From positions 62,001 through 126,000 of the forward strand of contig NZ_JAIMJB010000010.1 in the NCBI RefSeq assembly GCF_021295345.1: a stretch of DNA of 64,000 nucleotides, read 5' to 3'. The notes beneath the pieces were generated by a model. It saw only the letters and a program-made list of their open reading frames with translations, was not told where the DNA came from and made no database searches. The DNA comes from Motilimonas eburnea (GTDB taxonomy: Bacteria; Pseudomonadota; Gammaproteobacteria; Enterobacterales; CBDFNC01). A program made the position numbers and the translations under genes. Positions 1 through 64,000 of this stretch are shown here, one piece after another (position 1 is the first letter of the stretch; every line of letters begins with the position of its first letter).

Positions 1-649
1 AAGGCTCAACCACAATCAGCAAGATCACGGCGGATACCCCTGTGATCAAAATGGCAATAAACTGGCCTATCTTGGCACCAGCCAAAAATAATAACCCAAC
101 CGTGGTGACCATCATTACCACCACTGAACCTAAATCCGGTTGCGCCAGCAGTAAGGTAGCTAACACGAATAACACGATCAAGGGTTTGAAAAAGCCCTTT
201 AAGGTTTCTTGAACTTCTTGTTGGCGCCTCACTAAGTAGCTGGCGAGGTAAGCAAACAAAGCAAACTTAGCAAACTCAGCAGGTTGAATGTTAATAGGGC
301 CAACCCCTATCCAGCGCACCGCCCCATTAACACTGCGCCCAACAATCAGCACGGCAATTAACAAGACGATGGCTAACAATAAAAAACGACCACTATTTTC
401 TTGCCAAAAACTTATCGGCAACATCAGCACAATTGCGCCCATCACCAAAGCGGCAATAACAAACACCCCATGACGCTTAACAAACATCATGGGATCATTT
501 TGTAATGCAATCCCTTCGGGAATCGACGCCGATGCCACCATAATTAAACCGATCACCACTAGACTAAGAGCCAATACCACTAATTGACGGTCGTAAAAGC
601 TATGTGTGGCGGCTGGAAATAACCAGCCTTTTAATCGGCTTAAGGACAT
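1..649 (-). CDS. ftsW: FtsW, septal peptidoglycan polymerase (SEDS family), N-terminal part
   Basis: SEDS-family glycan polymerase that works with FtsI (PBP3) in the inner membrane at the division septum. Only the first 216 or so residues are in the window; the C-terminal part lies off the left edge. The visible part begins MSLSRLKGWL and holds several hydrophobic helices, the first at about residues 23-41, and the conserved stretch around NIQPAEFAKFALF. The ATG at 649 lies inside the end of murD (10-base overlap), so translation is probably coupled. Position after murD is the standard dcw order. RodA is the only serious alternative, and the context excludes it. Confidence 0.93.
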   Translation of the reverse strand, partial: MSLSRLKGWLFPAATHSFYDRQLVVLALSLVVIGLIMVASASIPEGIALQNDPMMFVKRHGVFVIAALVMGAIVLMLPISFWQENSGRFLLLAIVLLIAVLIVGRSVNGAVRWIGVGPINIQPAEFAKFALFAYLASYLVRRQQEVQETLKGFFKPLIVLFVLATLLLAQPDLGSVVVMMVTTVGLLFLAGAKIGQFIAILITGVSAVILLIVVEP

Positions 650-1962
650 GGCAATGCCTCGACTAACTGGCGAAAGTGTTCCCCGCGAGCCATATAGTTA
701 GGGTACATATCTAAGCTGGCACAGGCCGGAGAGAGAAGCACCCAGTCGCCTTGCTCTGAGCGTTTTGCACAATAATTTACGGCCGCATCTAAATCATCAA
801 CAATCACGCATTTTTCATGCAAACGCGCAATCTCGGCTTTATCTTGACCAAAACACACGACGCTGGCAATGCGCTCAGCAAAAGCGGGAGCCAGCGGGCT
901 AAAGTCACCGCCTTTACCATCGCCACCCGCAATCAGGTGTAATTGCCCTGTGATGACAGGCGCTAAACCATCAATGGCTGCAAGGGTTGCGCCAACATTG
1001 GTCGCTTTAGAATCATTGATCCAGCGAACCCCGTTGACTTGTTTAATAAACTCACAACGATGAGCCAATCCTTTATAGTTTTTAGCCGCTTTGATGGCTG
1101 CTTGACGTTCAATCCCTGCGCAGTCTGCAATGGCTAAAGCCGCTAATACATTGGCCAGATTATGCAGTCCAGATAACTGCATTTCATCGCTCGTGAGTAA
1201 TCCTTGCTCGCCTTTAGTTAATGCGAAACCCGTCGAGCTGGGTTGTAAACCATAGTCATCTTCGTCATCAGTGCCAAAAGAAACTATCTGCGCCGACGTG
1301 GTTTCGGGGAACGTCAAGGGGTCATCGCGGTTGACTAATACATAAGCGGCGTTTTGGTAGATGCTCATCTTAGCTTGACGGTAAGCCTCAAACGAATCAT
1401 AGCGATCCATATGATCTTCCGAGACATTAAGTACCGTGGCCACGCGAGGTTTTAGGCTATGGGTGGTTTCCAGTTGAAAGCTCGATAGCTCAAGTACGTA
1501 TAAATCACAATCTTGCTTAAGTAAGGATAAAGCAGGCACGCCAATATTACCGCCCACCCCAACCTTTATTCCGGCTTGTTGCGCCATCTCACCGACTAAG
1601 CTGGTCACCGTGCTTTTACCGTTGGAGCCAGTAATCGCAATAACAGGCTTGTTCACCGCCCGTGCAAATAGCTCAATGTCACCGATAATCTCAACCCCAT
1701 TGGCCGCCGCTTCAACCAGGGCGGGTGACGCCAATGCAATACCTGGGCTGGCAATGATTAAATCAGCTTGATTCAGCAAAGCTTGATCGATTTCGCCCGC
1801 ATAGAGCGGCACATGGTCAGGTAGCTGATCTTTCCCTGGCGGCTCAGCACGCGTATCCACCACCTTAGGGATCACATCAAATTGTAAGCAATAGTCAACA
1901 CAAGACAGGCCTGTGATGCCCAGTCCTAAAATGACGATGTTTTGCTGCTTATGTAGTGACAT
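640..1962 (-). CDS. murD: MurD, UDP-N-acetylmuramoyl-L-alanine--D-glutamate ligase
   Basis: Cytoplasmic Mur ligase that adds D-glutamate to UDP-MurNAc-L-Ala using ATP. About 440 residues, normal for the family. An N-terminal Rossmann-like nucleotide-binding segment (VILGLGITGLS) is followed by the ATP P-loop GSNGKST at about residues 112-118, and the ligase signature HRCEF and NDSKATN lie further on. A GTG codon sits directly before the ATG at 1962; the ATG is preferred because it gives the usual N-terminus. It lies 18 bases after mraY and overlaps ftsW. Confidence 0.96.
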   Translation of the reverse strand: MSLHKQQNIVILGLGITGLSCVDYCLQFDVIPKVVDTRAEPPGKDQLPDHVPLYAGEIDQALLNQADLIIASPGIALASPALVEAAANGVEIIGDIELFARAVNKPVIAITGSNGKSTVTSLVGEMAQQAGIKVGVGGNIGVPALSLLKQDCDLYVLELSSFQLETTHSLKPRVATVLNVSEDHMDRYDSFEAYRQAKMSIYQNAAYVLVNRDDPLTFPETTSAQIVSFGTDDEDDYGLQPSSTGFALTKGEQGLLTSDEMQLSGLHNLANVLAALAIADCAGIERQAAIKAAKNYKGLAHRCEFIKQVNGVRWINDSKATNVGATLAAIDGLAPVITGQLHLIAGGDGKGGDFSPLAPAFAERIASVVCFGQDKAEIARLHEKCVIVDDLDAAVNYCAKRSEQGDWVLLSPACASLDMYPNYMARGEHFRQLVEALPCP

Positions 1963-1980
1963 CACTTTGCTTACCCCAAA

Positions 1981-3063
1981 TTAACGTAACTTAAGCGTCA
2001 CTAGACCCACTAGTACCAGCACTAAAGTAATGATCCAAAAGCGCACTATCACCCGAGGCTCGGGCCAACCTTTTAGCTCATAGTGGTGATGGATAGGTGC
2101 CATGCGAAAAATGCGTTGACGACGTAACTTATAAGAGCCCACCTGCAAAATAACGGATAAGGTTTCCATCACAAACACGCCGCCCATGATCACCAGTAGA
2201 ATTTCTTGGCGCACCAATACCGCAATCGTACCCAATAGGGCCCCCAAAGAAAGTGAGCCCACATCGCCCATAAAAACTTGTGCCGGATACGTGTTAAACC
2301 ATAAGAAACCAAGCCCTGCGCCGACTATCGCCATACACACAACCAAAACTTCACTGGCCTGCGGGATATAGGGAATAAATAAATATGACGAGAAGTTAAC
2401 GTTACCTGTTAAGTAGGCAATGATACCAAAGGCGGCCGCCACCATCACAGTAGGCATAATAGCGAGACCATCAAGGCCATCGGTTAAGTTCACCGCATTA
2501 CTGCTGCCCACGATGACAAAGTAGGTCCAAATGATGAAAAATAGCCCAAGTTGAGGCATCACATCCTTGAAAAAAGGCACGACAAGCTGAGTTTGCCCTT
2601 CGCTGTTGGCGGTAAAATACAAAAATGCAGCGACTGAAATAGCCGCAGCCGAAAGCCAAAAATATTTCCAGCGCGCAATTAATCCATCGGTATTTTTGTG
2701 CACCACCTTGCGGTAATCATCAACAAAGCCAATGGCCGCAAAACTAAATAACACAAACAATAGCACCCAGATGTAACTATTATCTAAGCGCGCCCACAGT
2801 AAGGTAGAAATAGCAATGGCCGCCACTATCAGTACGCCTCCCATGGTTGGCGTACCCCGTTTACTAAAGTGCGACTCCGGCCCATCATGGCGTACCACTT
2901 GGCCAATTTGCAGCAGTTGCAAACGGCGAATTAACTTGGGGCCCATCCACAAGGCAACCACTAATGCGGTTAAAATACTCATTACCGCACGAAACGTCAG
3001 GTATGACACTACGTTGAAAAAAGAAAAATGAGCCGTTAATAGCTCAGCCAGCCAAACTAACAT
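1981..3063 (-). CDS. mraY: MraY, phospho-N-acetylmuramoyl-pentapeptide transferase
   Basis: Integral membrane enzyme that transfers phospho-MurNAc-pentapeptide from UDP to undecaprenyl phosphate, making lipid I. 360 residues, the same as the E. coli protein. Visible family marks are the aspartate pair in VDDYRKV (about residues 115-116), [10 protein letters not shown], and the histidine cluster [13 protein letters not shown] near residue 325. About ten hydrophobic helices are evident. The start overlaps the end of murF by 7 bases, as expected for coupled dcw translation. Confidence 0.97.
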
Positions 3064-4433
3064 GCTTGCGCCTTTTGATTTTGATTAATAAATGCAACAA
3101 CTTCTTCCATATGGGCACTGCGTGAGCCTTTCACTAAAATGCTAATGGGTTGTGTTTCGTCTAATAATTGTTCTGCTAACCAAGCATATAAGGCCGCCTT
3201 GTCAGCAAAATAGTGGCCGACACTCGCGGCGCCTTCTGCGGTATGCAAGCTCAACACGCCAACAGCAGCCACCGCATCGACCTGCTTAGCTAACGCATAT
3301 TCACCTAAGGCTTGATGATATTGACGGGCTTGATCGCCCAGCTCGCCCATGTCACCGACCACAAACATGCGTTTGCCCGGGTAAAGCGCCAGTAAATCTA
3401 TCGCAGCTTGCGCCGAAGCTAGGTTAGCATTGTAGGTATCGTCGATGACGGTTAAGTTTGGGCGCACTTGATGCACATTCAACCGCCCTTTGGCCGCTTG
3501 CATGTGGCCAACCCCTGCGGCGATGGTGGCCAAACTCACCCCGATTTCTAAACATAAACTGGCCGCCGCTAAGGCATTTGAAACATTATGTAGGCCGGGA
3601 ACAGGTAAGCTGATGGCTTGCTGACCTTGAGCTGCATGTAAGATAAATGAGGCTAAGCCTTGTTCGTTCAACTCAATGTCGGTGGCAAACACATGGGCAT
3701 CTTGATTTTGACTCGAAAACCATTTCAGAGGTTTATCTTTTACTCTTTGTTGCCAATAACTTAAGAAGTCACTGTCGCCATTCACGATGGCAACCCCGTG
3801 CTCTTTTAAACCAGAGAAAATTTCACTTTTAGCTTGGGCCACCCCTTGAATAGAGCCAAAACCTTCAATGTGCGCAGGCATCACATTATTTATCAACGCC
3901 ACATCGGGGCGGGTTAACGAACTGGTATAGGCAATTTCGCCCTTGTGATTAGCACCCAATTCAATGACCGCAAATTGATGCTCATGAGTCAGGCGTAATA
4001 AGGTGAGTGGTACACCAATTTCGTTATTAAAATTCCCCGCCGTGGCGAGCACCTTACCTTCAAGTCCCAAAATAGCTGCCACCATTTCTTTGGTGGTGGT
4101 TTTGCCGTTACTGCCTGTGATGGCGACCGTCTTAGGATTGACCTTGGCCTTCACAAACGCGCCCAATGCCCCTAAGGCATGCTGGCTATCGGCCACCACA
4201 ATTTGAGCGATATCCACATCCAACGCACGTTCAACGATCACCGCAGCAGCGCCAAGCTGCGCAGCTTGGTTAACAAATTCATGACCATCAAATGAAGCGC
4301 CAACGAGGGCAATAAATAAATCTCCCGCCGCGATTTGTCGCGTGTCCGTGGTGACACTGGTTATGTCTGCATCAGCACCAATAAACTGGCCCTCTACCGC
4401 TGCAGCTATCTCTTTGAGAGTTAAACGGATCAT
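3057..4433 (-). CDS. murF: MurF, UDP-MurNAc-tripeptide--D-alanyl-D-alanine ligase
   Basis: Adds D-Ala-D-Ala to UDP-MurNAc-tripeptide, the last soluble step of precursor synthesis. 458 residues. The ATP-binding loop GSNGKTT is at about residues 107-113, followed by the conserved [10 protein letters not shown] and DDTYNAN segments typical of MurF. A 64-base gap separates it from murE, the longest gap inside this dcw cluster; no clear terminator or promoter was seen in it. Confidence 0.97.
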
Positions 4434-4497
4434 GCGTTACCTATTAACCAATTACTAACAAAAATTCAGAAGATAATAACTCAATTAACATTGCGCC

Positions 4498-5970
4498 TTA
4501 CCCCTGCAATAAAGACTCGACCGTGTCTCGGTCGCTATAATAAAACGTTTCCTGACCAATAATTTGGTATGTTTCATGGCCTTTGCCTGCCACTAAAATC
4601 ACATCGGACGGCGCTGCATTCATTAATGCAAACGCTATCGCACTGGCCCTATCGTGAATGACATTGACCAGCTCTGGACGCGTGAACCCGGCCATAATAT
4701 CGGCGACAATCTCAGTCGCGGGCTCTGTTCGCGGATTATCATCGACCACGATCACCTGATCGGCATATTGCTCTGCGGCTTGAGCCATCAATGGCCGCTT
4801 ACCTTTATCACGATCCCCCCCGCAGCCGAACAGCACCCATAATTTTGCATCACAATGTAATGCTAACCCTTGTAAAGCTTGTGCTAGTGCATCGGGGGTG
4901 TGAGCATAATCAATGACCACGGTAGGTTTATCGTCAGCAATAAAGCGTGCCATGCGCCCATCAACGGGAGAGAGTTTCGAGGCGGTTTGCAGCAAACCAG
5001 CTAACTCAACGCCTTGACAAAGGAGGGCCGCCAACACACAAGCGAGATTAAAGACGTTAAACTGAGCATACAAGGGAGCTTGTATTTGCCCCTCGCCCCA
5101 ACTGGACACAAAATCAAACTGCAAGCCATGGGCTAAATACTGGACCGAGGTGACCTGTAAAAACGGGCCTTGATGATTGGCAGGTCGATTAAAACCAACA
5201 CTGATGGCATCCGGCATGTCAGCCAGCCAAACTAGGCCAAGTTCATCATCGCAGTTAATAATTTTGTGCTCTAAAGACGCGAAGTCAAACAACTGTCTTT
5301 TGGCTGCCCCATAGGCGGCCATGGTGCCATGATAATCTAAATGGTCTCGGGTCAAGTTGGTAAAAATAGCGGTATTAAAAGGCAAAGCGGCAACGCGGTG
5401 TTGGTCTAAACCGTGAGAAGACACCTCCATTGCGACCCATTGCGCACCTTGTTGCTGTAACTCAGCCAGCTGGTGCTGAATTTCAATCGGGCTACCTGTG
5501 GTATTTAAGCCCGCAACCAACTGGCCGTATAAGCCGTTGCCTATGGTACCTAGTACACCAGCGCGTTGCCCCAACAAGGTCAACCAGTTCGCCATCAAAC
5601 AGCAAATCGTACTTTTGCCATTGGTTCCAGTCACCCCAACTAAGGTCATTCGCTCACCGGGCTGTTGATAAAAGCGCCCAGCCAAGGCTGAAACCTGATG
5701 CGACAACCGATAGAGAGAAATAATGGCTTGCCCTTGCGGTCCGAAATCATATTGCCCATCTTGCTCTGGGCTCTCGGTTTCAACCAACGCAGCCACCGCA
5801 CCATTAGCTAAGGCTTGAGGCACATAGGCCGCCGCGTCTTGCTGCGAACCTTTAATCGCAACAAACAGCTCGCCGGCTTGTACCTTACGGCTATCCAGAC
5901 ACAAGCCAGTAAAACTAATATCACTCACTTCAGGAGCGAGATGATCAAGTAGATCAGATAATTTCATCAT
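4498..5970 (-). CDS. murE: MurE, UDP-MurNAc-L-Ala-D-Glu--meso-diaminopimelate ligase
   Basis: Adds the third stem-peptide residue. The ATP loop GTNGKST is at about residues 115-121. The motif DNPRTE at about residues 411-416 marks enzymes that use meso-diaminopimelate rather than lysine, so the peptidoglycan should be the Gram-negative DAP type. 490 residues. Two consecutive ATG codons are present; the first overlaps the ftsI stop as TAATG. Confidence 0.96.
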   Translation of the reverse strand: MMKLSDLLDHLAPEVSDISFTGLCLDSRKVQAGELFVAIKGSQQDAAAYVPQALANGAVAALVETESPEQDGQYDFGPQGQAIISLYRLSHQVSALAGRFYQQPGERMTLVGVTGTNGKSTICCLMANWLTLLGQRAGVLGTIGNGLYGQLVAGLNTTGSPIEIQHQLAELQQQGAQWVAMEVSSHGLDQHRVAALPFNTAIFTNLTRDHLDYHGTMAAYGAAKRQLFDFASLEHKIINCDDELGLVWLADMPDAISVGFNRPANHQGPFLQVTSVQYLAHGLQFDFVSSWGEGQIQAPLYAQFNVFNLACVLAALLCQGVELAGLLQTASKLSPVDGRMARFIADDKPTVVIDYAHTPDALAQALQGLALHCDAKLWVLFGCGGDRDKGKRPLMAQAAEQYADQVIVVDDNPRTEPATEIVADIMAGFTRPELVNVIHDRASAIAFALMNAAPSDVILVAGKGHETYQIIGQETFYYSDRDTVESLLQG

Positions 5971-7712
5971 TATGGCTCCTGTATTAATGCTTCGCTGATG
6001 GGACGCTGACGACTTAAACGCACCGCCTTATCATCAGGGGCGACATTGAGTAATTGCAACGCGCCCCCCATGACCTCGGCAAACACAGGCGCAGCAACAT
6101 CACCGCCGTAGTAACGGTCGCCCTTGGGCTCATTAACGATAACCGCAATCGCTAGCCTTGGATTAGAAACAGGTGCCACTCCCGCAAACACAGCCACATA
6201 ATCATCACCATACCCCCCTGCAACGGCTTTTCGAGAAGTACCGGTTTTACCTGCGACACGGTATCCCTCAACTTGCGCTTGGGTCCCCGTCCCCCCTTTT
6301 TGCGTCACGCTCTCAAGCATACTAACAAGACGCAATGCCGTTTCTTTGGGCATGACTTGTTCACCTTGCGGCGCTTGATCCCGCTTCACCATAGATAAGG
6401 GGTAGCTGACGCCACCGCTGCCAAGAATGGCGTAGGCTTGTGCTAGCTGTAAGGTATTGGCCGTGATGGCGTAACCAAATGACATGGTGGCTAATTCAAA
6501 ATCAGACCAACGACGACGCGATGGCAACAAGCCTGATGTCTCACCGATAAGACCGATACCAGTATCCGAGCCTAATCCGACATCGGCAAAAGTTTGCTGT
6601 AAACGTGGCGCCGTCAGCTCCAGCGCTAATTTACTAACCCCGATATTGCTCGATTTTTGTAAGATGGTGGTTAAGTCCATTTCACCATAATTACGATGGT
6701 CTGCCACTCGGCGCCCGCCAATTCGCATCCAACCGGGTGAGGTATCTATCACCGCATCGGGTTCAACCACATTATTGATGAGTGCACTCGCCACAACAAA
6801 GGGCTTCACGGTCGAGCCCGGCTCAAAGGTATCGGTGATGGCGCGGTTACGAACCCTAAAACTTTGATATTGGCCGCGGTTATTCGGGTTAAATGAAGGC
6901 GAATTAACCATGGCCAGTACTTCGCCGTTGGTCACGTCAATCACCACGGCCGAGCCGGAAGTCGCACGGTTTAGCTTGACGTATTTTTTCAATGCGCGAT
7001 AAGCAATAGACTGAATGCGTTGATCGATACTGAGTGTAATATCTTTCGCTTGCTGCGCTTCTTTTACGACCGAGATATCTTCAATCACACGCCCATGTCG
7101 ATCTTTACGCACTTTACGTTGCCCTGGAATGCCCGTAAGCCAGTCATCGTAAGCCTTTTCAATGCCTTCTTGGCCCTTGTCATCGATGTTGGTAAAGCCA
7201 ATAATTTGTGAGCTTATTTCGCCTGCGGGGTAGAAGCGACGAGATTCAGGCTTAAGGTAGACGCCAGGCAGTGCCAGCTGGTTAACGTATTGCGCCATTG
7301 CTGGGCTGACTTGACGTTTTAAATAGATAAAGCGCTTCTTGGGGTTTTCGACCTTAGCGAGCAGTTTCTCTGTTTCTACTGACAATACATCAGATAACGC
7401 CTGCCATGCTTTGCTGTTACTTAAGCTGCCTTTTTCGTGAATCACCTTAGGGTCGGCCCATACCGCCTGGACTGGCACACTGATGGCGAGCGGCTCTCCA
7501 TTGCGATCGCTTATAATGCCCCGTTGCACCTGAGTTGACGTGGTGCGCAAGCTACGCAAGTCGCCTTCTTTTTGCAGTCGATCAGGTTCAATAATTTGAA
7601 TGTAGGCGGCTCGAGCAAGCAACGAAGCAAAGACCAACACGATCACCACCGACACCGTCATAAAGCGCCAGTTAATGAAATTTGGTTTTGCTTTCGGATT
7701 ACGCTTGATCAT
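5970..7712 (-). CDS. ftsI: FtsI / PBP3, septal peptidoglycan transpeptidase
   Basis: Class B penicillin-binding protein that cross-links septal peptidoglycan with FtsW. 580 residues. A short cytoplasmic tail is followed by one membrane helix (about 17-38), a PBP dimerisation domain, and the transpeptidase domain with all three active-site motifs: SxxK as STVK at 300-303, SxN as SSN at 354-356, and KTGT at 488-491. The C-terminus is short after the catalytic domain. It overlaps ftsL by 4 bases and murE by 1. Confidence 0.97.
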   Translation of the reverse strand: MIKRNPKAKPNFINWRFMTVSVVIVLVFASLLARAAYIQIIEPDRLQKEGDLRSLRTTSTQVQRGIISDRNGEPLAISVPVQAVWADPKVIHEKGSLSNSKAWQALSDVLSVETEKLLAKVENPKKRFIYLKRQVSPAMAQYVNQLALPGVYLKPESRRFYPAGEISSQIIGFTNIDDKGQEGIEKAYDDWLTGIPGQRKVRKDRHGRVIEDISVVKEAQQAKDITLSIDQRIQSIAYRALKKYVKLNRATSGSAVVIDVTNGEVLAMVNSPSFNPNNRGQYQSFRVRNRAITDTFEPGSTVKPFVVASALINNVVEPDAVIDTSPGWMRIGGRRVADHRNYGEMDLTTILQKSSNIGVSKLALELTAPRLQQTFADVGLGSDTGIGLIGETSGLLPSRRRWSDFELATMSFGYAITANTLQLAQAYAILGSGGVSYPLSMVKRDQAPQGEQVMPKETALRLVSMLESVTQKGGTGTQAQVEGYRVAGKTGTSRKAVAGGYGDDYVAVFAGVAPVSNPRLAIAVIVNEPKGDRYYGGDVAAPVFAEVMGGALQLLNVAPDDKAVRLSRQRPISEALIQEP

Positions 7713-8020
7713 GGTAATTCAACCACCTGTTCAGACTCACCTTTCGCCCGCTGCATGTTTAATTGTTCATTGGCTATACGCCGGATCCGGCTATGCTCAA
7801 CCAAGGCATTTTGTTCCAGTAATAAGTTACGCCACTCAATGTCTAGGTTGTCTTTTTCTGCTCGAAGCATCTCTCGCTTTGCCGTCATCAGGCGTGTTTC
7901 ATGGGTCGCTAATATAACGGCAAAGGCGCTAGCTGCAACAGCTAACGCCAATAACAAGGTAAACTTGTATTTAAGCAAGTCTTTAACAACAATTTGTAAC
8001 AAACTGGGTTTAAAAATCAT
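7709..8020 (-). CDS. ftsL: FtsL, bitopic divisome protein
   Basis: Small division protein that forms a complex with FtsB and FtsQ and activates FtsWI. 103 residues: an N-terminal cytoplasmic tail, one membrane helix at about 20-38 (rich in L and A), then a periplasmic coiled coil beginning near [20 protein letters not shown]. Sequence is weakly conserved in this family, so the call rests on size, topology and its place between rsmH and ftsI, with 4-base overlaps on both sides. Confidence 0.93.
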
Positions 8021-8961
8021 GCTAACCTTTTGGCAACCCTTAACACAGAGCTCCTTGCTCGCGGGTTTTGTTCTATTTCTTCCTTGCTCGGTTTCATGGC
8101 CTTACCCACGGATTTTAATGTTCGCCCTTGATTTAATTGTTCTTCGGTTAAAGGCAAACCTGCGGGCACTTCAGGCCCCTTTTCTTGGTTGCGAATGAAA
8201 CGCTTAACCATGCGATCTTCTAAAGAATGGAAGCTAATCACAGATAGCTGGCCTTCAGGCTTAAGCACATCGAGTGACCCCATTAAGGCTTTATCTATTT
8301 CTTCCAGCTCACTGTTGATATAAATACGAATGGCCTGAAATGTGCGAGTAGCAGGGTGCTTATTCTTTTCTTTACTCGGATTGACTCGAGCGATCATCTC
8401 GGCCAAGGGTTTGGTGCGGGTGTATGGCTCACGCTCCACTCTGTCCATCACGATCGCACGGGCAATTTTACGGGCATGGCGCTCCTCGCCAAAGGTTTTT
8501 AATACCCAAGCAATATCGTCAACATCCGCTTTAGCAAGCCAGTCGGCCGCGCTGATGCCAGAAGTGGGGTCCATGCGCATATCCAGTGGGCCATCTCGCA
8601 AAAAGCTAAAACCACGTTCGGCATCATCAAGCTGAGGTGAAGACACCCCAAGATCCATCAAAACACCATCCACCTTGCCGGTTAAGCCAAGCTCTTCTAT
8701 ATACTGAGCCAAACCAGAAAAAGGGCCATGGACGATTTGAAAACGAGGATCTTGCTGGGCAAGGGCACGACCAACGGCAATGGCTTGCGGGTCACGGTCA
8801 ATGGCGATAAGGCGACCGTTGGCGCCAAGCTGCGATAAGATATGGCGGGAATGACCGCCGCGACCAAAGGTACAGTCAACATAGATACCGTCAGGTTGAA
8901 TATTCAACCCTGCCACGGCTTCATCAAGTAGTACGGTGGTATGGACAAATTCAGTTGTCAT
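8017..8961 (-). CDS. rsmH: RsmH (MraW), 16S rRNA m4C1402 methyltransferase
   Basis: SAM-dependent N4-methyltransferase acting on C1402 of 16S rRNA. 314 residues. The SAM-binding loop is visible as [10 protein letters not shown] (about 29-38), with [14 protein letters not shown] and the C-terminal [15 protein letters not shown] and [12 protein letters not shown] motifs of the family. The start abuts the mraZ stop, so the two are translationally linked. Confidence 0.97.
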
Positions 8962-9419
8962 TAAAGAGAAAATTCCTGTAATCCTTCAGAAAGCGTTTCG
9001 CTATTGAGACGCTGAGCCACCACATCTTGCTCAACTTGCTCTAGCCATTTCGCTTCATCCCAAAGTTCAAATTTATTGAGTTGGCCAACCAACATCATTT
9101 TTTTTTCAAGCCCAGCGTATTGTCGCAGGGGGGCGGTTAACAAAATACGCCCCGCTTTATCCAATTCACAGTCTGTGGCGTACCCTAACAACAATCGCTG
9201 TAAGCGTCGTTCTTGCGGCTGAATACTGGACAGTTTGCTCAGCTTTTTTTCTATTTCTAACCACTCGTGTAATGGGTAAAGCAATAAGCTGGGGTGACAA
9301 ATATCCACGGTACACACCAATTGCCCCTGGCACTCATCGAATAGCCAGTCGCGGTATTTCGTTGGTATGGCGAAACGCCCTTTACTATCAAGGTTGATCC
9401 CTTGAGCACCGCGTAACAC
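8961..9419 (-). CDS. mraZ: MraZ, transcriptional repressor of the dcw operon
   Basis: AbrB/SpoVT-type DNA-binding protein that represses its own operon and opposes RsmH activity. 152 residues with two repeats of the MraZ fold; [16 protein letters not shown] near the N-terminus and [18 protein letters not shown] in the second half are diagnostic. The start is a GTG ([11 protein letters not shown]), matching E. coli MFRGA; an AAGGA ribosome-binding sequence lies about 10 bases upstream. First gene of the operon. Confidence 0.96.
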
Positions 9420-9438
9420 GTGATAACGTCCTTAACTT

Positions 9439-9473
9439 AGCCCCAAATTCCCACAAATCTACACTTTTTCCCA
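9439..9473 (-). promoter_or_regulatory. MraZ operator repeats upstream of mraZ
   Basis: Read on the minus strand there are TGGGA boxes at 9473-9469 and 9453-9449, with a degenerate TGTAG box exactly between them (9463-9459) and a weak GGGCT at 9443-9439. All are 10 bases apart. MraZ proteins are known to bind direct TGGGN repeats spaced by 5 bases just upstream of mraZ, so this is very probably its autoregulatory site. Confidence 0.8.
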
Positions 9474-9482
9474 CAAAACCTA

Positions 9483-9510
9483 ATTTTAAGGCGCTTTTCA
9501 ACCAATGCAA
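9483..9510 (-). promoter_or_regulatory. Candidate sigma-70 promoter of the dcw operon
   Basis: On the minus strand TTGCAT (9510-9505) and TAAAAT (9488-9483) are separated by 16 bases and lie just upstream of the MraZ boxes, so transcription would start within or next to the operator. Inferred from sequence only. Confidence 0.55.
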
Positions 9511-9701
9511 GTGAGGATCATGATTCCATGTCGCATTATTTTGTTTAATTTCTCATCACAATCTGGAAGCCTATGATTTAGATGTAATTAACGGATGGGG
9601 ATTATGATTAATTTTTGCAGCTTTGCGCTTTTGTGAAGAATAATTCATCTTCAACAATGACTTACGCACCTCAAAACGTGTGAACAGCTGATTTTGATGA
9701 C
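9511..9701. other. Intergenic region between rnpB terminator and dcw promoter
   Basis: AT-rich stretch of about 190 bases between the dcw promoter and the rnpB terminator. No open frame with family resemblance, no tRNA and no strong repeat was seen. It may hold further upstream dcw regulatory sites. Confidence 0.6.
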
Positions 9702-9732
9702 AAAAAAAACCAGGTAGACAGCGTCTACCTGG
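9702..9732 (-). terminator. Rho-independent terminator of rnpB
   Basis: Minus-strand hairpin with a perfect 10-bp stem CCAGGTAGAC / GTCTACCTGG and a 3-base loop, followed by a run of U residues. It lies directly after the 3' end of the RNase P RNA. Confidence 0.93.
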
Positions 9733-9740
9733 TTAGATTT

Positions 9741-10094
<354 letters not shown>

Positions 10095-10103
10095 AGGGCG
10101 CGG

Positions 10104-10132
10104 ATTATAGCTAGGCCCATATGAAATAGCAA
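10104..10132 (-). promoter_or_regulatory. rnpB promoter
   Basis: Minus-strand TTGCTA (10132-10127), a 17-base spacer, and a consensus TATAAT (10109-10104), placed about ten bases upstream of the rnpB 5' end. Confidence 0.8.
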
Positions 10133-10145
10133 TGCGCCAAGCGGG

Positions 10146-10985
10146 TTATGACAAGTTTTCTATTCCCCATTTGTACAAGGCATTTTTCTTAACCTGATGG
10201 ATCTCTGCTGTTAATGCCGCTGCTTTTTTGAGGGGTAACTCTTTGATCAGTAGGGCTAATGTTTGCAATACTGGCTGGGTTAACGCATTTGGATCGGGTT
10301 TAAAACCGGCAATCAGAAGCACAAACTCGCCACGTAACCGATTGTCATCCTCTTGCAACCAAGGCAATATTTCCCCTGCTGGGCCGCCATGTATGGTTTC
10401 AAAGGTTTTCGTTATTTCCCGAGCCAGTACGATTTTTCGCTCGGGCCCCATCACCGCAATGATCTTTTCTACCGTATCCAGCACGCGACGAGGCGACTCA
10501 TAAAAAACCAGAGTACGAGTGTCTTCGGCTAAGGCGGTCAACACGTCGGTTTTTGCCTTATCTTTGGCGGGTAAAAAACCCTCAAATGAAAATCGATCTG
10601 AAGGCAGCCCAGAGGCACTTAAGGCTGTAATAGCAGCACAAGGCCCTGGCAATGGCACAACATTGATGCCCGCTGCACGACAATCATTCACTAAATGATA
10701 ACCCGGATCGCTGATAAGTGGTGTTCCAGCATCTGAGACGAGCGCAATGGATTGTCCTTGTTGCATCTTTGCAATTAGCGCAGCGGACTTTTGTTGCTCA
10801 TTATGATCATGCAGTGCAAAGCAAGGTTTACTGATTTGATAATGATTAAGTAATTTGGCGGTATGACGGGTATCTTCAGCGGCGATAAGATCCACTTGGC
10901 TCAATACCTCAAGGGCACGTTCTGTGATGTCTTTGATGTTGCCAATCGGGGTAGGCACAATAAATAAGGCGGCAGTTTCTAGCAT
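10146..10985 (-). CDS. rsmI: RsmI, 16S rRNA 2'-O-methyltransferase (C1402)
   Basis: Tetrapyrrole-methylase-fold enzyme that 2'-O-methylates C1402 of 16S rRNA, the same base RsmH modifies. 279 residues. Family marks visible: [14 protein letters not shown] near the N-terminus, [24 protein letters not shown] (about 84-95), and [16 protein letters not shown]. It is divergent from lpoA, the common arrangement in gammaproteobacteria. Confidence 0.96.
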
Positions 10986-11181
10986 TGTGTTGTTTATCCT
11001 CTCTTGGCGACAAAGCCGAGTGATTGTTTTTTATAGCTATTTACATTTTTTGTCGCAGACAGCCAAGTTTTCGACAATAAAAGATAATCCAGAATTAATT
11101 CCCGCTGTTCGCGCCACAGTCATTGTTAAAAAAACATCAGGCGATTAAACTATGCACACATTTACAGTGGAAAATGAACTA

Positions 11182-13206
11182 ATGGTTTTGAACTCTTTAT
11201 TTAAGTCTTTTAGTGTAACACGCAGCAGCCTTTGTTTGGCGACCCTTCTCACATTAAGTGCCTGTACAACCACCGAGCAGTCAAAGAGTGCGAGTGAATT
11301 GACGCCGCCAGCCGTAATGGCCCCGTTAACGGCCACATCAGACTATTATTTAGAGCAAGCCACCAAAACCCAAGGCGCGAACAACATTAATTGGCAGCTA
11401 CTCGCTGCGCGTTCGTTTTTAGCGGGCGGCCATACCCAACAAGCCCTTGCTGTATTACAACAGTTAGACAAGGTGCCGCTATCGCCTCAACAACACACTG
11501 AAAAAAGCCTGATCCAAGCGCAAAGCTTCACCATTGAAGGTAACTCTACCCGTGCCCTCGAATATTTAAAACAGGTTGATAGCCAGTATTTAAGCAGCCA
11601 AGCTTGGCCAAGTTATTTAAACACGAAGAGCCGTGCCGAGCTTAACCTTGGCCAAAATACACCGGCTATGTTGACTCTAATCCAGTTGGGAAGCTACCTC
11701 AGCTCAGCGGAAGCGCTCCAAGCTAACAATGACGAAATTTGGCGCTTACTGACTAACCATAGTCAAGACGAGCTACAACAACTTAGCCAAACCACAGTAG
11801 ATGCAAGCACCCAAGCTTGGTTAGACCTCGCACTGATTTATAAGCAATTCAGCATTCAACCGGATGTCTTAAAACAACAAGTTGCGTTTTGGCAAAGTGA
11901 GTTTGTTGCCCACCCTGCAGCCACTTTTGCCCCCACGGCTTTGTTACAAGGCTTCAATGCGCAACCCATCGCAACGGATAATATTGCTGTTTTTCTACCC
12001 TTAACCGGTAAATATCAGGTTCAAGGCCAAGCTATCCGCGACGGTATGCTGAAAGCCTATACCGATAGCAACGCTATTTCTGTGGTCAATTTTTATGATA
12101 CCAATGCCAACGACGTAGAAACCTTGTACCAAAATGCAATAAACCAAGGTAGTAACTTTATTGTTGGCCCCTTACTAAAAAGTAATGTTGCTCGCCTCGT
12201 GGCTATCAACTCCCAACTGCCCATGCTGGCGCTAAATCGTTTTGAAGGCATGCCGCAAAACGCTCAGCAATTTTTCTTCTCTTTGTCACCTGAAGGTGAA
12301 GCGGAGCAAACCGCACAAAAGATGTTTGACGATGGCAGAACCTATCCTGTCGTGGTCGCCGCAAAAGGCAGCTTTGGCTCACGTATGGCCACCGCGTTTA
12401 GTGATAAGTGGCAAGAATTAACAGGCTATGAGCCTGAAATCCATTATTTTACCAATCGTAATCAGCTACAAACCTTTGTACCCAGCTTAATGCATGGTGA
12501 ATTAAGCCGCAATCGTGCTAATCGTATTCGTCAACAAGTTGCATTTGATGCCAAAACACAAACCCGCCACCGCCAAGATATCGATGGGTTTTATGTTGTG
12601 GCACAACCCGTTGAGCTGCGTATGTTTAAGCCATTTCTTGATGTCACGGTCGACCCAAGACTACCTCCCATCCAAATCTACTCAGGGGCTCGAAGCCACC
12701 CAGCCAACATGAACCATTCTGAGAAGCAAGACTTAACTGGCGTATTATACAGCGACTTGCCGGTGATCCTTGAGCCAGAAAACCCTGTGCTGACCGAAGC
12801 GCAAATGCTATGGCCAGATCGTGATTTAGACGACCTACGCTTCTATGCATTAGGCATTGACGCATGGCATTTGGTTCCTGAGCTGGCAGCGCTGCGCGCG
12901 GATCCTGACTACCAAGTGCAAGGGCTCTCTGGTGCATTGAAGTTAAATGGTGATGCGAACATAGACAATTACCTGGCTTGGGCTACTTATGAAAATGGCG
13001 AGCGGGTATTGGTTTCTGCACAAACCATCAACCGCGGACAAGGTGACCATCAATACGGCACTGCCAAGTCGGTTGAAGATACAAGCCTGAATACCTTGCT
13101 TGATGAACAGAGCCGGATCAGTTTTGATGAAGAGATTTTGCTTGAACCTGATACACAAGTTGAAGACGAAAACCAAGCAACTGTCGACAACGAGGCCGAA
13201 TATTAA
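11182..13206 (+). CDS. lpoA: LpoA, outer-membrane lipoprotein activator of PBP1A
   Basis: Outer-membrane lipoprotein that reaches through the periplasm to activate the transpeptidase of PBP1A. About 674 residues. With the ATG at 11182 the signal peptide ends in the lipobox LTLSAC, giving lipidated Cys28; an in-frame ATG at 11152 would lengthen the signal by ten residues and cannot be excluded. An N-terminal helical TPR-like domain is followed by a periplasmic-binding-protein-like domain that begins near NIAVFLPLTGKYQVQGQAIRDG. The C-terminus is acidic (DEEILLEPDTQVEDENQ). First gene of lpoA-yraN-diaA-dolP. Confidence 0.93.
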   Translation: MVLNSLFKSFSVTRSSLCLATLLTLSACTTTEQSKSASELTPPAVMAPLTATSDYYLEQATKTQGANNINWQLLAARSFLAGGHTQQALAVLQQLDKVPLSPQQHTEKSLIQAQSFTIEGNSTRALEYLKQVDSQYLSSQAWPSYLNTKSRAELNLGQNTPAMLTLIQLGSYLSSAEALQANNDEIWRLLTNHSQDELQQLSQTTVDASTQAWLDLALIYKQFSIQPDVLKQQVAFWQSEFVAHPAATFAPTALLQGFNAQPIATDNIAVFLPLTGKYQVQGQAIRDGMLKAYTDSNAISVVNFYDTNANDVETLYQNAINQGSNFIVGPLLKSNVARLVAINSQLPMLALNRFEGMPQNAQQFFFSLSPEGEAEQTAQKMFDDGRTYPVVVAAKGSFGSRMATAFSDKWQELTGYEPEIHYFTNRNQLQTFVPSLMHGELSRNRANRIRQQVAFDAKTQTRHRQDIDGFYVVAQPVELRMFKPFLDVTVDPRLPPIQIYSGARSHPANMNHSEKQDLTGVLYSDLPVILEPENPVLTEAQMLWPDRDLDDLRFYALGIDAWHLVPELAALRADPDYQVQGLSGALKLNGDANIDNYLAWATYENGERVLVSAQTINRGQGDHQYGTAKSVEDTSLNTLLDEQSRISFDEEILLEPDTQVEDENQATVDNEAEY

Positions 13207-13543
13207 ACGCCAGATTGGCAATCAATATGAAGATCAAGCCAGCCAGTTTTTAACTGCGGCTGGCTTGAAGCTAATCACCCAAAACTACCAATGTCGTTTT
13301 GGCGAAATTGACCTTATTATGCAAGACGGAGACACCTTAGTCTTTGTTGAAGTTCGCTATCGTAGTAATAAAGACTTTGGTGGGCCCCTAGCATCAGTCA
13401 CAACCAGTAAGCAAAACCGTATCTTAAAAACAGCAAAACATTACCTCAGCCAAAAACCCTTTGAAGTCTATTGCCGTTTCGATATCATCGCTTTCGAATC
13501 AGCAGGCGAGCCTATTTGGCTTAAAAACGCATTCCAGGAGTAA
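13127..13543 (+). CDS. yraN: YraN, UPF0102 endonuclease-like protein
   Basis: Small protein of the UPF0102 family with a predicted PD-(D/E)XK nuclease fold; the cellular role is not settled. The core matches the family: GNQYEDQASQFL, FGEIDLIMQDGDTLVFVEVRYR, and SVTTSKQNRILKTAKHYL, with the acidic residues of the putative active site intact. The start is uncertain. The reading frame overlaps the lpoA 3' end; ATG 13127 gives 138 residues, while TTG 13160 would give 127, nearer the usual size. No good ribosome-binding site marks either. Confidence 0.85.
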   Translation: MKRFCLNLIHKLKTKTKQLSTTRPNIKRQIGNQYEDQASQFLTAAGLKLITQNYQCRFGEIDLIMQDGDTLVFVEVRYRSNKDFGGPLASVTTSKQNRILKTAKHYLSQKPFEVYCRFDIIAFESAGEPIWLKNAFQE

Positions 13544-13549
13544 GCGACA

Positions 13550-14137
13550 GTGCGCGATAAAATAAAAGAAAACTTTACCGAAAGCATTCAAACAAAAATT
13601 GCCGCAGCAGAAGCATTACCGGAATACATAGAAAAAGCCGCCTTGATGATGGTCCACAGCCTACTCAACGGTAATAAAATCATTGTTTGCGGCAATGGGG
13701 GTAATGCGGCCCTCGCGCAAATTTTTGCCTCTCACTTACTCAATAAATTTGAGACCGAGCGCCCGAGTCTGCCCGCTATCTCCATCACCCCAGATTCGAC
13801 CCTGATATCAGCCATTGCCACCGACACCCATTTCGATGAAATTTATGCAAAGCAAGTTAGAGCATTGGCCCAAGCCGGCGATATTCTGTTAGCCATTTCT
13901 CATGGTGGCAACAGCAAAAATGTCATTAAAGCCGTTGAAGCCGCTGTTAGCCGTGACATGAAAATAGTCACACTGACCGGTGGTGACGGCGGGGAAATGG
14001 CAGGCTTATTAAGCGAGACCGATGTAGAAATTCGCACGCCCTCGCCTAAAGGCTGTCGCATTGAAGAAATGCACCTTTTTGTACTGAACTGTATCAGTGA
14101 TCTAATCGATCAAACCCTGTTTTCCACCGAGAGTTGA
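13550..14137 (+). CDS. diaA: DiaA, SIS-domain DnaA-binding initiation regulator
   Basis: SIS (sugar isomerase) domain protein that binds DnaA and promotes initiation complexes at oriC. 195 residues against 196 in E. coli. The SIS core is visible in [27 protein letters not shown] and [19 protein letters not shown]. GmhA is a close relative, but the neighbours (yraN, dolP) fix the call. The start is GTG with an AGGAG ribosome-binding site about 12 bases upstream. Confidence 0.94.
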
Positions 14138-14145
14138 GTATTAAT

Positions 14146-14721
14146 ATGAAGACGTTGTTAATTATAAGTTTCGCTGCCAGCCTGACACTGATGCAAGGCT
14201 GCGCGGGTGTCATTGTTGCTGGCGCAGCTGGCACCGCCTCTGTCGCGGGTGATAGCCGTAGCCTTTCCGTACAGATGAGTGATCAGAACATCGAGTCAAA
14301 GGCTTATGGAGCAATCAAAGAGGAGCTTACCCTATACCAAGCATCAAGGATCTCGGTGATTGCAAATAATGGCAATGTGCTGTTGATTGGCCAAACCCCG
14401 ACCAGCGCCAACAAGAGTCAAGTTGAAAAGATGGTCAAGAACATTGATGGGGTAAGGCGTGTTTTCAATGAGATCAGGCTAAAGAAACCTATCAGTTTAT
14501 CTAAACAAAGTTCAGATTCTTGGATCACGACAAAGGTAAAATCATTGTTGTTAGATACACCTGAAATCGCATCACTGAGAATAAAGGTGGTTACCGAAGA
14601 TACGGAAGTGTTTTTAATTGGTCTCGTCACCGAGAAAGAGTCAGACAAAGCCGTTGACGTCGCCCGTCACGTAAAGGGGGTTACGCAAGTGATTAAAGTA
14701 TTTGAATATATCCCCGAATAA
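14146..14721 (+). CDS. dolP: DolP (YraP), outer-membrane BON-domain lipoprotein
   Basis: Outer-membrane lipoprotein with two BON domains that binds anionic phospholipid and supports envelope integrity. 191 residues from the ATG at 14146; the lipobox LMQGC places the lipidated cysteine at residue 19. The first BON domain covers roughly residues 45-115 and the second 120-190 (WITTKVKSLLLDTPEI, then VFLIGLVTEKESDKAVDVAR). An in-frame TTG overlaps the diaA stop but is less likely to be used. Confidence 0.93.
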   Translation: MKTLLIISFAASLTLMQGCAGVIVAGAAGTASVAGDSRSLSVQMSDQNIESKAYGAIKEELTLYQASRISVIANNGNVLLIGQTPTSANKSQVEKMVKNIDGVRRVFNEIRLKKPISLSKQSSDSWITTKVKSLLLDTPEIASLRIKVVTEDTEVFLIGLVTEKESDKAVDVARHVKGVTQVIKVFEYIPE

Positions 14722-14773
14722 TAAAGCTAGCGCTAGGAACAAAATTGCCATTGGCTTGGCATAACACCGGACA

Positions 14774-14802
14774 CAAAAAAACCGCTAACTTAGCGGTTTT
14801 TT
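14774..14802. terminator. Bidirectional terminator between dolP and sspB
   Basis: Hairpin ACCGCTAA / TTAGCGGT flanked by an A run on the left and a T run on the right, so it can end both the plus-strand dolP transcript and the minus-strand sspB transcript. Confidence 0.88.
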
Positions 14803-14805
14803 TAT

Positions 14806-15219
14806 TTACTTTACAACACGCAAGCCAGGCTTGGGTTTTTCCTCAGCGGCTGGCTCAGAAGGCTCAGGCGCTTGTTCCTGAGCGAGCATCTCATCATAAA
14901 CCGGCTCAGCAGGAAACATGGTTCCAGCGCCATTTTCACGCGCATAGATAGCTTCAATGGCATAAACAGGTATGTATACCTGAAAGGGCGAGCCAGAAAA
15001 ACGAGCGTTAAAACTCACCGCTTCATTGTCCATATTAAATGCCGTAACAGCACTTGGCGCGATATTTAATACTATCTTGCCATCTTTAACAAACTGCTGA
15101 GGCACTGCCACATGAGGCAATATGGCATCAACCACGAGATGAGGTGTGTACTCGTTATCTAAAATCCAGTCATAAAATGCCCTTAGTAGATAAGGGCGAT
15201 TCGGGGTCATTTCACTCAT
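14806..15219 (-). CDS. sspB: SspB, ClpXP adaptor for SsrA-tagged proteins
   Basis: Adaptor that delivers ssrA-tagged proteins to ClpXP. 137 residues from the ATG at 15219 (MSEMTPNRPYLLRAFYDWI), which matches the E. coli N-terminus; a GTG one codon upstream overlaps the sspA stop. A folded tag-binding domain (to about 110) is followed by a flexible acidic and proline-rich linker and the ClpX-binding tail ending LRVVK. Cotranscribed with sspA. Confidence 0.96.
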   Translation of the reverse strand: MSEMTPNRPYLLRAFYDWILDNEYTPHLVVDAILPHVAVPQQFVKDGKIVLNIAPSAVTAFNMDNEAVSFNARFSGSPFQVYIPVYAIEAIYARENGAGTMFPAEPVYDEMLAQEQAPEPSEPAAEEKPKPGLRVVK

Positions 15220-15221
15220 CA

Positions 15222-15857
15222 CTAGATTAGCACACGAATGTCACGTTCTGTTTCGGTAAGCGCCGCTTGGAAAGACTCACGATCAAAAATGCGGATCATA
15301 TAACCTTTCATGCCTTTCATTGCAGGGCCGTTAAGCTCAATGCCCAACTCAGGTAAACGCCATAATAACGGAGCCATATAGCAATCCACCAAGGTGAACT
15401 CTTCGCTCATAAAGTAGTCCATTTCATCAAATACAGGGGCAATGGTAGTTAAGGACTCTTTCAACTTCGCACGCGCTGCTTGAGCTTGATCAGCCGTTCC
15501 TGTCATGATGGTGTCAGCTAAGCTGTACCAATCATTCTTGATGCGGTGCATCATCAGACGACTAGTGCCACGTGCTACAGGGTAAACGGGCATTAATGGA
15601 GGATGTGGGAAGCGCTCATCTAGGTATTCCATGATGATTTGCGATTCATATAACACAAGTTCACGATCGATTAGAGTAGGAACCGTGTGGTATGGATTGA
15701 GCTCAATCAACTCAGCGGGTAAATTGTCGGGATCCACCTGAGTGATTTCGACACTGACGCCTTTTTCAGCCAACACAATACGAACCTGATGGCTGTATAA
15801 ATCCGATGAACCAGAAAATAGGGTCATCACAGAGCGTTTATTAGCAGCAACTGCCAT
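15222..15857 (-). CDS. sspA: SspA, stringent starvation protein A
   Basis: GST-fold protein that binds RNA polymerase and affects stationary-phase and acid-stress transcription. 211 residues: a thioredoxin-like N-terminal domain (VMTLFSGSSDLYSHQVRIVLAEKG) and an all-helical C-terminal domain. It lies downstream of petABC and overlaps sspB, the usual order. Confidence 0.95.
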   Translation of the reverse strand: MAVAANKRSVMTLFSGSSDLYSHQVRIVLAEKGVSVEITQVDPDNLPAELIELNPYHTVPTLIDRELVLYESQIIMEYLDERFPHPPLMPVYPVARGTSRLMMHRIKNDWYSLADTIMTGTADQAQAARAKLKESLTTIAPVFDEMDYFMSEEFTLVDCYMAPLLWRLPELGIELNGPAMKGMKGYMIRIFDRESFQAALTETERDIRVLI

Positions 15858-15882
15858 TTAATCCTCCAACTCTCACAAACAT

Positions 15883-15913
15883 AAAAAGGCAATGAGGCTA
15901 AACCCCATTGCCA
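15883..15913 (-). terminator. Terminator after petC
   Basis: Minus-strand hairpin with stem GGCAATGG / CATTGCC and a loop of about ten bases, followed by five U residues. It sits between petC and sspA and separates the bc1 operon from sspAB. Confidence 0.75.
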
Positions 15914-15940
15914 TTAGTAACAATTTTTATTGCGGCTCGA

Positions 15941-16678
15941 TTAATGATGAACGTCGCGCCAGAATTCTTTCTTCAGTAAGTAGGCAATTATGAAGAAGAT
16001 AAAGATGAATCCTAATACGAATACACCTAGACGTTCACGCTCAACACGCATCGGCTCACCAGCATAGACAAGGAAGTTTACCATATCTAATACGGCTTGG
16101 TTATATTCATCTGTACTAAGCTCACCGCTACCATCGGCTTCAATAGAAACTAAGGTCTTGTGTTCTACCCCATCAACCATTTCAGTTTCAAAAACCGCAT
16201 TGGGAATACCTTGCAGTTCTTCGAGAACATGAGGCATCCCCACGTCCGGGAACACGCTGTTGTTCACGCCAAATGGGCGACTTGGATCAGCATAAAACGA
16301 ACGTAAGTAAGTGTACAACCAATCAGCACCACGTAAGCGGGCAACTAAGGTTAGATCCGGTGGCGCTGCACCAAACCATTTAGCCGCTTCTTTCTTGTCC
16401 ATGGCGTTGTGCATTAGGTCACCAATCTTTTGGTCGGTGAACACAAGATTATCCATCATGATGTCATTTGGAATATCTAGATCATTAGCAACACGCTCAT
16501 AACGTTGATAACCCGTAGCATGACAACCAAAACAGTAGTTCATGAACAACTTGGCACCATTTTGCAGTGATGCTTTATCGGTTAAATCGTAATCTGCTTT
16601 GTCCAAAGGGATGCTTGGACCCGCTGCGAGCACTAGGCTTGGCAGCAGCGCAAATAAAGTAATAAGTAACTTTTTCAT
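15941..16678 (-). CDS. petC: PetC, cytochrome c1 of the bc1 complex
   Basis: Membrane-anchored c-type cytochrome that passes electrons from the Rieske centre to soluble cytochrome c. 245 residues. A signal peptide (about 1-19) is followed by one haem-binding site, CFGCH (Cys49, Cys52, His53); the FPDVGMPHVL segment probably carries the methionine ligand. A C-terminal membrane helix (about 219-238) anchors it. Its start overlaps the petB stop by one base. Confidence 0.96.
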   Translation of the reverse strand: MKKLLITLFALLPSLVLAAGPSIPLDKADYDLTDKASLQNGAKLFMNYCFGCHATGYQRYERVANDLDIPNDIMMDNLVFTDQKIGDLMHNAMDKKEAAKWFGAAPPDLTLVARLRGADWLYTYLRSFYADPSRPFGVNNSVFPDVGMPHVLEELQGIPNAVFETEMVDGVEHKTLVSIEADGSGELSTDEYNQAVLDMVNFLVYAGEPMRVERERLGVFVLGFIFIFFIIAYLLKKEFWRDVHH

Positions 16679-17955
16679 TATTTGGTGATCCTCTCTGGCA
16701 CTGGCTTACATTTCTCATTTTTACTGTAGATAAACAGCAAGACAAAGAAGGCAAAATAACCAAATGAACATATTTGAGAGATAATGGTGTACAGCGGTGT
16801 CGCTGGTAGTGCACCCAAAATACCCAAGATAATGAAACAAATTGTAAATTGAACAATGTTTAGTTTGTGCAACGTACTACGGTAACGAATCGAGCGAACC
16901 TTACCACGGTCAATCCAAGGTAGGAAGATTAAGATAGCTACCGAGCTACCAAACACAATAACACCAAGTAATTTGTCTGGGATAGCACGTAAAATCGCGT
17001 AAAACGGCGTGTAATACCAAACAGGTGCAATGTGCTCAGGTGTTTTCAAACCATTTGCCGGTTCAAAGTTAGGTGGCTCAAGGAAGTAACCACCGCCTTC
17101 TGGCCAGTAGAAAATCACTGCCGCAAAGAAGAACAGGAATACAGCCACACCCACTACATCTTTCACTACAAAGTAAGGGAAGAAGGGAGCCGCATCAACG
17201 ATGTCTTTTTTGCCTGAGAACTGTTTGTGATATTTAAATGGGCTCAGTTCGCTTTCTGGAACAGTGCCTTTTTTCTTCTTGATCTCAATACCTTCAGGGT
17301 TATTAGAACCCACTTCATGCAGTGCAACTATGTGTAAGAACACAAGTACAACTAGCACAAGCGGTAAAGCAACAACGTGTAATGCGAAGAAACGCGTTAA
17401 GGTTGCGCCAGAGATAACGAAGTCACCACGGATCCATTGTGTTAGGTCATCACCAATAATAGGGATAGCACCAAACAATGAAATAATTACCTGTGCACCC
17501 CAGAATGACATTTGTCCCCAAGGAAGTAGGTATCCCATGAAGGCTTCAGCCATCAGGACGAAGAAGATCAACATGCCGAATACCCAGATCAGCTCACGCG
17601 GCTTTTGGTAAGAACCATAAATAAGGCCACGGAACATGTGCAGGTAAACAACGATGAAGAAGAAAGAGGCACCCGTAGAATGCATATAGCGGAGCAGCCA
17701 GCCATATTCCACATCACGCATAATGTATTCGATAGAAGCAAACGCGCCTTCCGCAGAAGGGTTGTAGTTCATGGTTAGCCAAATACCTGTTAGGATTTGG
17801 TTAACCAGTACTAACATGGCCAATGAGCCAAAGAAGTACCAAAAGTTAAAGTTGATTGGCGTTGGATATTGGGCTAAATGTTTATTCCAAGTGTCAGACA
17901 TAGGAATGCGCGCATCAACCCAATCTATGACACCTGTCACTAGTCCTTTAATCAT
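16678..17955 (-). CDS. petB: PetB, cytochrome b of the bc1 complex
   Basis: Core membrane subunit of ubiquinol:cytochrome c oxidoreductase. 425 residues with about nine membrane helices. The two haem-ligand pairs are visible: His92/His106 (14 apart) and His193/His208 (15 apart). The wider second spacing is, from memory, usual for gammaproteobacterial cytochrome b. A quinol-site motif appears as PEHIAPVWYYTPFYAILRAI (PEW-type loop, with variation). Middle gene of petABC. Confidence 0.96.
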   Translation of the reverse strand: MIKGLVTGVIDWVDARIPMSDTWNKHLAQYPTPINFNFWYFFGSLAMLVLVNQILTGIWLTMNYNPSAEGAFASIEYIMRDVEYGWLLRYMHSTGASFFFIVVYLHMFRGLIYGSYQKPRELIWVFGMLIFFVLMAEAFMGYLLPWGQMSFWGAQVIISLFGAIPIIGDDLTQWIRGDFVISGATLTRFFALHVVALPLVLVVLVFLHIVALHEVGSNNPEGIEIKKKKGTVPESELSPFKYHKQFSGKKDIVDAAPFFPYFVVKDVVGVAVFLFFFAAVIFYWPEGGGYFLEPPNFEPANGLKTPEHIAPVWYYTPFYAILRAIPDKLLGVIVFGSSVAILIFLPWIDRGKVRSIRYRSTLHKLNIVQFTICFIILGILGALPATPLYTIISQICSFGYFAFFVLLFIYSKNEKCKPVPERITK

Positions 17956-18545
17956 TATGCATCTCCCTCTGATACACCTACTAGTACAGTATTCTCATCT
18001 TTAAAGTGATAAGGAGGTATAGCTAAGTTCAACGGTGCCGGTACGTTTTGGAATACACGTCCTGCCATGTCAAATTTAGAGCCGTGACACGGACAGAAGA
18101 AACCACTTTTCACGCCTTCAACAAGTTCACCAAAGCTATCTGGCAAATACGTCGGCGAACAGCCTAAGTGGGTACAAATACCAACAGCAACAAATATATC
18201 AGGCCTGATTGAACGCTCTGGGTTGGCAGCATAATCAGGCTGTTGAGGCTCCTGCGAATTAGGATCTCGTAATTTGTCATCATGGGCTGCAAGATCTTTT
18301 AATGCAGCTTCGGTACGGGATACGACCCATACCGGTTTACCTTGCCATTCAATACGAATTAATTGACCAGGTTCAATTTTACTTACATCCACTTCCACCG
18401 GTGCACCAGCGGCTTTAGCCTTAGCACTCGGGTTCCATGATTTGATAAATGGCACGGCGACACCCACAGCCCCTACTGCTCCGACAACGGCTGTTGTCGC
18501 AGTAAGAAACATACGTCGGCCAGTATTCACAGGCGCATTGCTCAT
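17955..18545 (-). CDS. petA: PetA, Rieske iron-sulfur subunit of the bc1 complex
   Basis: Carries the 2Fe-2S cluster that takes the first electron from quinol. 196 residues from the ATG at 18545 (MSNAPVNTGRRMFLTATT), which has a GGGAGAG ribosome-binding site; a longer in-frame extension upstream is not family-like. The GRRMFLT stretch before the N-terminal helix resembles a Tat signal. Cluster ligands lie in CTHLGCSP and CPCHGSKFD. Confidence 0.96.
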   Translation of the reverse strand: MSNAPVNTGRRMFLTATTAVVGAVGAVGVAVPFIKSWNPSAKAKAAGAPVEVDVSKIEPGQLIRIEWQGKPVWVVSRTEAALKDLAAHDDKLRDPNSQEPQQPDYAANPERSIRPDIFVAVGICTHLGCSPTYLPDSFGELVEGVKSGFFCPCHGSKFDMAGRVFQNVPAPLNLAIPPYHFKDENTVLVGVSEGDA

Positions 18546-18824
18546 CCAAAAACTCTCCCTACGGACTCCGCGATTATTATTATTTCCCTTGCGGTAAATC
18601 AATTCTAGCTTTTATGCAGATTTCTGCGTTACGGGGTCGGTATATTTGTCACAGAAAAATCGTGTGAATTCTAAAGAAATAGGCGCAATTTGACAAGCTG
18701 ATAATGTCTTTAACATTTTTTCAGCATCTAATTCTGAGAGTTGACAACAAGGGAAGCCCAACTCAGTCAAAAAATACGTCCTAACTACATACGCTGCGTA
18801 TTGCAAATTGATCGATGCAAAGAG
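18546..18824. other. Intergenic region between petA and rpsI terminator
   Basis: About 280 bases between petA and the rpsI terminator. It holds the petABC promoter described separately and a 5' leader of about 115 bases. No protein-coding frame in it resembles a known family. Confidence 0.6.
18668..18696 (-). promoter_or_regulatory. Candidate sigma-70 promoter of petABC
   Basis: On the minus strand TTGTCA (18696-18691), a 17-base spacer, and TAGAAT (18673-18668). Both boxes are close to consensus and sit about 115 bases upstream of petA. Confidence 0.65.
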
Positions 18825-18855
18825 CAAAAAAAAACCCGACAAAAGTCGGGTTTTG
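18825..18855 (-). terminator. Terminator after rpsI
   Basis: Minus-strand hairpin AACCCGAC / GTCGGGTT with a short TTTT loop followed by a run of nine U residues, about 20 bases after the rpsI stop. Confidence 0.93.
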
Positions 18856-18875
18856 TATTCTCGAAAAACGAAGTA

Positions 18876-19265
18876 TTAACGTTTTGAGAATTGTGGACGT
18901 TTACGCGCTTTGTGTAGACCCACTTTCTTACGCTCAACTTTACGTGCATCACGCGTTACGAAGCCTGCTGCACGTAGCTCACCACGTAGAGACTCGTCGT
19001 ACTCCATTAGAGCACGTGTGATACCGTGACGGATAGCACCAGCTTGACCTGTAGTACCACCACCTTTAACCGTTACTTTGATGTCGAACTTGTCAGTCAG
19101 TTCAGTCAACTCTAGTGGCTGACGAACAACCATGCGAGAAGTTTCACGACCGAAAAACTCTTCTAGAGTACGGTTGTTGATTGTTAGGTTACCGCTACCC
19201 GCTTTTAGGAAAACGCGAGCAGTAGAGCTTTTGCGACGACCAGTGCCGTAGTATTGATTTGCCAT
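18876..19265 (-). CDS. rpsI: Ribosomal protein S9 (uS9)
   Basis: Small-subunit ribosomal protein. 129 residues (E. coli 130). Recognised by [20 protein letters not shown] at the start and the basic tail [17 protein letters not shown], which in the family reaches toward P-site tRNA. Second gene of the rplM-rpsI operon. Confidence 0.98.
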
Positions 19266-19281
19266 TTGCCTGAATTCCGTA

Positions 19282-19710
19282 TTAGATGTCTAAAACTTGT
19301 GGTTGTTGAGCTGCATGTTGATGCTCAGAACCCGCGTAAACTTTCAATTTACGGAACATTGCGCGGCCTAGAGGACCTTTTGGCAACATACCTTTAACAG
19401 CTGATTGAATCACACGCTCTGGCGCTTTTTCGATTAGCTTTTCGAAAGAGATAGATTTCAAACCACCTGGGTAACCAGTGTGAGAGTGATAAATCTTACC
19501 AGCAGCTTTATTACCTGTTACAGCAATTTTCTCACAGTTAACAACGATGATGTAATCACCAGTGTCAACGTGTGGAGTGTATTCTGCCTTATGCTTACCG
19601 CGTAGGCGAGAAGCGATTTCAGTAGCTAAACGACCTAAAGTTTTACCTTCAGCATCTACCACATACCAGTCGCGTTGTACGCTTTCTGGTTTTGCAACAA
19701 AAGTTTTCAT
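19282..19710 (-). CDS. rplM: Ribosomal protein L13 (uL13)
   Basis: Large-subunit ribosomal protein. The ATG at 19710 ([20 protein letters not shown]) gives 142 residues, exactly the E. coli length; an in-frame start five codons upstream is not family-like. Conserved [25 protein letters not shown]-type core is present (positions about 22-46). In E. coli L13 represses its own operon through the mRNA leader. Confidence 0.98.
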
Positions 19711-19865
19711 TAAACTCTTACCCAAAATTAAAAAATGTTACGAAATGACTACTTAACACTTAAAGTAGCGATTAAATACCACCTTCGTACCCCTTCGAAT
19801 ACGAACACTTGGTGCCAACAAATCCACCAAAGTTGGTGATTGTAACTGGGGGTCGCAGGATTATA
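19711..19865 (-). promoter_or_regulatory. rplM promoter and leader, possible L13 autoregulatory site
   Basis: A consensus TATAAT lies at 19865-19860 on the minus strand; no good -35 box was found at 17-18 bases. The implied leader is about 140 nt and contains the palindrome CACCAA-CT-TTGGTG (19827-19840) followed by a second partly complementary TTGGCACCAAG. E. coli rplM-rpsI is repressed by L13 at its leader; whether this hairpin serves that role is inference. Confidence 0.45.
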
Positions 19866-19919
19866 CGGAAAACCATTTTAGAAATCACCTTTTTTTGTCG
19901 CTATTTTTGGTGCAATAGG

Positions 19920-21026
19920 TTAAGCCAAGTGCTCTCTTGCTAGGTACTCTTTACTCTGCATCTCTTGCAATCGAGATAAACAGCGCTGAAATTCAAAACT
20001 TAACCGACCACCGCGATAAAGTTGTTCCATTTCCACCTCAGCTGAAATAATCAGCGCGACGTGACGCTCATAAAACTCATCCACCATGGCAATAAAGCGC
20101 CTCGCCGCATCATCCTTGTCTCCACCCATAACGCAGACATTCGCAAGCAGCACCGTGTGATAGATTTTCGCTATTTCGATATAGTCGTTTTGACTGCGCG
20201 CACTTTCACACAGGGCAGAAAAGTCGATAAACAGTACGCTGTCAGCTTCGGCTAATACCGGGATCTGGCGATTTAATATGTCTATCGATAGATCATACTG
20301 GCGTGGTTCACTGGAGAGCTGTAAAAAGTAGCGCTGAAGGTTTTCATTGGCCTTATCATCAAGAGGCGCATGGTAAATTTCCGCCTGCTCTAAGGTACGC
20401 ATGCGATAGTCGATACCACTATCAACATTGACGATTTGGCAATGCTGATTAATTAACTTGATTGCCGGTAAAAAGCGCTCGCGTTGTAACCCATTACGAT
20501 ACAACTCATCAGGAATGATGTTGGATGTGGCGACCAACACCACACCCCGCTCAAATAAAGCTTCAAATAAGGTGCCGAGCAACATGGCATCTGTGATGTC
20601 AGAAACAAAAAACTCATCAAAGCAAATAACGCGGGCTTCCTTGGCGAGCTTATCCGCAATGATCAGCAAGGGATCGCTCTGTTGTTTCAATAAACCAAGC
20701 TCTTGATGTACCCGGTGCATAAAGCGATGAAAGTGTACACGCATCTTTTCATTAAAGGGTAAACAATCAAAGAAGGTGTCTACCAAGTAGGTTTTGCCAC
20801 GCCCTACCCCACCCCAAAAATACAAACCTCGGATCGGCTCGATCGGCTCAGGCTTTTGAAATGTAAGCTTGATTCGATTAATCCAGCTGGTCTGAGCTGG
20901 CCTAGGTTGAGGCTTTAGCAAGTCGTGATACAGCCTATCAAGGGCGAAAACAGCCTGCTCTTGAGCCGCATCGTAGAAAAAATCTTCGCGCTTTAAATCA
21001 TTTTGGTACTTGAGTAATGGCGTCAC
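19920..21026 (-). CDS. zapE: ZapE, AFG1-family division-associated ATPase
   Basis: P-loop ATPase of the AFG1/LACE1 family that associates with the Z ring during constriction. Walker A is GGVGRGKT, Walker B is VICFDEFFVSDITDAML, and VATSNIIPDELYRNGLQR is a strong family signature; the C-terminus ends FEFQRCLSRLQEMQSKEYL as in E. coli. The GTG at 21026 (VTPLLKYQNDL) lines up with E. coli MQSVTPTSQYL and gives 368 residues; a TTG at 21074 would add 16. Divergent from zapG. Confidence 0.94.
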   Translation of the reverse strand: MTPLLKYQNDLKREDFFYDAAQEQAVFALDRLYHDLLKPQPRPAQTSWINRIKLTFQKPEPIEPIRGLYFWGGVGRGKTYLVDTFFDCLPFNEKMRVHFHRFMHRVHQELGLLKQQSDPLLIIADKLAKEARVICFDEFFVSDITDAMLLGTLFEALFERGVVLVATSNIIPDELYRNGLQRERFLPAIKLINQHCQIVNVDSGIDYRMRTLEQAEIYHAPLDDKANENLQRYFLQLSSEPRQYDLSIDILNRQIPVLAEADSVLFIDFSALCESARSQNDYIEIAKIYHTVLLANVCVMGGDKDDAARRFIAMVDEFYERHVALIISAEVEMEQLYRGGRLSFEFQRCLSRLQEMQSKEYLAREHLA

Positions 21027-21271
21027 AGGCTTTATTAATATCCTTGAATGGTTAAGCTGAATCGGTTTTCGCAAAGCTTTACCAATCTTTCACAAAATTG
21101 CAACAGCGATGAGCTGCTATCGATAACCAAACATATATAATCAAGTTCAATAACAGTAACATTTGGTTTTATCATTTGAATGTATTTTACGTTATGGCAG
21201 GGCAAAGCGTCGCTCATTGACCAAGATGCCCCATTATTACCTTTAACCCTCTATAAAGAGCCGGAGTGAGC

Positions 21272-21907
21272 ATGACAGAAGTCACCATTATCAGTGTTTT
21301 CTTATTCGCCTTAGTCATTGGATTTATGATAGGTCGTCGTTTTCCGAGTAACAAACAAGCCGCCAAATTCGAGCAGCAGGTCACCGAACAACAGCAACAA
21401 TTGAATGATTACCAAAGTAAGCTGACAGCGTGCCAAAACGATCTAAAACAACAAGCCGCCGATCAAAGCAAGTATCAGCAACAAGTCTCAACCCATTTTG
21501 CTAAAACTGCCGATCTGATGGACAGTATCGCGCAGCAATATCAAACCCTGTACCAGCACATGTCTACCGATGCGGCGCAATTACTGCCTGCCGAAGAAGC
21601 GTCGCGCAGCATCTCCATCTTTAAGCGTAATAAGCATGAGTCAGACATCGCCCAATTGAGTGAGACCCAAACGCAAGCCTCTGAGCGAGCGCCGCTATCC
21701 ACAACGACAGCGGCTCAAGAACAAGCAGAAACAGTCGCGCAAGCTGAGCCTGACTCCACAGCAGCGACACAACTAAGCCAACAAGAAGACAGCAAACCAA
21801 AAGACAGCGAACAAGACTCGCAAGCACGAGAATCAACCGAGCCAAAGAAACAAGAAACGATTGTAGCGTCACAAGATCAACCAAAGAACGTAGAAAAGAA
21901 AGACTAA
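21272..21907 (+). CDS. zapG: ZapG (YhcB), inner-membrane envelope/division protein with long tail
   Basis: DUF1043 family: one N-terminal membrane helix (about residues 5-22, ending in FMIGRRF) followed by a coiled coil rich in Q and K, and the segment STHFAKTADLMDSIAQQYQTLYQHMS that marks the family. In E. coli it links cell-wall synthesis and division. The ATG at 21272 has a GGAG site 8 bases upstream; a GTG two codons earlier is less likely. At 211 residues it is far longer than E. coli YhcB (132): residues from about 130 form a low-complexity tail of Q, E, S, T, A and K. A MITE-like element begins three bases after its stop. Confidence 0.88.
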   Translation: MTEVTIISVFLFALVIGFMIGRRFPSNKQAAKFEQQVTEQQQQLNDYQSKLTACQNDLKQQAADQSKYQQQVSTHFAKTADLMDSIAQQYQTLYQHMSTDAAQLLPAEEASRSISIFKRNKHESDIAQLSETQTQASERAPLSTTTAAQEQAETVAQAEPDSTAATQLSQQEDSKPKDSEQDSQARESTEPKKQETIVASQDQPKNVEKKD

Positions 21908-21910
21908 AAA

Positions 21911-22176
21911 TAGGGCCTGTTTATCTTTGGAGGTTAATTTTTGTTCGAGATAAAAGCGTTTTGGGCAAGGCGAGCAGTGTGTAGCTTAGCACTCTAAGTG
22001 AATACTGCTCAACGACGAACAAAACGCTTTTAGCCGAATCCGTAGGACAGCGTTTGTTGGTCATTTCTACTGCGTTAGCGCCTTTTTGCATAGTTGACTA
22101 TGCTACAAAGTCTCTGCCTTGTATAAATACCCAACAAATCGCTGCAAAAACAAGCTCAAAAGGTCAACAGGCCCTA
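21911..22176 (+). mobile_element. MITE-like element, copy 1
   Basis: Non-coding 266-bp element nearly identical over most of its length to 51435-51729. Ends are inverted repeats: left TAGGGCCTGTTTATCTTT, right (reverse complement) TAGGGCCTGTTGACCTTT. The outer TA on each side may be a TA target duplication, as made by IS630/Tc1-type transposases. Inside are two hairpin blocks: AAAAGCGTTTTG (21952-21963) with CAAAACGCTTTT (22020-22031), enclosing GAGCAGT/ACTGCTC; and CAGCGTTTGTTGG (22048-22060) with CCAACAAATCGCTG (22131-22144), enclosing the palindrome GCATAGTTGACTATGC (22088-22103). It encodes no transposase, so movement would need one in trans. It sits 3 bases after the zapG stop. Confidence 0.85.
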
Positions 22177-22327
22177 GCCTTTGCCCGCCCCCAACCCCGT
22201 GTTGTTGCTTGTGGGCAAAGGCATTGTCAACTAGGGTAAAGTTCTGTAAAGACCTGAACAAGCGCTTAAATGACAGGTCTTTAGTGAGGTATAAAGACAA
22301 CATCGAATTTTTAGGAGAGCACGCTTT
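22177..22327 (+). other. degQ upstream region with hairpin and inverted repeat
   Basis: Stretch between the MITE-like element and degQ. It begins with a 10-bp inverted repeat GCCTTTGCCC (22177-22186) / GGGCAAAGGC (22213-22222) lacking a U run. Further on is a perfect AAAGACCTG / CAGGTCTTT inverted repeat (see separate entry), a TATAAA box at 22290-22295 without a convincing -35, and an AGGAG site at 22313-22317. Confidence 0.5.
22248..22282 (+). promoter_or_regulatory. Perfect inverted repeat upstream of degQ, possible operator
   Basis: AAAGACCTG at 22248-22256 and CAGGTCTTT at 22274-22282 form a perfect 9-bp inverted repeat with a 17-base spacer. It could be a two-turn protein-binding site or a leader hairpin. 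It lies just upstream of a TATAAA box at 22290. No known regulator was recognised for this motif. Confidence 0.4.
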
Positions 22328-23680
22328 ATGAAAAAATCCGTTTCCGTATTAACCGCAATTGCACTATCCACCGCGATGGCGTTCGGTAGCCTTTCTGCGC
22401 AAGCTGCGCATCCACTCCAAGTCGATGGCCAAAACTTACCAAGTCTAGCGCCTTTATTAGAGCAGGTAACCCCGGCCGTAGTGAACATTTCGGTCGCGGG
22501 AACCAAAGTCACACGGCAAAATATCCCCGAGCCCTTTCGTCATTTTTTCGGCCCCGATGCCCTTGAAGGTGCCAAACAGCCTTTTCGCGGCCTGGGCTCA
22601 GGTGTGATTATTGATGCCGATAAAGGCTATGTGATCACCAACTATCACGTGATCCATCAAGCCGATGAAATCAAGGTTACCCTGAACAACGGCAAAGAAT
22701 ACCTCGCCGAAAAGATCGGTGAAGATCAACAATCAGACATTGCGCTCCTGCAAATAGATGCCAAAGATCTGACCGAAATCAAGCTAGCCAATTCCGATGA
22801 TCTGCGCGTGGGAGATTTTACCATCGCGATAGGTAACCCATTCGGCTTAGGGCAAACGGTCACCTCAGGTATTGTTAGCGCCTTAGGCCGCAGCGGCCTC
22901 AACATGCAAAACTATGAGAACTTTATTCAAACCGATGCCGCTATTAACAGTGGTAACTCAGGCGGTGCACTACTTAATTTAAATGGTGAGCTCATCGGCA
23001 TCAATACCGCCATTTTAGGACCTAATGGCGGTAACATAGGGATCGGATTTGCCATCCCCGTAAATATGGTGAAAAACCTCACCGCGCAAATTCTTGAATA
23101 CGGTGAAGTGCGCCGCGGGTTATTAGGCATCACCGGAGGAGAGCTCACGCCTGAGCTAGCCGAAGCCTTTGGTCACGACACCCAACACGGCGCCTTTGTC
23201 AATCAAGTGATGGAGGGCTCGGCAGCAGAAAAAGCGGGCATCGAAGCTGGGGATATTATCACCAAGCTAAACAATCAAAAAATCCGCACCTTTAGTGAGC
23301 TACGCGCCAAAATAGCGACCCTAGGCGCTGGCAAAAAAGTCAGCCTTACGGTGGTCAGAGATGGTAAAGAGCAGGTATTTAACGTCACCTTGCAAGAAGC
23401 GAAGGAAACCAATATTGCCGCTAAATCTCTCCATCCAGCACTTGATGGCGCGACATTAAGTAGCAGCGACGGTAAGATCAAAGGCGTGTTAGTCGAAAAA
23501 GTCCTGCCTAACTCTCCCGCAGCCCGTGCTGGCCTTGAAGAAGGCGATATAATTTTAGGCATCAACCGCTATCGGGTTAAAGACATGGATGACATGCGCA
23601 AGGTAATTGAGGACAAGCCGGCCGTGCTTGCCCTTAATATCCAACGTGGCAACGCTTCTTTATACCGCGTGATCCGCTAA
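22328..23680 (+). CDS. degQ: DegQ/DegP-type periplasmic serine protease and chaperone
   Basis: HtrA-family periplasmic protease that degrades misfolded envelope proteins. 450 residues: a signal peptide ending AQA near residue 26, a trypsin-like domain with catalytic His107 (TNYHVI), Asp137 (SDIALL) and Ser211 (NSGNSGGAL), then two PDZ domains (about 255-345 and 360-450). The size and its place before degS favour DegQ over DegP, though single HtrA proteins in this group may cover both roles. A TAGGAGAG ribosome-binding site precedes the ATG. Confidence 0.95.
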   Translation: MKKSVSVLTAIALSTAMAFGSLSAQAAHPLQVDGQNLPSLAPLLEQVTPAVVNISVAGTKVTRQNIPEPFRHFFGPDALEGAKQPFRGLGSGVIIDADKGYVITNYHVIHQADEIKVTLNNGKEYLAEKIGEDQQSDIALLQIDAKDLTEIKLANSDDLRVGDFTIAIGNPFGLGQTVTSGIVSALGRSGLNMQNYENFIQTDAAINSGNSGGALLNLNGELIGINTAILGPNGGNIGIGFAIPVNMVKNLTAQILEYGEVRRGLLGITGGELTPELAEAFGHDTQHGAFVNQVMEGSAAEKAGIEAGDIITKLNNQKIRTFSELRAKIATLGAGKKVSLTVVRDGKEQVFNVTLQEAKETNIAAKSLHPALDGATLSSSDGKIKGVLVEKVLPNSPAARAGLEEGDIILGINRYRVKDMDDMRKVIEDKPAVLALNIQRGNASLYRVIR

Positions 23681-23697
23681 AACAATGGCCTTGCTCA

Positions 23698-23724
23698 AAC
23701 GCCCGCAATGCGGGCGTTTTTTTT
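23698..23724 (+). terminator. Terminator after degQ
   Basis: GC-rich hairpin ACGCCCGC / GCGGGCGT with a 3-base AAT loop and a run of eight T residues, 17 bases after the degQ stop. It separates degQ from degS, so degS should have its own promoter or rely on read-through. Confidence 0.93.
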
Positions 23725-23773
23725 ACCTCATTTTTTGCTATTCTGTTTCTTTTATTTGACCAACGAACTGACC

Positions 23774-24883
23774 ATGTCTTCAGCGCTGCGCTATATATTC
23801 AAATCCGTTGCTATCGGCTTGTTTATTGCCATCTTTTTACTCATATTCTTTCCACAGCTACGCAATAATCATGAGCTCCCTTTTGCTGATCAGATTGAAA
23901 CCTATAGCGGCCAAGTGGATGGATACAGTAGCGCCGTGCGTCGCGCGGCGCCCGCCGTGGTCAATATCTATTCACAGAATTACCAGCGCTCTAACATCAA
24001 CAGCCCCCCAGAGCTGCGTCCAACCGGATTAGGGTCGGGCATTATTATGAGTGAAAAAGGCTATGTGCTCACCAATATGCACGTGGTTGAAGAAGCCGAT
24101 CAAGTCCTAGTTGCCTTGCAAGATGGGCGTTTACTCACGGCTCAGATGATCGGAGCCGATAAGGTGACAGACTTGGCCGTGTTACAAATTGATGCCGAGA
24201 ACCTGCCTGTCATCCCACAAAACCCAGCCTACTCACCTAAAGTAGGCGATCTCGTCTTGGCGATAGGTAACCCTTACAACATAGGTCAGACGGTCACCCA
24301 AGGCATCATCAGTGCAACGGGGCGCACTGGCATCAGTTCAACAGGTCGACAGGATTTCTTGCAGACCGATGCCGCCATCAACCGCGGAAATTCGGGTGGC
24401 GCCTTAATTAATAGTCGTGGCGAGATGGTCGGCATCAATACGTCAGCCTTTCATGTCACTCAAAGCTTAGATAGCTATGGCATTAGCTTTGCTGTGCCGT
24501 ATCTACTTGTGGCCCGCATCATGGACAGTTTAATCAAAGATGGTCGAGTGATCCGTGGCTCGATTGGTGTACTGGGCGGCCCAATCAACCCCGTGATGGC
24601 TAAGTTATGGGGGATAGAGGCTCAACAAGGTATTATGATCACCGGTGTGATGCCTGATGGCCCTGCCGACTTAGCGGGCATGAGAACATCCGATGTGATG
24701 TTAGCCATTAATGATCTGCCCGTCAGCGGTGTATCAGATGTGCTTGACCGAGTCGCAGAAGTTCGCCCGGGTGAAAAAATATCGGTCAAGCTATTGCGCG
24801 ATGGTGCACAATTGGAGCTGACGATTGAAGTGGCTGATTTCGATGTACTCAGGCAACAGCAAGCCACCTTCAGCGAGTATTAA
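23774..24883 (+). CDS. degS: DegS, site-1 protease of the sigma-E stress pathway
   Basis: Inner-membrane-anchored HtrA protease that senses unfolded outer-membrane proteins and makes the first cut in RseA, releasing sigma-E. From the ATG at 23774 it has 369 residues: an N-terminal membrane anchor (about 10-27), protease domain with His103, Asp133 and Ser207 (NRGNSGGAL), and one PDZ domain, which distinguishes it from DegQ/P. A longer in-frame reading would start inside the degQ terminator and is unlikely. Confidence 0.95.
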   Translation: MSSALRYIFKSVAIGLFIAIFLLIFFPQLRNNHELPFADQIETYSGQVDGYSSAVRRAAPAVVNIYSQNYQRSNINSPPELRPTGLGSGIIMSEKGYVLTNMHVVEEADQVLVALQDGRLLTAQMIGADKVTDLAVLQIDAENLPVIPQNPAYSPKVGDLVLAIGNPYNIGQTVTQGIISATGRTGISSTGRQDFLQTDAAINRGNSGGALINSRGEMVGINTSAFHVTQSLDSYGISFAVPYLLVARIMDSLIKDGRVIRGSIGVLGGPINPVMAKLWGIEAQQGIMITGVMPDGPADLAGMRTSDVMLAINDLPVSGVSDVLDRVAEVRPGEKISVKLLRDGAQLELTIEVADFDVLRQQQATFSEY

Positions 24884-24932
24884 TTTCTTTACTGCTCCTG
24901 CTTGCGGCCCCGCTTGCCACTTAGCTTACGGA

Positions 24933-24960
24933 TAAAAAAATAGCCGCAAGTGCGGCTATG
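24933..24960 (-). terminator. Terminator after murA
   Basis: Minus-strand hairpin ATAGCCGCA / TGCGGCTAT with a 2-base loop followed by seven U residues, at the convergent end of degS and murA. The A-run side could also help end degS transcription weakly. Confidence 0.85.
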
Positions 24961-24995
24961 TACTGTGTTGTTAAGCAATGTTTGTTTAACAGAAC

Positions 24996-26261
<1,266 letters not shown>

Positions 26262-26519
26262 TTAGGATGGCTGATTAAATATTTTTTCTTTCTGCCATTG
26301 CTGAGGCGTAAAAGCTTTAATACTGAGAGCGTGGATCGTGTTGGCAGCAATCTCTTCCATCAAGGGAGCGTAGATGGTTTGTTGCTTTTTAACGCGACTC
26401 ATATCATTAAACATCTCGGCGACCGCGATCACTTGGAAATGATTGCCTTCACCTTTGACATAGCACTCTGCAAGAGGGAGTGCAGCTAATAACTTCGCCT
26501 CTATCTCTTTTGGATCCAT
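26262..26519 (-). CDS. ibaG: IbaG (YrbA), BolA-family protein
   Basis: BolA-like protein that in other gammaproteobacteria binds monothiol glutaredoxin with a 2Fe-2S cluster. The ATG at 26519 (MDPKEIEAKLL) gives 85 residues; E. coli has 84. The BolA core NHFQVIAVAEMFNDMSRVKKQQTIY is present (residues about 27-51), with the histidine after GEGN. A longer in-frame extension with a hydrophobic leader runs upstream but is not family-like. Confidence 0.94.
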   Translation of the reverse strand: MDPKEIEAKLLAALPLAECYVKGEGNHFQVIAVAEMFNDMSRVKKQQTIYAPLMEEIAANTIHALSIKAFTPQQWQKEKIFNQPS

Positions 26520-26694
26520 TTTAAATCCTACTTTTAAATTAGAAAAAATACGAAAACTTGGGCTAGCTGATAGCAGGACCAGTATTATACCCAAGTTACA
26601 AAAGAAACCTGGGTACAGATGCCACAAAAGCCAGCTGTTTTATCACCAATTGCGGTTAAGTTAAACAGTTAAGGTGTGATTATTCCGGTTTTTG

Positions 26695-27024
26695 TTAACA
26701 GCCACGCTTTTCATGGCTGCTAGCTGAGGCAGGAAATAAGGGCGTTAAGCCATATAAATCAGCAAGCTGGGATAATCTAGTGGGATAATTCACAAATTGC
26801 ATTTGCGTACCAGAAAAATACGTGACCAGCCAAGCCAACCCTGCGGAGTCAAAGCGATTAACACCGCTAAGGTCAACCCGTTTCACCTCGGGAGTGATTG
26901 ACGGGAGCAGAGCTTCAACCTGACTCGAAGTCAGATCGCCCGTTAGCAACAAGGTGTCTGCAACCACAGCATAACGTAATCCAGTACTGTCAGCATGGTC
27001 ACTCGCGCAGGTCTTTGACGCCAT
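26695..27024 (-). CDS. mlaB: MlaB, STAS-domain subunit of the Mla lipid transporter
   Basis: Cytoplasmic STAS protein that binds MlaF and supports activity of the MlaFEDB transporter, which moves phospholipid between the outer and inner membranes. 109 residues with the core VKRVDLSGVNRFDSAGLAWLV that holds the conserved threonine/serine region of the family. A 175-base gap before ibaG has no clear terminator. Confidence 0.92.
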   Translation of the reverse strand: MASKTCASDHADSTGLRYAVVADTLLLTGDLTSSQVEALLPSITPEVKRVDLSGVNRFDSAGLAWLVTYFSGTQMQFVNYPTRLSQLADLYGLTPLFPASASSHEKRGC

Positions 27025-27026
27025 TA

Positions 27027-27668
27027 TTACTCCTTTGCCAAGGCGTTATTTTTGGCAATCAATTGTTCCGTCACTTCATCTATCCCTTGCTTGCGAATCA
27101 AGCCGCCTAACTCGGATTGTTTAGTGGTTAACAAACTTACGCCTTCGGTGATCACGTCAAATACCCGCCATACCGGCGTTTTGTTGCTCTTGTTTTGGCT
27201 TTTTCCCGCTCTTAATTTGAACACAACATTAATTTCGGGCGCCCCATCTTGAACGAAAGAAACCGGTACACTGACGATTTTTTGCCCTGTCACGTCCTTT
27301 CTCGAGCCCAGTTTTAAGGTTTGTTGGTCGTATTGAAACAGCACATTCGAATACGTGATCACCATATGATCGCCAAAGGCATCCACAAATGCGGCGCGTT
27401 GCGCGGGCGTTGTCTTTTTAAGCTCAGGTCCTATCACCTTATATGCTGAGTACTTAATATCAACATAACCGAGCAAGTCTTCACGTACGATGTGTTCTGC
27501 GTAACTGGGGTCTTGTGTTAGTTTCTCTTGCTCCTTTTTCACTCGGCTAAACACCTTAGTTGCCACTTCTTCGACAAGCTGATAAGGATCTTGATACTCC
27601 TGCTGCACCGCGGCAACAGACGAACTAAACAACACTAAAAAAACACAGCTAAACCAAGCCTTAAACAT
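27027..27668 (-). CDS. mlaC: MlaC, periplasmic phospholipid-binding shuttle
   Basis: Soluble periplasmic carrier of phospholipid between the MlaA-porin complex and MlaFEDB. 213 residues with a signal peptide ending SSSVAA near residue 20. The family segment ARADLLGYVDIKYSAYKVIG-like (seen as REDLLGYVDIKYSAYKVIG) is followed by TPAQRAAFVDAFGDHM. It lies 2 bases from mlaD. Confidence 0.95.
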   Translation of the reverse strand: MFKAWFSCVFLVLFSSSVAAVQQEYQDPYQLVEEVATKVFSRVKKEQEKLTQDPSYAEHIVREDLLGYVDIKYSAYKVIGPELKKTTPAQRAAFVDAFGDHMVITYSNVLFQYDQQTLKLGSRKDVTGQKIVSVPVSFVQDGAPEINVVFKLRAGKSQNKSNKTPVWRVFDVITEGVSLLTTKQSELGGLIRKQGIDEVTEQLIAKNNALAKE

Positions 27669-27670
27669 GA

Positions 27671-28147
27671 TTATTCCTTTCCTTTATCTTGCATGGAAAA
27701 TAAAAACTGGCCGATCAAATCTTCCAGTACCAGCGCGGATTTGGTGTCATAGATGGTATCGCCATCGGCCAATAACTCAATGTCTTCATCAATGAAGCCG
27801 GGGCGCAAACCGATGAATTGCTCACCCAATAAGCCTGCCGTTAAAATTGAAAGGGAACTGGTTTCGGGGTAATAGCCATATTTTTGTTCCATCTTTAACG
27901 TCACCAAAGGGGTGTAACTGTCGGGATCCAAAGTGATGGCTTCAACCCTGCCCACCACCACACCACCTAGCTTCACCGGTGAGCGTACTTTTAAGCCACC
28001 AATATTGTCGAATTTGGCCAGCAAGGTGTAACTGCCTTGATCGCGGCTAAAAGAAAAGCCAGCAACTTGCATAACAAGCAATACCAAAGCCAAGCAACTG
28101 GCTAGAATAAAACAGCCTACCGCAAAATGAATTTTCTTTTCACTCAT
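27671..28147 (-). CDS. mlaD: MlaD, MCE-domain subunit of the Mla transporter
   Basis: Inner-membrane-anchored MCE protein that forms a hexameric ring holding phospholipid on the periplasmic side of MlaFEDB. 158 residues: one membrane helix (about 8-27) and a single MCE domain starting YTLLAKFDNIGGLKVRSPVKLGGV. The end is DUF-free and short, as normal for MlaD. Confidence 0.96.
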   Translation of the reverse strand: MSEKKIHFAVGCFILASCLALVLLVMQVAGFSFSRDQGSYTLLAKFDNIGGLKVRSPVKLGGVVVGRVEAITLDPDSYTPLVTLKMEQKYGYYPETSSLSILTAGLLGEQFIGLRPGFIDEDIELLADGDTIYDTKSALVLEDLIGQFLFSMQDKGKE

Positions 28148-28156
28148 TACGCATTC

Positions 28157-28930
28157 CTAACCGTACATAAAAATGGTTAATATAAAATCTAACGCCAGCA
28201 CCAAAAGTGACGCATTGACAACCGTTCGAGTGGTTGCCTCACTGATACCTGCCGATGACGGCTTAGCGTAATAACCGTTGTAGAGCGCCACCCAAACAAT
28301 CACAAACGCAAATACGGCACTCTTAATAAAACCATATACGATGTCTAATTTAACATCGACGCTGGCCTGCATCACCGACCAGAAGCCACCGCTATCTATG
28401 CCCTTCCAATTCACACCGACAACACTTCCCCCCCAAATGGCGATCAAAGAGAACATAAAAGCCAACATGGGCATGGCTAACACGCCCCCCCAGAATCGCG
28501 GCGCAATAATGCGCTTTAAGGGATCGACGGCCATCATCTCCATACTCGACAGTTGCTCGGTGGCCTTCATTAGCCCCACCTCTGCGGTTAATGCCGAGCC
28601 AGCCCGGCCAGCAAACAGCAGTGCGGTGACCACGGGCCCTAGTTCACGCAATAGAGACAGTGCTACCATGGTACCTAGGCTTTGCTCAGCGCCGTAATTA
28701 ATCAGTACATTATAGCCCTGCAGCCCTAGCACCATGCCGATGAACAAGCCAGCTACCACAATGATAGGCAAGGACAATACGCCCAACTGGTAAACTTGCA
28801 GCAACACCAAGCGAGCCCATTTTAAAGTGGGTTTTGTAAATAATGCACTGATTAGCATCGTGCCTGCCGCACCTAGGCGCAGGACAAAGCTAATGCTACG
28901 CTGACCAAGTTGTTGAATCGCATCTATCAC
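28157..28930 (-). CDS. mlaE: MlaE, permease of the Mla transporter
   Basis: Integral membrane permease of MlaFEDB. 257 residues (E. coli 260) with five to six hydrophobic helices. Family segments include [28 protein letters not shown] and the coupling region [25 protein letters not shown]. Overlaps the end of mlaF by 4 bases. Confidence 0.96.
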
Positions 28931-29721
28931 GATAACATGACATCCTTAGCAAAATCTGACACGGGATAATGAAATGGCACAGGTCCATTGGGTAGCCCAT
29001 TAATAAACTGGATCAAGCGGGGATCTGAGTTTATTTTTATAGCCTGCGGCGAGCCCTCGGCGATAATCTTTTTCTCGGCTAAAACATAAACATAATCCGC
29101 GATTTCAAGCACTTCTTTAACATCATGACTGACCACGATGGAGGTTAACCCTAAACTTTGGTTCAAGTCTCGAATTAACTTTAACAACACCCCCATTGAA
29201 ATGGGGTCTTGGCCCGCAAAAGGTTCATCGTACATCATCAACTCAGGGTCGAGAGCGGTCGCGCGAGCCAACGCCACCCTTCGCGCCATCCCGCCAGATA
29301 ATTCCGTGGCCAATAGGTGTTGTGCACCGCGCAAGCCAACCGATTCCAGCTTCATTAACACTAACGTGCGTAATACCCTTTCATTTAAGCGGGTATGTTC
29401 GCGCAATGGGAAAGCCACATTTTCAAACACGGTTAATTCGGGAAACAAAGCGCCGCTTTGAAATAGCAAGCCCATTTTACGACGCATCTTAAAAAGTGCA
29501 GGTCGACTCGCATGGGTGACACTTTGACCAGCAAACAAAACGTCACCTTGTGTCGGAGTAAGCTGACCACCGATTAGCTTTAAAAGGGTCGTTTTTCCGA
29601 TACCGCTGGGACCTAAGATAGCCGTAATTTGACCGCGCCTAACCGTTAAGTTTAAGTCTTCAAATAGCACACGTTGCTGGCGAGCAAAGTGCAACCCACA
29701 AACCTCAACAAGATGGTCCAT
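28927..29721 (-). CDS. mlaF: MlaF, ATPase of the Mla transporter
   Basis: ABC ATPase driving MlaFEDB. 264 residues. Walker A is GPSGIGKTT, the signature is [14 protein letters not shown], and Walker B is [16 protein letters not shown]. First gene of the minus-strand mlaFEDCB-ibaG-murA run, divergent from yrbG across 141 bases that must hold both promoters. Confidence 0.97.
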
Positions 29722-29862
29722 TAACGTGTTTCCACTATTACAAATTTAGAGAAAATACAGAGCATTATTTTATGCTTAATAATAAACATACTCAAACACT
29801 TCACATTTGTGACCAGAAACGGGAAAATACCGTTTTTAGATCACAGTTTTTAGAAAGGAATT

Positions 29863-30825
29863 ATGGAAGCGAATATCCTTTGGCTAGTAGTTAGCCTAGC
29901 AGCATTAGTATGGAGTGCAGACAAATTTGTCTTTGGTGCTGCTGCTATCGCCCGAAATTTAGGCATTTCGCCTTTGATCATCGGCTTGACCATCGTCGCA
30001 ATGGGCTCTTCCGCCCCCGAAATGATGGTGGCAGCCAGTGCCAGTTTAAATGGCTCACCCAATACCGCGATAGGCAATGCCATCGGCTCAAACATAACCA
30101 ATATCACCTTAGTACTGGGTTTAACGGCGCTACTTAGACCTATGCTCGTCGCTTCTTCCACCATGCGCCGAGAACTTCCCATGGTGATGCTCACCAGTTT
30201 ATTAGCTGCCTGGTTACTGTGGGATTTACAGTTAACACTGGTTGAAGGCTCATTATTACTGCTTGGTTTCTTTGCCACCATCGGCGGCCTCACCTACATG
30301 GCCTTAAAAAATCCAGACAACCAAGACCCCTTAGTCAGTGAACTCGAAGAAGAGATCCCGTCTGACGTTCCCCTCTGGCAAGCACTATTCTGGTTAGTGT
30401 TTGGCCTCGCCTTACTGATATACAGTTCTGACAAATTAGTCGACTCTGCAGTCGATATCGCGCGATACTTTGGTATCTCAGATCTCGTCATTGGCTTAAC
30501 CATTATAGCCATCGGTACCAGCTTACCGGAATTAGCTGCCTGTATTGCCAGCGTGTTGAAAAAAGAGGGCGATCTCGCCCTAGGTAATATTGTCGGCTCT
30601 AACATCTTTAATATTTTAGCTGTGTTGGCTATTCCGGGTCTTATCGCCCCAGGCGAAATCGATGCCAGTGCCGCTGGACGCGACATGTACTATATGCTGG
30701 GCGTCACTATTTTGCTGCTGATTGTGGCGGGCAATGGCAAGATCAAAGAAATAACCCGAGTTGAAGGCGGATTACTGTTAGCCTGCTTTGTCGCTTATCA
30801 GGTATTATTGTTTTACACCATGTAA
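29863..30825 (+). CDS. yrbG: YrbG, calcium/sodium:cation antiporter family
   Basis: CaCA-superfamily inner-membrane exchanger; the physiological ion in bacteria is not certain. 320 residues with ten or so membrane helices and the two alpha-repeat motifs: MGSSAPEMMVAASASLNG...AIGNAIGSN in the first half and IGTSLPELAACIAS...ALGNIVGSN in the second. A long acidic loop (ELEEEIPSD) separates the halves. It precedes kdsC directly; in E. coli kdsD lies between them. Confidence 0.93.
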   Translation: MEANILWLVVSLAALVWSADKFVFGAAAIARNLGISPLIIGLTIVAMGSSAPEMMVAASASLNGSPNTAIGNAIGSNITNITLVLGLTALLRPMLVASSTMRRELPMVMLTSLLAAWLLWDLQLTLVEGSLLLLGFFATIGGLTYMALKNPDNQDPLVSELEEEIPSDVPLWQALFWLVFGLALLIYSSDKLVDSAVDIARYFGISDLVIGLTIIAIGTSLPELAACIASVLKKEGDLALGNIVGSNIFNILAVLAIPGLIAPGEIDASAAGRDMYYMLGVTILLLIVAGNGKIKEITRVEGGLLLACFVAYQVLLFYTM

Positions 30826-30842
30826 TCTCATTAAGGTAAGTT

Positions 30843-31391
30843 ATGTTGAAAACCCCCTATGGCGAATTAACCAAGGCGCAGCAGCAACAATTCAATCAAA
30901 TCAAACTATTGATCTGTGATGTTGATGGGGTTTTCTCCGATGGCAGGATTTACATGGGTAATCAAGGGGAAGAGCTCAAAGCATTTCACACCCGAGATGG
31001 CTTCGGAATTAAAGCGATACTTAATGCAAACATCGCCGTTGCCGTGATCACAGGTAGGCAATCGGCCATTGTTAACAATCGAATGAGCGCCCTTGGCGTG
31101 CCTTACATTTTTCAGGGACAAGACGACAAGCTGCTCCCCTATCATCAACTACTCGAACAACTGCAACTCAGCCCTGCTGAAGTGGCTTATATCGGTGACG
31201 ACGTCATTGACTTACCCGTCATGAATCACGTTGGTTTAGGTATCGCGGTCGCCGACGCCCATCCTATCGTGCAACAACAAGCGGATTATATTACCTGTAT
31301 CAAGGGTGGCCATGGCGCGGTCAGAGAAGTCTGCGACCTACTTTTGTGCAGTCGGGGCTTATTGGATCAAGCCAAAGGAACCAGTGTATGA
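30843..31391 (+). CDS. kdsC: KdsC, 3-deoxy-D-manno-octulosonate 8-phosphate phosphatase
   Basis: HAD phosphatase that makes free Kdo for the LPS inner core. 182 residues. The nucleophile motif is DVDGVFSDG (Asp26, Asp28), with TGRQSAIV (motif II) and GDDVIDLPVM (motif IV). Stop and lptC start overlap as ATGA. The isomerase gene kdsD that normally precedes it is absent here. Confidence 0.96.
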   Translation: MLKTPYGELTKAQQQQFNQIKLLICDVDGVFSDGRIYMGNQGEELKAFHTRDGFGIKAILNANIAVAVITGRQSAIVNNRMSALGVPYIFQGQDDKLLPYHQLLEQLQLSPAEVAYIGDDVIDLPVMNHVGLGIAVADAHPIVQQQADYITCIKGGHGAVREVCDLLLCSRGLLDQAKGTSV

Positions 31392-31942
31392 ATAAGCTAA
31401 ATGCTTGGCTGTTCATTCTATTTGCGATATCACTCGGTGCTTGGCAATATTTTAAAGCCGAGGAAGCAACCAAAAAAGAGCGCGATCCTTCCCAAGCTTA
31501 TTTTGTGGCAAACCAGATCCAAAGCTCGCTATTTACCCCCAATGGAACGGTAGACTATCAGGTTTTTGCCACACAAATGCACCATTATCAAGATCGACTC
31601 ATCACCGAGTTTACCAAACCCGTTGTGGTCGTGTTTCGCAATAATGATCAAACTCAATGGCAAATTACCGGTGATCATGGCACCTTATTCGACCGTGATA
31701 GTTTTGAGCTCAGTGATAATGTGACCATCACTAACCTAACACATGATCAACATATCAATTTGATTACAACAGAAAAGTTAACATTGGATTTGATTAAAAA
31801 CGAGCTTCATTCAGACGATCTTGTCACCCTGTATGGCGATCAAATCAAGCAACAAGGTACGGGCCTGTTCGGTGAGTTAAATGGCAAAAACATCAGTTTA
31901 TTAAATCAAGTAACGGCGACTTATTTAAATGAAAAACCTTAA
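31388..31942 (+). CDS. lptC: LptC, LPS export bitopic membrane protein
   Basis: Inner-membrane component that receives LPS from LptB2FG and hands it to LptA. 184 residues from the ATG at 31388: one N-terminal membrane helix (about 5-20) and a periplasmic beta-jellyroll. The segment WQITGDHGTLFDRDSFELSDNVTI is typical of the LptC/OstA fold. Overlaps kdsC by 4 bases and lptA by 14. Confidence 0.94.
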   Translation: MNKLNAWLFILFAISLGAWQYFKAEEATKKERDPSQAYFVANQIQSSLFTPNGTVDYQVFATQMHHYQDRLITEFTKPVVVVFRNNDQTQWQITGDHGTLFDRDSFELSDNVTITNLTHDQHINLITTEKLTLDLIKNELHSDDLVTLYGDQIKQQGTGLFGELNGKNISLLNQVTATYLNEKP

Positions 31943-32450
31943 TCTATTACTCGCATCTTTGCTTCTGCTTAGCGCTCCTAGCTACGCCCTTAAATCAGAC
32001 TCGACCAAAGAAATCGTGATCCGCGCTGACGCGAACACCGCCAACCTAGACAATAATACCACCACCTTTTCAGGCAATGTGGTAGTCACCCAAGGCAGCA
32101 TAAAAATGACGGCCAATAAATTAGTTGGCATACGTCATAAGGCAGGTGAAGAAGAGATGATTGCCACGGGCAATCCGGCGACCTTCTATCAAATGATGGA
32201 TGACGGAAAACCCGTTGAAGCTCGTGCCAACACGATACGTTATTTGAAGAAAACCAATCAAATTATCTTGAGCAAAAACGCAACCTTATCGCAGCTAGAC
32301 AGTAATTATACCGCCGAAAAAATCACCTATAACATCACCTCGCGCCAAATCGAAGGTAAAAAAGGTGACCAGCAAACTCGAACCGTATTTTTACCGGCAC
32401 AAATCGAACAAAAAAATAAATCAAACTCATCTGATAAAACGGCGCAATAA
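31929..32450 (+). CDS. lptA: LptA, periplasmic LPS bridge protein
   Basis: Periplasmic protein that polymerises into the beta-jellyroll bridge carrying LPS to LptDE. 173 residues with a signal peptide ending PSYA near residue 20. The OstA-like core reads [26 protein letters not shown]. The C-terminal tail is polar ([14 protein letters not shown]). Its stop overlaps the lptB start by one base. Confidence 0.95.
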
Positions 32451-33175
32451 TGGCAATACTTCAAGCAAAAGACTTAGCAAAAAGTTATAAAAACCGCCGC
32501 GTCGTCAACGGCGTTAGTTTGCAAGTAGAAACAGGCCAAATCGTGGGTTTACTGGGACCAAATGGAGCCGGTAAGACCACCACTTTCTATATGGTAGTCG
32601 GCCTAGTGAAACGCGATGAAGGCCAAATATTCATTAATGACGAAGAGATATCAAGCCAGCCGATGCATGTGCGAGCACAAAAAGGCATTGGCTATTTACC
32701 ACAAGAAGCCTCCATTTTTCGCCGTTTAACCGTGTCGCAAAACATCATGGCCATCTTAGAAATTCGAGATGAGCTCTCCGCCGAACAAAAACAAGACCGG
32801 CTCAATGAACTACTTGAAGAGTTTCATATTACCCACATCAAAGACAGTAAAGGGATGGCCCTGTCTGGGGGGGAAAGAAGGCGAGTTGAAATTGCCCGCG
32901 CCTTGGCTGCCGATCCACAATTTATCTTGCTCGATGAGCCCTTTGCGGGCGTTGACCCCATCTCTGTAATTGATATAAAAAAAATCATAGAACACTTACG
33001 GGACAGAGGCTTAGGTGTATTAATCACTGATCATAATGTGAGAGAGACACTAGATGTATGTGAATATTCCTATATAGTGAGTCATGGGGAAATGATTGCC
33101 ACAGGTACCCCAGACGAAATTTTACAAGACGAACAAGTAAAACGAGTCTACCTAGGCGATCAATTCAAGCTATAG
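32450..33175 (+). CDS. lptB: LptB, ATPase of the LPS export system
   Basis: ABC ATPase that powers LPS extraction from the inner membrane with LptF, LptG and LptC. 241 residues, the same as E. coli. Walker [10 protein letters not shown] (about 36-44), signature [16 protein letters not shown], Walker [17 protein letters not shown] and the switch histidine in LITDHNVRE are all intact. Precedes rpoN as in most gammaproteobacteria. Confidence 0.98.
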
Positions 33176-33267
33176 TTTTAAAGGTAAACAAATTTTGGAT
33201 GCAACCAAGTCAACGTCCTTTGCATCCTGATTTTTTTAAACCTTCAGAGTTATGTAACAGGAATTTA

Positions 33268-34719
33268 ATGAAACCAACCCTACAGTTGCGTTTGGGTCAG
33301 CAGTTAACCATGACCCCCCAGCTACAGCAAGCGATCCGCTTGTTGCAGCTTTCTACATTAGAGTTACAGCAAGAAATTCAAGAAGCCATTGAGTCAAACC
33401 CCTTGCTCGAAGTTGAAGAAAACGAACCAAGCGGTGATGAGTCAAGTTATGACAACGACACCAGTAGCCAGCTTGAAACCTCCGAAGCCATGGCGCAAAA
33501 CGACATTCCCGATGACTTACCCACCGACTCAACTTGGGATGACACTTTCACCACCAACGCAGGTACAAGCAGCTCAGGCGTCGGCTCTGGCGGAGAAGAC
33601 AGCGATTATATTTACCAAGGCGAGACCACCGCGAATTTACAAGATCACCTGATCTGGCAAATGGAGCTCACTCCCTTTAGTGAAACCGATCGCGCCATTG
33701 CACTGGCCATCATCGATGCCATTGATGAATCCGGTTACCTGACGGTTTCCAGTGAAGATATTTTAGAAAGTGTCGCATCTGAAAACCTAGACGTTGAATT
33801 AGATGAAGTAGAAGCGGTTCTCAAAAGATTACAGCATTTTGATCCCCTAGGGGTGGGAGCAAGGTCGGCCCAAGAGTGCATGCTGATCCAACTCAATCAA
33901 ATAGCGCCCGACACCCCTTGGTTAGATGAAGCCATTAGCATCATCAAAGAGCACATGGACTTACTCGCGAATCGTGACTATCGCACGTTAAGCCGTAAAA
34001 CCAAACTCAAAGAAGAAGAGCTGCGCGAGGTAATGCGCTTAATTCATACCTTAGAGCCACGCCCAGGCAATGCCGTGGTGGAATTAGACGCTCAATACAT
34101 CGTGCCCGACGTCTCGGTACAAAAGAAAGCCGGGCGCTGGGTTGTTGAGTTGAATCCGGATAGCATGCCTAAAATTCGCGTGAATGATCAATACGCTGCG
34201 TTCGCTAAACAAACTCGCAACAGCGACGATAGTCAGTTTATTCGCTCCCACCTGCAAGAAGCAAAATGGTTTATTAAAAGCCTAGAGAGTAGAAATGAAA
34301 CCTTGATGAAGGTCGCTAACTGCATCGTCCAGCATCAAGTCGCTTTTTTTGAATATGGTGACGAAGCCATGAAACCTATGGTGCTCAATGACGTGGCCGA
34401 GGCCGTAGAGATGCATGAGTCAACCATTTCCCGTGTCACCACGCAAAAATTCATGCACACCCCGAGGGGCATTTTTGAGCTGAAATACTTTTTCTCTAGT
34501 CACGTGGCCACAGAAAGTGGTGGCGAATGCTCTTCAACCGCCATTCGCGCACTGATCAAGAAATTGGTCGCAGCCGAGACCCCAGCAAAACCCCTCAGTG
34601 ACAGTAAAATAACCCAGCTTTTAGCCGATCAAGGCATCAAGGTGGCTCGAAGAACCATAGCTAAGTACAGAGAATCATTAAATATTCCGCCTTCAAACCA
34701 ACGTAAGAGTCTACTTTAG
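33268..34719 (+). CDS. rpoN: RpoN, RNA polymerase sigma-54 factor
   Basis: Alternative sigma factor for enhancer-dependent promoters (nitrogen, flagella, pili). From the ATG at 33268 ([26 protein letters not shown]) with an AGGAA site, it has 483 residues. The Q/L-rich activator-binding region I, an acidic region II (about 50-115), the core-binding domain, and the C-terminal RpoN box [21 protein letters not shown]-type segment are visible. An in-frame ATG at 33199 lacks family support. Confidence 0.96.
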
Positions 34720-34739
34720 ACAACAATAGGAGAGTCGAT

Positions 34740-35027
34740 ATGCAAATCACCCTTTCAGGTCATCACATTGAGATCACTGATTCAATGCGCAATTATGTCG
34801 AAACGAAATTCTCTAAACTTGAGCGTCATTCTGATAACATCAACTCTATTCAGGTGATACTTAACGTTGAAAAATTAAATCAAATCGCGGAAGCCAAAAT
34901 TAACTTAACCGGTGGTGAAGTGTTTGCTAACGCTCAAGATGCTGATATGTATGCTGCAATCGACGCCTTAGTCGACAAACTCGATCGACAAGTTATTAAG
35001 CAAAAGGAAAAGCTGAAACAGTCTTAA
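34740..35027 (+). CDS. hpf: Hpf, short ribosome hibernation promoting factor
   Basis: Binds the 30S decoding region and promotes 100S dimer formation in stationary phase. 95 residues, the short form that acts together with Rmf. Starts MQITLSGHHIEITDSMRNYVETKF. An AGGAGAG ribosome-binding site lies upstream. Located directly after rpoN. Confidence 0.96.
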   Translation: MQITLSGHHIEITDSMRNYVETKFSKLERHSDNINSIQVILNVEKLNQIAEAKINLTGGEVFANAQDADMYAAIDALVDKLDRQVIKQKEKLKQS

Positions 35028-35035
35028 GCTCAACT

Positions 35036-35482
35036 ATGCAAATTAATCAATTATTAACTCAAGACTGCACGTTAAGTGCAGTTTCTTGTTCAAGCAAGAA
35101 AAAAGCACTGGAAATCATTAGCGAGTTAGCAGCCGATAAGCTCAGCATCGACGCCAAACTTGTGTTTGAAAACTTACTCACTCGTGAGCGCCTTGGCACT
35201 ACCGGTGTGGGTTGTGGCATCGCGATTCCTCACGCGAGGATCAGCGACGACTACCCAGTAACGGGCATCTTTATCCAATGTGAAAGCCCCATCGACTATA
35301 GCGCCATTGATAACCAACCCGTTGATTTATTATTTGCTGTGTTGGTGCCAGAAAGCCAATGTAGCGAACATTTAAAAACCCTGTCACTTATTGCGGGTAA
35401 ACTCTCAGATAAACAAGTCTGTCGTCAGCTGCGTGCAGCGAAAACCGACGCGGAATTGTTTGACGTTATCTGCACCTCTTAA
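35036..35482 (+). CDS. ptsN: PtsN, EIIA-Ntr of the nitrogen phosphotransferase system
   Basis: Regulatory EIIA protein of PTS-Ntr, phosphorylated by NPr. 148 residues against 163 in E. coli, so slightly short at the C-terminus. The phosphorylated histidine is His66 in [22 protein letters not shown] is the family core. Part of rpoN-hpf-ptsN-rapZ-npr. Confidence 0.95.
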
Positions 35483-35493
35483 ACGGAACCATT

Positions 35494-36339
35494 ATGAAAC
35501 TCACCATTGTGAGTGGTCGCTCAGGCTCTGGTAAAACAGTCGCATTGCGGGTACTTGAAGACTTAGGCTATTACTGTGTCGACAATCTGCCATTGCCTTT
35601 ACTTCCCGCTTTAATTCAAAGCTTGCAAGAAAGTTACGAGGCCGTCGCCGTCAGCATCGATGTACGAAACTTACCCCTCGATCCGAGTGAACTGCATAAC
35701 ACCATTCAAACGCTGGCAACCCAAGTCGAGCTCACCACCCTATTTTTAGATGCCAGTAGCGCCATCCTAGTACGCCGTTACAGTGAAACACGGCGTTTGC
35801 ACCCATTAGCAAAGATGAAGTTATCTTTGTCCCAAGCCATTGATCAAGAAACCGTATTACTGGAGCCGATTTCTGAATCGGCCGATCTGCGCATTGATAC
35901 CAGTGAGATGTCGATTCATGATCTTAGTGAATTGGTAAAACAGCGCGTGCTGGGGCAAAAAAATCATGAACTGGTATTAGTAATCGAATCTTTTGGCTTT
36001 AAAAACGGCTTACCCAAAGACGCGGATTACGTATTTGATGCCCGCTTTCTCCCCAATCCACACTGGGTACCAGAACTCAAACCACAAACCGGTTTAGATG
36101 CCGAGGTGCAGCATTATTTGTCCGAGCAGCCCTTGGTGGTGAAGTTTATTTGGCAACTGGAAAACTTAATAGGCACCTGGCTACCCCATCTCGAGCGCAA
36201 CAATCGCAGCTATGTCACCATTGCCATCGGCTGTACGGGAGGTCAACACCGCTCTGTCTATATCGCCGAAAAGCTCGCCGAGTATTTTAAACAAGAGCAT
36301 CAAGTGCAAATTCGCCATCGAACCTTGGAAAAACGCTAA
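35494..36339 (+). CDS. rapZ: RapZ, RNase adaptor / nucleotide-binding protein
   Basis: In enterobacteria guides RNase E to GlmZ sRNA to control glucosamine-6-phosphate synthase. 281 residues. Walker [13 protein letters not shown] is at residues 8-15, followed by [14 protein letters not shown]. The C-terminal domain carries [17 protein letters not shown], the putative metabolite-binding loop. Adjacent to ptsN and npr without gaps. Confidence 0.96.
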
Positions 36340-36615
36340 ATGTCGCAGTTAGAACAATATATAACGATAAAAAATAAATTGGGTTTACATGCAAGAGCGG
36401 CTGTAAAACTCGCTGAATTAGCGTTAAAATTCGACGCCACCGTGACGCTAGTTCACGGCGACAAGTCAGCTTCAGCGGCCAGTGTAATGGGTTTACTTAT
36501 GCTAGAAACCTGCCAGGGCCAACAAATTGTAATTCAAGCGCAAGGAGCCGATGCCCATAATGCATTGGAGGCGGTCAAACAACTCATAGAAGATAAATTT
36601 GAAGAAGAAGAGTAA
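36340..36615 (+). CDS. ptsO: NPr, phosphocarrier protein of PTS-Ntr
   Basis: HPr-like carrier that passes phosphate from EI-Ntr to PtsN. 91 residues. The active histidine is His17 in [14 protein letters not shown], and the serine region is [11 protein letters not shown]. It starts on the base after the rapZ stop. Confidence 0.95.
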
Positions 36616-36697
36616 CTAAATTTTTACTATCGCAACCTTAAACGTCCCCAATGGTACGTTACATTTTGATAGTACAGTTCTTAAGGGGGAGTGACGG

Positions 36698-38059
36698 ATG
36701 CTAGATACACTAGTTAATCTCAATACACATGAACGCCTAACCGAATTAAACCAAGCCCTCAATAGTGGCATGTATGTTCATGCCAGGCGCATACTACAAC
36801 AGCTCCACCCTGAAGACATTGCTCTATTACTGGAATCGTCACCCCAAGGCGAGCGACGTAACATTTGGCAACTGACCGATCCTGAACAGCAAGGCGAAAT
36901 TCTTGAAGAATTAAACGAGGATGCCCGCGACAGTATTCTGGCGTTAATGGACACGGAAAATCTCGTTGCTGCCACCGAAGGCATGGATACCGATGATCTG
37001 GCGTATGTATTAAGTGGCCTTGACGAAGATGCATATCAAGACGTGTTGTCGCAAATGGATGCACAAGACAGACAACGCCTAGAGCAAGCACTGGCCTACC
37101 CCGAGGATACCGCCGGTAGCGTGATGAATACCGACACCGTCACCCTTAGACCTGATGTAACCATCGATGTGGTACTGCGTTACTTGCGCCTTAAAACTGA
37201 GCTACCAGAAGGCACAGATGCTCTATATGTCGTTGATAAAAAGGATATTCTACTAGGGGAAGTCACGCTCGCAACCTTGCTTACAGTCGACCCCTCTTCA
37301 CGTGTCAGTGACGTGATGGATAAGAGTAAACAGCGTATTCCCGTCGAGATGGAAGAAATCGAAATCGCGAAAATCTTTGAACGTCGTGACCTGATCAGTG
37401 CACCGGTGGTAGACCAGCACGGTCAGTTACTGGGCCGGATCACCATTGATGACGTGGTCGATATTATTCGTGAAGATGCCGACCATAAAATGATGGGGAT
37501 GGCAGGTATGGATGATGATGAAGATACCTTTGCTCCCGTTCTTAAAAGTACCAAGCGCCGTACCTTTTGGTTGACCGTCAATTTAGGTGCCGCGCTGCTG
37601 GCCGCTTCGGTTTCTAACATGTTTGAGGCCACCATCTCTGAAATAGCCACCCTTGCCGTGCTCATGACCATAGTACCCAGCATGGGAGGCATTGCCGGCA
37701 ACCAAACCCTTGCCCTCGTTATTCGTGGTATGGCTGTTGGCCATATCGGCGATGCAAACAGCCGCGTCTTGATCATGAAAGAAGCGGCAATCGGTTTATT
37801 AAACGGGTTGATTTGGGCGATCTTGGTGGCCGTGGCGGTCGTGATCTGGAAAGGCGATGTCAATATTGGCTATGTGATTGCTGGTGCCATGTTTATCAAC
37901 TTATCGGTGGCGGGGTTAGCTGGAGTATGTATTCCGCTGATCATGAAGAAGTTCAACATCGATCCGGCATTAGCGGGGGGAATGGCATTAACCACCATCA
38001 CAGATGTGGTGGGGCTTTTCTCATTTTTAGGCATGGCGACCCTATTTTTACGCGCCTGA
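36698..38059 (+). CDS. mgtE: MgtE, magnesium transporter/channel
   Basis: Mg2+ channel with cytoplasmic gating. 453 residues: an N domain of helical repeats (about 1-130), a CBS pair (about 135-260), a plug helix and five membrane helices from about 285. Pore-lining residues lie in TTITDVVGLFSFLGMATL, where the family's key aspartate is kept. A GGGGGAG site precedes the ATG. It stands alone after npr and converges on pmbA. Confidence 0.95.
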   Translation: MLDTLVNLNTHERLTELNQALNSGMYVHARRILQQLHPEDIALLLESSPQGERRNIWQLTDPEQQGEILEELNEDARDSILALMDTENLVAATEGMDTDDLAYVLSGLDEDAYQDVLSQMDAQDRQRLEQALAYPEDTAGSVMNTDTVTLRPDVTIDVVLRYLRLKTELPEGTDALYVVDKKDILLGEVTLATLLTVDPSSRVSDVMDKSKQRIPVEMEEIEIAKIFERRDLISAPVVDQHGQLLGRITIDDVVDIIREDADHKMMGMAGMDDDEDTFAPVLKSTKRRTFWLTVNLGAALLAASVSNMFEATISEIATLAVLMTIVPSMGGIAGNQTLALVIRGMAVGHIGDANSRVLIMKEAAIGLLNGLIWAILVAVAVVIWKGDVNIGYVIAGAMFINLSVAGLAGVCIPLIMKKFNIDPALAGGMALTTITDVVGLFSFLGMATLFLRA

Positions 38060-38081
38060 ATTATTACGCCCCTAAAGCAAT

Positions 38082-38101
38082 GGCCCTGCTCAAACAGGGC
38101 C
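38082..38101. terminator. Hairpin between convergent mgtE and pmbA
   Basis: Perfect GGCCCTG / CAGGGCC stem with a 6-base loop midway between the two stop codons. Neither side has a U run, so it is at best a weak terminator or a transcript-end stabiliser. Confidence 0.45.
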
Positions 38102-38115
38102 AAACCAGCGTTGTG

Positions 38116-39459
38116 TTAACTGCCAGCCACTTTCATATTATCGATTAATACCGAACCCGTACGTAAGCTACTGCGCAAATCCACGTCACTGCCCACGGCT
38201 TGGATCCCCATAAACATGTCTTTGAGGTTGCTGGCAATGGTGACCTCATGAACCGGGAAAGCAATTTCACCATTTTCAACCCAAAACCCAGCTGCACCGC
38301 GTGAATAGTCGCCCGACACGGCATTCACACCCTGCCCCATTAACTCAGTCACGTATAAACCCGTGCCAAGCTGGCGTAACATATCCTGTAAATCACCATG
38401 GTTACTGTTTACAAACCAGTTATGGATCCCACCAGCGTGACCTGTCGTTGGCATGCCTAATTTACGGCCAGAGTAGCTCGTTAACAGGTATGAATTAAGG
38501 TCGCCATTAAGAATGATATCGCGATCTTGGGTTTTCACCCCCTCCGCATCATATGGTGAACTGGCCAAGCCGCCCAAAATATGAGGCCGCTCGCTAATAT
38601 TGAACCAAGGCGGGAAGACTTGCGTGTTGAGGCGTTCAAGCAAGAATGAGGATTGACGATAAAGGCTACCGCCACTGATTGCATTCACTAAGTGACCAAA
38701 TAAACTGACGGCACTGTCGGCCGAAAATAGCACAGGACAGCTACAGGTGTCGATTTTGCGCGCGCCTAAACGTGCTACAGACCGCTCAATGGCCTCTTTC
38801 GCCACTTGCTCTGGTTGCCAAAGGTCAGCGCTATTACGGGCCATGGTATAACTGTAATCTCGCTGCATTTCATCGCCTTGCTGTGCAATTAACACGCAGC
38901 TCAAGCTGTGACGACTGGTTAAATAACTTTGCACATAGTCATGGCTGTTACCGTACACCTTGATCCCCAAATGGCTGCTGTAACTTGCGCCATCCGAGTT
39001 GACAATGCGGCTGTCGGCATTAAGTGCGATTTCTTCACACGCTTTGGCAATACTTAACCCTTCATCGGGATCAAGAGACGCAGGATGAAATAAGTCGAGA
39101 TCTTGCGGCGCACGCTCAAGTAACTCAGGATCCGCCAAGCCTGAGAATGGGTCTTGGCTGGTATGCTTGGCGATTTCGATGGCCGCTTGCACCGCTCGAG
39201 CAATCGACTCTTGGCTAATATCAGAAGTGGAAGAGTTGCCCTTACGACCATCAACATACACACTGATCCCCAAGGCACCGTCATGATTAAACTCAATATT
39301 TTCGACTTCAGTCATACGTGTGTTGACAGAAATTCCGGTTTGGCGACTGACCGCCACTTCGGCCTGATCGGCACCGAGTTTCGTTGCCATCGAGACGGCA
39401 TCAGCAACGGCCTGTTTGAGCTGCGCTTGTTCTTGCGCGATGAGACGACTTGAATCCAT
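38116..39459 (-). CDS. pmbA: PmbA (TldE), TldD/E metalloprotease subunit
   Basis: Partner of TldD; together they degrade unfolded peptides and mature microcin B17. 447 residues. Recognised by the N-terminal VSRQTGISVNTRMTEVENIEF segment and the C-terminal SGDYSRGAAGFWVENGEIAFPVHEVTIA motif. It lacks the HExxxH motif, which is on TldD. In this genome tldD lies nearby, separated only by darP. Confidence 0.95.
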   Translation of the reverse strand: MDSSRLIAQEQAQLKQAVADAVSMATKLGADQAEVAVSRQTGISVNTRMTEVENIEFNHDGALGISVYVDGRKGNSSTSDISQESIARAVQAAIEIAKHTSQDPFSGLADPELLERAPQDLDLFHPASLDPDEGLSIAKACEEIALNADSRIVNSDGASYSSHLGIKVYGNSHDYVQSYLTSRHSLSCVLIAQQGDEMQRDYSYTMARNSADLWQPEQVAKEAIERSVARLGARKIDTCSCPVLFSADSAVSLFGHLVNAISGGSLYRQSSFLLERLNTQVFPPWFNISERPHILGGLASSPYDAEGVKTQDRDIILNGDLNSYLLTSYSGRKLGMPTTGHAGGIHNWFVNSNHGDLQDMLRQLGTGLYVTELMGQGVNAVSGDYSRGAAGFWVENGEIAFPVHEVTIASNLKDMFMGIQAVGSDVDLRSSLRTGSVLIDNMKVAGS

Positions 39460-39568
39460 GTTCCTTGCTCTACTTTAGATACATTTTTGCTAAGCATATC
39501 ACGACATGAGGAGCTTAATGTAATTTGCTGGTAAGATAGAGGTATCAAAACGCAAACAAAGAACCAAT

Positions 39569-40072
39569 ATGTATAACGAAGACGATAATGAATTCATCAG
39601 CAAAACCGAGCTGAAACGTGAAAGTGAGGCTTTACAACAGCTAGGCCAGCGTTTAGTCAAACTTAGCCCTAGCGAATTAAAACAGATCCCCTTATCTGAA
39701 GGGCTGGCCGATGCCATCAAACTGGCCCATAAAATTAGCAATAAGCACGAAGCCTTGCGTCGCCAAATGCAATACATAGGCAAATTGATGCGCTTTGAGG
39801 ATCCTGAGCCTATTGAGGCAGCGCTGGACGTGTTAGCCAACAAACACCAAGCCGCCACCCATGCGTTTCATCAACTTGAATTACAACGAGATAAACTCAT
39901 CAGCGAAGGTGACAGTGCGATTTCAGAGCTGTTGGAAACTCAGCCACAACTCGAGCGTCAAAAGCTAAGACAATTAGTTCGCCAAGCCAATAAGGAAGCG
40001 GCCGGAAATAAGCCACCTAAAGCGGCACGGGAATTATTTAAGTACCTGCGTGAAATGGTATTAGAAAAGTAG
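39569..40072 (+). CDS. darP: DarP (YjgA), DUF615 ribosome-associated protein
   Basis: Factor that binds 50S subunits and aids late 50S assembly. 167 residues, all helical, with the conserved C-terminal LRQLVRQANKEAAGNKPPKAARELFKYLRE stretch (residues about 134-164) and an N-terminal KTELKRESEALQQLGQRLVKLS motif. It is the only plus-strand gene between pmbA and tldD and is divergent from pmbA. Confidence 0.93.
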   Translation: MYNEDDNEFISKTELKRESEALQQLGQRLVKLSPSELKQIPLSEGLADAIKLAHKISNKHEALRRQMQYIGKLMRFEDPEPIEAALDVLANKHQAATHAFHQLELQRDKLISEGDSAISELLETQPQLERQKLRQLVRQANKEAAGNKPPKAARELFKYLREMVLEK

Positions 40073-40100
40073 AAAAACCGTTAAAACGACCAGCCCTAAC

Positions 40101-40118
40101 GCCTCTCACCCGAGAGGC
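40101..40118. terminator. Hairpin between convergent darP and tldD
   Basis: Perfect GCCTCTC / GAGAGGC stem with a 4-base ACCC loop in the 60 bases between the two stop codons. No U run follows on either strand. Confidence 0.45.
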
Positions 40119-40132
40119 GCTCGTCATCCAAT

Positions 40133-41578
40133 TTAGTTGGTGCCGCCTATGGTCATTTCATCTAATTTTAACGAAGGCTGACCGACGCCAACCGGCACGC
40201 TTTGGCCATCTTTGCCACAGACTCCCACACCGGCATCTAATGCGAGGTTATTCGCCACCATAGAGACCTTAGACATGGCCTCAGGCCCGTTACCGATCAA
40301 GGTAGCTCCTTTAATAGGCGCGGTGACCTTACCATCTTCGATAAGGTAAGCCTCCGATGCAGAGAACACAAACTTGCCCGACGTAATATCAACCTGACCG
40401 CCACCAAAATTAGGTGCATAAATGCCTTTTTTAACACTGGCAATCAGTTCATCATGCTCGTATTGACCCGCCAGCATATAGGTATTGGTCATCCTCGGCA
40501 TAGGCAGATGAGCATAAGACTCTCGGCGGCCATTGCCTGTGGGAGCAACGCCCATCAAGCGCGCGTTGAGCTTATCTTGCATGTAGCCTTTTAGAATGCC
40601 ATTTTCAATGAGCACCGTATATTGCCCTGGTGTGCCTTCATCATCAACGGTCACCGAACCACGGCGATTAGCTAAGGTACCATCATCAACAATCGTACAG
40701 TGTTCTGACGCAACCTTTTCACCTACGCGGCCCGAAAACGCCGAGGCGCCCTTGCGGTTAAAGTCCCCCTCCAAACCATGGCCGACGGCTTCGTGTAGCA
40801 AGACCCCAGGCCAACCTGCGCCAAGTACCACAGGCATGGCTCCCGCTGGCGCATCAATGGCTTCAAGGTTAACCAGCGCTTGTCTAACGGCTTCTTTAGC
40901 GTAACCAAAGGCACGTTGCTGGCCTTCTACTTGCTCGGTGAAATACGCCATACTGTGCCGGCCACCGCCACCTGAACTACCACGTTCACGGCGGCCATTT
41001 TTCTCGGCTAGCACCGAACAGTTAAAGCGTATAAGGGGGCGAATATCCGAAGCAAAAGTACCGTCACTGGCTGCCACCAGCATTTCTTCATAAACCGCAG
41101 CCATGCTCACGATCACTTGGGTAACAGCGGGATCTAAGCTACGGGCATAAGCATCCACTTGTTTCAATAAACTGATTTTGGCCTCTTTTTCTAAACAAGC
41201 CAAAGGGTCTAATTCTGGATAAATTAACGGTGCCGGCTTAGGCGTCAGGATTTTAATTTTGCCATTCTGTCCAGCCCCAGCAATACCGCGAGCGGCATTG
41301 GCAGCTTGTTGCAGCGCCGCCATACTTAATTGATCGGAATAAGCAAAGCCGGTTTTTTCACCGCTGATGGCACGTACCCCAACACCTTTCTCGATGTTAA
41401 AACTGCCTTCTTTAACAATACCATCTTCCAACACCCAGCTCTCATGACGACTCGATTGAAAAAACAGATCGGCATAATCTAACTCGTGCTGATACATACT
41501 CGCGAGCACAGACTCTAGCTTGTCACTGTTTAATTCAGTCGGTGCCAATATATGCTGACAAACGGTTTCAAAACTCAT
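40133..41578 (-). CDS. tldD: TldD, metalloprotease
   Basis: Zinc protease that works as a heterodimer with PmbA. 481 residues. The catalytic motif HEAVGH is at about residues 262-267, inside [20 protein letters not shown]. The C-terminal [34 protein letters not shown] region (about 435-470) matches the family. Two bases after the nitrilase gene. Confidence 0.96.
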
Positions 41579-41580
41579 TG

Positions 41581-42414
41581 CTATTCCTTTTCGTTGAGTC
41601 TTTGCCCAACTATACGTTGATGTTCCAATATAGGCATACTATTGCGAATTTGAGCCAGTTTAACCAGGTCGATGGGGGCGGTTAACACACCTTCACCCGT
41701 TGTTAATTGCCCGATCACGTCACCCCAAGGGTCGATAATACAGGAATGGCCCCAGGTTTTCCGCTCAAAACTGTGTGCCCCCCCTTGATTAGCCGCCACA
41801 ATATAACATTGGGTCTCTATCGCCCGCGCTTGTAATAGGGGCAACCAATGAGCTTGTCCTGTGGTATAAGTAAAAGCCGCTGGCACCATGATCACCTGAG
41901 CTCCCGCCATTCGCAACTGTTGAAAGAGTGCGGGAAAGCGCAAATCATAACAGATGGAGAGCCCGACATTTAAGGTCGGTGTTGAAACACAGGTAATGTG
42001 ATTGCCGGGCTTAAAGGTGGCAGATTCTTGGTACGCGCCTTTTTCATCCGCCACTAACGCATCAAACAAATGCAGCTTGTGATAGTGCTGCACCAGCTCA
42101 CCTTGGGGCGAAAACACCAAGGTAGTGGTAAACACCCTTGACGCTTCTGGGCTTTTGATTGGAAAACTGCCACACACTAAGAAAATATCAAACGCTTGGG
42201 CAAGCTGACTTAAGCGCGCTTGGTATGGGCCATGGCCTAGATCTTCACTGCATCGTAAATAATCTTGTTTATCACCAAAAACAATCGCATTCTCAGGTAA
42301 CAATACCCATTGTTTAGGTTGCGGTTGAAGTTGTTTTAATAAGTCCGCAATCCGAGCGAAATTTTTATCGACGTGGTTGCAACTTATTAATTGAATCAGT
42401 GATACGTTGCTCAT
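41581..42414 (-). CDS. Carbon-nitrogen hydrolase, Nit1/deaminated-glutathione amidase-like
   Basis: Nitrilase-superfamily amidase of about 277 residues from the ATG at 42414. The Glu-Lys-Cys triad is visible in [18 protein letters not shown] and [10 protein letters not shown]. The Nit1 branch repairs deaminated glutathione, and the gene commonly sits between yhdP and tldD; the substrate here is inferred from family only. The ATG lies 50 bases inside the yhdP coding end, an unusually long overlap. Confidence 0.88.
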
Positions 42415-45400
42415 ACGATTTCTTGACCTCTTTCGGTAACTCAATCGCCCCTTGCTCGCGACCCACCTCTTCGATGATCGGATTGGATATGTCCCCCGTC
42501 AGGCTAAAATTAACTTGGGTAATAATATCCACCACGGGCTCAAAAATTTTCGATAACAATAATACATACAACCCCGTCACAGGGGTGATAGTAAAAGCCG
42601 CTAACACCGGCAAACTCGATGTGACATTGGGGTAGAACGCCATGGCATAGTTCATTTGCCATTGGTTAAGATCCAGCTCTCCTTTGCCTATCATATGGCC
42701 TGCTGCCGCATCCAGTTCAAAATCGTCATTCACCAAAATGCCATTCTCTATCTTAGCGGTGGCTTTGATCGAGTCAAAATACAAACCGTCGGCGAATACA
42801 TCACGAAAGTCGAGGTTAAGTTTACGCCTAATCGAGTCTAAACTGAGTAAACTAAACAACCTCGCTCCTTTATCACTGATGTCAGCGATGTAACCTTCAT
42901 TGGTGGTAAAAGACAACTGACCGTTAAGGTGCTCGGTAGCAAAACGATTTGGGCTATCACGCCACGTCAGTTCAAACTCGGCAACCCCTGAGGTTTCTTT
43001 CATTGGGCTATCTTGGCCTAACGTTTGCGCCAGTTTCGCCACATCATGGCTTTGGATTTTTGCCTTTAGCTGTGTTTGCAGCGGCTGAGCTTGCCAAAGC
43101 CCACTTAAATGAATATCAGAATGGCCGTACAGCAAGCTCAGCTGCGTTAATTCAATACTGCCTTTTGTTTTAACCAATCGCCCATTGACTTTACCTAAAC
43201 GATAGGGCCCAACTTGACAGGCATCACAGTTAAACATCGTGGTTTTAAACTGATCCAATGACCAGGCTTTGATCTCGTCATCGCCATCACCTTGAGGCCA
43301 GAGCAGATCAGGTAAACTGATACGCTGTAAATCAATATCAAGGGTATCGGCATTATCCATCACCGTGCCTTTGACCTTGTCTGATGTGATTTGCAGTTGC
43401 CAACCTTGCGCCTGATTGTTAGCCGAGAGGGAGAGGCCATTCAATTGTTCTCCCCACAACGCCCCTTTGTTCACGTTAAGTTTCACTAAGCTTGGACTCA
43501 CCACTGCAGGTAAAGCGGCGGAATCTCGAGCGACACGGTCGGCTTGTTGCTGCCACCATGTTAGCCAACTGCCAATGTCGAGCTGGCGATAGGCCAAGGT
43601 AACCGCACGCGCTTGGCTAGGCGCTTTGCTGGGTAAATGTTGACCAAAATGAAGCCACCAGTTAGCTTGCTGCGGATCGTTAGGGGCCGGCTGTAAGTTA
43701 AAGTAGAGTTTATTATCTATCTGTGCGCGCAGCTGGTAATGGCTTTGCGCTGCCGATAAAGAAACAGTGAGCGGCCACTCTCGTAAACTGTTTTTATGAA
43801 AGGGCTCAGGTAATTCTAATGCTAGCCCCGTTAAGTCAGAGTGTAACTTAGCATTAAAACGGTAATCCCCTTGGTCTTGCTGCAGATAATCTACCTGTAA
43901 TCGCCAGCCAAATTGGCCCGAGCCATTTAAACCCTGTAAATGTGGCCATTGCTGCTCAAGGGCTGCCACCGGCCAGTCGGCCGAGGCATTTAAATTCACT
44001 TGATAGGCTTGTTCTTGCTCAACGCCATTAAATCGCACCTTAATCGGTAGCCCTTGCCATGTGGCATCAACAAGCCCATTGCTCAGATCGCCTTGGTTAA
44101 AATTAAAACGTCCATTGACTGCCTTTAACGGCGTTTTTTTACCATCGCCACTAAGAGGCAATGACATGGTGTTGTTCTCTAAGGACACAGAGCCACTCAC
44201 CTGCGCATCATCGCCGTTAAGGGGGATAGTTAATGCCAGCTCCCCAGATATCGGCCCTTCAATATGTAATGTCTGTAATGCAACGCCCACCGAGCTGGCA
44301 AGGGGGGATGAGATTAAGTAATCACTCACATCTTCACTCAATCCCCTTACCTTAGCGTCAATCTGTAATTGCGCATCAGGCGAGAAGTGCATAATGGTCC
44401 CTTTGATTTTATCCGAGTGCGCTTTCATCAAGCTGGCATCTTGGCTCGCTATCATCAAACCATCATTTTCAAATAACAAATCAACTTTCATCTTGCTCAG
44501 TGGCGGCCATCCCGGATAAAAATGAAACTCGGTGTTGGTGAGCGGCACCCAAGCCTGAAAAATACCGTCACCTTGCGCATAAGGGAATTGATCGAGTTGT
44601 CCATGCCAGAGCAGTTTGGCGGTGTCTACCTCACCCGCGGCAATCGTGGGTTGCAGGTAGTCATACACATTTTGCCCCATGGCTTGAATGGGAAAATAAC
44701 GATCAGCATACTCAGCTTGTTTCACACTGGCTTCACTGTAGCCAGTTAAGTATGGCGAGCCAGACCTTGGCCAATCCAACTTAAACTGGCCTTGCCACGT
44801 TAAGTCCGAATTAGCCAGAATAAAGCCAGCACTGCTGATCTCGGCACCTTGCTCGGTGTAATGCCAGTTGAGAGGGAGGCTAAGGCTGGCAATGGTCAGC
44901 GGTGCCTGAAAGTGACCATCCAACGCCAGCAAGCTATCTTTAACCTCTATGGTAACGCGGCCTCCTTGGTTAGAAGCCAGAAAACGCCCCACGATATTCA
45001 CCTGCTCACCTTTAGCGCCTTCAACATCAGTACCAACGACATTCGTATGGCCCTGAAACGCTAGGCTACCGTGAGCTAAATAGCTTTTGCTTTCGATGTG
45101 ATATAAAAGCTGCCACAGCCCTGAGTGAAGCTCGGCCTGGTATTCCTGTGATTCAATATAATCTAATGGCTTGGCGGTAAATAAGTTTACTAAGGATATC
45201 AGGGGCAAAATATCCTGCTTATCCATTGACGCTATCACGTAGCCACCTTGTTGATAAGCTTGAAAATTGATCGCAGAGGTAAGGGCTTGTGCTGGCTGTT
45301 CTGTTTCAGTCCCTTGTGAGAAGCGGCGATCACCTGCCGAAAAAGTGGACTCAAATAGCCAATCTTGAGCATCCAGTTGCCAACCCGTTGTTGTTGGCCG

Positions 45401-46291
45401 AAAACTGAGCTGCCCCTGCTGTAATGATAGCGCCCTTGCCCCTTGTGGCGAAAGCCAGTGCAGTTGTGAGGGGCCTAACACTAAGTGAGCTTTGTCGATT
45501 TGATCTAAGGAGAAATCAATCCAAGCTTCAAAATTCCCTTGTGCTTGCTGTAATTGATTTGACTGGTCAATGAATGGCGTTAAGTAAGGGGCTAAATTAA
45601 GGCCTTCTCCCTGAATGTAAAGTTGACCTAACCAGTCAGATAACGAGCTGGACTCCGTTTGATTGATGTTGACCACAAACTTAACACGACTGGCATCTGA
45701 GCCGAGCATCTTGGCTTGACCGACCCCTTGATGGCGCTTGCCTTGATTGAGCCAACTTAACTGCTCAATCTCAACCTGCTTCCAAAGCTGGTTATGTTGG
45801 TACAGGGAAAGGCGGCCTTGACGAATGGCAAAGTCATCGATCTTTTCAAGCAAGATAGCTTGCACCGACTCCCATACGTCATCCTCACTGGCATCGGCAT
45901 CGCGTTGGATCTTATCCACATCCACTCTTAGCTCAACACCGGTTAACGCAATGCGACTAAACACCCACTGTTTATTTTTAAGGCTCTTCATGACATCGAG
46001 GCGCACCCGAGTTTGCCCAATGGCCAACTCCACCCCTTGTTCAGGCGCCGACAGCCAACGCGCATCGGTCACAACCAAAGCCGGGCCATATTTATCCCAA
46101 GAAGCATCTAAGCGCTGTAACTGAACATCAAGCTGATACTCAGCTTGTAACCAAGCACTTAAATCGCCTTTGTAATTATTGAGTAAGGGAAAGGTGGCGC
46201 GGATCAAGCTGATGAACACCGTCAGCAGCACCAGCGCGATGGCCCCAAGTAACCAAAACCGACGTAACCAGCGTAAGCTAAACTGTTTCAC
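42365..46291 (-). CDS. yhdP: YhdP, AsmA-like envelope phospholipid-transport protein
   Basis: Very large AsmA/TamB-like protein (DUF3971) of 1308 residues. An N-terminal membrane helix (about 13-31) anchors a long periplasmic beta-rich groove that, in E. coli, spans toward the outer membrane and carries phospholipid with TamB and YdbH. The C-terminal AsmA-like part around VAEFELTWRDSPNRFATEHLNG-type sequence and LNLDFRDVFADGLYFDSIKA is recognisable. The start is GTG, 8 bases after the rng stop. It overlaps the nitrilase gene at its 3' end. Confidence 0.93.
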   Translation of the reverse strand: MKQFSLRWLRRFWLLGAIALVLLTVFISLIRATFPLLNNYKGDLSAWLQAEYQLDVQLQRLDASWDKYGPALVVTDARWLSAPEQGVELAIGQTRVRLDVMKSLKNKQWVFSRIALTGVELRVDVDKIQRDADASEDDVWESVQAILLEKIDDFAIRQGRLSLYQHNQLWKQVEIEQLSWLNQGKRHQGVGQAKMLGSDASRVKFVVNINQTESSSLSDWLGQLYIQGEGLNLAPYLTPFIDQSNQLQQAQGNFEAWIDFSLDQIDKAHLVLGPSQLHWLSPQGARALSLQQGQLSFRPTTTGWQLDAQDWLFESTFSAGDRRFSQGTETEQPAQALTSAINFQAYQQGGYVIASMDKQDILPLISLVNLFTAKPLDYIESQEYQAELHSGLWQLLYHIESKSYLAHGSLAFQGHTNVVGTDVEGAKGEQVNIVGRFLASNQGGRVTIEVKDSLLALDGHFQAPLTIASLSLPLNWHYTEQGAEISSAGFILANSDLTWQGQFKLDWPRSGSPYLTGYSEASVKQAEYADRYFPIQAMGQNVYDYLQPTIAAGEVDTAKLLWHGQLDQFPYAQGDGIFQAWVPLTNTEFHFYPGWPPLSKMKVDLLFENDGLMIASQDASLMKAHSDKIKGTIMHFSPDAQLQIDAKVRGLSEDVSDYLISSPLASSVGVALQTLHIEGPISGELALTIPLNGDDAQVSGSVSLENNTMSLPLSGDGKKTPLKAVNGRFNFNQGDLSNGLVDATWQGLPIKVRFNGVEQEQAYQVNLNASADWPVAALEQQWPHLQGLNGSGQFGWRLQVDYLQQDQGDYRFNAKLHSDLTGLALELPEPFHKNSLREWPLTVSLSAAQSHYQLRAQIDNKLYFNLQPAPNDPQQANWWLHFGQHLPSKAPSQARAVTLAYRQLDIGSWLTWWQQQADRVARDSAALPAVVSPSLVKLNVNKGALWGEQLNGLSLSANNQAQGWQLQITSDKVKGTVMDNADTLDIDLQRISLPDLLWPQGDGDDEIKAWSLDQFKTTMFNCDACQVGPYRLGKVNGRLVKTKGSIELTQLSLLYGHSDIHLSGLWQAQPLQTQLKAKIQSHDVAKLAQTLGQDSPMKETSGVAEFELTWRDSPNRFATEHLNGQLSFTTNEGYIADISDKGARLFSLLSLDSIRRKLNLDFRDVFADGLYFDSIKATAKIENGILVNDDFELDAAAGHMIGKGELDLNQWQMNYAMAFYPNVTSSLPVLAAFTITPVTGLYVLLLSKIFEPVVDIITQVNFSLTGDISNPIIEEVGREQGAIELPKEVKKSYEQRITDSINKLQPRR

Positions 46292-46299
46292 CTACACGC

Positions 46300-47769
46300 C
46301 TACATCATCACAACATCAAATTGCTCTTGAGCATAAAGAGGCTCAGCGCGCACCTTGACTTGTTTACCGATAAACACTTCCAACTCAGCCAAGCTATGGG
46401 ATTCATCGCCTAATAAGCTTTCGGCGACAGCACTGGAGGCATAAACTAAGAACCTATCGGCATCATAGGCACGGTTAACCCGCATGATCTCACGTAAAAT
46501 TTCATAGCTGACAGTCTCAACCGTTTTCACTCGGCCGCGGCCATGACACTCCGGACATTCAGAGCAAAGAATATGCTCAAGGCTTTCTCGCGTGCGTTTG
46601 CGGGTCATTTCCACCAACCCCAATTGAGAAAAGCCACTGATATTCGTTTTAGCGCGATCTTTGGCCAAGGCTTGTTCTAAACTGTGTAACACGCGCCGCT
46701 GGTGTTCTTCCGATTGCATATCAATAAAGTCAATAATGATAATGCCACCTAGATTACGTAATCGTAATTGCCGCGCAATGGCTTGGGTGGCTTCGGTGTT
46801 GGTATTAAAGATGGTTTCTTCAAGATTGCGATGACCAACAAATGCGCCTGTATTGATGTCTATGGTGGTCATGGCTTCCGTCTGATCGATGATCAAATAG
46901 CCACCGGACTTTAACTCCACTTTTCGCTCAAGAGCACGCTGGGTCTCATTTTCAACATCAAAGATATCAAATATCGGCCGGTCTCCTGGATAATACTCCA
47001 GTCTTGCGGTCAACTCAGGTACAAACTCTCGGGTAAACAAAGTCAGGTCATCAAAGGTTTGCTTTGAATCCACGCGGATCCGCTCAATCTCTGTGCCCAC
47101 AAAATCACGTAAGATACGAAAGGCTAAGCCTAGATCCTCATATAAAATGCGACAGGGTTTATACGCACTTTTACGGCTTAATATTTTACGCCATAAGCGC
47201 TGTAAGAATTCAGCATCTTGGCGAAGTTCCTCTTCGCCCGCCCCTTCGGCCGCGGTGCGAATAATAAAGCCGCCGAGCTCATCAACATAATTAGCCGTAA
47301 TATTTTTTAATCGTTCACGTTCGGCTTCACTTTCAATACGCTGCGAAACGCCCACATGAGCACTACCAGGCATAAACACCAGGTAACGAGAAGGCAGAGT
47401 AATGTCTGTGGTCAGGCGAGCCCCCTTTGTGCCTAAGGGGTCTTTAACCACTTGTACCATGATATCTTGACCTTGGCGCACCAGCTCAGCAATATTACCT
47501 GCTTGAAAGTGCTCTTTTTCTACCTTGGCCACACATTCGGTGTGAGGCACGATATCAGAAGCATGTAAAAAGGCGGCCTTATCTAAACCGATATCAACAA
47601 AAGCAGCCTGCATCCCAGGTAAGACACGGCTTACCTTGCCTTTGTAGATATTGCCCACTATGCCTAACTTCGCTTGGCGCTCAACGTGCATCTCTTGCAA
47701 GATACCACTTTCGACAATAGCAACACGGGTTTCGCTCGGAGTTACATTGACAAGTAATTCAACATTCAT
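46300..47769 (-). CDS. rng: RNase G
   Basis: Endoribonuclease of the RNase E/G family that matures the 5' end of 16S rRNA and turns over some mRNAs. 489 residues. An S1 domain (GIVGNIYKGKVSRVLPGMQAAFVD) is followed by the catalytic domain with TTIDINTGAFVG and IIIIDFIDM, whose aspartates bind Mg2+, and the zinc-link CSECPEC. The size and N-terminus MNVELLVNVTPSETRVAI fit RNase G, not E. Confidence 0.96.
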   Translation of the reverse strand: MNVELLVNVTPSETRVAIVESGILQEMHVERQAKLGIVGNIYKGKVSRVLPGMQAAFVDIGLDKAAFLHASDIVPHTECVAKVEKEHFQAGNIAELVRQGQDIMVQVVKDPLGTKGARLTTDITLPSRYLVFMPGSAHVGVSQRIESEAERERLKNITANYVDELGGFIIRTAAEGAGEEELRQDAEFLQRLWRKILSRKSAYKPCRILYEDLGLAFRILRDFVGTEIERIRVDSKQTFDDLTLFTREFVPELTARLEYYPGDRPIFDIFDVENETQRALERKVELKSGGYLIIDQTEAMTTIDINTGAFVGHRNLEETIFNTNTEATQAIARQLRLRNLGGIIIIDFIDMQSEEHQRRVLHSLEQALAKDRAKTNISGFSQLGLVEMTRKRTRESLEHILCSECPECHGRGRVKTVETVSYEILREIMRVNRAYDADRFLVYASSAVAESLLGDESHSLAELEVFIGKQVKVRAEPLYAQEQFDVVMM

Positions 47770-47834
47770 AACAGTTCTATGGCCTTACCATGGTTGTCTA
47801 TGTCCCCGCTCCGTAAAGAAAAGCTTAGAATAAA

Positions 47835-48398
47835 CTATTGAATAAATTGCTTAATTAAAGCGTTAGTTTGATACAAAGGCAAGCCAACAACAGCGCTATA
47901 GCTACCATTAATGGCCACGACATACTGGCCACCAAGACCTTGAATGCCGTAAGCGCCGGCTTTATCTTGAGGCTCACCCGAAGCCCAGTAGCTTTGCATA
48001 TCCGTATCAGATAATGAGGCAAATTCTACGTCAGTCTGCACACAAACGACTTGCTCAAGATCACTTCTCACTAAGGCAACCGCCGTCATTACTTGATGCC
48101 GAGCCCCTGAAAGTAAACGCCAAATGCGACAAGCATCGTTAAAATCCTTAGGTTTTTCCAACACCTGATCGTGGCAAACGACGATGGTATCGGCACCCAG
48201 TACAGGTTTATCCTTGGCGGTTAAGGCTTCGCCTGCGCGTGCTTTTTGTAACGCTAAACGTGTCACATATTGAGCCGGCAGCTCATCGGCCAACCTGCGT
48301 TCTTCAATATTAGGCAGCACCAATTCAAATTGAATGCCCAATTGGGTTAACAGTTCAGCCCGTCGGGGAGAAGCAGAAGCCAAGTAAAGTTGCGCCAT
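47835..48398 (-). CDS. maf: Maf/YhdE nucleotide pyrophosphatase
   Basis: Maf-family house-cleaning pyrophosphatase; the YhdE branch acts on dTTP/UTP and modified forms. 187 residues starting [21 protein letters not shown], with the conserved [18 protein letters not shown] and [14 protein letters not shown] motifs. Between mreD and rng as in E. coli and Shewanella. Confidence 0.95.
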
Positions 48399-48431
48399 AA
48401 AAGTCTCTTATCGTCTAGGTTACGGGCCGAA

Positions 48432-48914
48432 TTAACGCACACCAAAGTGACGTCGAGTACGTCTTAAAATCAAAAACACCCAAGGCCAAATTAGCATGGT
48501 ACTCAAAATGGACCAAAAATACTGCGGCATGAGAATGATGTCAGAAACCAGGTGTTCAGCCCAAAAAATCAACAACTTACAGCTTAAAGTCAGCACCCCA
48601 ATCACAACGGCTTGTTGCCAAACGGAAAAATTTCGAATCAGCTGGTAATTCATCGCCGCCACATAGGTCACCACCGCCAAGCCTAAGGCGCGCACCCCTA
48701 AGGTTGAGCCCAATAAAATATCCAAAACTAATCCCGCACACCAAGCGGTGCCAACATTCACTCGATGAGGTAAAGCGAGCACCCAATACAGCACCACTAA
48801 GGTCAACCAGTCAGGTCGAAATGCATCCAATTGCGCAGGCAAAGGTAAAATGGCCAACATCAAAGCCACCACAATCGACAAATATATCATGCTACGACTA
48901 TTGCCCTTATCCAT
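48432..48914 (-). CDS. mreD: MreD, rod-shape membrane protein
   Basis: Inner-membrane elongasome protein of 160 residues with five or so hydrophobic helices (LSIVVALMLAILPLP at the start). It works with MreB, MreC and RodA/PBP2. Weakly conserved in sequence, so the call depends on topology, size and its position after mreC, with an 8-base overlap. Confidence 0.93.
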   Translation of the reverse strand: MDKGNSRSMIYLSIVVALMLAILPLPAQLDAFRPDWLTLVVLYWVLALPHRVNVGTAWCAGLVLDILLGSTLGVRALGLAVVTYVAAMNYQLIRNFSVWQQAVVIGVLTLSCKLLIFWAEHLVSDIILMPQYFWSILSTMLIWPWVFLILRRTRRHFGVR

Positions 48915-49842
48915 TGCTTGGCTCCTCTGATTGGCTTGGCGCAGGCGTCACCTCGGCGGCTGGCAACTCACTCACCTCTCGCTCCTCGGGGTTCACCGGT
49001 ACAGGGGTCGAAGGGCCTCCCGCTTCACCAGGCCAAAGCAATAGCAAATAACGGATACGATCTAATGGCACCACAGGTTTAGCATCAACGCGCGCGTAAG
49101 GCATGCCTTCATCATATTCAAAACGCTCAATCACCGCGATAGGATACCCTTCAGGAAAGCGCCCGCCTAACCCAGACGTCACCAGTACATCCCCTTCTTG
49201 GATATCGGTACTATGAGGGACGAAAGGAATATCCAAACGCTCCAAGTTGCCGGTACCATTGGCAAGCGCACGAATATCATTACGTTGGAAGCGCACCGGG
49301 ATACCATGGCTGTTATCGGTGATCAAAAGCACCCGACTGGTCGTGCTGCCAACTCGCAGCACCTGACCAACAACCCCTTGGTCATTCACCACAGGCTGGC
49401 CTTCAAATACCCCGTTAAGTGAGCCTTTATCAATCACCACTTGATGAGTAAAGGGATCTGAATCCACTTCCATGATTTCAGCCACCATTTTGCGTGCATC
49501 TTGGCGCACCGGTGAGCCCAACAATTGGCGTAAGCGTTTGTTCTCTTCTTTAAGGTGCTCCATTTGTAGCAAATCGCTACGCACTAAAAAAACCTGATGC
49601 TCTAACTCCTTATTTTTGGCTTGCAGTTGCTCTCGGCTGATCACCTTATCGGCGACCGTATCCAATAGCTGACTTGGCGCATTGGCCATGTACTGCAAGG
49701 GGCTAACTAAGGAGTTAAGAAACACACGATAAGGCGAGAAAAGGTCTAATTTGCTGTCAAGAAAGATCAGAGATACGGAGGCGACCACAGCCAGCAGTAA
49801 CCTGAGTTGTAGAGATGGCCCACGGCCAAACATAGGTTTCAT
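48907..49842 (-). CDS. mreC: MreC, rod-shape elongasome scaffold
   Basis: Bitopic inner-membrane protein that links MreB to PBP2/RodA. 311 residues: membrane helix (about 13-29), a coiled coil (REQLQAKNKELEHQVFLVRSDLLQMEHLKEENKRL region, about 69-103), and beta-barrel domains with VVNDQGVVGQVLRVG and ITDNSHGIPVRFQRN. The C-terminal 40 or so residues are a proline/glutamate-rich tail (PVNPEEREVSELPAAEVTP). Confidence 0.96.
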   Translation of the reverse strand: MKPMFGRGPSLQLRLLLAVVASVSLIFLDSKLDLFSPYRVFLNSLVSPLQYMANAPSQLLDTVADKVISREQLQAKNKELEHQVFLVRSDLLQMEHLKEENKRLRQLLGSPVRQDARKMVAEIMEVDSDPFTHQVVIDKGSLNGVFEGQPVVNDQGVVGQVLRVGSTTSRVLLITDNSHGIPVRFQRNDIRALANGTGNLERLDIPFVPHSTDIQEGDVLVTSGLGGRFPEGYPIAVIERFEYDEGMPYARVDAKPVVPLDRIRYLLLLWPGEAGGPSTPVPVNPEEREVSELPAAEVTPAPSQSEEPSNG

Positions 49843-50047
49843 GAATTATCGCTAAAAAACAAGGCCGCTCCAATCAAACGAATACATCGCGACACGTAAA
49901 TGATGAAAAATAACCCCAACCCTGGCAAAGAAAACACCACCGAAACCGCCAAGATCAAGAATATTATCTAACTTGTTTTACTCCAAGGTAAAGCCATTAC
50001 GCTGGCATCACCTAAGGTGTTCCATTCACCTGAAATCCAAGATAAAC

Positions 50048-50066
50048 GGAGCACATCCTGTGCTCC
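50048..50066 (-). terminator. Hairpin in mreB-mreC gap, possible attenuator
   Basis: On the minus strand GGAGCACA / TGTGCTCC with a 3-base loop, about 70 bases after the mreB stop. It is followed by GTTTATCTT rather than a clean U run, so partial termination is more likely than full. It would lower mreCD relative to mreB. The rest of the 294-base gap shows no gene; a TTGGCTAGCCAA palindrome lies at 50091-50102. Confidence 0.5.
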
Positions 50067-50136
50067 CTACAACATCTTGTTGTTGCCCAATTGGCTAGCC
50101 AATGTTTAACCAATGGTTACCCAACGGGTCGCCAAT

Positions 50137-51434
<1,298 letters not shown>

Positions 51435-51729
51435 TAGGGCCTGTTTATCTTTGGTGGTAAATTTTTGTTCGAGTGGGAGACACCCTGTCTAAAAGCGTTT
51501 TGGGCAAGGCGAGCAGTGTGTAGCTTAGCATTCTAAGTAAATACTGCTCAACAACGAACAGAATGCTTACGCCCGAAGGGCTTTAGCCGAATCCAGAGGA
51601 CAGCGTTTGTTGGTCATTTCTACTGCGTTAGCGCCTTTTTGCATAGTTGACTATGCTACAAAGTCTCTGCCTAGTATAAATACCCAACAAATCGCTGCAA
51701 AAACAAGCCCAAAAGGTAAACAGGCCCTA
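51435..51729 (+). mobile_element. MITE-like element, copy 2
   Basis: 295-bp non-coding element in the same orientation as the copy at 21911-22176. Terminal inverted repeats are TAGGGCCTGTTTATCTTT on the left and, as reverse complement, TAGGGCCTGTTTACCTTT on the right. It differs mainly by two small insertions, each itself a tiny hairpin: AGACA-CCC-TGTCT (51478-51490) in the left arm and GCCC-GAA-GGGC (51571-51581) in the right arm. The GCATAGTTGACTATGC palindrome and the CAGCGTTTGTTGG / CCAACAAATCGCTG arms are kept. Its last three bases, CTA, are the TAG stop of mshQ on the minus strand. No transposase is encoded. Confidence 0.85.
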
Positions 51730-54700
51730 GTTATTGACCTCTAATCGATAGATGATTCGGTCATTACCTCGGAATAAACCAAACTCCACCTCACCAACAG
51801 GACAATCATCGACTCGGGCCGTATTGGCACCACCAGACGCGCTGATCATTTGCTCGTAACATTCACTGTAACCACCTTGCCAAGTGCCACAAAGATTAGC
51901 TATTTGGCCCGAATCATCCCAATCAAATCGAAGCCAACATAAATTAGCCCCGCTCGAAGGGTTCAGATCAAGGGCATAACTAAAGCGCCCCGTTTGGTTA
52001 GGCGCACCAAATTGTAAGGTAATTTGCCCAGCCACCGCGCGAGCATTAACCAGATCGATAGCGCTGCTTCCTGTGCCAATGGGTATGGGTGATTCTTTCC
52101 CCCCCAAATTTAATACACCATCCTTGTTTGAATCCACCGCCCAGTTAAACTCAGCAATCGGGGCAAGGGCCGTGGGGTTATAACTGACGCTGCTACAACT
52201 ATCGTCAGGGTTAATCATAAACTGCCCCTCTTCAAAACGTTCAACAGCGAGGGGAACCCTGAGCGATGCTAACTCACTGCCATGGCGAGAAGGGCTGACT
52301 AAACGGCCATAATACAGATTGCCCAGACCAGCCACAGTACACACATCTGTGCCGCCATCGATGCAAGGCGTAGTGGCATCTTGTTGTAGCTTTTCCCCAT
52401 CTTTCCCGATGATCTGTAATTGCAACAGGGCTTCAGTAGGCTGGTTTTTAATAAATGGGCCATCTACGCCATGGGGGTTGAGTTTTGCTGCGCCAATAGG
52501 CAAGGCAGACAGGGTAAACTCCCCTAATTGCCAATCAAAAGAATGGGCATCCATCATCAGTCGAGTACTGCCGTCACCTTGGCTCAGCTCACCCGCACTG
52601 TTAGCCAACGACCATTGCCATAATTGATTTGTCTCATCGGCCGTCGGGTAACCTTTGGCCGTATCGTAATTGGTCACCTTAGCGGGAGCATCCCCCTGAT
52701 AAAAAGCAGCCAAGGTCAGATCCAAAGAAATGGCCTGCTGATCTAAATAACTAAAGCCACCCACAGCACAAGCTGGTAAGGTCAAGGCTGTTTGTGCTTG
52801 TAAGTAGGCCGGATAAAAGCGCCCGATCTCATGCTCGGCTAAGGCAATCGGCGTCGCACTTTGCGCAACCGGATCATTGAGGTATTCACTGGCAGCGACC
52901 ATCAATCGCAGTTGCCCCACCTCGTTCCAAGCAAGGTGCTTGATGCTGGCAACGCCCTGCTCGGCTGGCTGCATGTTATAAGGGGTGGCCGTGACATTAT
53001 TCCCCGCTAATGTCACCACGCCCAGATTAGCACTGCTAGGTAAGGTGACACTGTGACTAAGATTGAGGGGGTGATAAAAGCTGGCGGTGACTGGGTTAGT
53101 CAAGCAATGACCGTTAGGATCATCACTGCAATCCATTAAGGCTTCGACCTCAAGATCAAAGGTGTCAAAGTCGCGCTGAGTGTCAAAGTCTATGCCCGCG
53201 CGAGGTAAGGCTGCGCGAATAAAGCCTGCATCAGCTCCCACCCCGTTATTCACCGCGGTTTGGCCTGTGCCATCGCGCAAGTAACCCAATACCGAACTAG
53301 TGCGCACATTTAACGTCTTAGGGCTAAAGGTGAATAATTGGCTACCTTGCACAATTTCATCATCTTCGCCAATGGGCGGTGCACCTATGCCAACATCATC
53401 ACGGGCAGATAATAAAATACGCCCCGCATCAGGATAATTAACATTAATGCTTTCACTGACGCCCGCATTAAACACGATCGTTTGCTCGATGGCATTTTGC
53501 GCGTTTTTGCCAATACTGGCTTGATTAACCTCCACATCACGCCCGGCTACCACCGCTGGCGCATCATAACTCGACCAAAATTTCAGGGTTTGCTCGCCTG
53601 TATAAGCGGTGATCACGCCACAATTTCCCGTCGTGGCATCTTTTCCGATCGCAGTTAAGGTGACACTAAAGGGTTTATTGCTGTAATGATATTGCCCTGC
53701 TCCTACTCCGCTGTTATCCACTGGCGCTATGCTAAAACCATAAGGACGAAAGGTGATGTCTGTGGTAGCCGAGGTGCCATTATCATTGTTTTGCGCCAAA
53801 ATAGTGACTAAGCCCGCCTGTTCGTGAAACAAACTTAACTCCACTTCACCATTATCTGCACTGACAAACTGATAACTCGCTAAGCCATTATCTAAGGTGG
53901 GGTTAGGCGAAAGGGTACCATTACCATTGACTAGCCCCCAACGGCCAATGCCTGAGCTGGTAGAAAGCTGAACCAAACCCGTGTAGAGCGTATCTAAACG
54001 GCCATCTTTTAACGCGCGCAGCTTGATGCTATGAGCTTCGCAAGTCAGGGCATCAACCTCTGCGATCCACTCCAAACCATCACGCACCGTCTGACTCTGA
54101 TTGGTAATGGCGAAGTAGCTTAGCTGCTCTTGAAAATGCTGACGTTCGGGATCGCGGTATTGATCCTCATCAACAGCAACGCCAAATTGACTGCGGCTAA
54201 TATTACAGCGCCTTGCCCAGCCACCATCACCACCGTTACGCCCCCGTTTATTGGCTATCAATAATGGCGGAGTAACGTAGTCTTGTTGTAAGTCGTTAAG
54301 GGTTTGACACTGCTGAGACACATTCAAGGTATTTGCACCAGAGTCATGGTTACGGGCCACACCAAACTCGTATCGAATTTCTTCACTACCTTGGGTAAAG
54401 CGACTTGCCCCGATAGGCCCTGCCAACCAATTAACGGTTTCAGGGGTAAGGCTATCTAAGCTTGTGCCCGCTGGCACACAAGTCCCTGAGACGCCGCTTA
54501 CGTCGTAAACTTCTGATGCTTCAAGAGCAACATCAAACGCGGTTAGTGGATCGCTAGATGACACTTGCCCTGTAGCCGTTAGCCAACAGTTGTTATTAAA
54601 GCTGGCTCGCTGTAACAGCACACCCGGAGTCTGACTAAAGCCGGCTGCACTTAAATCTAGGCTTTGCCAGGTGCCACTTTGCTGGCCACGTTGGAAAGCG

Positions 54701-56391
54701 GAAGTAGCCAGACTACCCGCATAGAGTTTTTGGCCATCAGGCAACTCGGTCACACCAGGTAACAAGGCCACATAATCCACATTTGGCATAGGTTTAGCCA
54801 CCCCCCCAAAATTATTTGGCGGGCTAATTTGCTCCACGCTAAAGCCGGTCTCACTGACGTTGAGTACCCGCACCGAAGCCGGGCCATCGGCATCGGGATC
54901 ACCAGGATCTAAATTTGGCATCACAAACACTAAGGGCACATCGCTAAAAGGCTGCTCAAAGGTGACCGCACCGAGCGCCGTTTGGCCGTACTGAAACTCA
55001 TTTTGCGTGGGCGTGACACCATTGCGACACATGCCATTAAAATCGGTTTTCGCAATGGCATCGGGGCGATAGTTGACCGTGCCGTTATTGGTTATTTGCC
55101 CTGCGGCAGTAATAGCACCATTAACCACCGCGCCAGGCGCGATACTAATGGTGCCTTCGGCGAAGATAAACCCATTCACTGTGGTATTGGCACCAATCTC
55201 GACATTAGCCTTGGTGGCAATCAATAAGTGCTCTGTCAAGTTGGAATCATTGAGCACAATCGTGCCGCCACTGGCAAAGGTCGAAAAGTTACTGTTAAAC
55301 AGCATGCGGGTGGTGGCGCTGTTATTACTGAGGCGAAAGCTGTCGTTAGCAAACTGAACAAAGCCATCAATATAGAAATAATCCCGCGCTGCTAAGGTCT
55401 CATCGCCAGCGCCGGTTAAGCGCTGATATTGACCATCGGAGCCATCATTGGGTGGCATATATAAAAGATCGCTGCTGGTCGCATTAACAGGGCCATTGAA
55501 TACGTCTTCACAAAGGGGCAAGGTAGAGACGCGACTGACTAAGTCCAGCACGATATCATCCCAAGAGATATCGCGACCAAAACGTTCATTGATGCGTAAG
55601 GTGTAAGTGCCCGCGGCTAAATCTTTCGCCGCCAAGGTGGGGTTTTCAACAATGAAGTCGCCCTCGCCACCAATAAAACCGATGGAGTTAATGGTATTGT
55701 CCGGCTCAATTAACAGCAGCTCGGCTTGGGTAGCCGGGTTACGTACGTTAAACATTTTTAGGCGATTAAAGTTACTTACTGTTTGGAGGGTAAAGGTCAA
55801 ATCGAGCGGATTGGCCACGCCAGCATTGGGAAATAAACTCGAACCTGTATAGCCATCATTATTATTGGTGGGACCGATATGTTGACGCTCAATAAATGCG
55901 ATATCGTCAGAAACCGCGCCGATTAACTCGATATCGTTAAAAGTGAGTAGATCCCACGAGTTACAATTACGCTGAAATTCACTGCCCCGCCCCTGCAAAC
56001 ACTGGCCCCAAGCAAATAGCTGGTAGTCGCCAGCAACCAGATTAAGATTACTGACATTAAAAACCCCGGAGCCGGGAGTGGCGAGCCCGCGATAAAGTTG
56101 ATTGCCATTGTTATCCCAAATGACCAAAACGGGTGAGGTGACGGTGGTATTCACATTGCTGAGCCGAATTTGAGTCAGGGTGGAGTCTTCGGTGATTTGA
56201 AAGTGGATGGGATAAATGGGCTGATAAACAGGTGAAGGCCCCCCGACACTCTGGGTGATCGCCACACCTGGCGGGATCGAATCATTATCTCCTCCGATCC
56301 TCATGCTTCCGAACAAGGTGGTATCGGCCCAACTGGGTAAGGATAAAGCAATGCCAAGGAATAACCCAACCCAGTAAAACAAACGACTCAT
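51727..56391 (-). CDS. mshQ: MshQ, large MSHA pilus-associated exported protein
   Basis: Last gene of the MSHA cluster, 1554 residues, with a signal peptide ending SWA near residue 22. The N-terminal half is beta-rich; at about residues 380-445 there is a bactofilin-like stretch (VEIGANTTVNGFIFAEGTIS, then PGAVVNGAITAAGQITNNGT). The C-terminal half (from about 900) looks like the DUF6701 region of MshQ proteins, including PVDNSGVGAGQYHYSNKPF. Cysteine pairs suggest disulfides. The function is unknown in the literature I recall; a pilus-tip or surface role is plausible. The stop codon TAG is formed by the end of the adjacent MITE-like element. Confidence 0.88.
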   Translation of the reverse strand: MSRLFYWVGLFLGIALSLPSWADTTLFGSMRIGGDNDSIPPGVAITQSVGGPSPVYQPIYPIHFQITEDSTLTQIRLSNVNTTVTSPVLVIWDNNGNQLYRGLATPGSGVFNVSNLNLVAGDYQLFAWGQCLQGRGSEFQRNCNSWDLLTFNDIELIGAVSDDIAFIERQHIGPTNNNDGYTGSSLFPNAGVANPLDLTFTLQTVSNFNRLKMFNVRNPATQAELLLIEPDNTINSIGFIGGEGDFIVENPTLAAKDLAAGTYTLRINERFGRDISWDDIVLDLVSRVSTLPLCEDVFNGPVNATSSDLLYMPPNDGSDGQYQRLTGAGDETLAARDYFYIDGFVQFANDSFRLSNNSATTRMLFNSNFSTFASGGTIVLNDSNLTEHLLIATKANVEIGANTTVNGFIFAEGTISIAPGAVVNGAITAAGQITNNGTVNYRPDAIAKTDFNGMCRNGVTPTQNEFQYGQTALGAVTFEQPFSDVPLVFVMPNLDPGDPDADGPASVRVLNVSETGFSVEQISPPNNFGGVAKPMPNVDYVALLPGVTELPDGQKLYAGSLATSAFQRGQQSGTWQSLDLSAAGFSQTPGVLLQRASFNNNCWLTATGQVSSSDPLTAFDVALEASEVYDVSGVSGTCVPAGTSLDSLTPETVNWLAGPIGASRFTQGSEEIRYEFGVARNHDSGANTLNVSQQCQTLNDLQQDYVTPPLLIANKRGRNGGDGGWARRCNISRSQFGVAVDEDQYRDPERQHFQEQLSYFAITNQSQTVRDGLEWIAEVDALTCEAHSIKLRALKDGRLDTLYTGLVQLSTSSGIGRWGLVNGNGTLSPNPTLDNGLASYQFVSADNGEVELSLFHEQAGLVTILAQNNDNGTSATTDITFRPYGFSIAPVDNSGVGAGQYHYSNKPFSVTLTAIGKDATTGNCGVITAYTGEQTLKFWSSYDAPAVVAGRDVEVNQASIGKNAQNAIEQTIVFNAGVSESINVNYPDAGRILLSARDDVGIGAPPIGEDDEIVQGSQLFTFSPKTLNVRTSSVLGYLRDGTGQTAVNNGVGADAGFIRAALPRAGIDFDTQRDFDTFDLEVEALMDCSDDPNGHCLTNPVTASFYHPLNLSHSVTLPSSANLGVVTLAGNNVTATPYNMQPAEQGVASIKHLAWNEVGQLRLMVAASEYLNDPVAQSATPIALAEHEIGRFYPAYLQAQTALTLPACAVGGFSYLDQQAISLDLTLAAFYQGDAPAKVTNYDTAKGYPTADETNQLWQWSLANSAGELSQGDGSTRLMMDAHSFDWQLGEFTLSALPIGAAKLNPHGVDGPFIKNQPTEALLQLQIIGKDGEKLQQDATTPCIDGGTDVCTVAGLGNLYYGRLVSPSRHGSELASLRVPLAVERFEEGQFMINPDDSCSSVSYNPTALAPIAEFNWAVDSNKDGVLNLGGKESPIPIGTGSSAIDLVNARAVAGQITLQFGAPNQTGRFSYALDLNPSSGANLCWLRFDWDDSGQIANLCGTWQGGYSECYEQMISASGGANTARVDDCPVGEVEFGLFRGNDRIIYRLEVNN

Positions 56392-56793
56392 CTACAGCTC
56401 CTTAGCTTGCGCTTGGATCTTACGCCGGGTAATAAACTCACCCGCGTCACATTTGGCCGTACTGTCGATTTGATAAACCTTTTTACTATCAACGACTTTC
56501 TCTACGCAAGCATATTCAACCACACAGCCATGAAATGCGGTTTGGGCGGATAAATCCAAGGAGGCACTGCCACAAACTGGCGCCCCCCCCCCTAAGGGAA
56601 AGAGCTTTAATAAGCCTTGCTCTATCCCTGCATTCGCCGCTAAATAGGCGCGCGTACCATAGACCTCATACCCTATGCCTTGGTGCGAATCTTGTAGCAT
56701 GCGAGTTAACGCGGCCGCTAACAAGGACATCACCACGATAATAAACACCGCGATAACGATGGCACTGCCTTGTTGTAAGCGAGGGGTCTGCAC
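56392..56793 (-). CDS. mshP: MshP, MSHA minor pilin-like protein
   Basis: 133 residues. An N-terminal hydrophobic helix (GSAIVIAVFIIVVMSLLAAALTRML-type, about 9-33) is followed by a small periplasmic domain with four cysteines. It resembles PilX-type minor pilins and lacks the canonical G-F-T-L-x-E prepilin site (here QQGSAIVIAVF). It abuts mshQ without a gap. Confidence 0.88.
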   Translation of the reverse strand: MQTPRLQQGSAIVIAVFIIVVMSLLAAALTRMLQDSHQGIGYEVYGTRAYLAANAGIEQGLLKLFPLGGGAPVCGSASLDLSAQTAFHGCVVEYACVEKVVDSKKVYQIDSTAKCDAGEFITRRKIQAQAKEL

Positions 56794-56805
56794 AGGCTCT
56801 CTTCC

Positions 56806-57633
56806 TTAGGGTACGTTCTGGATGTGTATGCTGTGATGAAATACCAGCGACTCAGCACCCTCATTGGCGACAAAATTTAAAAATATCTTAACCACACCGT
56901 TGCGACTTAAGGTCGCCTCACGCACCGCAAACGGCGGTTGATAGTTGGGCGCGGTGATGGCTAATAATTGGATCTGCTCAGCCATTAGGCTAGTTTCTAA
57001 CACTTGCTCGGGTGGTGATTCAGATGCCCAACTTAGCACCTCGCGTTGTAAGTTACCGTTACTGAGTACACAATAGCGCACAGGTCGTTCAACCAGATAT
57101 AACCGCTGCGAAGGCGACGCTAACGGCCAGCGGACTGGGCTAGCAAAGCTAAATTCAGCAGGGTTAACCGAATCACTATAATCACTAAAAGCTTTTAATG
57201 TGGTTGAGCTTGCCCCATAGATATCATCACTGCTCAGGGCATATACGGCCAATCTGTGGCTAAGCCTATGGCTAGCTTGAAAGATGTAACCGTCTAAGGC
57301 AAAACTGGTGACACGATTACTTGGCGCCGCGGGGGCAACCGCGAGCTCTAAATACTGGCTACTGGCCACCACAGGCACAAAGCGCAAACAGTTGCCGTTA
57401 TTAGTGATTTGCTGGCTGTTTGGTAAGGACGAGCGTACTTCGCGATTGAGTCGTTCAATGGCAAAACGCGCACTGTTTAATATGTTTTCACGCGCGGCGA
57501 CGTCGCGATATAGCAAAGTGCCAAAGCCAATATAATGACTGACGGCGATACCTAAAATGGCCAGCAAAATGATGACGATCACGAGCTCCACTAGGGTAAA
57601 ACCACCTTGTTTAGGGGAAATAGCAAACGCCAT
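56806..57633 (-). CDS. mshO: MshO, MSHA minor pilin
   Basis: 275 residues with a type IV prepilin N-terminus KQGG/FTLVELVIVIILLAI, cleaved after Gly12 by the prepilin peptidase, and Glu5 of the mature protein present. The C-terminal domain is large for a pilin, as in PilW-like minor pilins. Its start overlaps the mshD stop by one base. Confidence 0.92.
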   Translation of the reverse strand: MAFAISPKQGGFTLVELVIVIILLAILGIAVSHYIGFGTLLYRDVAARENILNSARFAIERLNREVRSSLPNSQQITNNGNCLRFVPVVASSQYLELAVAPAAPSNRVTSFALDGYIFQASHRLSHRLAVYALSSDDIYGASSTTLKAFSDYSDSVNPAEFSFASPVRWPLASPSQRLYLVERPVRYCVLSNGNLQREVLSWASESPPEQVLETSLMAEQIQLLAITAPNYQPPFAVREATLSRNGVVKIFLNFVANEGAESLVFHHSIHIQNVP

Positions 57634-58268
57634 TAGTAGTTCCCCCGGTAAGCACTAAAGACCAACTCACTACCATTAGGGGTGACAATCAACACATCAA
57701 TGCGTTTAGCCGTATCAGCACCGCCACCAAAACTGCTATCTATCACCACGTCTATTTTAATGCGGTAATTCTGATACACTGATTCCAGCGGCAAGCCCAA
57801 GGCATCACCAAAGCTGACCGCATCCACCCAAGGGGTGATATAGTCGTCCACATCATTAAAGGTATTTTCACCGCCACCGCGCACTTCCCCCGCATCGGGG
57901 CCTAACGCGCTAGCACAACTGACCGCAACGGCGCTGGGGTTGGTATCCCAAAGTAGCCAGCTTTGGCTGCCTTGATCAAACCAGCTGCTACCACTTTGAT
58001 TCGCCTCACCTTGCCACCATATTTCACCGCAGCGATACACGCCGCCATTGTGATCTGAGTGCTGATCATAAGAGCGTGAGACGATTTCATTGAGCACACT
58101 TTGGCCCAACTCGGCCGCACGCATTTGATGCAAGGGATCGATACTGTCGCGCGATTGCGTCACCAACATGGTGGTAATAATGGTAAAAGCCACCGCCATC
58201 ACCACGATCCCGACCACCAGCTCGACCAAGGTAAAGCCCATTTGACGCCAGTTACGCTTAAGGCACAT
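57633..58268 (-). CDS. mshD: MshD, MSHA minor pilin
   Basis: 211 residues from the ATG at 58268 (MCLKRNWRQMGFTLVELV), which has an AGGGG site 8 bases upstream and overlaps the mshC end by 11 bases. Prepilin cleavage is after Gly11. The mature protein keeps Glu5 and a PilV-like hydrophobic helix; the globular part includes WDTNPSAVAVSCASALGPDAG. Confidence 0.91.
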   Translation of the reverse strand: MCLKRNWRQMGFTLVELVVGIVVMAVAFTIITTMLVTQSRDSIDPLHQMRAAELGQSVLNEIVSRSYDQHSDHNGGVYRCGEIWWQGEANQSGSSWFDQGSQSWLLWDTNPSAVAVSCASALGPDAGEVRGGGENTFNDVDDYITPWVDAVSFGDALGLPLESVYQNYRIKIDVVIDSSFGGGADTAKRIDVLIVTPNGSELVFSAYRGNY

Positions 58269-58803
58269 GAATATACCCCTGCTGTTCAATGCGCAGCGTT
58301 AGGTTATTACCTGAATTGATGCTGATATCACACGGAAAGCTGCCGCCGCAAGCCACTTGCTCTATGCCATGGTAATCAAATAAAAAAGTGGCAGGACTGA
58401 TAGCCACGTTAGGTGAAAAGGGAACTAAGTCGTAAGGGTCAGTTGCATGCTCTGGCGCATTAGGATCACAAGACACACTGGCAGGGACTGCGCAATTACC
58501 GCTCACTCGCGCCGACTCGATGGAATAAAAACACGATGCATTGGCAGCGACTTGCACTACGGTCCAATAACACGCATTAACGCTGCCATCATTAGGATCC
58601 GCATTCATATTTTGCAATTGGGTAAGCCGCAAACGCGTGGCCAGCTGGTCGCGCACGGTATAATCTTGATAGCCACCGGAGGAGAGTAGCTTAGGCAGAA
58701 CAAAAGCGGCCAGCACACCAATGATAATAATCACGATGACCAGCTCTACCAAGGTAAAGCCGGTGCATTGAGTCGTTAAGTTAGCTCGGCGTGCTCTGGC
58801 CAT
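58258..58803 (-). CDS. mshC: MshC, MSHA minor pilin
   Basis: 181 residues from the ATG at 58803 (MARARRANLTTQCTGFTLVELV); a TTG at 58821 overlapping mshA is less likely. Prepilin cleavage after Gly15 and mature Glu5 are visible. Four to six cysteines in the globular part suggest disulfides. Six bases shy of touching mshA. Confidence 0.91.
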   Translation of the reverse strand: MARARRANLTTQCTGFTLVELVIVIIIIGVLAAFVLPKLLSSGGYQDYTVRDQLATRLRLTQLQNMNADPNDGSVNACYWTVVQVAANASCFYSIESARVSGNCAVPASVSCDPNAPEHATDPYDLVPFSPNVAISPATFLFDYHGIEQVACGGSFPCDISINSGNNLTLRIEQQGYIHVP

Positions 58804-58814
58804 AACATGGCAAA

Positions 58815-59270
58815 TTAACAACCAGTTTCATTAACCACTATGGTTGGTCTAGCTGTACTGGTTGCTTCAGAGTAAGAGGCATTACAAGTAGAAACACCAC
58901 CGCTGGCATAAATTAAGGTAGGATCTGCGCCTGAGATGGTCCAGTCACCCGTGCTTAACTCCACCACATTCGCTATGTCTGAGGCAGCGGCTTGTGGGTA
59001 ACCATAAACAAGATTGACAGTCTCACCATTGATATCAACCGTTTCACCAGAAGCCGCTTTCTCTTTGCCAGCAATAGCTGCTTTACTGTAGGTCAAGGTT
59101 GCAGCACCTTCAAGTGCCGCTTTCACACCCTGCAAAGAGGAAATACGCGCATCCGACTGCAAGTCGATAAACTTAGGTGCAGCGGTGGCCGCTAAAATAC
59201 CTAACACAATAATCACGATAACTAGTTCAATCAGCGTAAAACCCGACTGCTTTGCTACGTTTTTGTTCAT
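58815..59270 (-). CDS. mshA: MshA, major MSHA pilin
   Basis: Structural subunit of the mannose-sensitive haemagglutinin type IV pilus. 151 residues. A ten-residue leader ends at Gly10, followed by FTLIELVIVIIVLGILAATAAPKF with Glu5. The C-terminus has the disulfide loop bounded by Cys129 and Cys151 (CNASYSEATSTARPTIVV...TGC), characteristic of MshA. Flanked by mshB and mshC in the normal order. Confidence 0.96.
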   Translation of the reverse strand: MNKNVAKQSGFTLIELVIVIIVLGILAATAAPKFIDLQSDARISSLQGVKAALEGAATLTYSKAAIAGKEKAASGETVDINGETVNLVYGYPQAAASDIANVVELSTGDWTISGADPTLIYASGGVSTCNASYSEATSTARPTIVVNETGC

Positions 59271-59298
59271 AAAAACCCCTTCTATCTCAATGATTTTA

Positions 59299-59916
59299 TT
59301 AATTAATGTTAGCTGATACCTGTCCCGTTGCCGGTTTATAGGTAAAGTTTTTAAAGGATCCGGTATCCGAGCCGGGATTCAAATAAAGGCCATTTCCGCC
59401 CTTATCTAAGCTGTTAACCAAATAGAATAAACAGCTAGTATCTGTACCACTACTGGTGGTAGTGACATAGAATTTGTAAAAATCGCCCTGACCACTCACA
59501 TCATTAAAATTGCTGGTAATGCGAGGCGGATTTTGTAAGATGGAATTCCATACCGCTTCACACTTAGCGGGCGTCAATGAGGACGGCGTGACATCTTCAT
59601 TGACATTAGTCATGGGATAGCCCGGTGAAACTGTACCCGCATTAATTTCAGCGTCGGTTGGCGTCGTCAGGTAAAGCTTAGTACCATCATAAATCACCAC
59701 ATTCTTGGCCGCTTCTTTGGGTCGACCTATGGCTTCCCACTGCGCGCGCGTTAACGACACGCCGGTCGCAAAACCGCCTGCCACCCCTTCAACACTGGCG
59801 TTCTTGGCCTCTTCAGTGACATCTAAAAAGCGCGGTAATGCAGTCACGGCTAAAATACCCAACACCACCACCACAATCACCAATTCGATAAGAGAAAAAC
59901 CTGAATTTTTACTCAT
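59299..59916 (-). CDS. mshB: MshB, MSHA minor pilin
   Basis: 205 residues from the ATG at 59916 (MSKNSGFSLIELVIVVVVLGI), with GAGG five bases upstream; a GTG two codons earlier is possible. Prepilin cleavage is after Gly6, and Glu5 is kept. The globular part resembles MshA but is longer. First gene of the structural-pilin block. Confidence 0.92.
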   Translation of the reverse strand: MSKNSGFSLIELVIVVVVLGILAVTALPRFLDVTEEAKNASVEGVAGGFATGVSLTRAQWEAIGRPKEAAKNVVIYDGTKLYLTTPTDAEINAGTVSPGYPMTNVNEDVTPSSLTPAKCEAVWNSILQNPPRITSNFNDVSGQGDFYKFYVTTTSSGTDTSCLFYLVNSLDKGGNGLYLNPGSDTGSFKNFTYKPATGQVSANIN

Positions 59917-59956
59917 TAACACCTCAAAACAAGAGATAACTTAAATACAGCAGTGT

Positions 59957-59962
59957 ATTATA
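59957..59962 (-). promoter_or_regulatory. Candidate -10 box upstream of mshB
   Basis: A consensus TATAAT on the minus strand at 59962-59957, about 40 bases before mshB, with no good -35. In Vibrio cholerae the msh locus is reported as two operons with the structural one starting at mshB, so a promoter here fits. Confidence 0.45.
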
Positions 59963-59976
59963 TCAGTAAAGCCAAA

Positions 59977-60471
59977 TTACAACAGTGTTTTATCTACTTG
60001 CACCAACCTAACCTGCCCGGTTTTACTCCAGTATTCAAAGCCGGTTTGCTCAGCTAAATAAAACAAGCAGCCGCTGTCATAACCTAAATTATCACCCAGC
60101 ACTTTAACCCTAACCATTTGATTATTTAAAAGCATATCCGTATCAAGCAGACCTTGCCATAATAAAGCACAATTAAGTCCGTTTTTGTTAGCTGCAACCG
60201 ATTCTGGCCAACCTTGCTGGTTAAGTATGACGGTTTTATTTCTCCATATTAGTTGCTTAGGCTTACCTTGGCGCAACCATTGCAAATGGATCTCGCCACT
60301 AAACTGCGCAAATTGATTGGCACTTAAAGCCAAGCTGGTGTCGTTGATCACCCCTTGGCTTTTCTGATAAAGATAAACAAAGTAGCCAAGTAAACAAACC
60401 ACGATGATCAACGCGATTTGTTTTAAACCAAAACCTCGTAACGTTTGTGCTAACACTTCTTTATCTTTCAT
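59977..60471 (-). CDS. mshF: MshF, MSHA biogenesis protein
   Basis: 164 residues: a short cytoplasmic N-terminus, one membrane helix (about 17-35, LKQIALIIVVCLLGYFVYLYQ) and a periplasmic domain containing two cysteines. Its function is not established. The call rests on size, topology and position between mshG and mshB. It has no prepilin peptidase site. Confidence 0.83.
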   Translation of the reverse strand: MKDKEVLAQTLRGFGLKQIALIIVVCLLGYFVYLYQKSQGVINDTSLALSANQFAQFSGEIHLQWLRQGKPKQLIWRNKTVILNQQGWPESVAANKNGLNCALLWQGLLDTDMLLNNQMVRVKVLGDNLGYDSGCLFYLAEQTGFEYWSKTGQVRLVQVDKTLL

Positions 60472-60482
60472 CGGTCCTGCCT

Positions 60483-60566
60483 ACCCCCCATGAACGCGCA
60501 TCATATCCCACTCATATCCTACTATTTCGCAGTGAAGATACCTAAGCACAGTGCGAGCATTTCACC
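60483..60566 (-). repeat. Decayed duplicate of the mshG 3' end
   Basis: The mshF-mshG gap contains a degraded copy of the end of mshG. Plus-strand TGAACGCGCATCATATCCCA (60491-60510) matches TGAATGCGCGCATCATATCCCA-like sequence at 60591-60612, and GTGAAGATACCTAAG (60532 onward) matches GTAAAGATACCGAGG (60619 onward), with about 16 extra bases between the two blocks. On the minus strand it would read LGIFT, then WDMMRVHGG, against GIFTPMWDMMRAFKGG in mshG. Confidence 0.65.
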
Positions 60567-60579
60567 TAATTATCAATCA

Positions 60580-61797
60580 CTAACCGCCCTTGAATGCGCG
60601 CATCATATCCCACATCGGTGTAAAGATACCGAGGGCCAGTATCAACACCATGCCAGCGACAATCGCAATTAAGATTGGCTCTATTTTGGCGGTCAAGCTT
60701 TTCAAATCGTAATCCACTTCACGTTCATAAAACTCAGCGGCTTCTTGCAATAATTCATCCACTTGGCCGGTTTCTTCACCCACGGCGATCATTTGCAACA
60801 CCAGCGGGGTAAACAAACCACTGGCGTTAGAGGTGCGCAGTAAACTTTCACCACGCTCAATGCCTGCGCGCATGCCTAGCACTTGCTGTTCCATGTAGGC
60901 ATTATCGGTTGCTTTAGCAACAAAACTTAAAGCCGAGTTTAACGGTACCCCAGCGGTTAACATCATCGAAAAACTGCGGGCATAACGGGCCAGTAAGGTT
61001 CGATTAATGATATCGCCGACAATGGGCAGTCGCAGTTTGTAACGGTCCCAAGTAAGGCGGCCCGAAGGGGTGTTATACCAAGCCTTGATGGCAAAATAGC
61101 TGATCACTAAGGCCACCAGCATATGGGGCCAATAATTAACAAAAAATGCCGACGTCCCCATCAACACCTTAGTGGACCAAGGCAGGTCTACACCAAATTT
61201 GCCAAACATACCGGCAAAGGTTGGGATCACGAAAATATTTAAGATCACCATGGCCGCCGCCAGCGCCATCAATACAAAACTCGGATAGCGCATCGCCGCT
61301 TTCACCCGCTTTTGGGTTTCTTGCTCTAGCTCCATGTATTCACTGAGCTGTAAAAACGCTTTATCCAGCTGACCCGTATTTTCTCCCACGTTAACGATAG
61401 ATAAAAATAACGAGTTAAATACCTTAGGGTGAGCTTGCATGGCCACCGACATGGGCCGACCATTACGCATCTGCTCTGAGATATCCTGCAAGGTGCGCTG
61501 TAATAATTTACTGTGAGTAGAATCGGCCAAGCCATTAATAGCGCGAATAATGGGGATCCCAGCCTTAGTTAAGGAATACATCTGCCGGGTAAAAATCACC
61601 ATCTGATCAAGGGGAATAGAGCGCTCCAACCACAGGCTTAAATCAAAATCCGATTCCGCTTTGGCCGGTGTAATGCTGATAGGCATCACACCACGGCGCA
61701 ATAGAATATCCGCGGCGGCCGTTTCATCGCTGGCTTCCAAGCGACCATTTACTGGCGCCCCTTGCGCATCTCTGCCTTTATATTCAAAGCTGGCCAT
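60580..61797 (-). CDS. mshG: MshG, inner-membrane platform protein of the MSHA pilus
   Basis: PilC/GspF-type platform protein on which the assembly ATPase acts. 405 residues with two T2SF domains (about 70-190 and 272-395) and three membrane helices. Family marks: TRQMYSLTKAGIPIIRAI and LNSALSFVAKATDNAYMEQQV, ending GIFTPMWDMMRAFKGG. Its start overlaps the mshE stop by one base. Confidence 0.95.
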   Translation of the reverse strand: MASFEYKGRDAQGAPVNGRLEASDETAAADILLRRGVMPISITPAKAESDFDLSLWLERSIPLDQMVIFTRQMYSLTKAGIPIIRAINGLADSTHSKLLQRTLQDISEQMRNGRPMSVAMQAHPKVFNSLFLSIVNVGENTGQLDKAFLQLSEYMELEQETQKRVKAAMRYPSFVLMALAAAMVILNIFVIPTFAGMFGKFGVDLPWSTKVLMGTSAFFVNYWPHMLVALVISYFAIKAWYNTPSGRLTWDRYKLRLPIVGDIINRTLLARYARSFSMMLTAGVPLNSALSFVAKATDNAYMEQQVLGMRAGIERGESLLRTSNASGLFTPLVLQMIAVGEETGQVDELLQEAAEFYEREVDYDLKSLTAKIEPILIAIVAGMVLILALGIFTPMWDMMRAFKGG

Positions 61798-63524
61798 TAG
61801 GCATCACCTTGCCACAAATCCACTTGCTCAACCAAACGCAGCACCTCTTCCAATGACGTGATACCTTGCATCGCATAATCCAATGCAGAAAATGCCAGTG
61901 GTCGGTAATGTTTACTTTGCTTCGCGGCCGCAGAAAAGCCTTCTGGATCATCGCGTCGCAATGCTTCCATCATTGGCTCATCCAGCTCAAGCATTTCAAA
62001 TACACCCACGCGGCCTTTATAACCGGTAAAGTTACAATTTTGACATCCTGTTCCCTGATAGAATTGTGTGTCGGCCAATGACTGTTGCGATAAGTTTTCT
62101 AACCAAACTCGCTCCCTTGGCTCTACCTCATGAGGCTGCTTACAGTTAACGCATAACTTGCGGATCAGACGCTGCGCCACGATGGCACGCAACGAACTGG
62201 CCACTAAATAGCCCGGCGCGCCCATATCAATTAAACGCAAGGCGCTAGTAATGGCGTCATTGGTATGTAAGGTTGAAAGCACTAAGTGACCGGTTAACGC
62301 ACCACGTAGACCGATTTCTACGGTTTCATGATCACGCATCTCGCCCACCAATAAGATGTCTGGATCTTGACGTAAGGTGGTCCTCAATACGTTGGAAAAG
62401 CCCAAGCCAATTTTGGTATTAACCTGAACTTGGTTGATCCTAGGTAAGCGATATTCCACCGGATCTTCCACCGTAATAATTTTTTTCCCCGGTGCGTTTA
62501 GCTCAGATAACGCGCCATAAAGACTGGTGGTTTTACCGCTACCCGTCGGCCCTGTCACTAAGATCATACCGTGAGGGCGCTGCAACTGACGGCGAAAACG
62601 CGGCAATAACTCAGCAGGCATACCGGTTTCTTCTAGGGATAAAATGCCTGCGCTTTGGTCGAGCAAGCGCATCACCACAGATTCACCATATTGCACCGGC
62701 ATGGTCGAGACACGCACATCAATGCTGTGACCGCGAATAGACATATTAAAACGGCCATCTTGAGGCAAGCGTTTTTCGGAAATATCCATCCCCGCCATCA
62801 ACTTCAATCGCAATACTAGCGCACCAACAATGCTCACCTCATTGAGCACGTTTTCTTGCAATACCCCATCAACCCGCTGGCGAATGCGCAATAACTTTTC
62901 TTCAGGCTCAATATGCACATCCGATGCCCCAACCTGCACCGCATCTTCAAACAAAGATTGTAATAGCTTAACCACGGTGGCTTCCGAGCCTTCCGCTTCA
63001 AGGCCAGACAGGCCGATATCAAGCTCGACGCTATCACCATGCTCCTCTTGCAATTGCTCAGCAAAGGACGCAATTTCCTTGGTGCGCCGATATAAACGAT
63101 CAAATGACTCGATCAGCTGCGACTCACGCGCCACCGCCAACTTCACATTGCGATCAGACAATAAGCCGGTAATGGTATCAAGGGCACGTAAATCGGCAGG
63201 ATCAGACATGGCCACGGTGACACTTTGGCCATCGTCGTGTACCACTAATGCGCGGAGTCGTCTCGCATGCACTTCGGGTAGCTTGGCGACAACCTGTTCA
63301 TCGATGCGTAATTGGTTAATATCAACCAGAGGTATGCCGAGCTGGCGAGATAAAAAGCCCAGCATGTCATCTTCACTTAAAAAGCCTAAACCTTGTAAGG
63401 TAGCCCCCAACTTACGGCCATTTTTACGCTGCTCAGCCAACGCTTGCATCAGTTGGTCTTCGGTGATGATGCCTTCTTCAACCAGCAAATCACCTAAGCG
63501 TTTTTTTAATTTTGGTTGAGCCAT
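61797..63524 (-). CDS. mshE: MshE, c-di-GMP-responsive pilus extension ATPase
   Basis: PilB/GspE-type ATPase that drives MSHA pilus extension. From the ATG at 63524 (MAQPKLKKRLGDLL) with a GAGGGG site, 575 residues. The MshEN domain has two c-di-GMP-binding motifs in tandem: RLGDLLVEEGIITEDQL...Q (about 9-32) and KLGATLQGLGFLSEDDM...Q (about 38-61). Walker A GPTGSGKTT (about 325-333), Walker B ILLVGEMRD and a zinc-binding pair (CVNC, CQNC) follow. Known MshE proteins need c-di-GMP for activity, so pilus extension here is probably under that control. Confidence 0.96.
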   Translation of the reverse strand: MAQPKLKKRLGDLLVEEGIITEDQLMQALAEQRKNGRKLGATLQGLGFLSEDDMLGFLSRQLGIPLVDINQLRIDEQVVAKLPEVHARRLRALVVHDDGQSVTVAMSDPADLRALDTITGLLSDRNVKLAVARESQLIESFDRLYRRTKEIASFAEQLQEEHGDSVELDIGLSGLEAEGSEATVVKLLQSLFEDAVQVGASDVHIEPEEKLLRIRQRVDGVLQENVLNEVSIVGALVLRLKLMAGMDISEKRLPQDGRFNMSIRGHSIDVRVSTMPVQYGESVVMRLLDQSAGILSLEETGMPAELLPRFRRQLQRPHGMILVTGPTGSGKTTSLYGALSELNAPGKKIITVEDPVEYRLPRINQVQVNTKIGLGFSNVLRTTLRQDPDILLVGEMRDHETVEIGLRGALTGHLVLSTLHTNDAITSALRLIDMGAPGYLVASSLRAIVAQRLIRKLCVNCKQPHEVEPRERVWLENLSQQSLADTQFYQGTGCQNCNFTGYKGRVGVFEMLELDEPMMEALRRDDPEGFSAAAKQSKHYRPLAFSALDYAMQGITSLEEVLRLVEQVDLWQGDA

Positions 63525-63555
63525 TAACATACCCCTCTTATGGCCGGGCCGATTG

Positions 63556-64000
63556 TTATTGCAAAACGGCGATCCGACCTTTGACATAATCCATCGACGC
63601 TAACGACAAGCCACCCACCAATTCAGCTTGTTGATAACTGCGCAATGCTTGCTCCTGCTGACCTAGCTTTTCTTGACTGATAGCAAGCCCTAACCACCAC
63701 TTGCCTTGCTTGGGTTGGATCCGAGCTAACGCCAAATAGGCCTCTAAAGCCTTATTGTCTTGGTTTAATTGCTGTGACAGGGCCGCTTTGGTGGCGTAAT
63801 AATCTTGATTGTTAGCCACATTAGGCGTTAACGCATCCAGCACTTGCAGTGCTTGAGCTTGCTGCTGACCTGCCAAATAAATACGGGCCTGCATCAAGCG
63901 AAAGTCGGCATTGCTGGGTACCAAAGTGACCCCCTGCTCCAATACGCTCATGGCTTGACTGTATTCTCCGCGACCATAATGGAGCGCCGCCAGCTCTTTG
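63556..64000 (-). CDS. mshN: MshN, TPR-repeat MSHA biogenesis protein, C-terminal part
   Basis: The reading frame is open to the right edge, so only the last 147 or so residues are present. They form TPR-like helical repeats (GEYSQAMSVLEQGVTLVPSN, then AQALQVLDALTPNVANN, then KQGKWWLGLAISQEKLGQQEQALRSYQ). MshN normally precedes mshE and has an N-terminal membrane helix, which would lie outside this window. Confidence 0.85.
   Translation of the reverse strand, partial: KELAALHYGRGEYSQAMSVLEQGVTLVPSNADFRLMQARIYLAGQQQAQALQVLDALTPNVANNQDYYATKAALSQQLNQDNKALEAYLALARIQPKQGKWWLGLAISQEKLGQQEQALRSYQQAELVGGLSLASMDYVKGRIAVLQ

Follow-up and report, generated by a model that had tools for sequence, protein, structure and literature searches.

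The two non-coding elements of the window, by which is meant the whole 64,000-nucleotide stretch of Motilimonas eburnea DNA that was analysed, belong to a dispersed family of MITEs. The reading favoured here, with a probability of roughly 0.9, is that this family is mobilised in trans by an ISSod6-like transposase of the IS5 family, inserts at a YTAR target, has ends that keep stop codons in place, and carries hairpins that change in paired fashion. An abundant repeat of marine gammaproteobacteria would thereby be given a transposase family, and would represent a case of a MITE whose folded core changes in paired fashion across genera. The combination of a YTAR target with TAG ends would also provide a simple reason for harmless residence on gene ends.

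Two MITE copies in the window

The features of the two copies, and of the ORF that adjoins the second, are as follows.

21911..22176, plus strand: MITE copy 1, 266 bp with the TA of each end counted in
21911..21928, plus strand: copy 1 left inverted end
21951..22032, plus strand: copy 1 left hairpin, mapped by hand from columns 68-153 of alignment A2
22039..22047, plus strand: copy 1 mini-hairpin separating the two hairpins
22048..22144, plus strand: copy 1 right hairpin, an inverted relative of the left hairpin
22159..22176, minus strand: copy 1 right inverted end
51435..51729, plus strand: MITE copy 2, 295 bp
51435..51452, plus strand: copy 2 left inverted end
51490..51585, plus strand: copy 2 left hairpin, including a 14-bp insert, mapped by hand
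51601..51697, plus strand: copy 2 right hairpin, mapped by hand
51712..51729, minus strand: copy 2 right inverted end, whose terminal TAG serves as stop codon for the 1554-aa ORF
51727..56391, minus strand: 1554-aa ORF, with the stop codon at 51727-51729 provided by copy 2

The initial annotation had paired these elements by eye, and its coordinates are exact. The copies share 86% identity over their aligned length, copy 2 being longer than copy 1 by inserts of 15 and 14 bp. The inverted ends, first put at about 19 bp, measure approximately 18 bp (TAGGGCCTGTTKAYCTTT), with a few mismatches between the two ends within a copy. When up to three mismatches are allowed, the window genome contains 59 + 63 occurrences of this end motif and 5 + 2 of the motif read backwards, which excludes chance. 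As had been noted from the sequence, no open frame spans either element; the copies are short, devoid of a transposase gene and bounded by inverted ends, as is characteristic of MITEs. Copy 1 begins 3 bases past the stop codon of one ORF, with the next ORF lying 151 bases beyond its end. It is absent from three genomes of the same genus, in which the flanks of the site have diverged too far to give an empty site that is exact to the base.

The presence of merely two copies in one window could also result from segmental duplication of an ordinary intergenic sequence, for which homology reaching past the inverted ends had been proposed as the sign. The similarity between copies 1 and 2 stops at the inverted ends, which argues against such a duplication, as do the 41 copies with differing flanks that are dispersed in the window genome, and this origin is scarcely credible.

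Copy number and distribution

The guess that two copies in one window reflect a genome-wide family proved right. A search of the window genome (4.59 Mb in 71 contigs) listed 40 full-size copies of 78-100% identity, and one further full-size copy, at C44:206829-207136, was recovered through the exact end motif, for a total of at least 41. Among the 40 of the 41 copies that were compared, 18 are 266 bp long and the others are 279-308 bp, the steps in length corresponding to small inserts. No two of the 40 are identical, and the identity between nearest neighbours is 93.6-98.7%. Six unpaired exact end motifs of the window genome were examined, and inspection of the ORF lists by eye revealed no transposase-like ORF adjacent to them; one of the six (C8:64378) belongs to a half element, and another to a 151-bp short form (C24:631-781).

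Relatives of the element are found in other genera. A broader sample of the order gave matches in 79 of 295 genomes (23 of 99 genera), and a narrower set in 16 of 59 genomes (11 of 40 genera), the window genome being included in both counts. Twelve of the 72,556 records in a plasmid collection also match, with six from Pseudoalteromonas, four from Vibrio and two from Catenovulum; a search of a phage collection with the element gave no match. Removal of duplicates left 93 of 106 intervals, and one of the 93, L181 (101 bp), arose from false pairing of ends within a full copy. Very short forms consist of barely more than the two inverted ends, for instance L071:3034-3087 (54 bp) and L066:2946-3019 (74 bp). 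Larger forms with extra internal segments are present in genome G057 (L083:2055-2435, 381 bp, and L083:10322-10644, 323 bp).

A probable IS5-family partner in trans

The TA at the outer edges of the elements had suggested mobilisation by a transposase of the IS630/Tc1 type. The TA target duplication stands, but the IS630 partner does not, as matching ends occur on IS5-family elements. The IS630 domain PF13358 (DDE_3) was found in three of 12 genomes, and none of its six matches lies between these ends; it was not found in the window genome. An IS630 partner was therefore rejected, and an IS630/Tc1-type MITE, with the TA duplication as the point in its favour, is considered very improbable.

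The search for an autonomous insertion sequence with the same termini, proposed in the initial annotation, did yield a candidate partner, in the same-genus genome G002 and in other genomes. The domain PF13340 (IS5 type) was found in two of 12 genomes, the window genome not being among them, and both PF13340 loci of G002 are flanked by the MITE ends and TA, 888 bp apart. These represent two copies of an intact IS5-family element that is related to ISSod6; 879 of 888 bases are identical, and each copy encodes a single ORF of 253 aa. The transposase is assigned to the IS5 family by NCBIfam (NF033580, 267.1 bits against a cut-off of 110), and to PF13340 and PF01609 by Pfam, above cut-off. Related transposase loci in named genomes, 45 of 49 of which were scanned for ends (L138, L140, L141 and L143 being left out), carry the MITE ends on both sides in 29 of 45 cases and on one side in 15. 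The sole locus without ends on either side is 39% identical, and is from the Oscillospiraceae. Copies of ISSod6 and ISSpu10 bear the same 18-bp ends. An ISSod6-like IS5-family transposase would thus move the MITE in trans by acting on the common TAGGGNNTGTTGATCTTT ends, as is suggested by their sequence identity. The partner presumably belongs to the IS427 subgroup of IS5, a subgroup that duplicates TA.

Profile and sequence searches of the contigs found no relative of the transposase in the window genome, and the copies of that genome therefore look stranded. Among the 16 MITE-bearing genomes of the 59-genome set, a transposase match was present in five and was intact only in G002. Two genomes, G019 and G024, have intact transposase relatives and no MITE match. 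The MITE and an intact transposase are thus seldom found together, which weighs against the favoured reading and suggests that in many cases the MITE persists after its partner is lost or moves separately from it. Since no transposase relative was found in the window genome, and there are no identical copies among the 40 compared, the family is probably dormant there.

Two other arrangements of the insertion sequences were observed. At a contig end of Motilimonas sp. E26 (L142, positions 1-170), two IS copies are joined 3' end to 5' end across one shared TA, the second copy being internally deleted, in what is a tandem or stacked insertion. In the case of a Vibrio cholerae IncC plasmid (L219, NZ_OW443149.1), resistance genes annotated as msr(E) and mph(A) flank a copy of ISSpu10 that has these same ends.

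Relation to known elements

The MITE shares with insertion sequences of the ISSod6/ISSpu10 type the same 18-bp ends, together with the TA flanks and the YTAR target seen in related IS. In contrast to the MITE, which has no ORF, those elements are approximately 880-890 bp and carry a transposase ORF, and the two hairpins of the MITE were not seen in them. Inward of the ends, the IS and the MITE show loose similarity that extends only to about position 40; the two hairpins are thus not explained as remains of the IS.

ERIC elements target TA. As described in the available part of one account, the ERIC/IRU of enterobacteria is a small, non-coding, MITE-like intergenic repeat of 127 bp (PMC2229807). 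The element described here is likewise small, non-coding, MITE-like and situated between genes, but is set apart from ERIC by its size (266-308 bp) and its ends, and also differs in having two hairpins and an IS5-family partner. The available part of a second account gives inverted ends, target duplication, stable stem-loops and IS parentage as the properties of prokaryotic MITEs (PMC10969869), and all of these are present in this family.

In the literature searched, of which subscription journals were partly covered, no paper recognisably on this element was found, and an earlier account in a survey of mobile elements in Shewanella oneidensis is possible. Matches to the end motif in full-text literature appear unrelated, as judged by title, and ISSod6 was found in genome papers only, as judged by listing. 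The main text of a paper on Motilimonas genomics (PMC13182010) has no mention of an insertion sequence, a transposase, miniature elements or IS5.

Target site and empty sites

A YTAR target is found at 27 of 27 IS (L103 and L139 being omitted from the 29 two-ended loci). Among MITE intervals that both start and end in TA, it is found at 40 of 43 from other genomes (a set that still includes the spurious L181) and at 26 of 38 from the window genome. The corresponding share of the 4813 TA sites in window-genome flanks is 33%. Empty sites in close relatives, a check suggested at the outset, could be read in a pair of Pseudoalteromonas replicons, NC201 and P. piscicida 2515, that are 98.3% alike over one 4.3-kb stretch. 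Of 13 copies examined in NC201, three are shared with 2515 and ten have an empty counterpart. Exactly one TA is restored in five of the ten, the other five showing small local changes, a point against the reading favoured here; all ten empty sites as printed conform to YTAR. For a related Pseudoalteromonas member, these empty sites show that the element inserts into the TA of YTAR and duplicates the TA in doing so. For the window genome itself, the empty-site evidence comes from the gene side of copy 2.

With the Vibrio replicons, the search for an empty site gave no shared flank in the case of L214, and for L215 all three records with the full site carry the element. A comparison of L240 with L258 (NC201 versus 2515) shows that an older short element has received a 317-bp element at its terminal TA, creating two stacked elements.

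Replacement of stop codons

Both ends of the element begin with TAG, and the TAR of the target covers two stop codons, TAA and TAG. An element that inserts at the TA of either one thus leaves a stop at the same codon. In the case of copy 2, the 1554-aa ORF ends ...RLEVNN-TAG at the element, whereas the corresponding ORF in the same-genus genomes G001 and G002 ends ...RLEVNN-TAA with the element absent; the other flank of the site has unrelated indels.

This arrangement is not confined to copy 2. The flank measures 400 bp or more on 185 element sides (81 from the window genome and 104 from other genomes). On 25 of these sides an ORF of at least 100 codons runs up to the element, one site being included twice, in sister genomes (L031 and L032). 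The stop codon is exactly the first codon of the element in 17 of the 25 (10 of 13 in the window genome and 7 of 12 in other genomes), as compared to one third expected from reading frame alone (p = 0.0004). The stop supplied is TAG in 16 cases and TAA in one, where the end is changed. Taking the element out leaves TAA or TAG as the codon in each of the 17, which is partly a consequence of target choice, since 72 of 81 elements have an R after the TA in any case. One copy, L010, supplies the stop codon to two convergent ORFs simultaneously. The excess of stop codons is read here as the result of target choice and survival, rather than active aiming. Surviving copies are located between genes and at gene ends, a distribution that may have been filtered by selection. 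Nothing on MITEs or IS5 jointly with stop codons was found in the literature searched, and the terms 'stop codon' and 'compensatory' are absent from the main text of the review of prokaryotic MITEs (PMC10969869).

A paired two-hairpin core

The predicted fold of a single copy is a terminal stem around two long hairpins, which are separated by a mini-hairpin, in agreement with the two internal hairpin blocks initially described for each copy. An alignment of 37 chosen two-hairpin elements from 14 genomes and nine genera gave a consensus of 88 pairs which, being taken from the same alignment as was tested and so biased in its own favour, has 92.2% of cells paired, as compared to 79.4% when shuffled and 36.9-47.0% when slid. 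Changes on both sides were observed at 50 pairs and in 399 cells; shuffling gave 34.7 pairs and 110.8 cells, and sliding the partners gave 72-75 cells. The hairpin stems therefore vary in sequence yet stay paired across genera. Aligned with the reverse of the right hairpin, the left one matches it at 41-53 of 92-94 positions, exceeding the best of 30 shuffles in six of six elements, by one position only in three of them. No description of an order-wide, covarying two-hairpin MITE core was found in the literature searched.

A serious rival explanation of the paired changes, given well under even odds and yet the strongest of the alternatives, is that they arise by mutation rather than selection. 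Template switching at quasi-palindromes is known to copy one arm onto the other during replication, altering both sides at once. Consistent with such arm copying, the paired hairpin columns are no less conserved than the unpaired ones, and G-U and A-C cells are near balance (77 to 55 when collapsed by genus, p = 0.067), as would be expected if no RNA strand were selected; on the same near balance, the data do not tell RNA from DNA as the folded form. Against arm copying, internal loops survive in nine genera, with a loop pattern common to both hairpins (GGC..AG facing AAC..AG...AAA), and the length of the two-hairpin element is held near 266-269 bp in many genera.

A second alternative is that the core acts as a functional RNA or as a module of 3' ends, such as a terminator, insulator or transcript stabiliser, that is useful to the host. 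The fold is conserved, as such a module would require, and many copies lie at gene 3' ends. The neighbouring genes of 40 window-genome copies, none of which is inside a spanning ORF, are convergent in 13 cases, codirectional in 17 and divergent in five, with five left unclassified; for the 23 gene gaps of the window the corresponding numbers are four, 15 and four. Copies thus lean toward convergent pairs (13 of 35 classified copies versus 4 of 23 gaps), although the lean is not strong. ERIC elements are also reported, in the available part of the source, to affect transcript stability (PMC2229807). However, a strand bias is not clear, insertion preference and purifying selection suffice to put copies between genes, and the window gave no Rfam family at gathering score beyond RNase P, the one weaker match in three relatives being istR at 23.3 bits, under its gathering score of 45. 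A host-serving module is accordingly judged unlikely. Similarly doubtful is the more far-reaching proposal of a transposon lineage that has a selected, conserved two-hairpin module in place of a gene, replaces stop codons through its target preference and TAG-bearing ends, and spreads across the order as near-silent, portable gene 3' ends. With a MITE moved in trans as the preferred reading, the two related, inverted hairpins would most likely serve transposition, or tolerance of the element as a transcript 3' end.

The RNase P match in the window lies at 9739-10095 on the minus strand, and corresponds to a bacterial class A RNase P RNA (324.7 bits).
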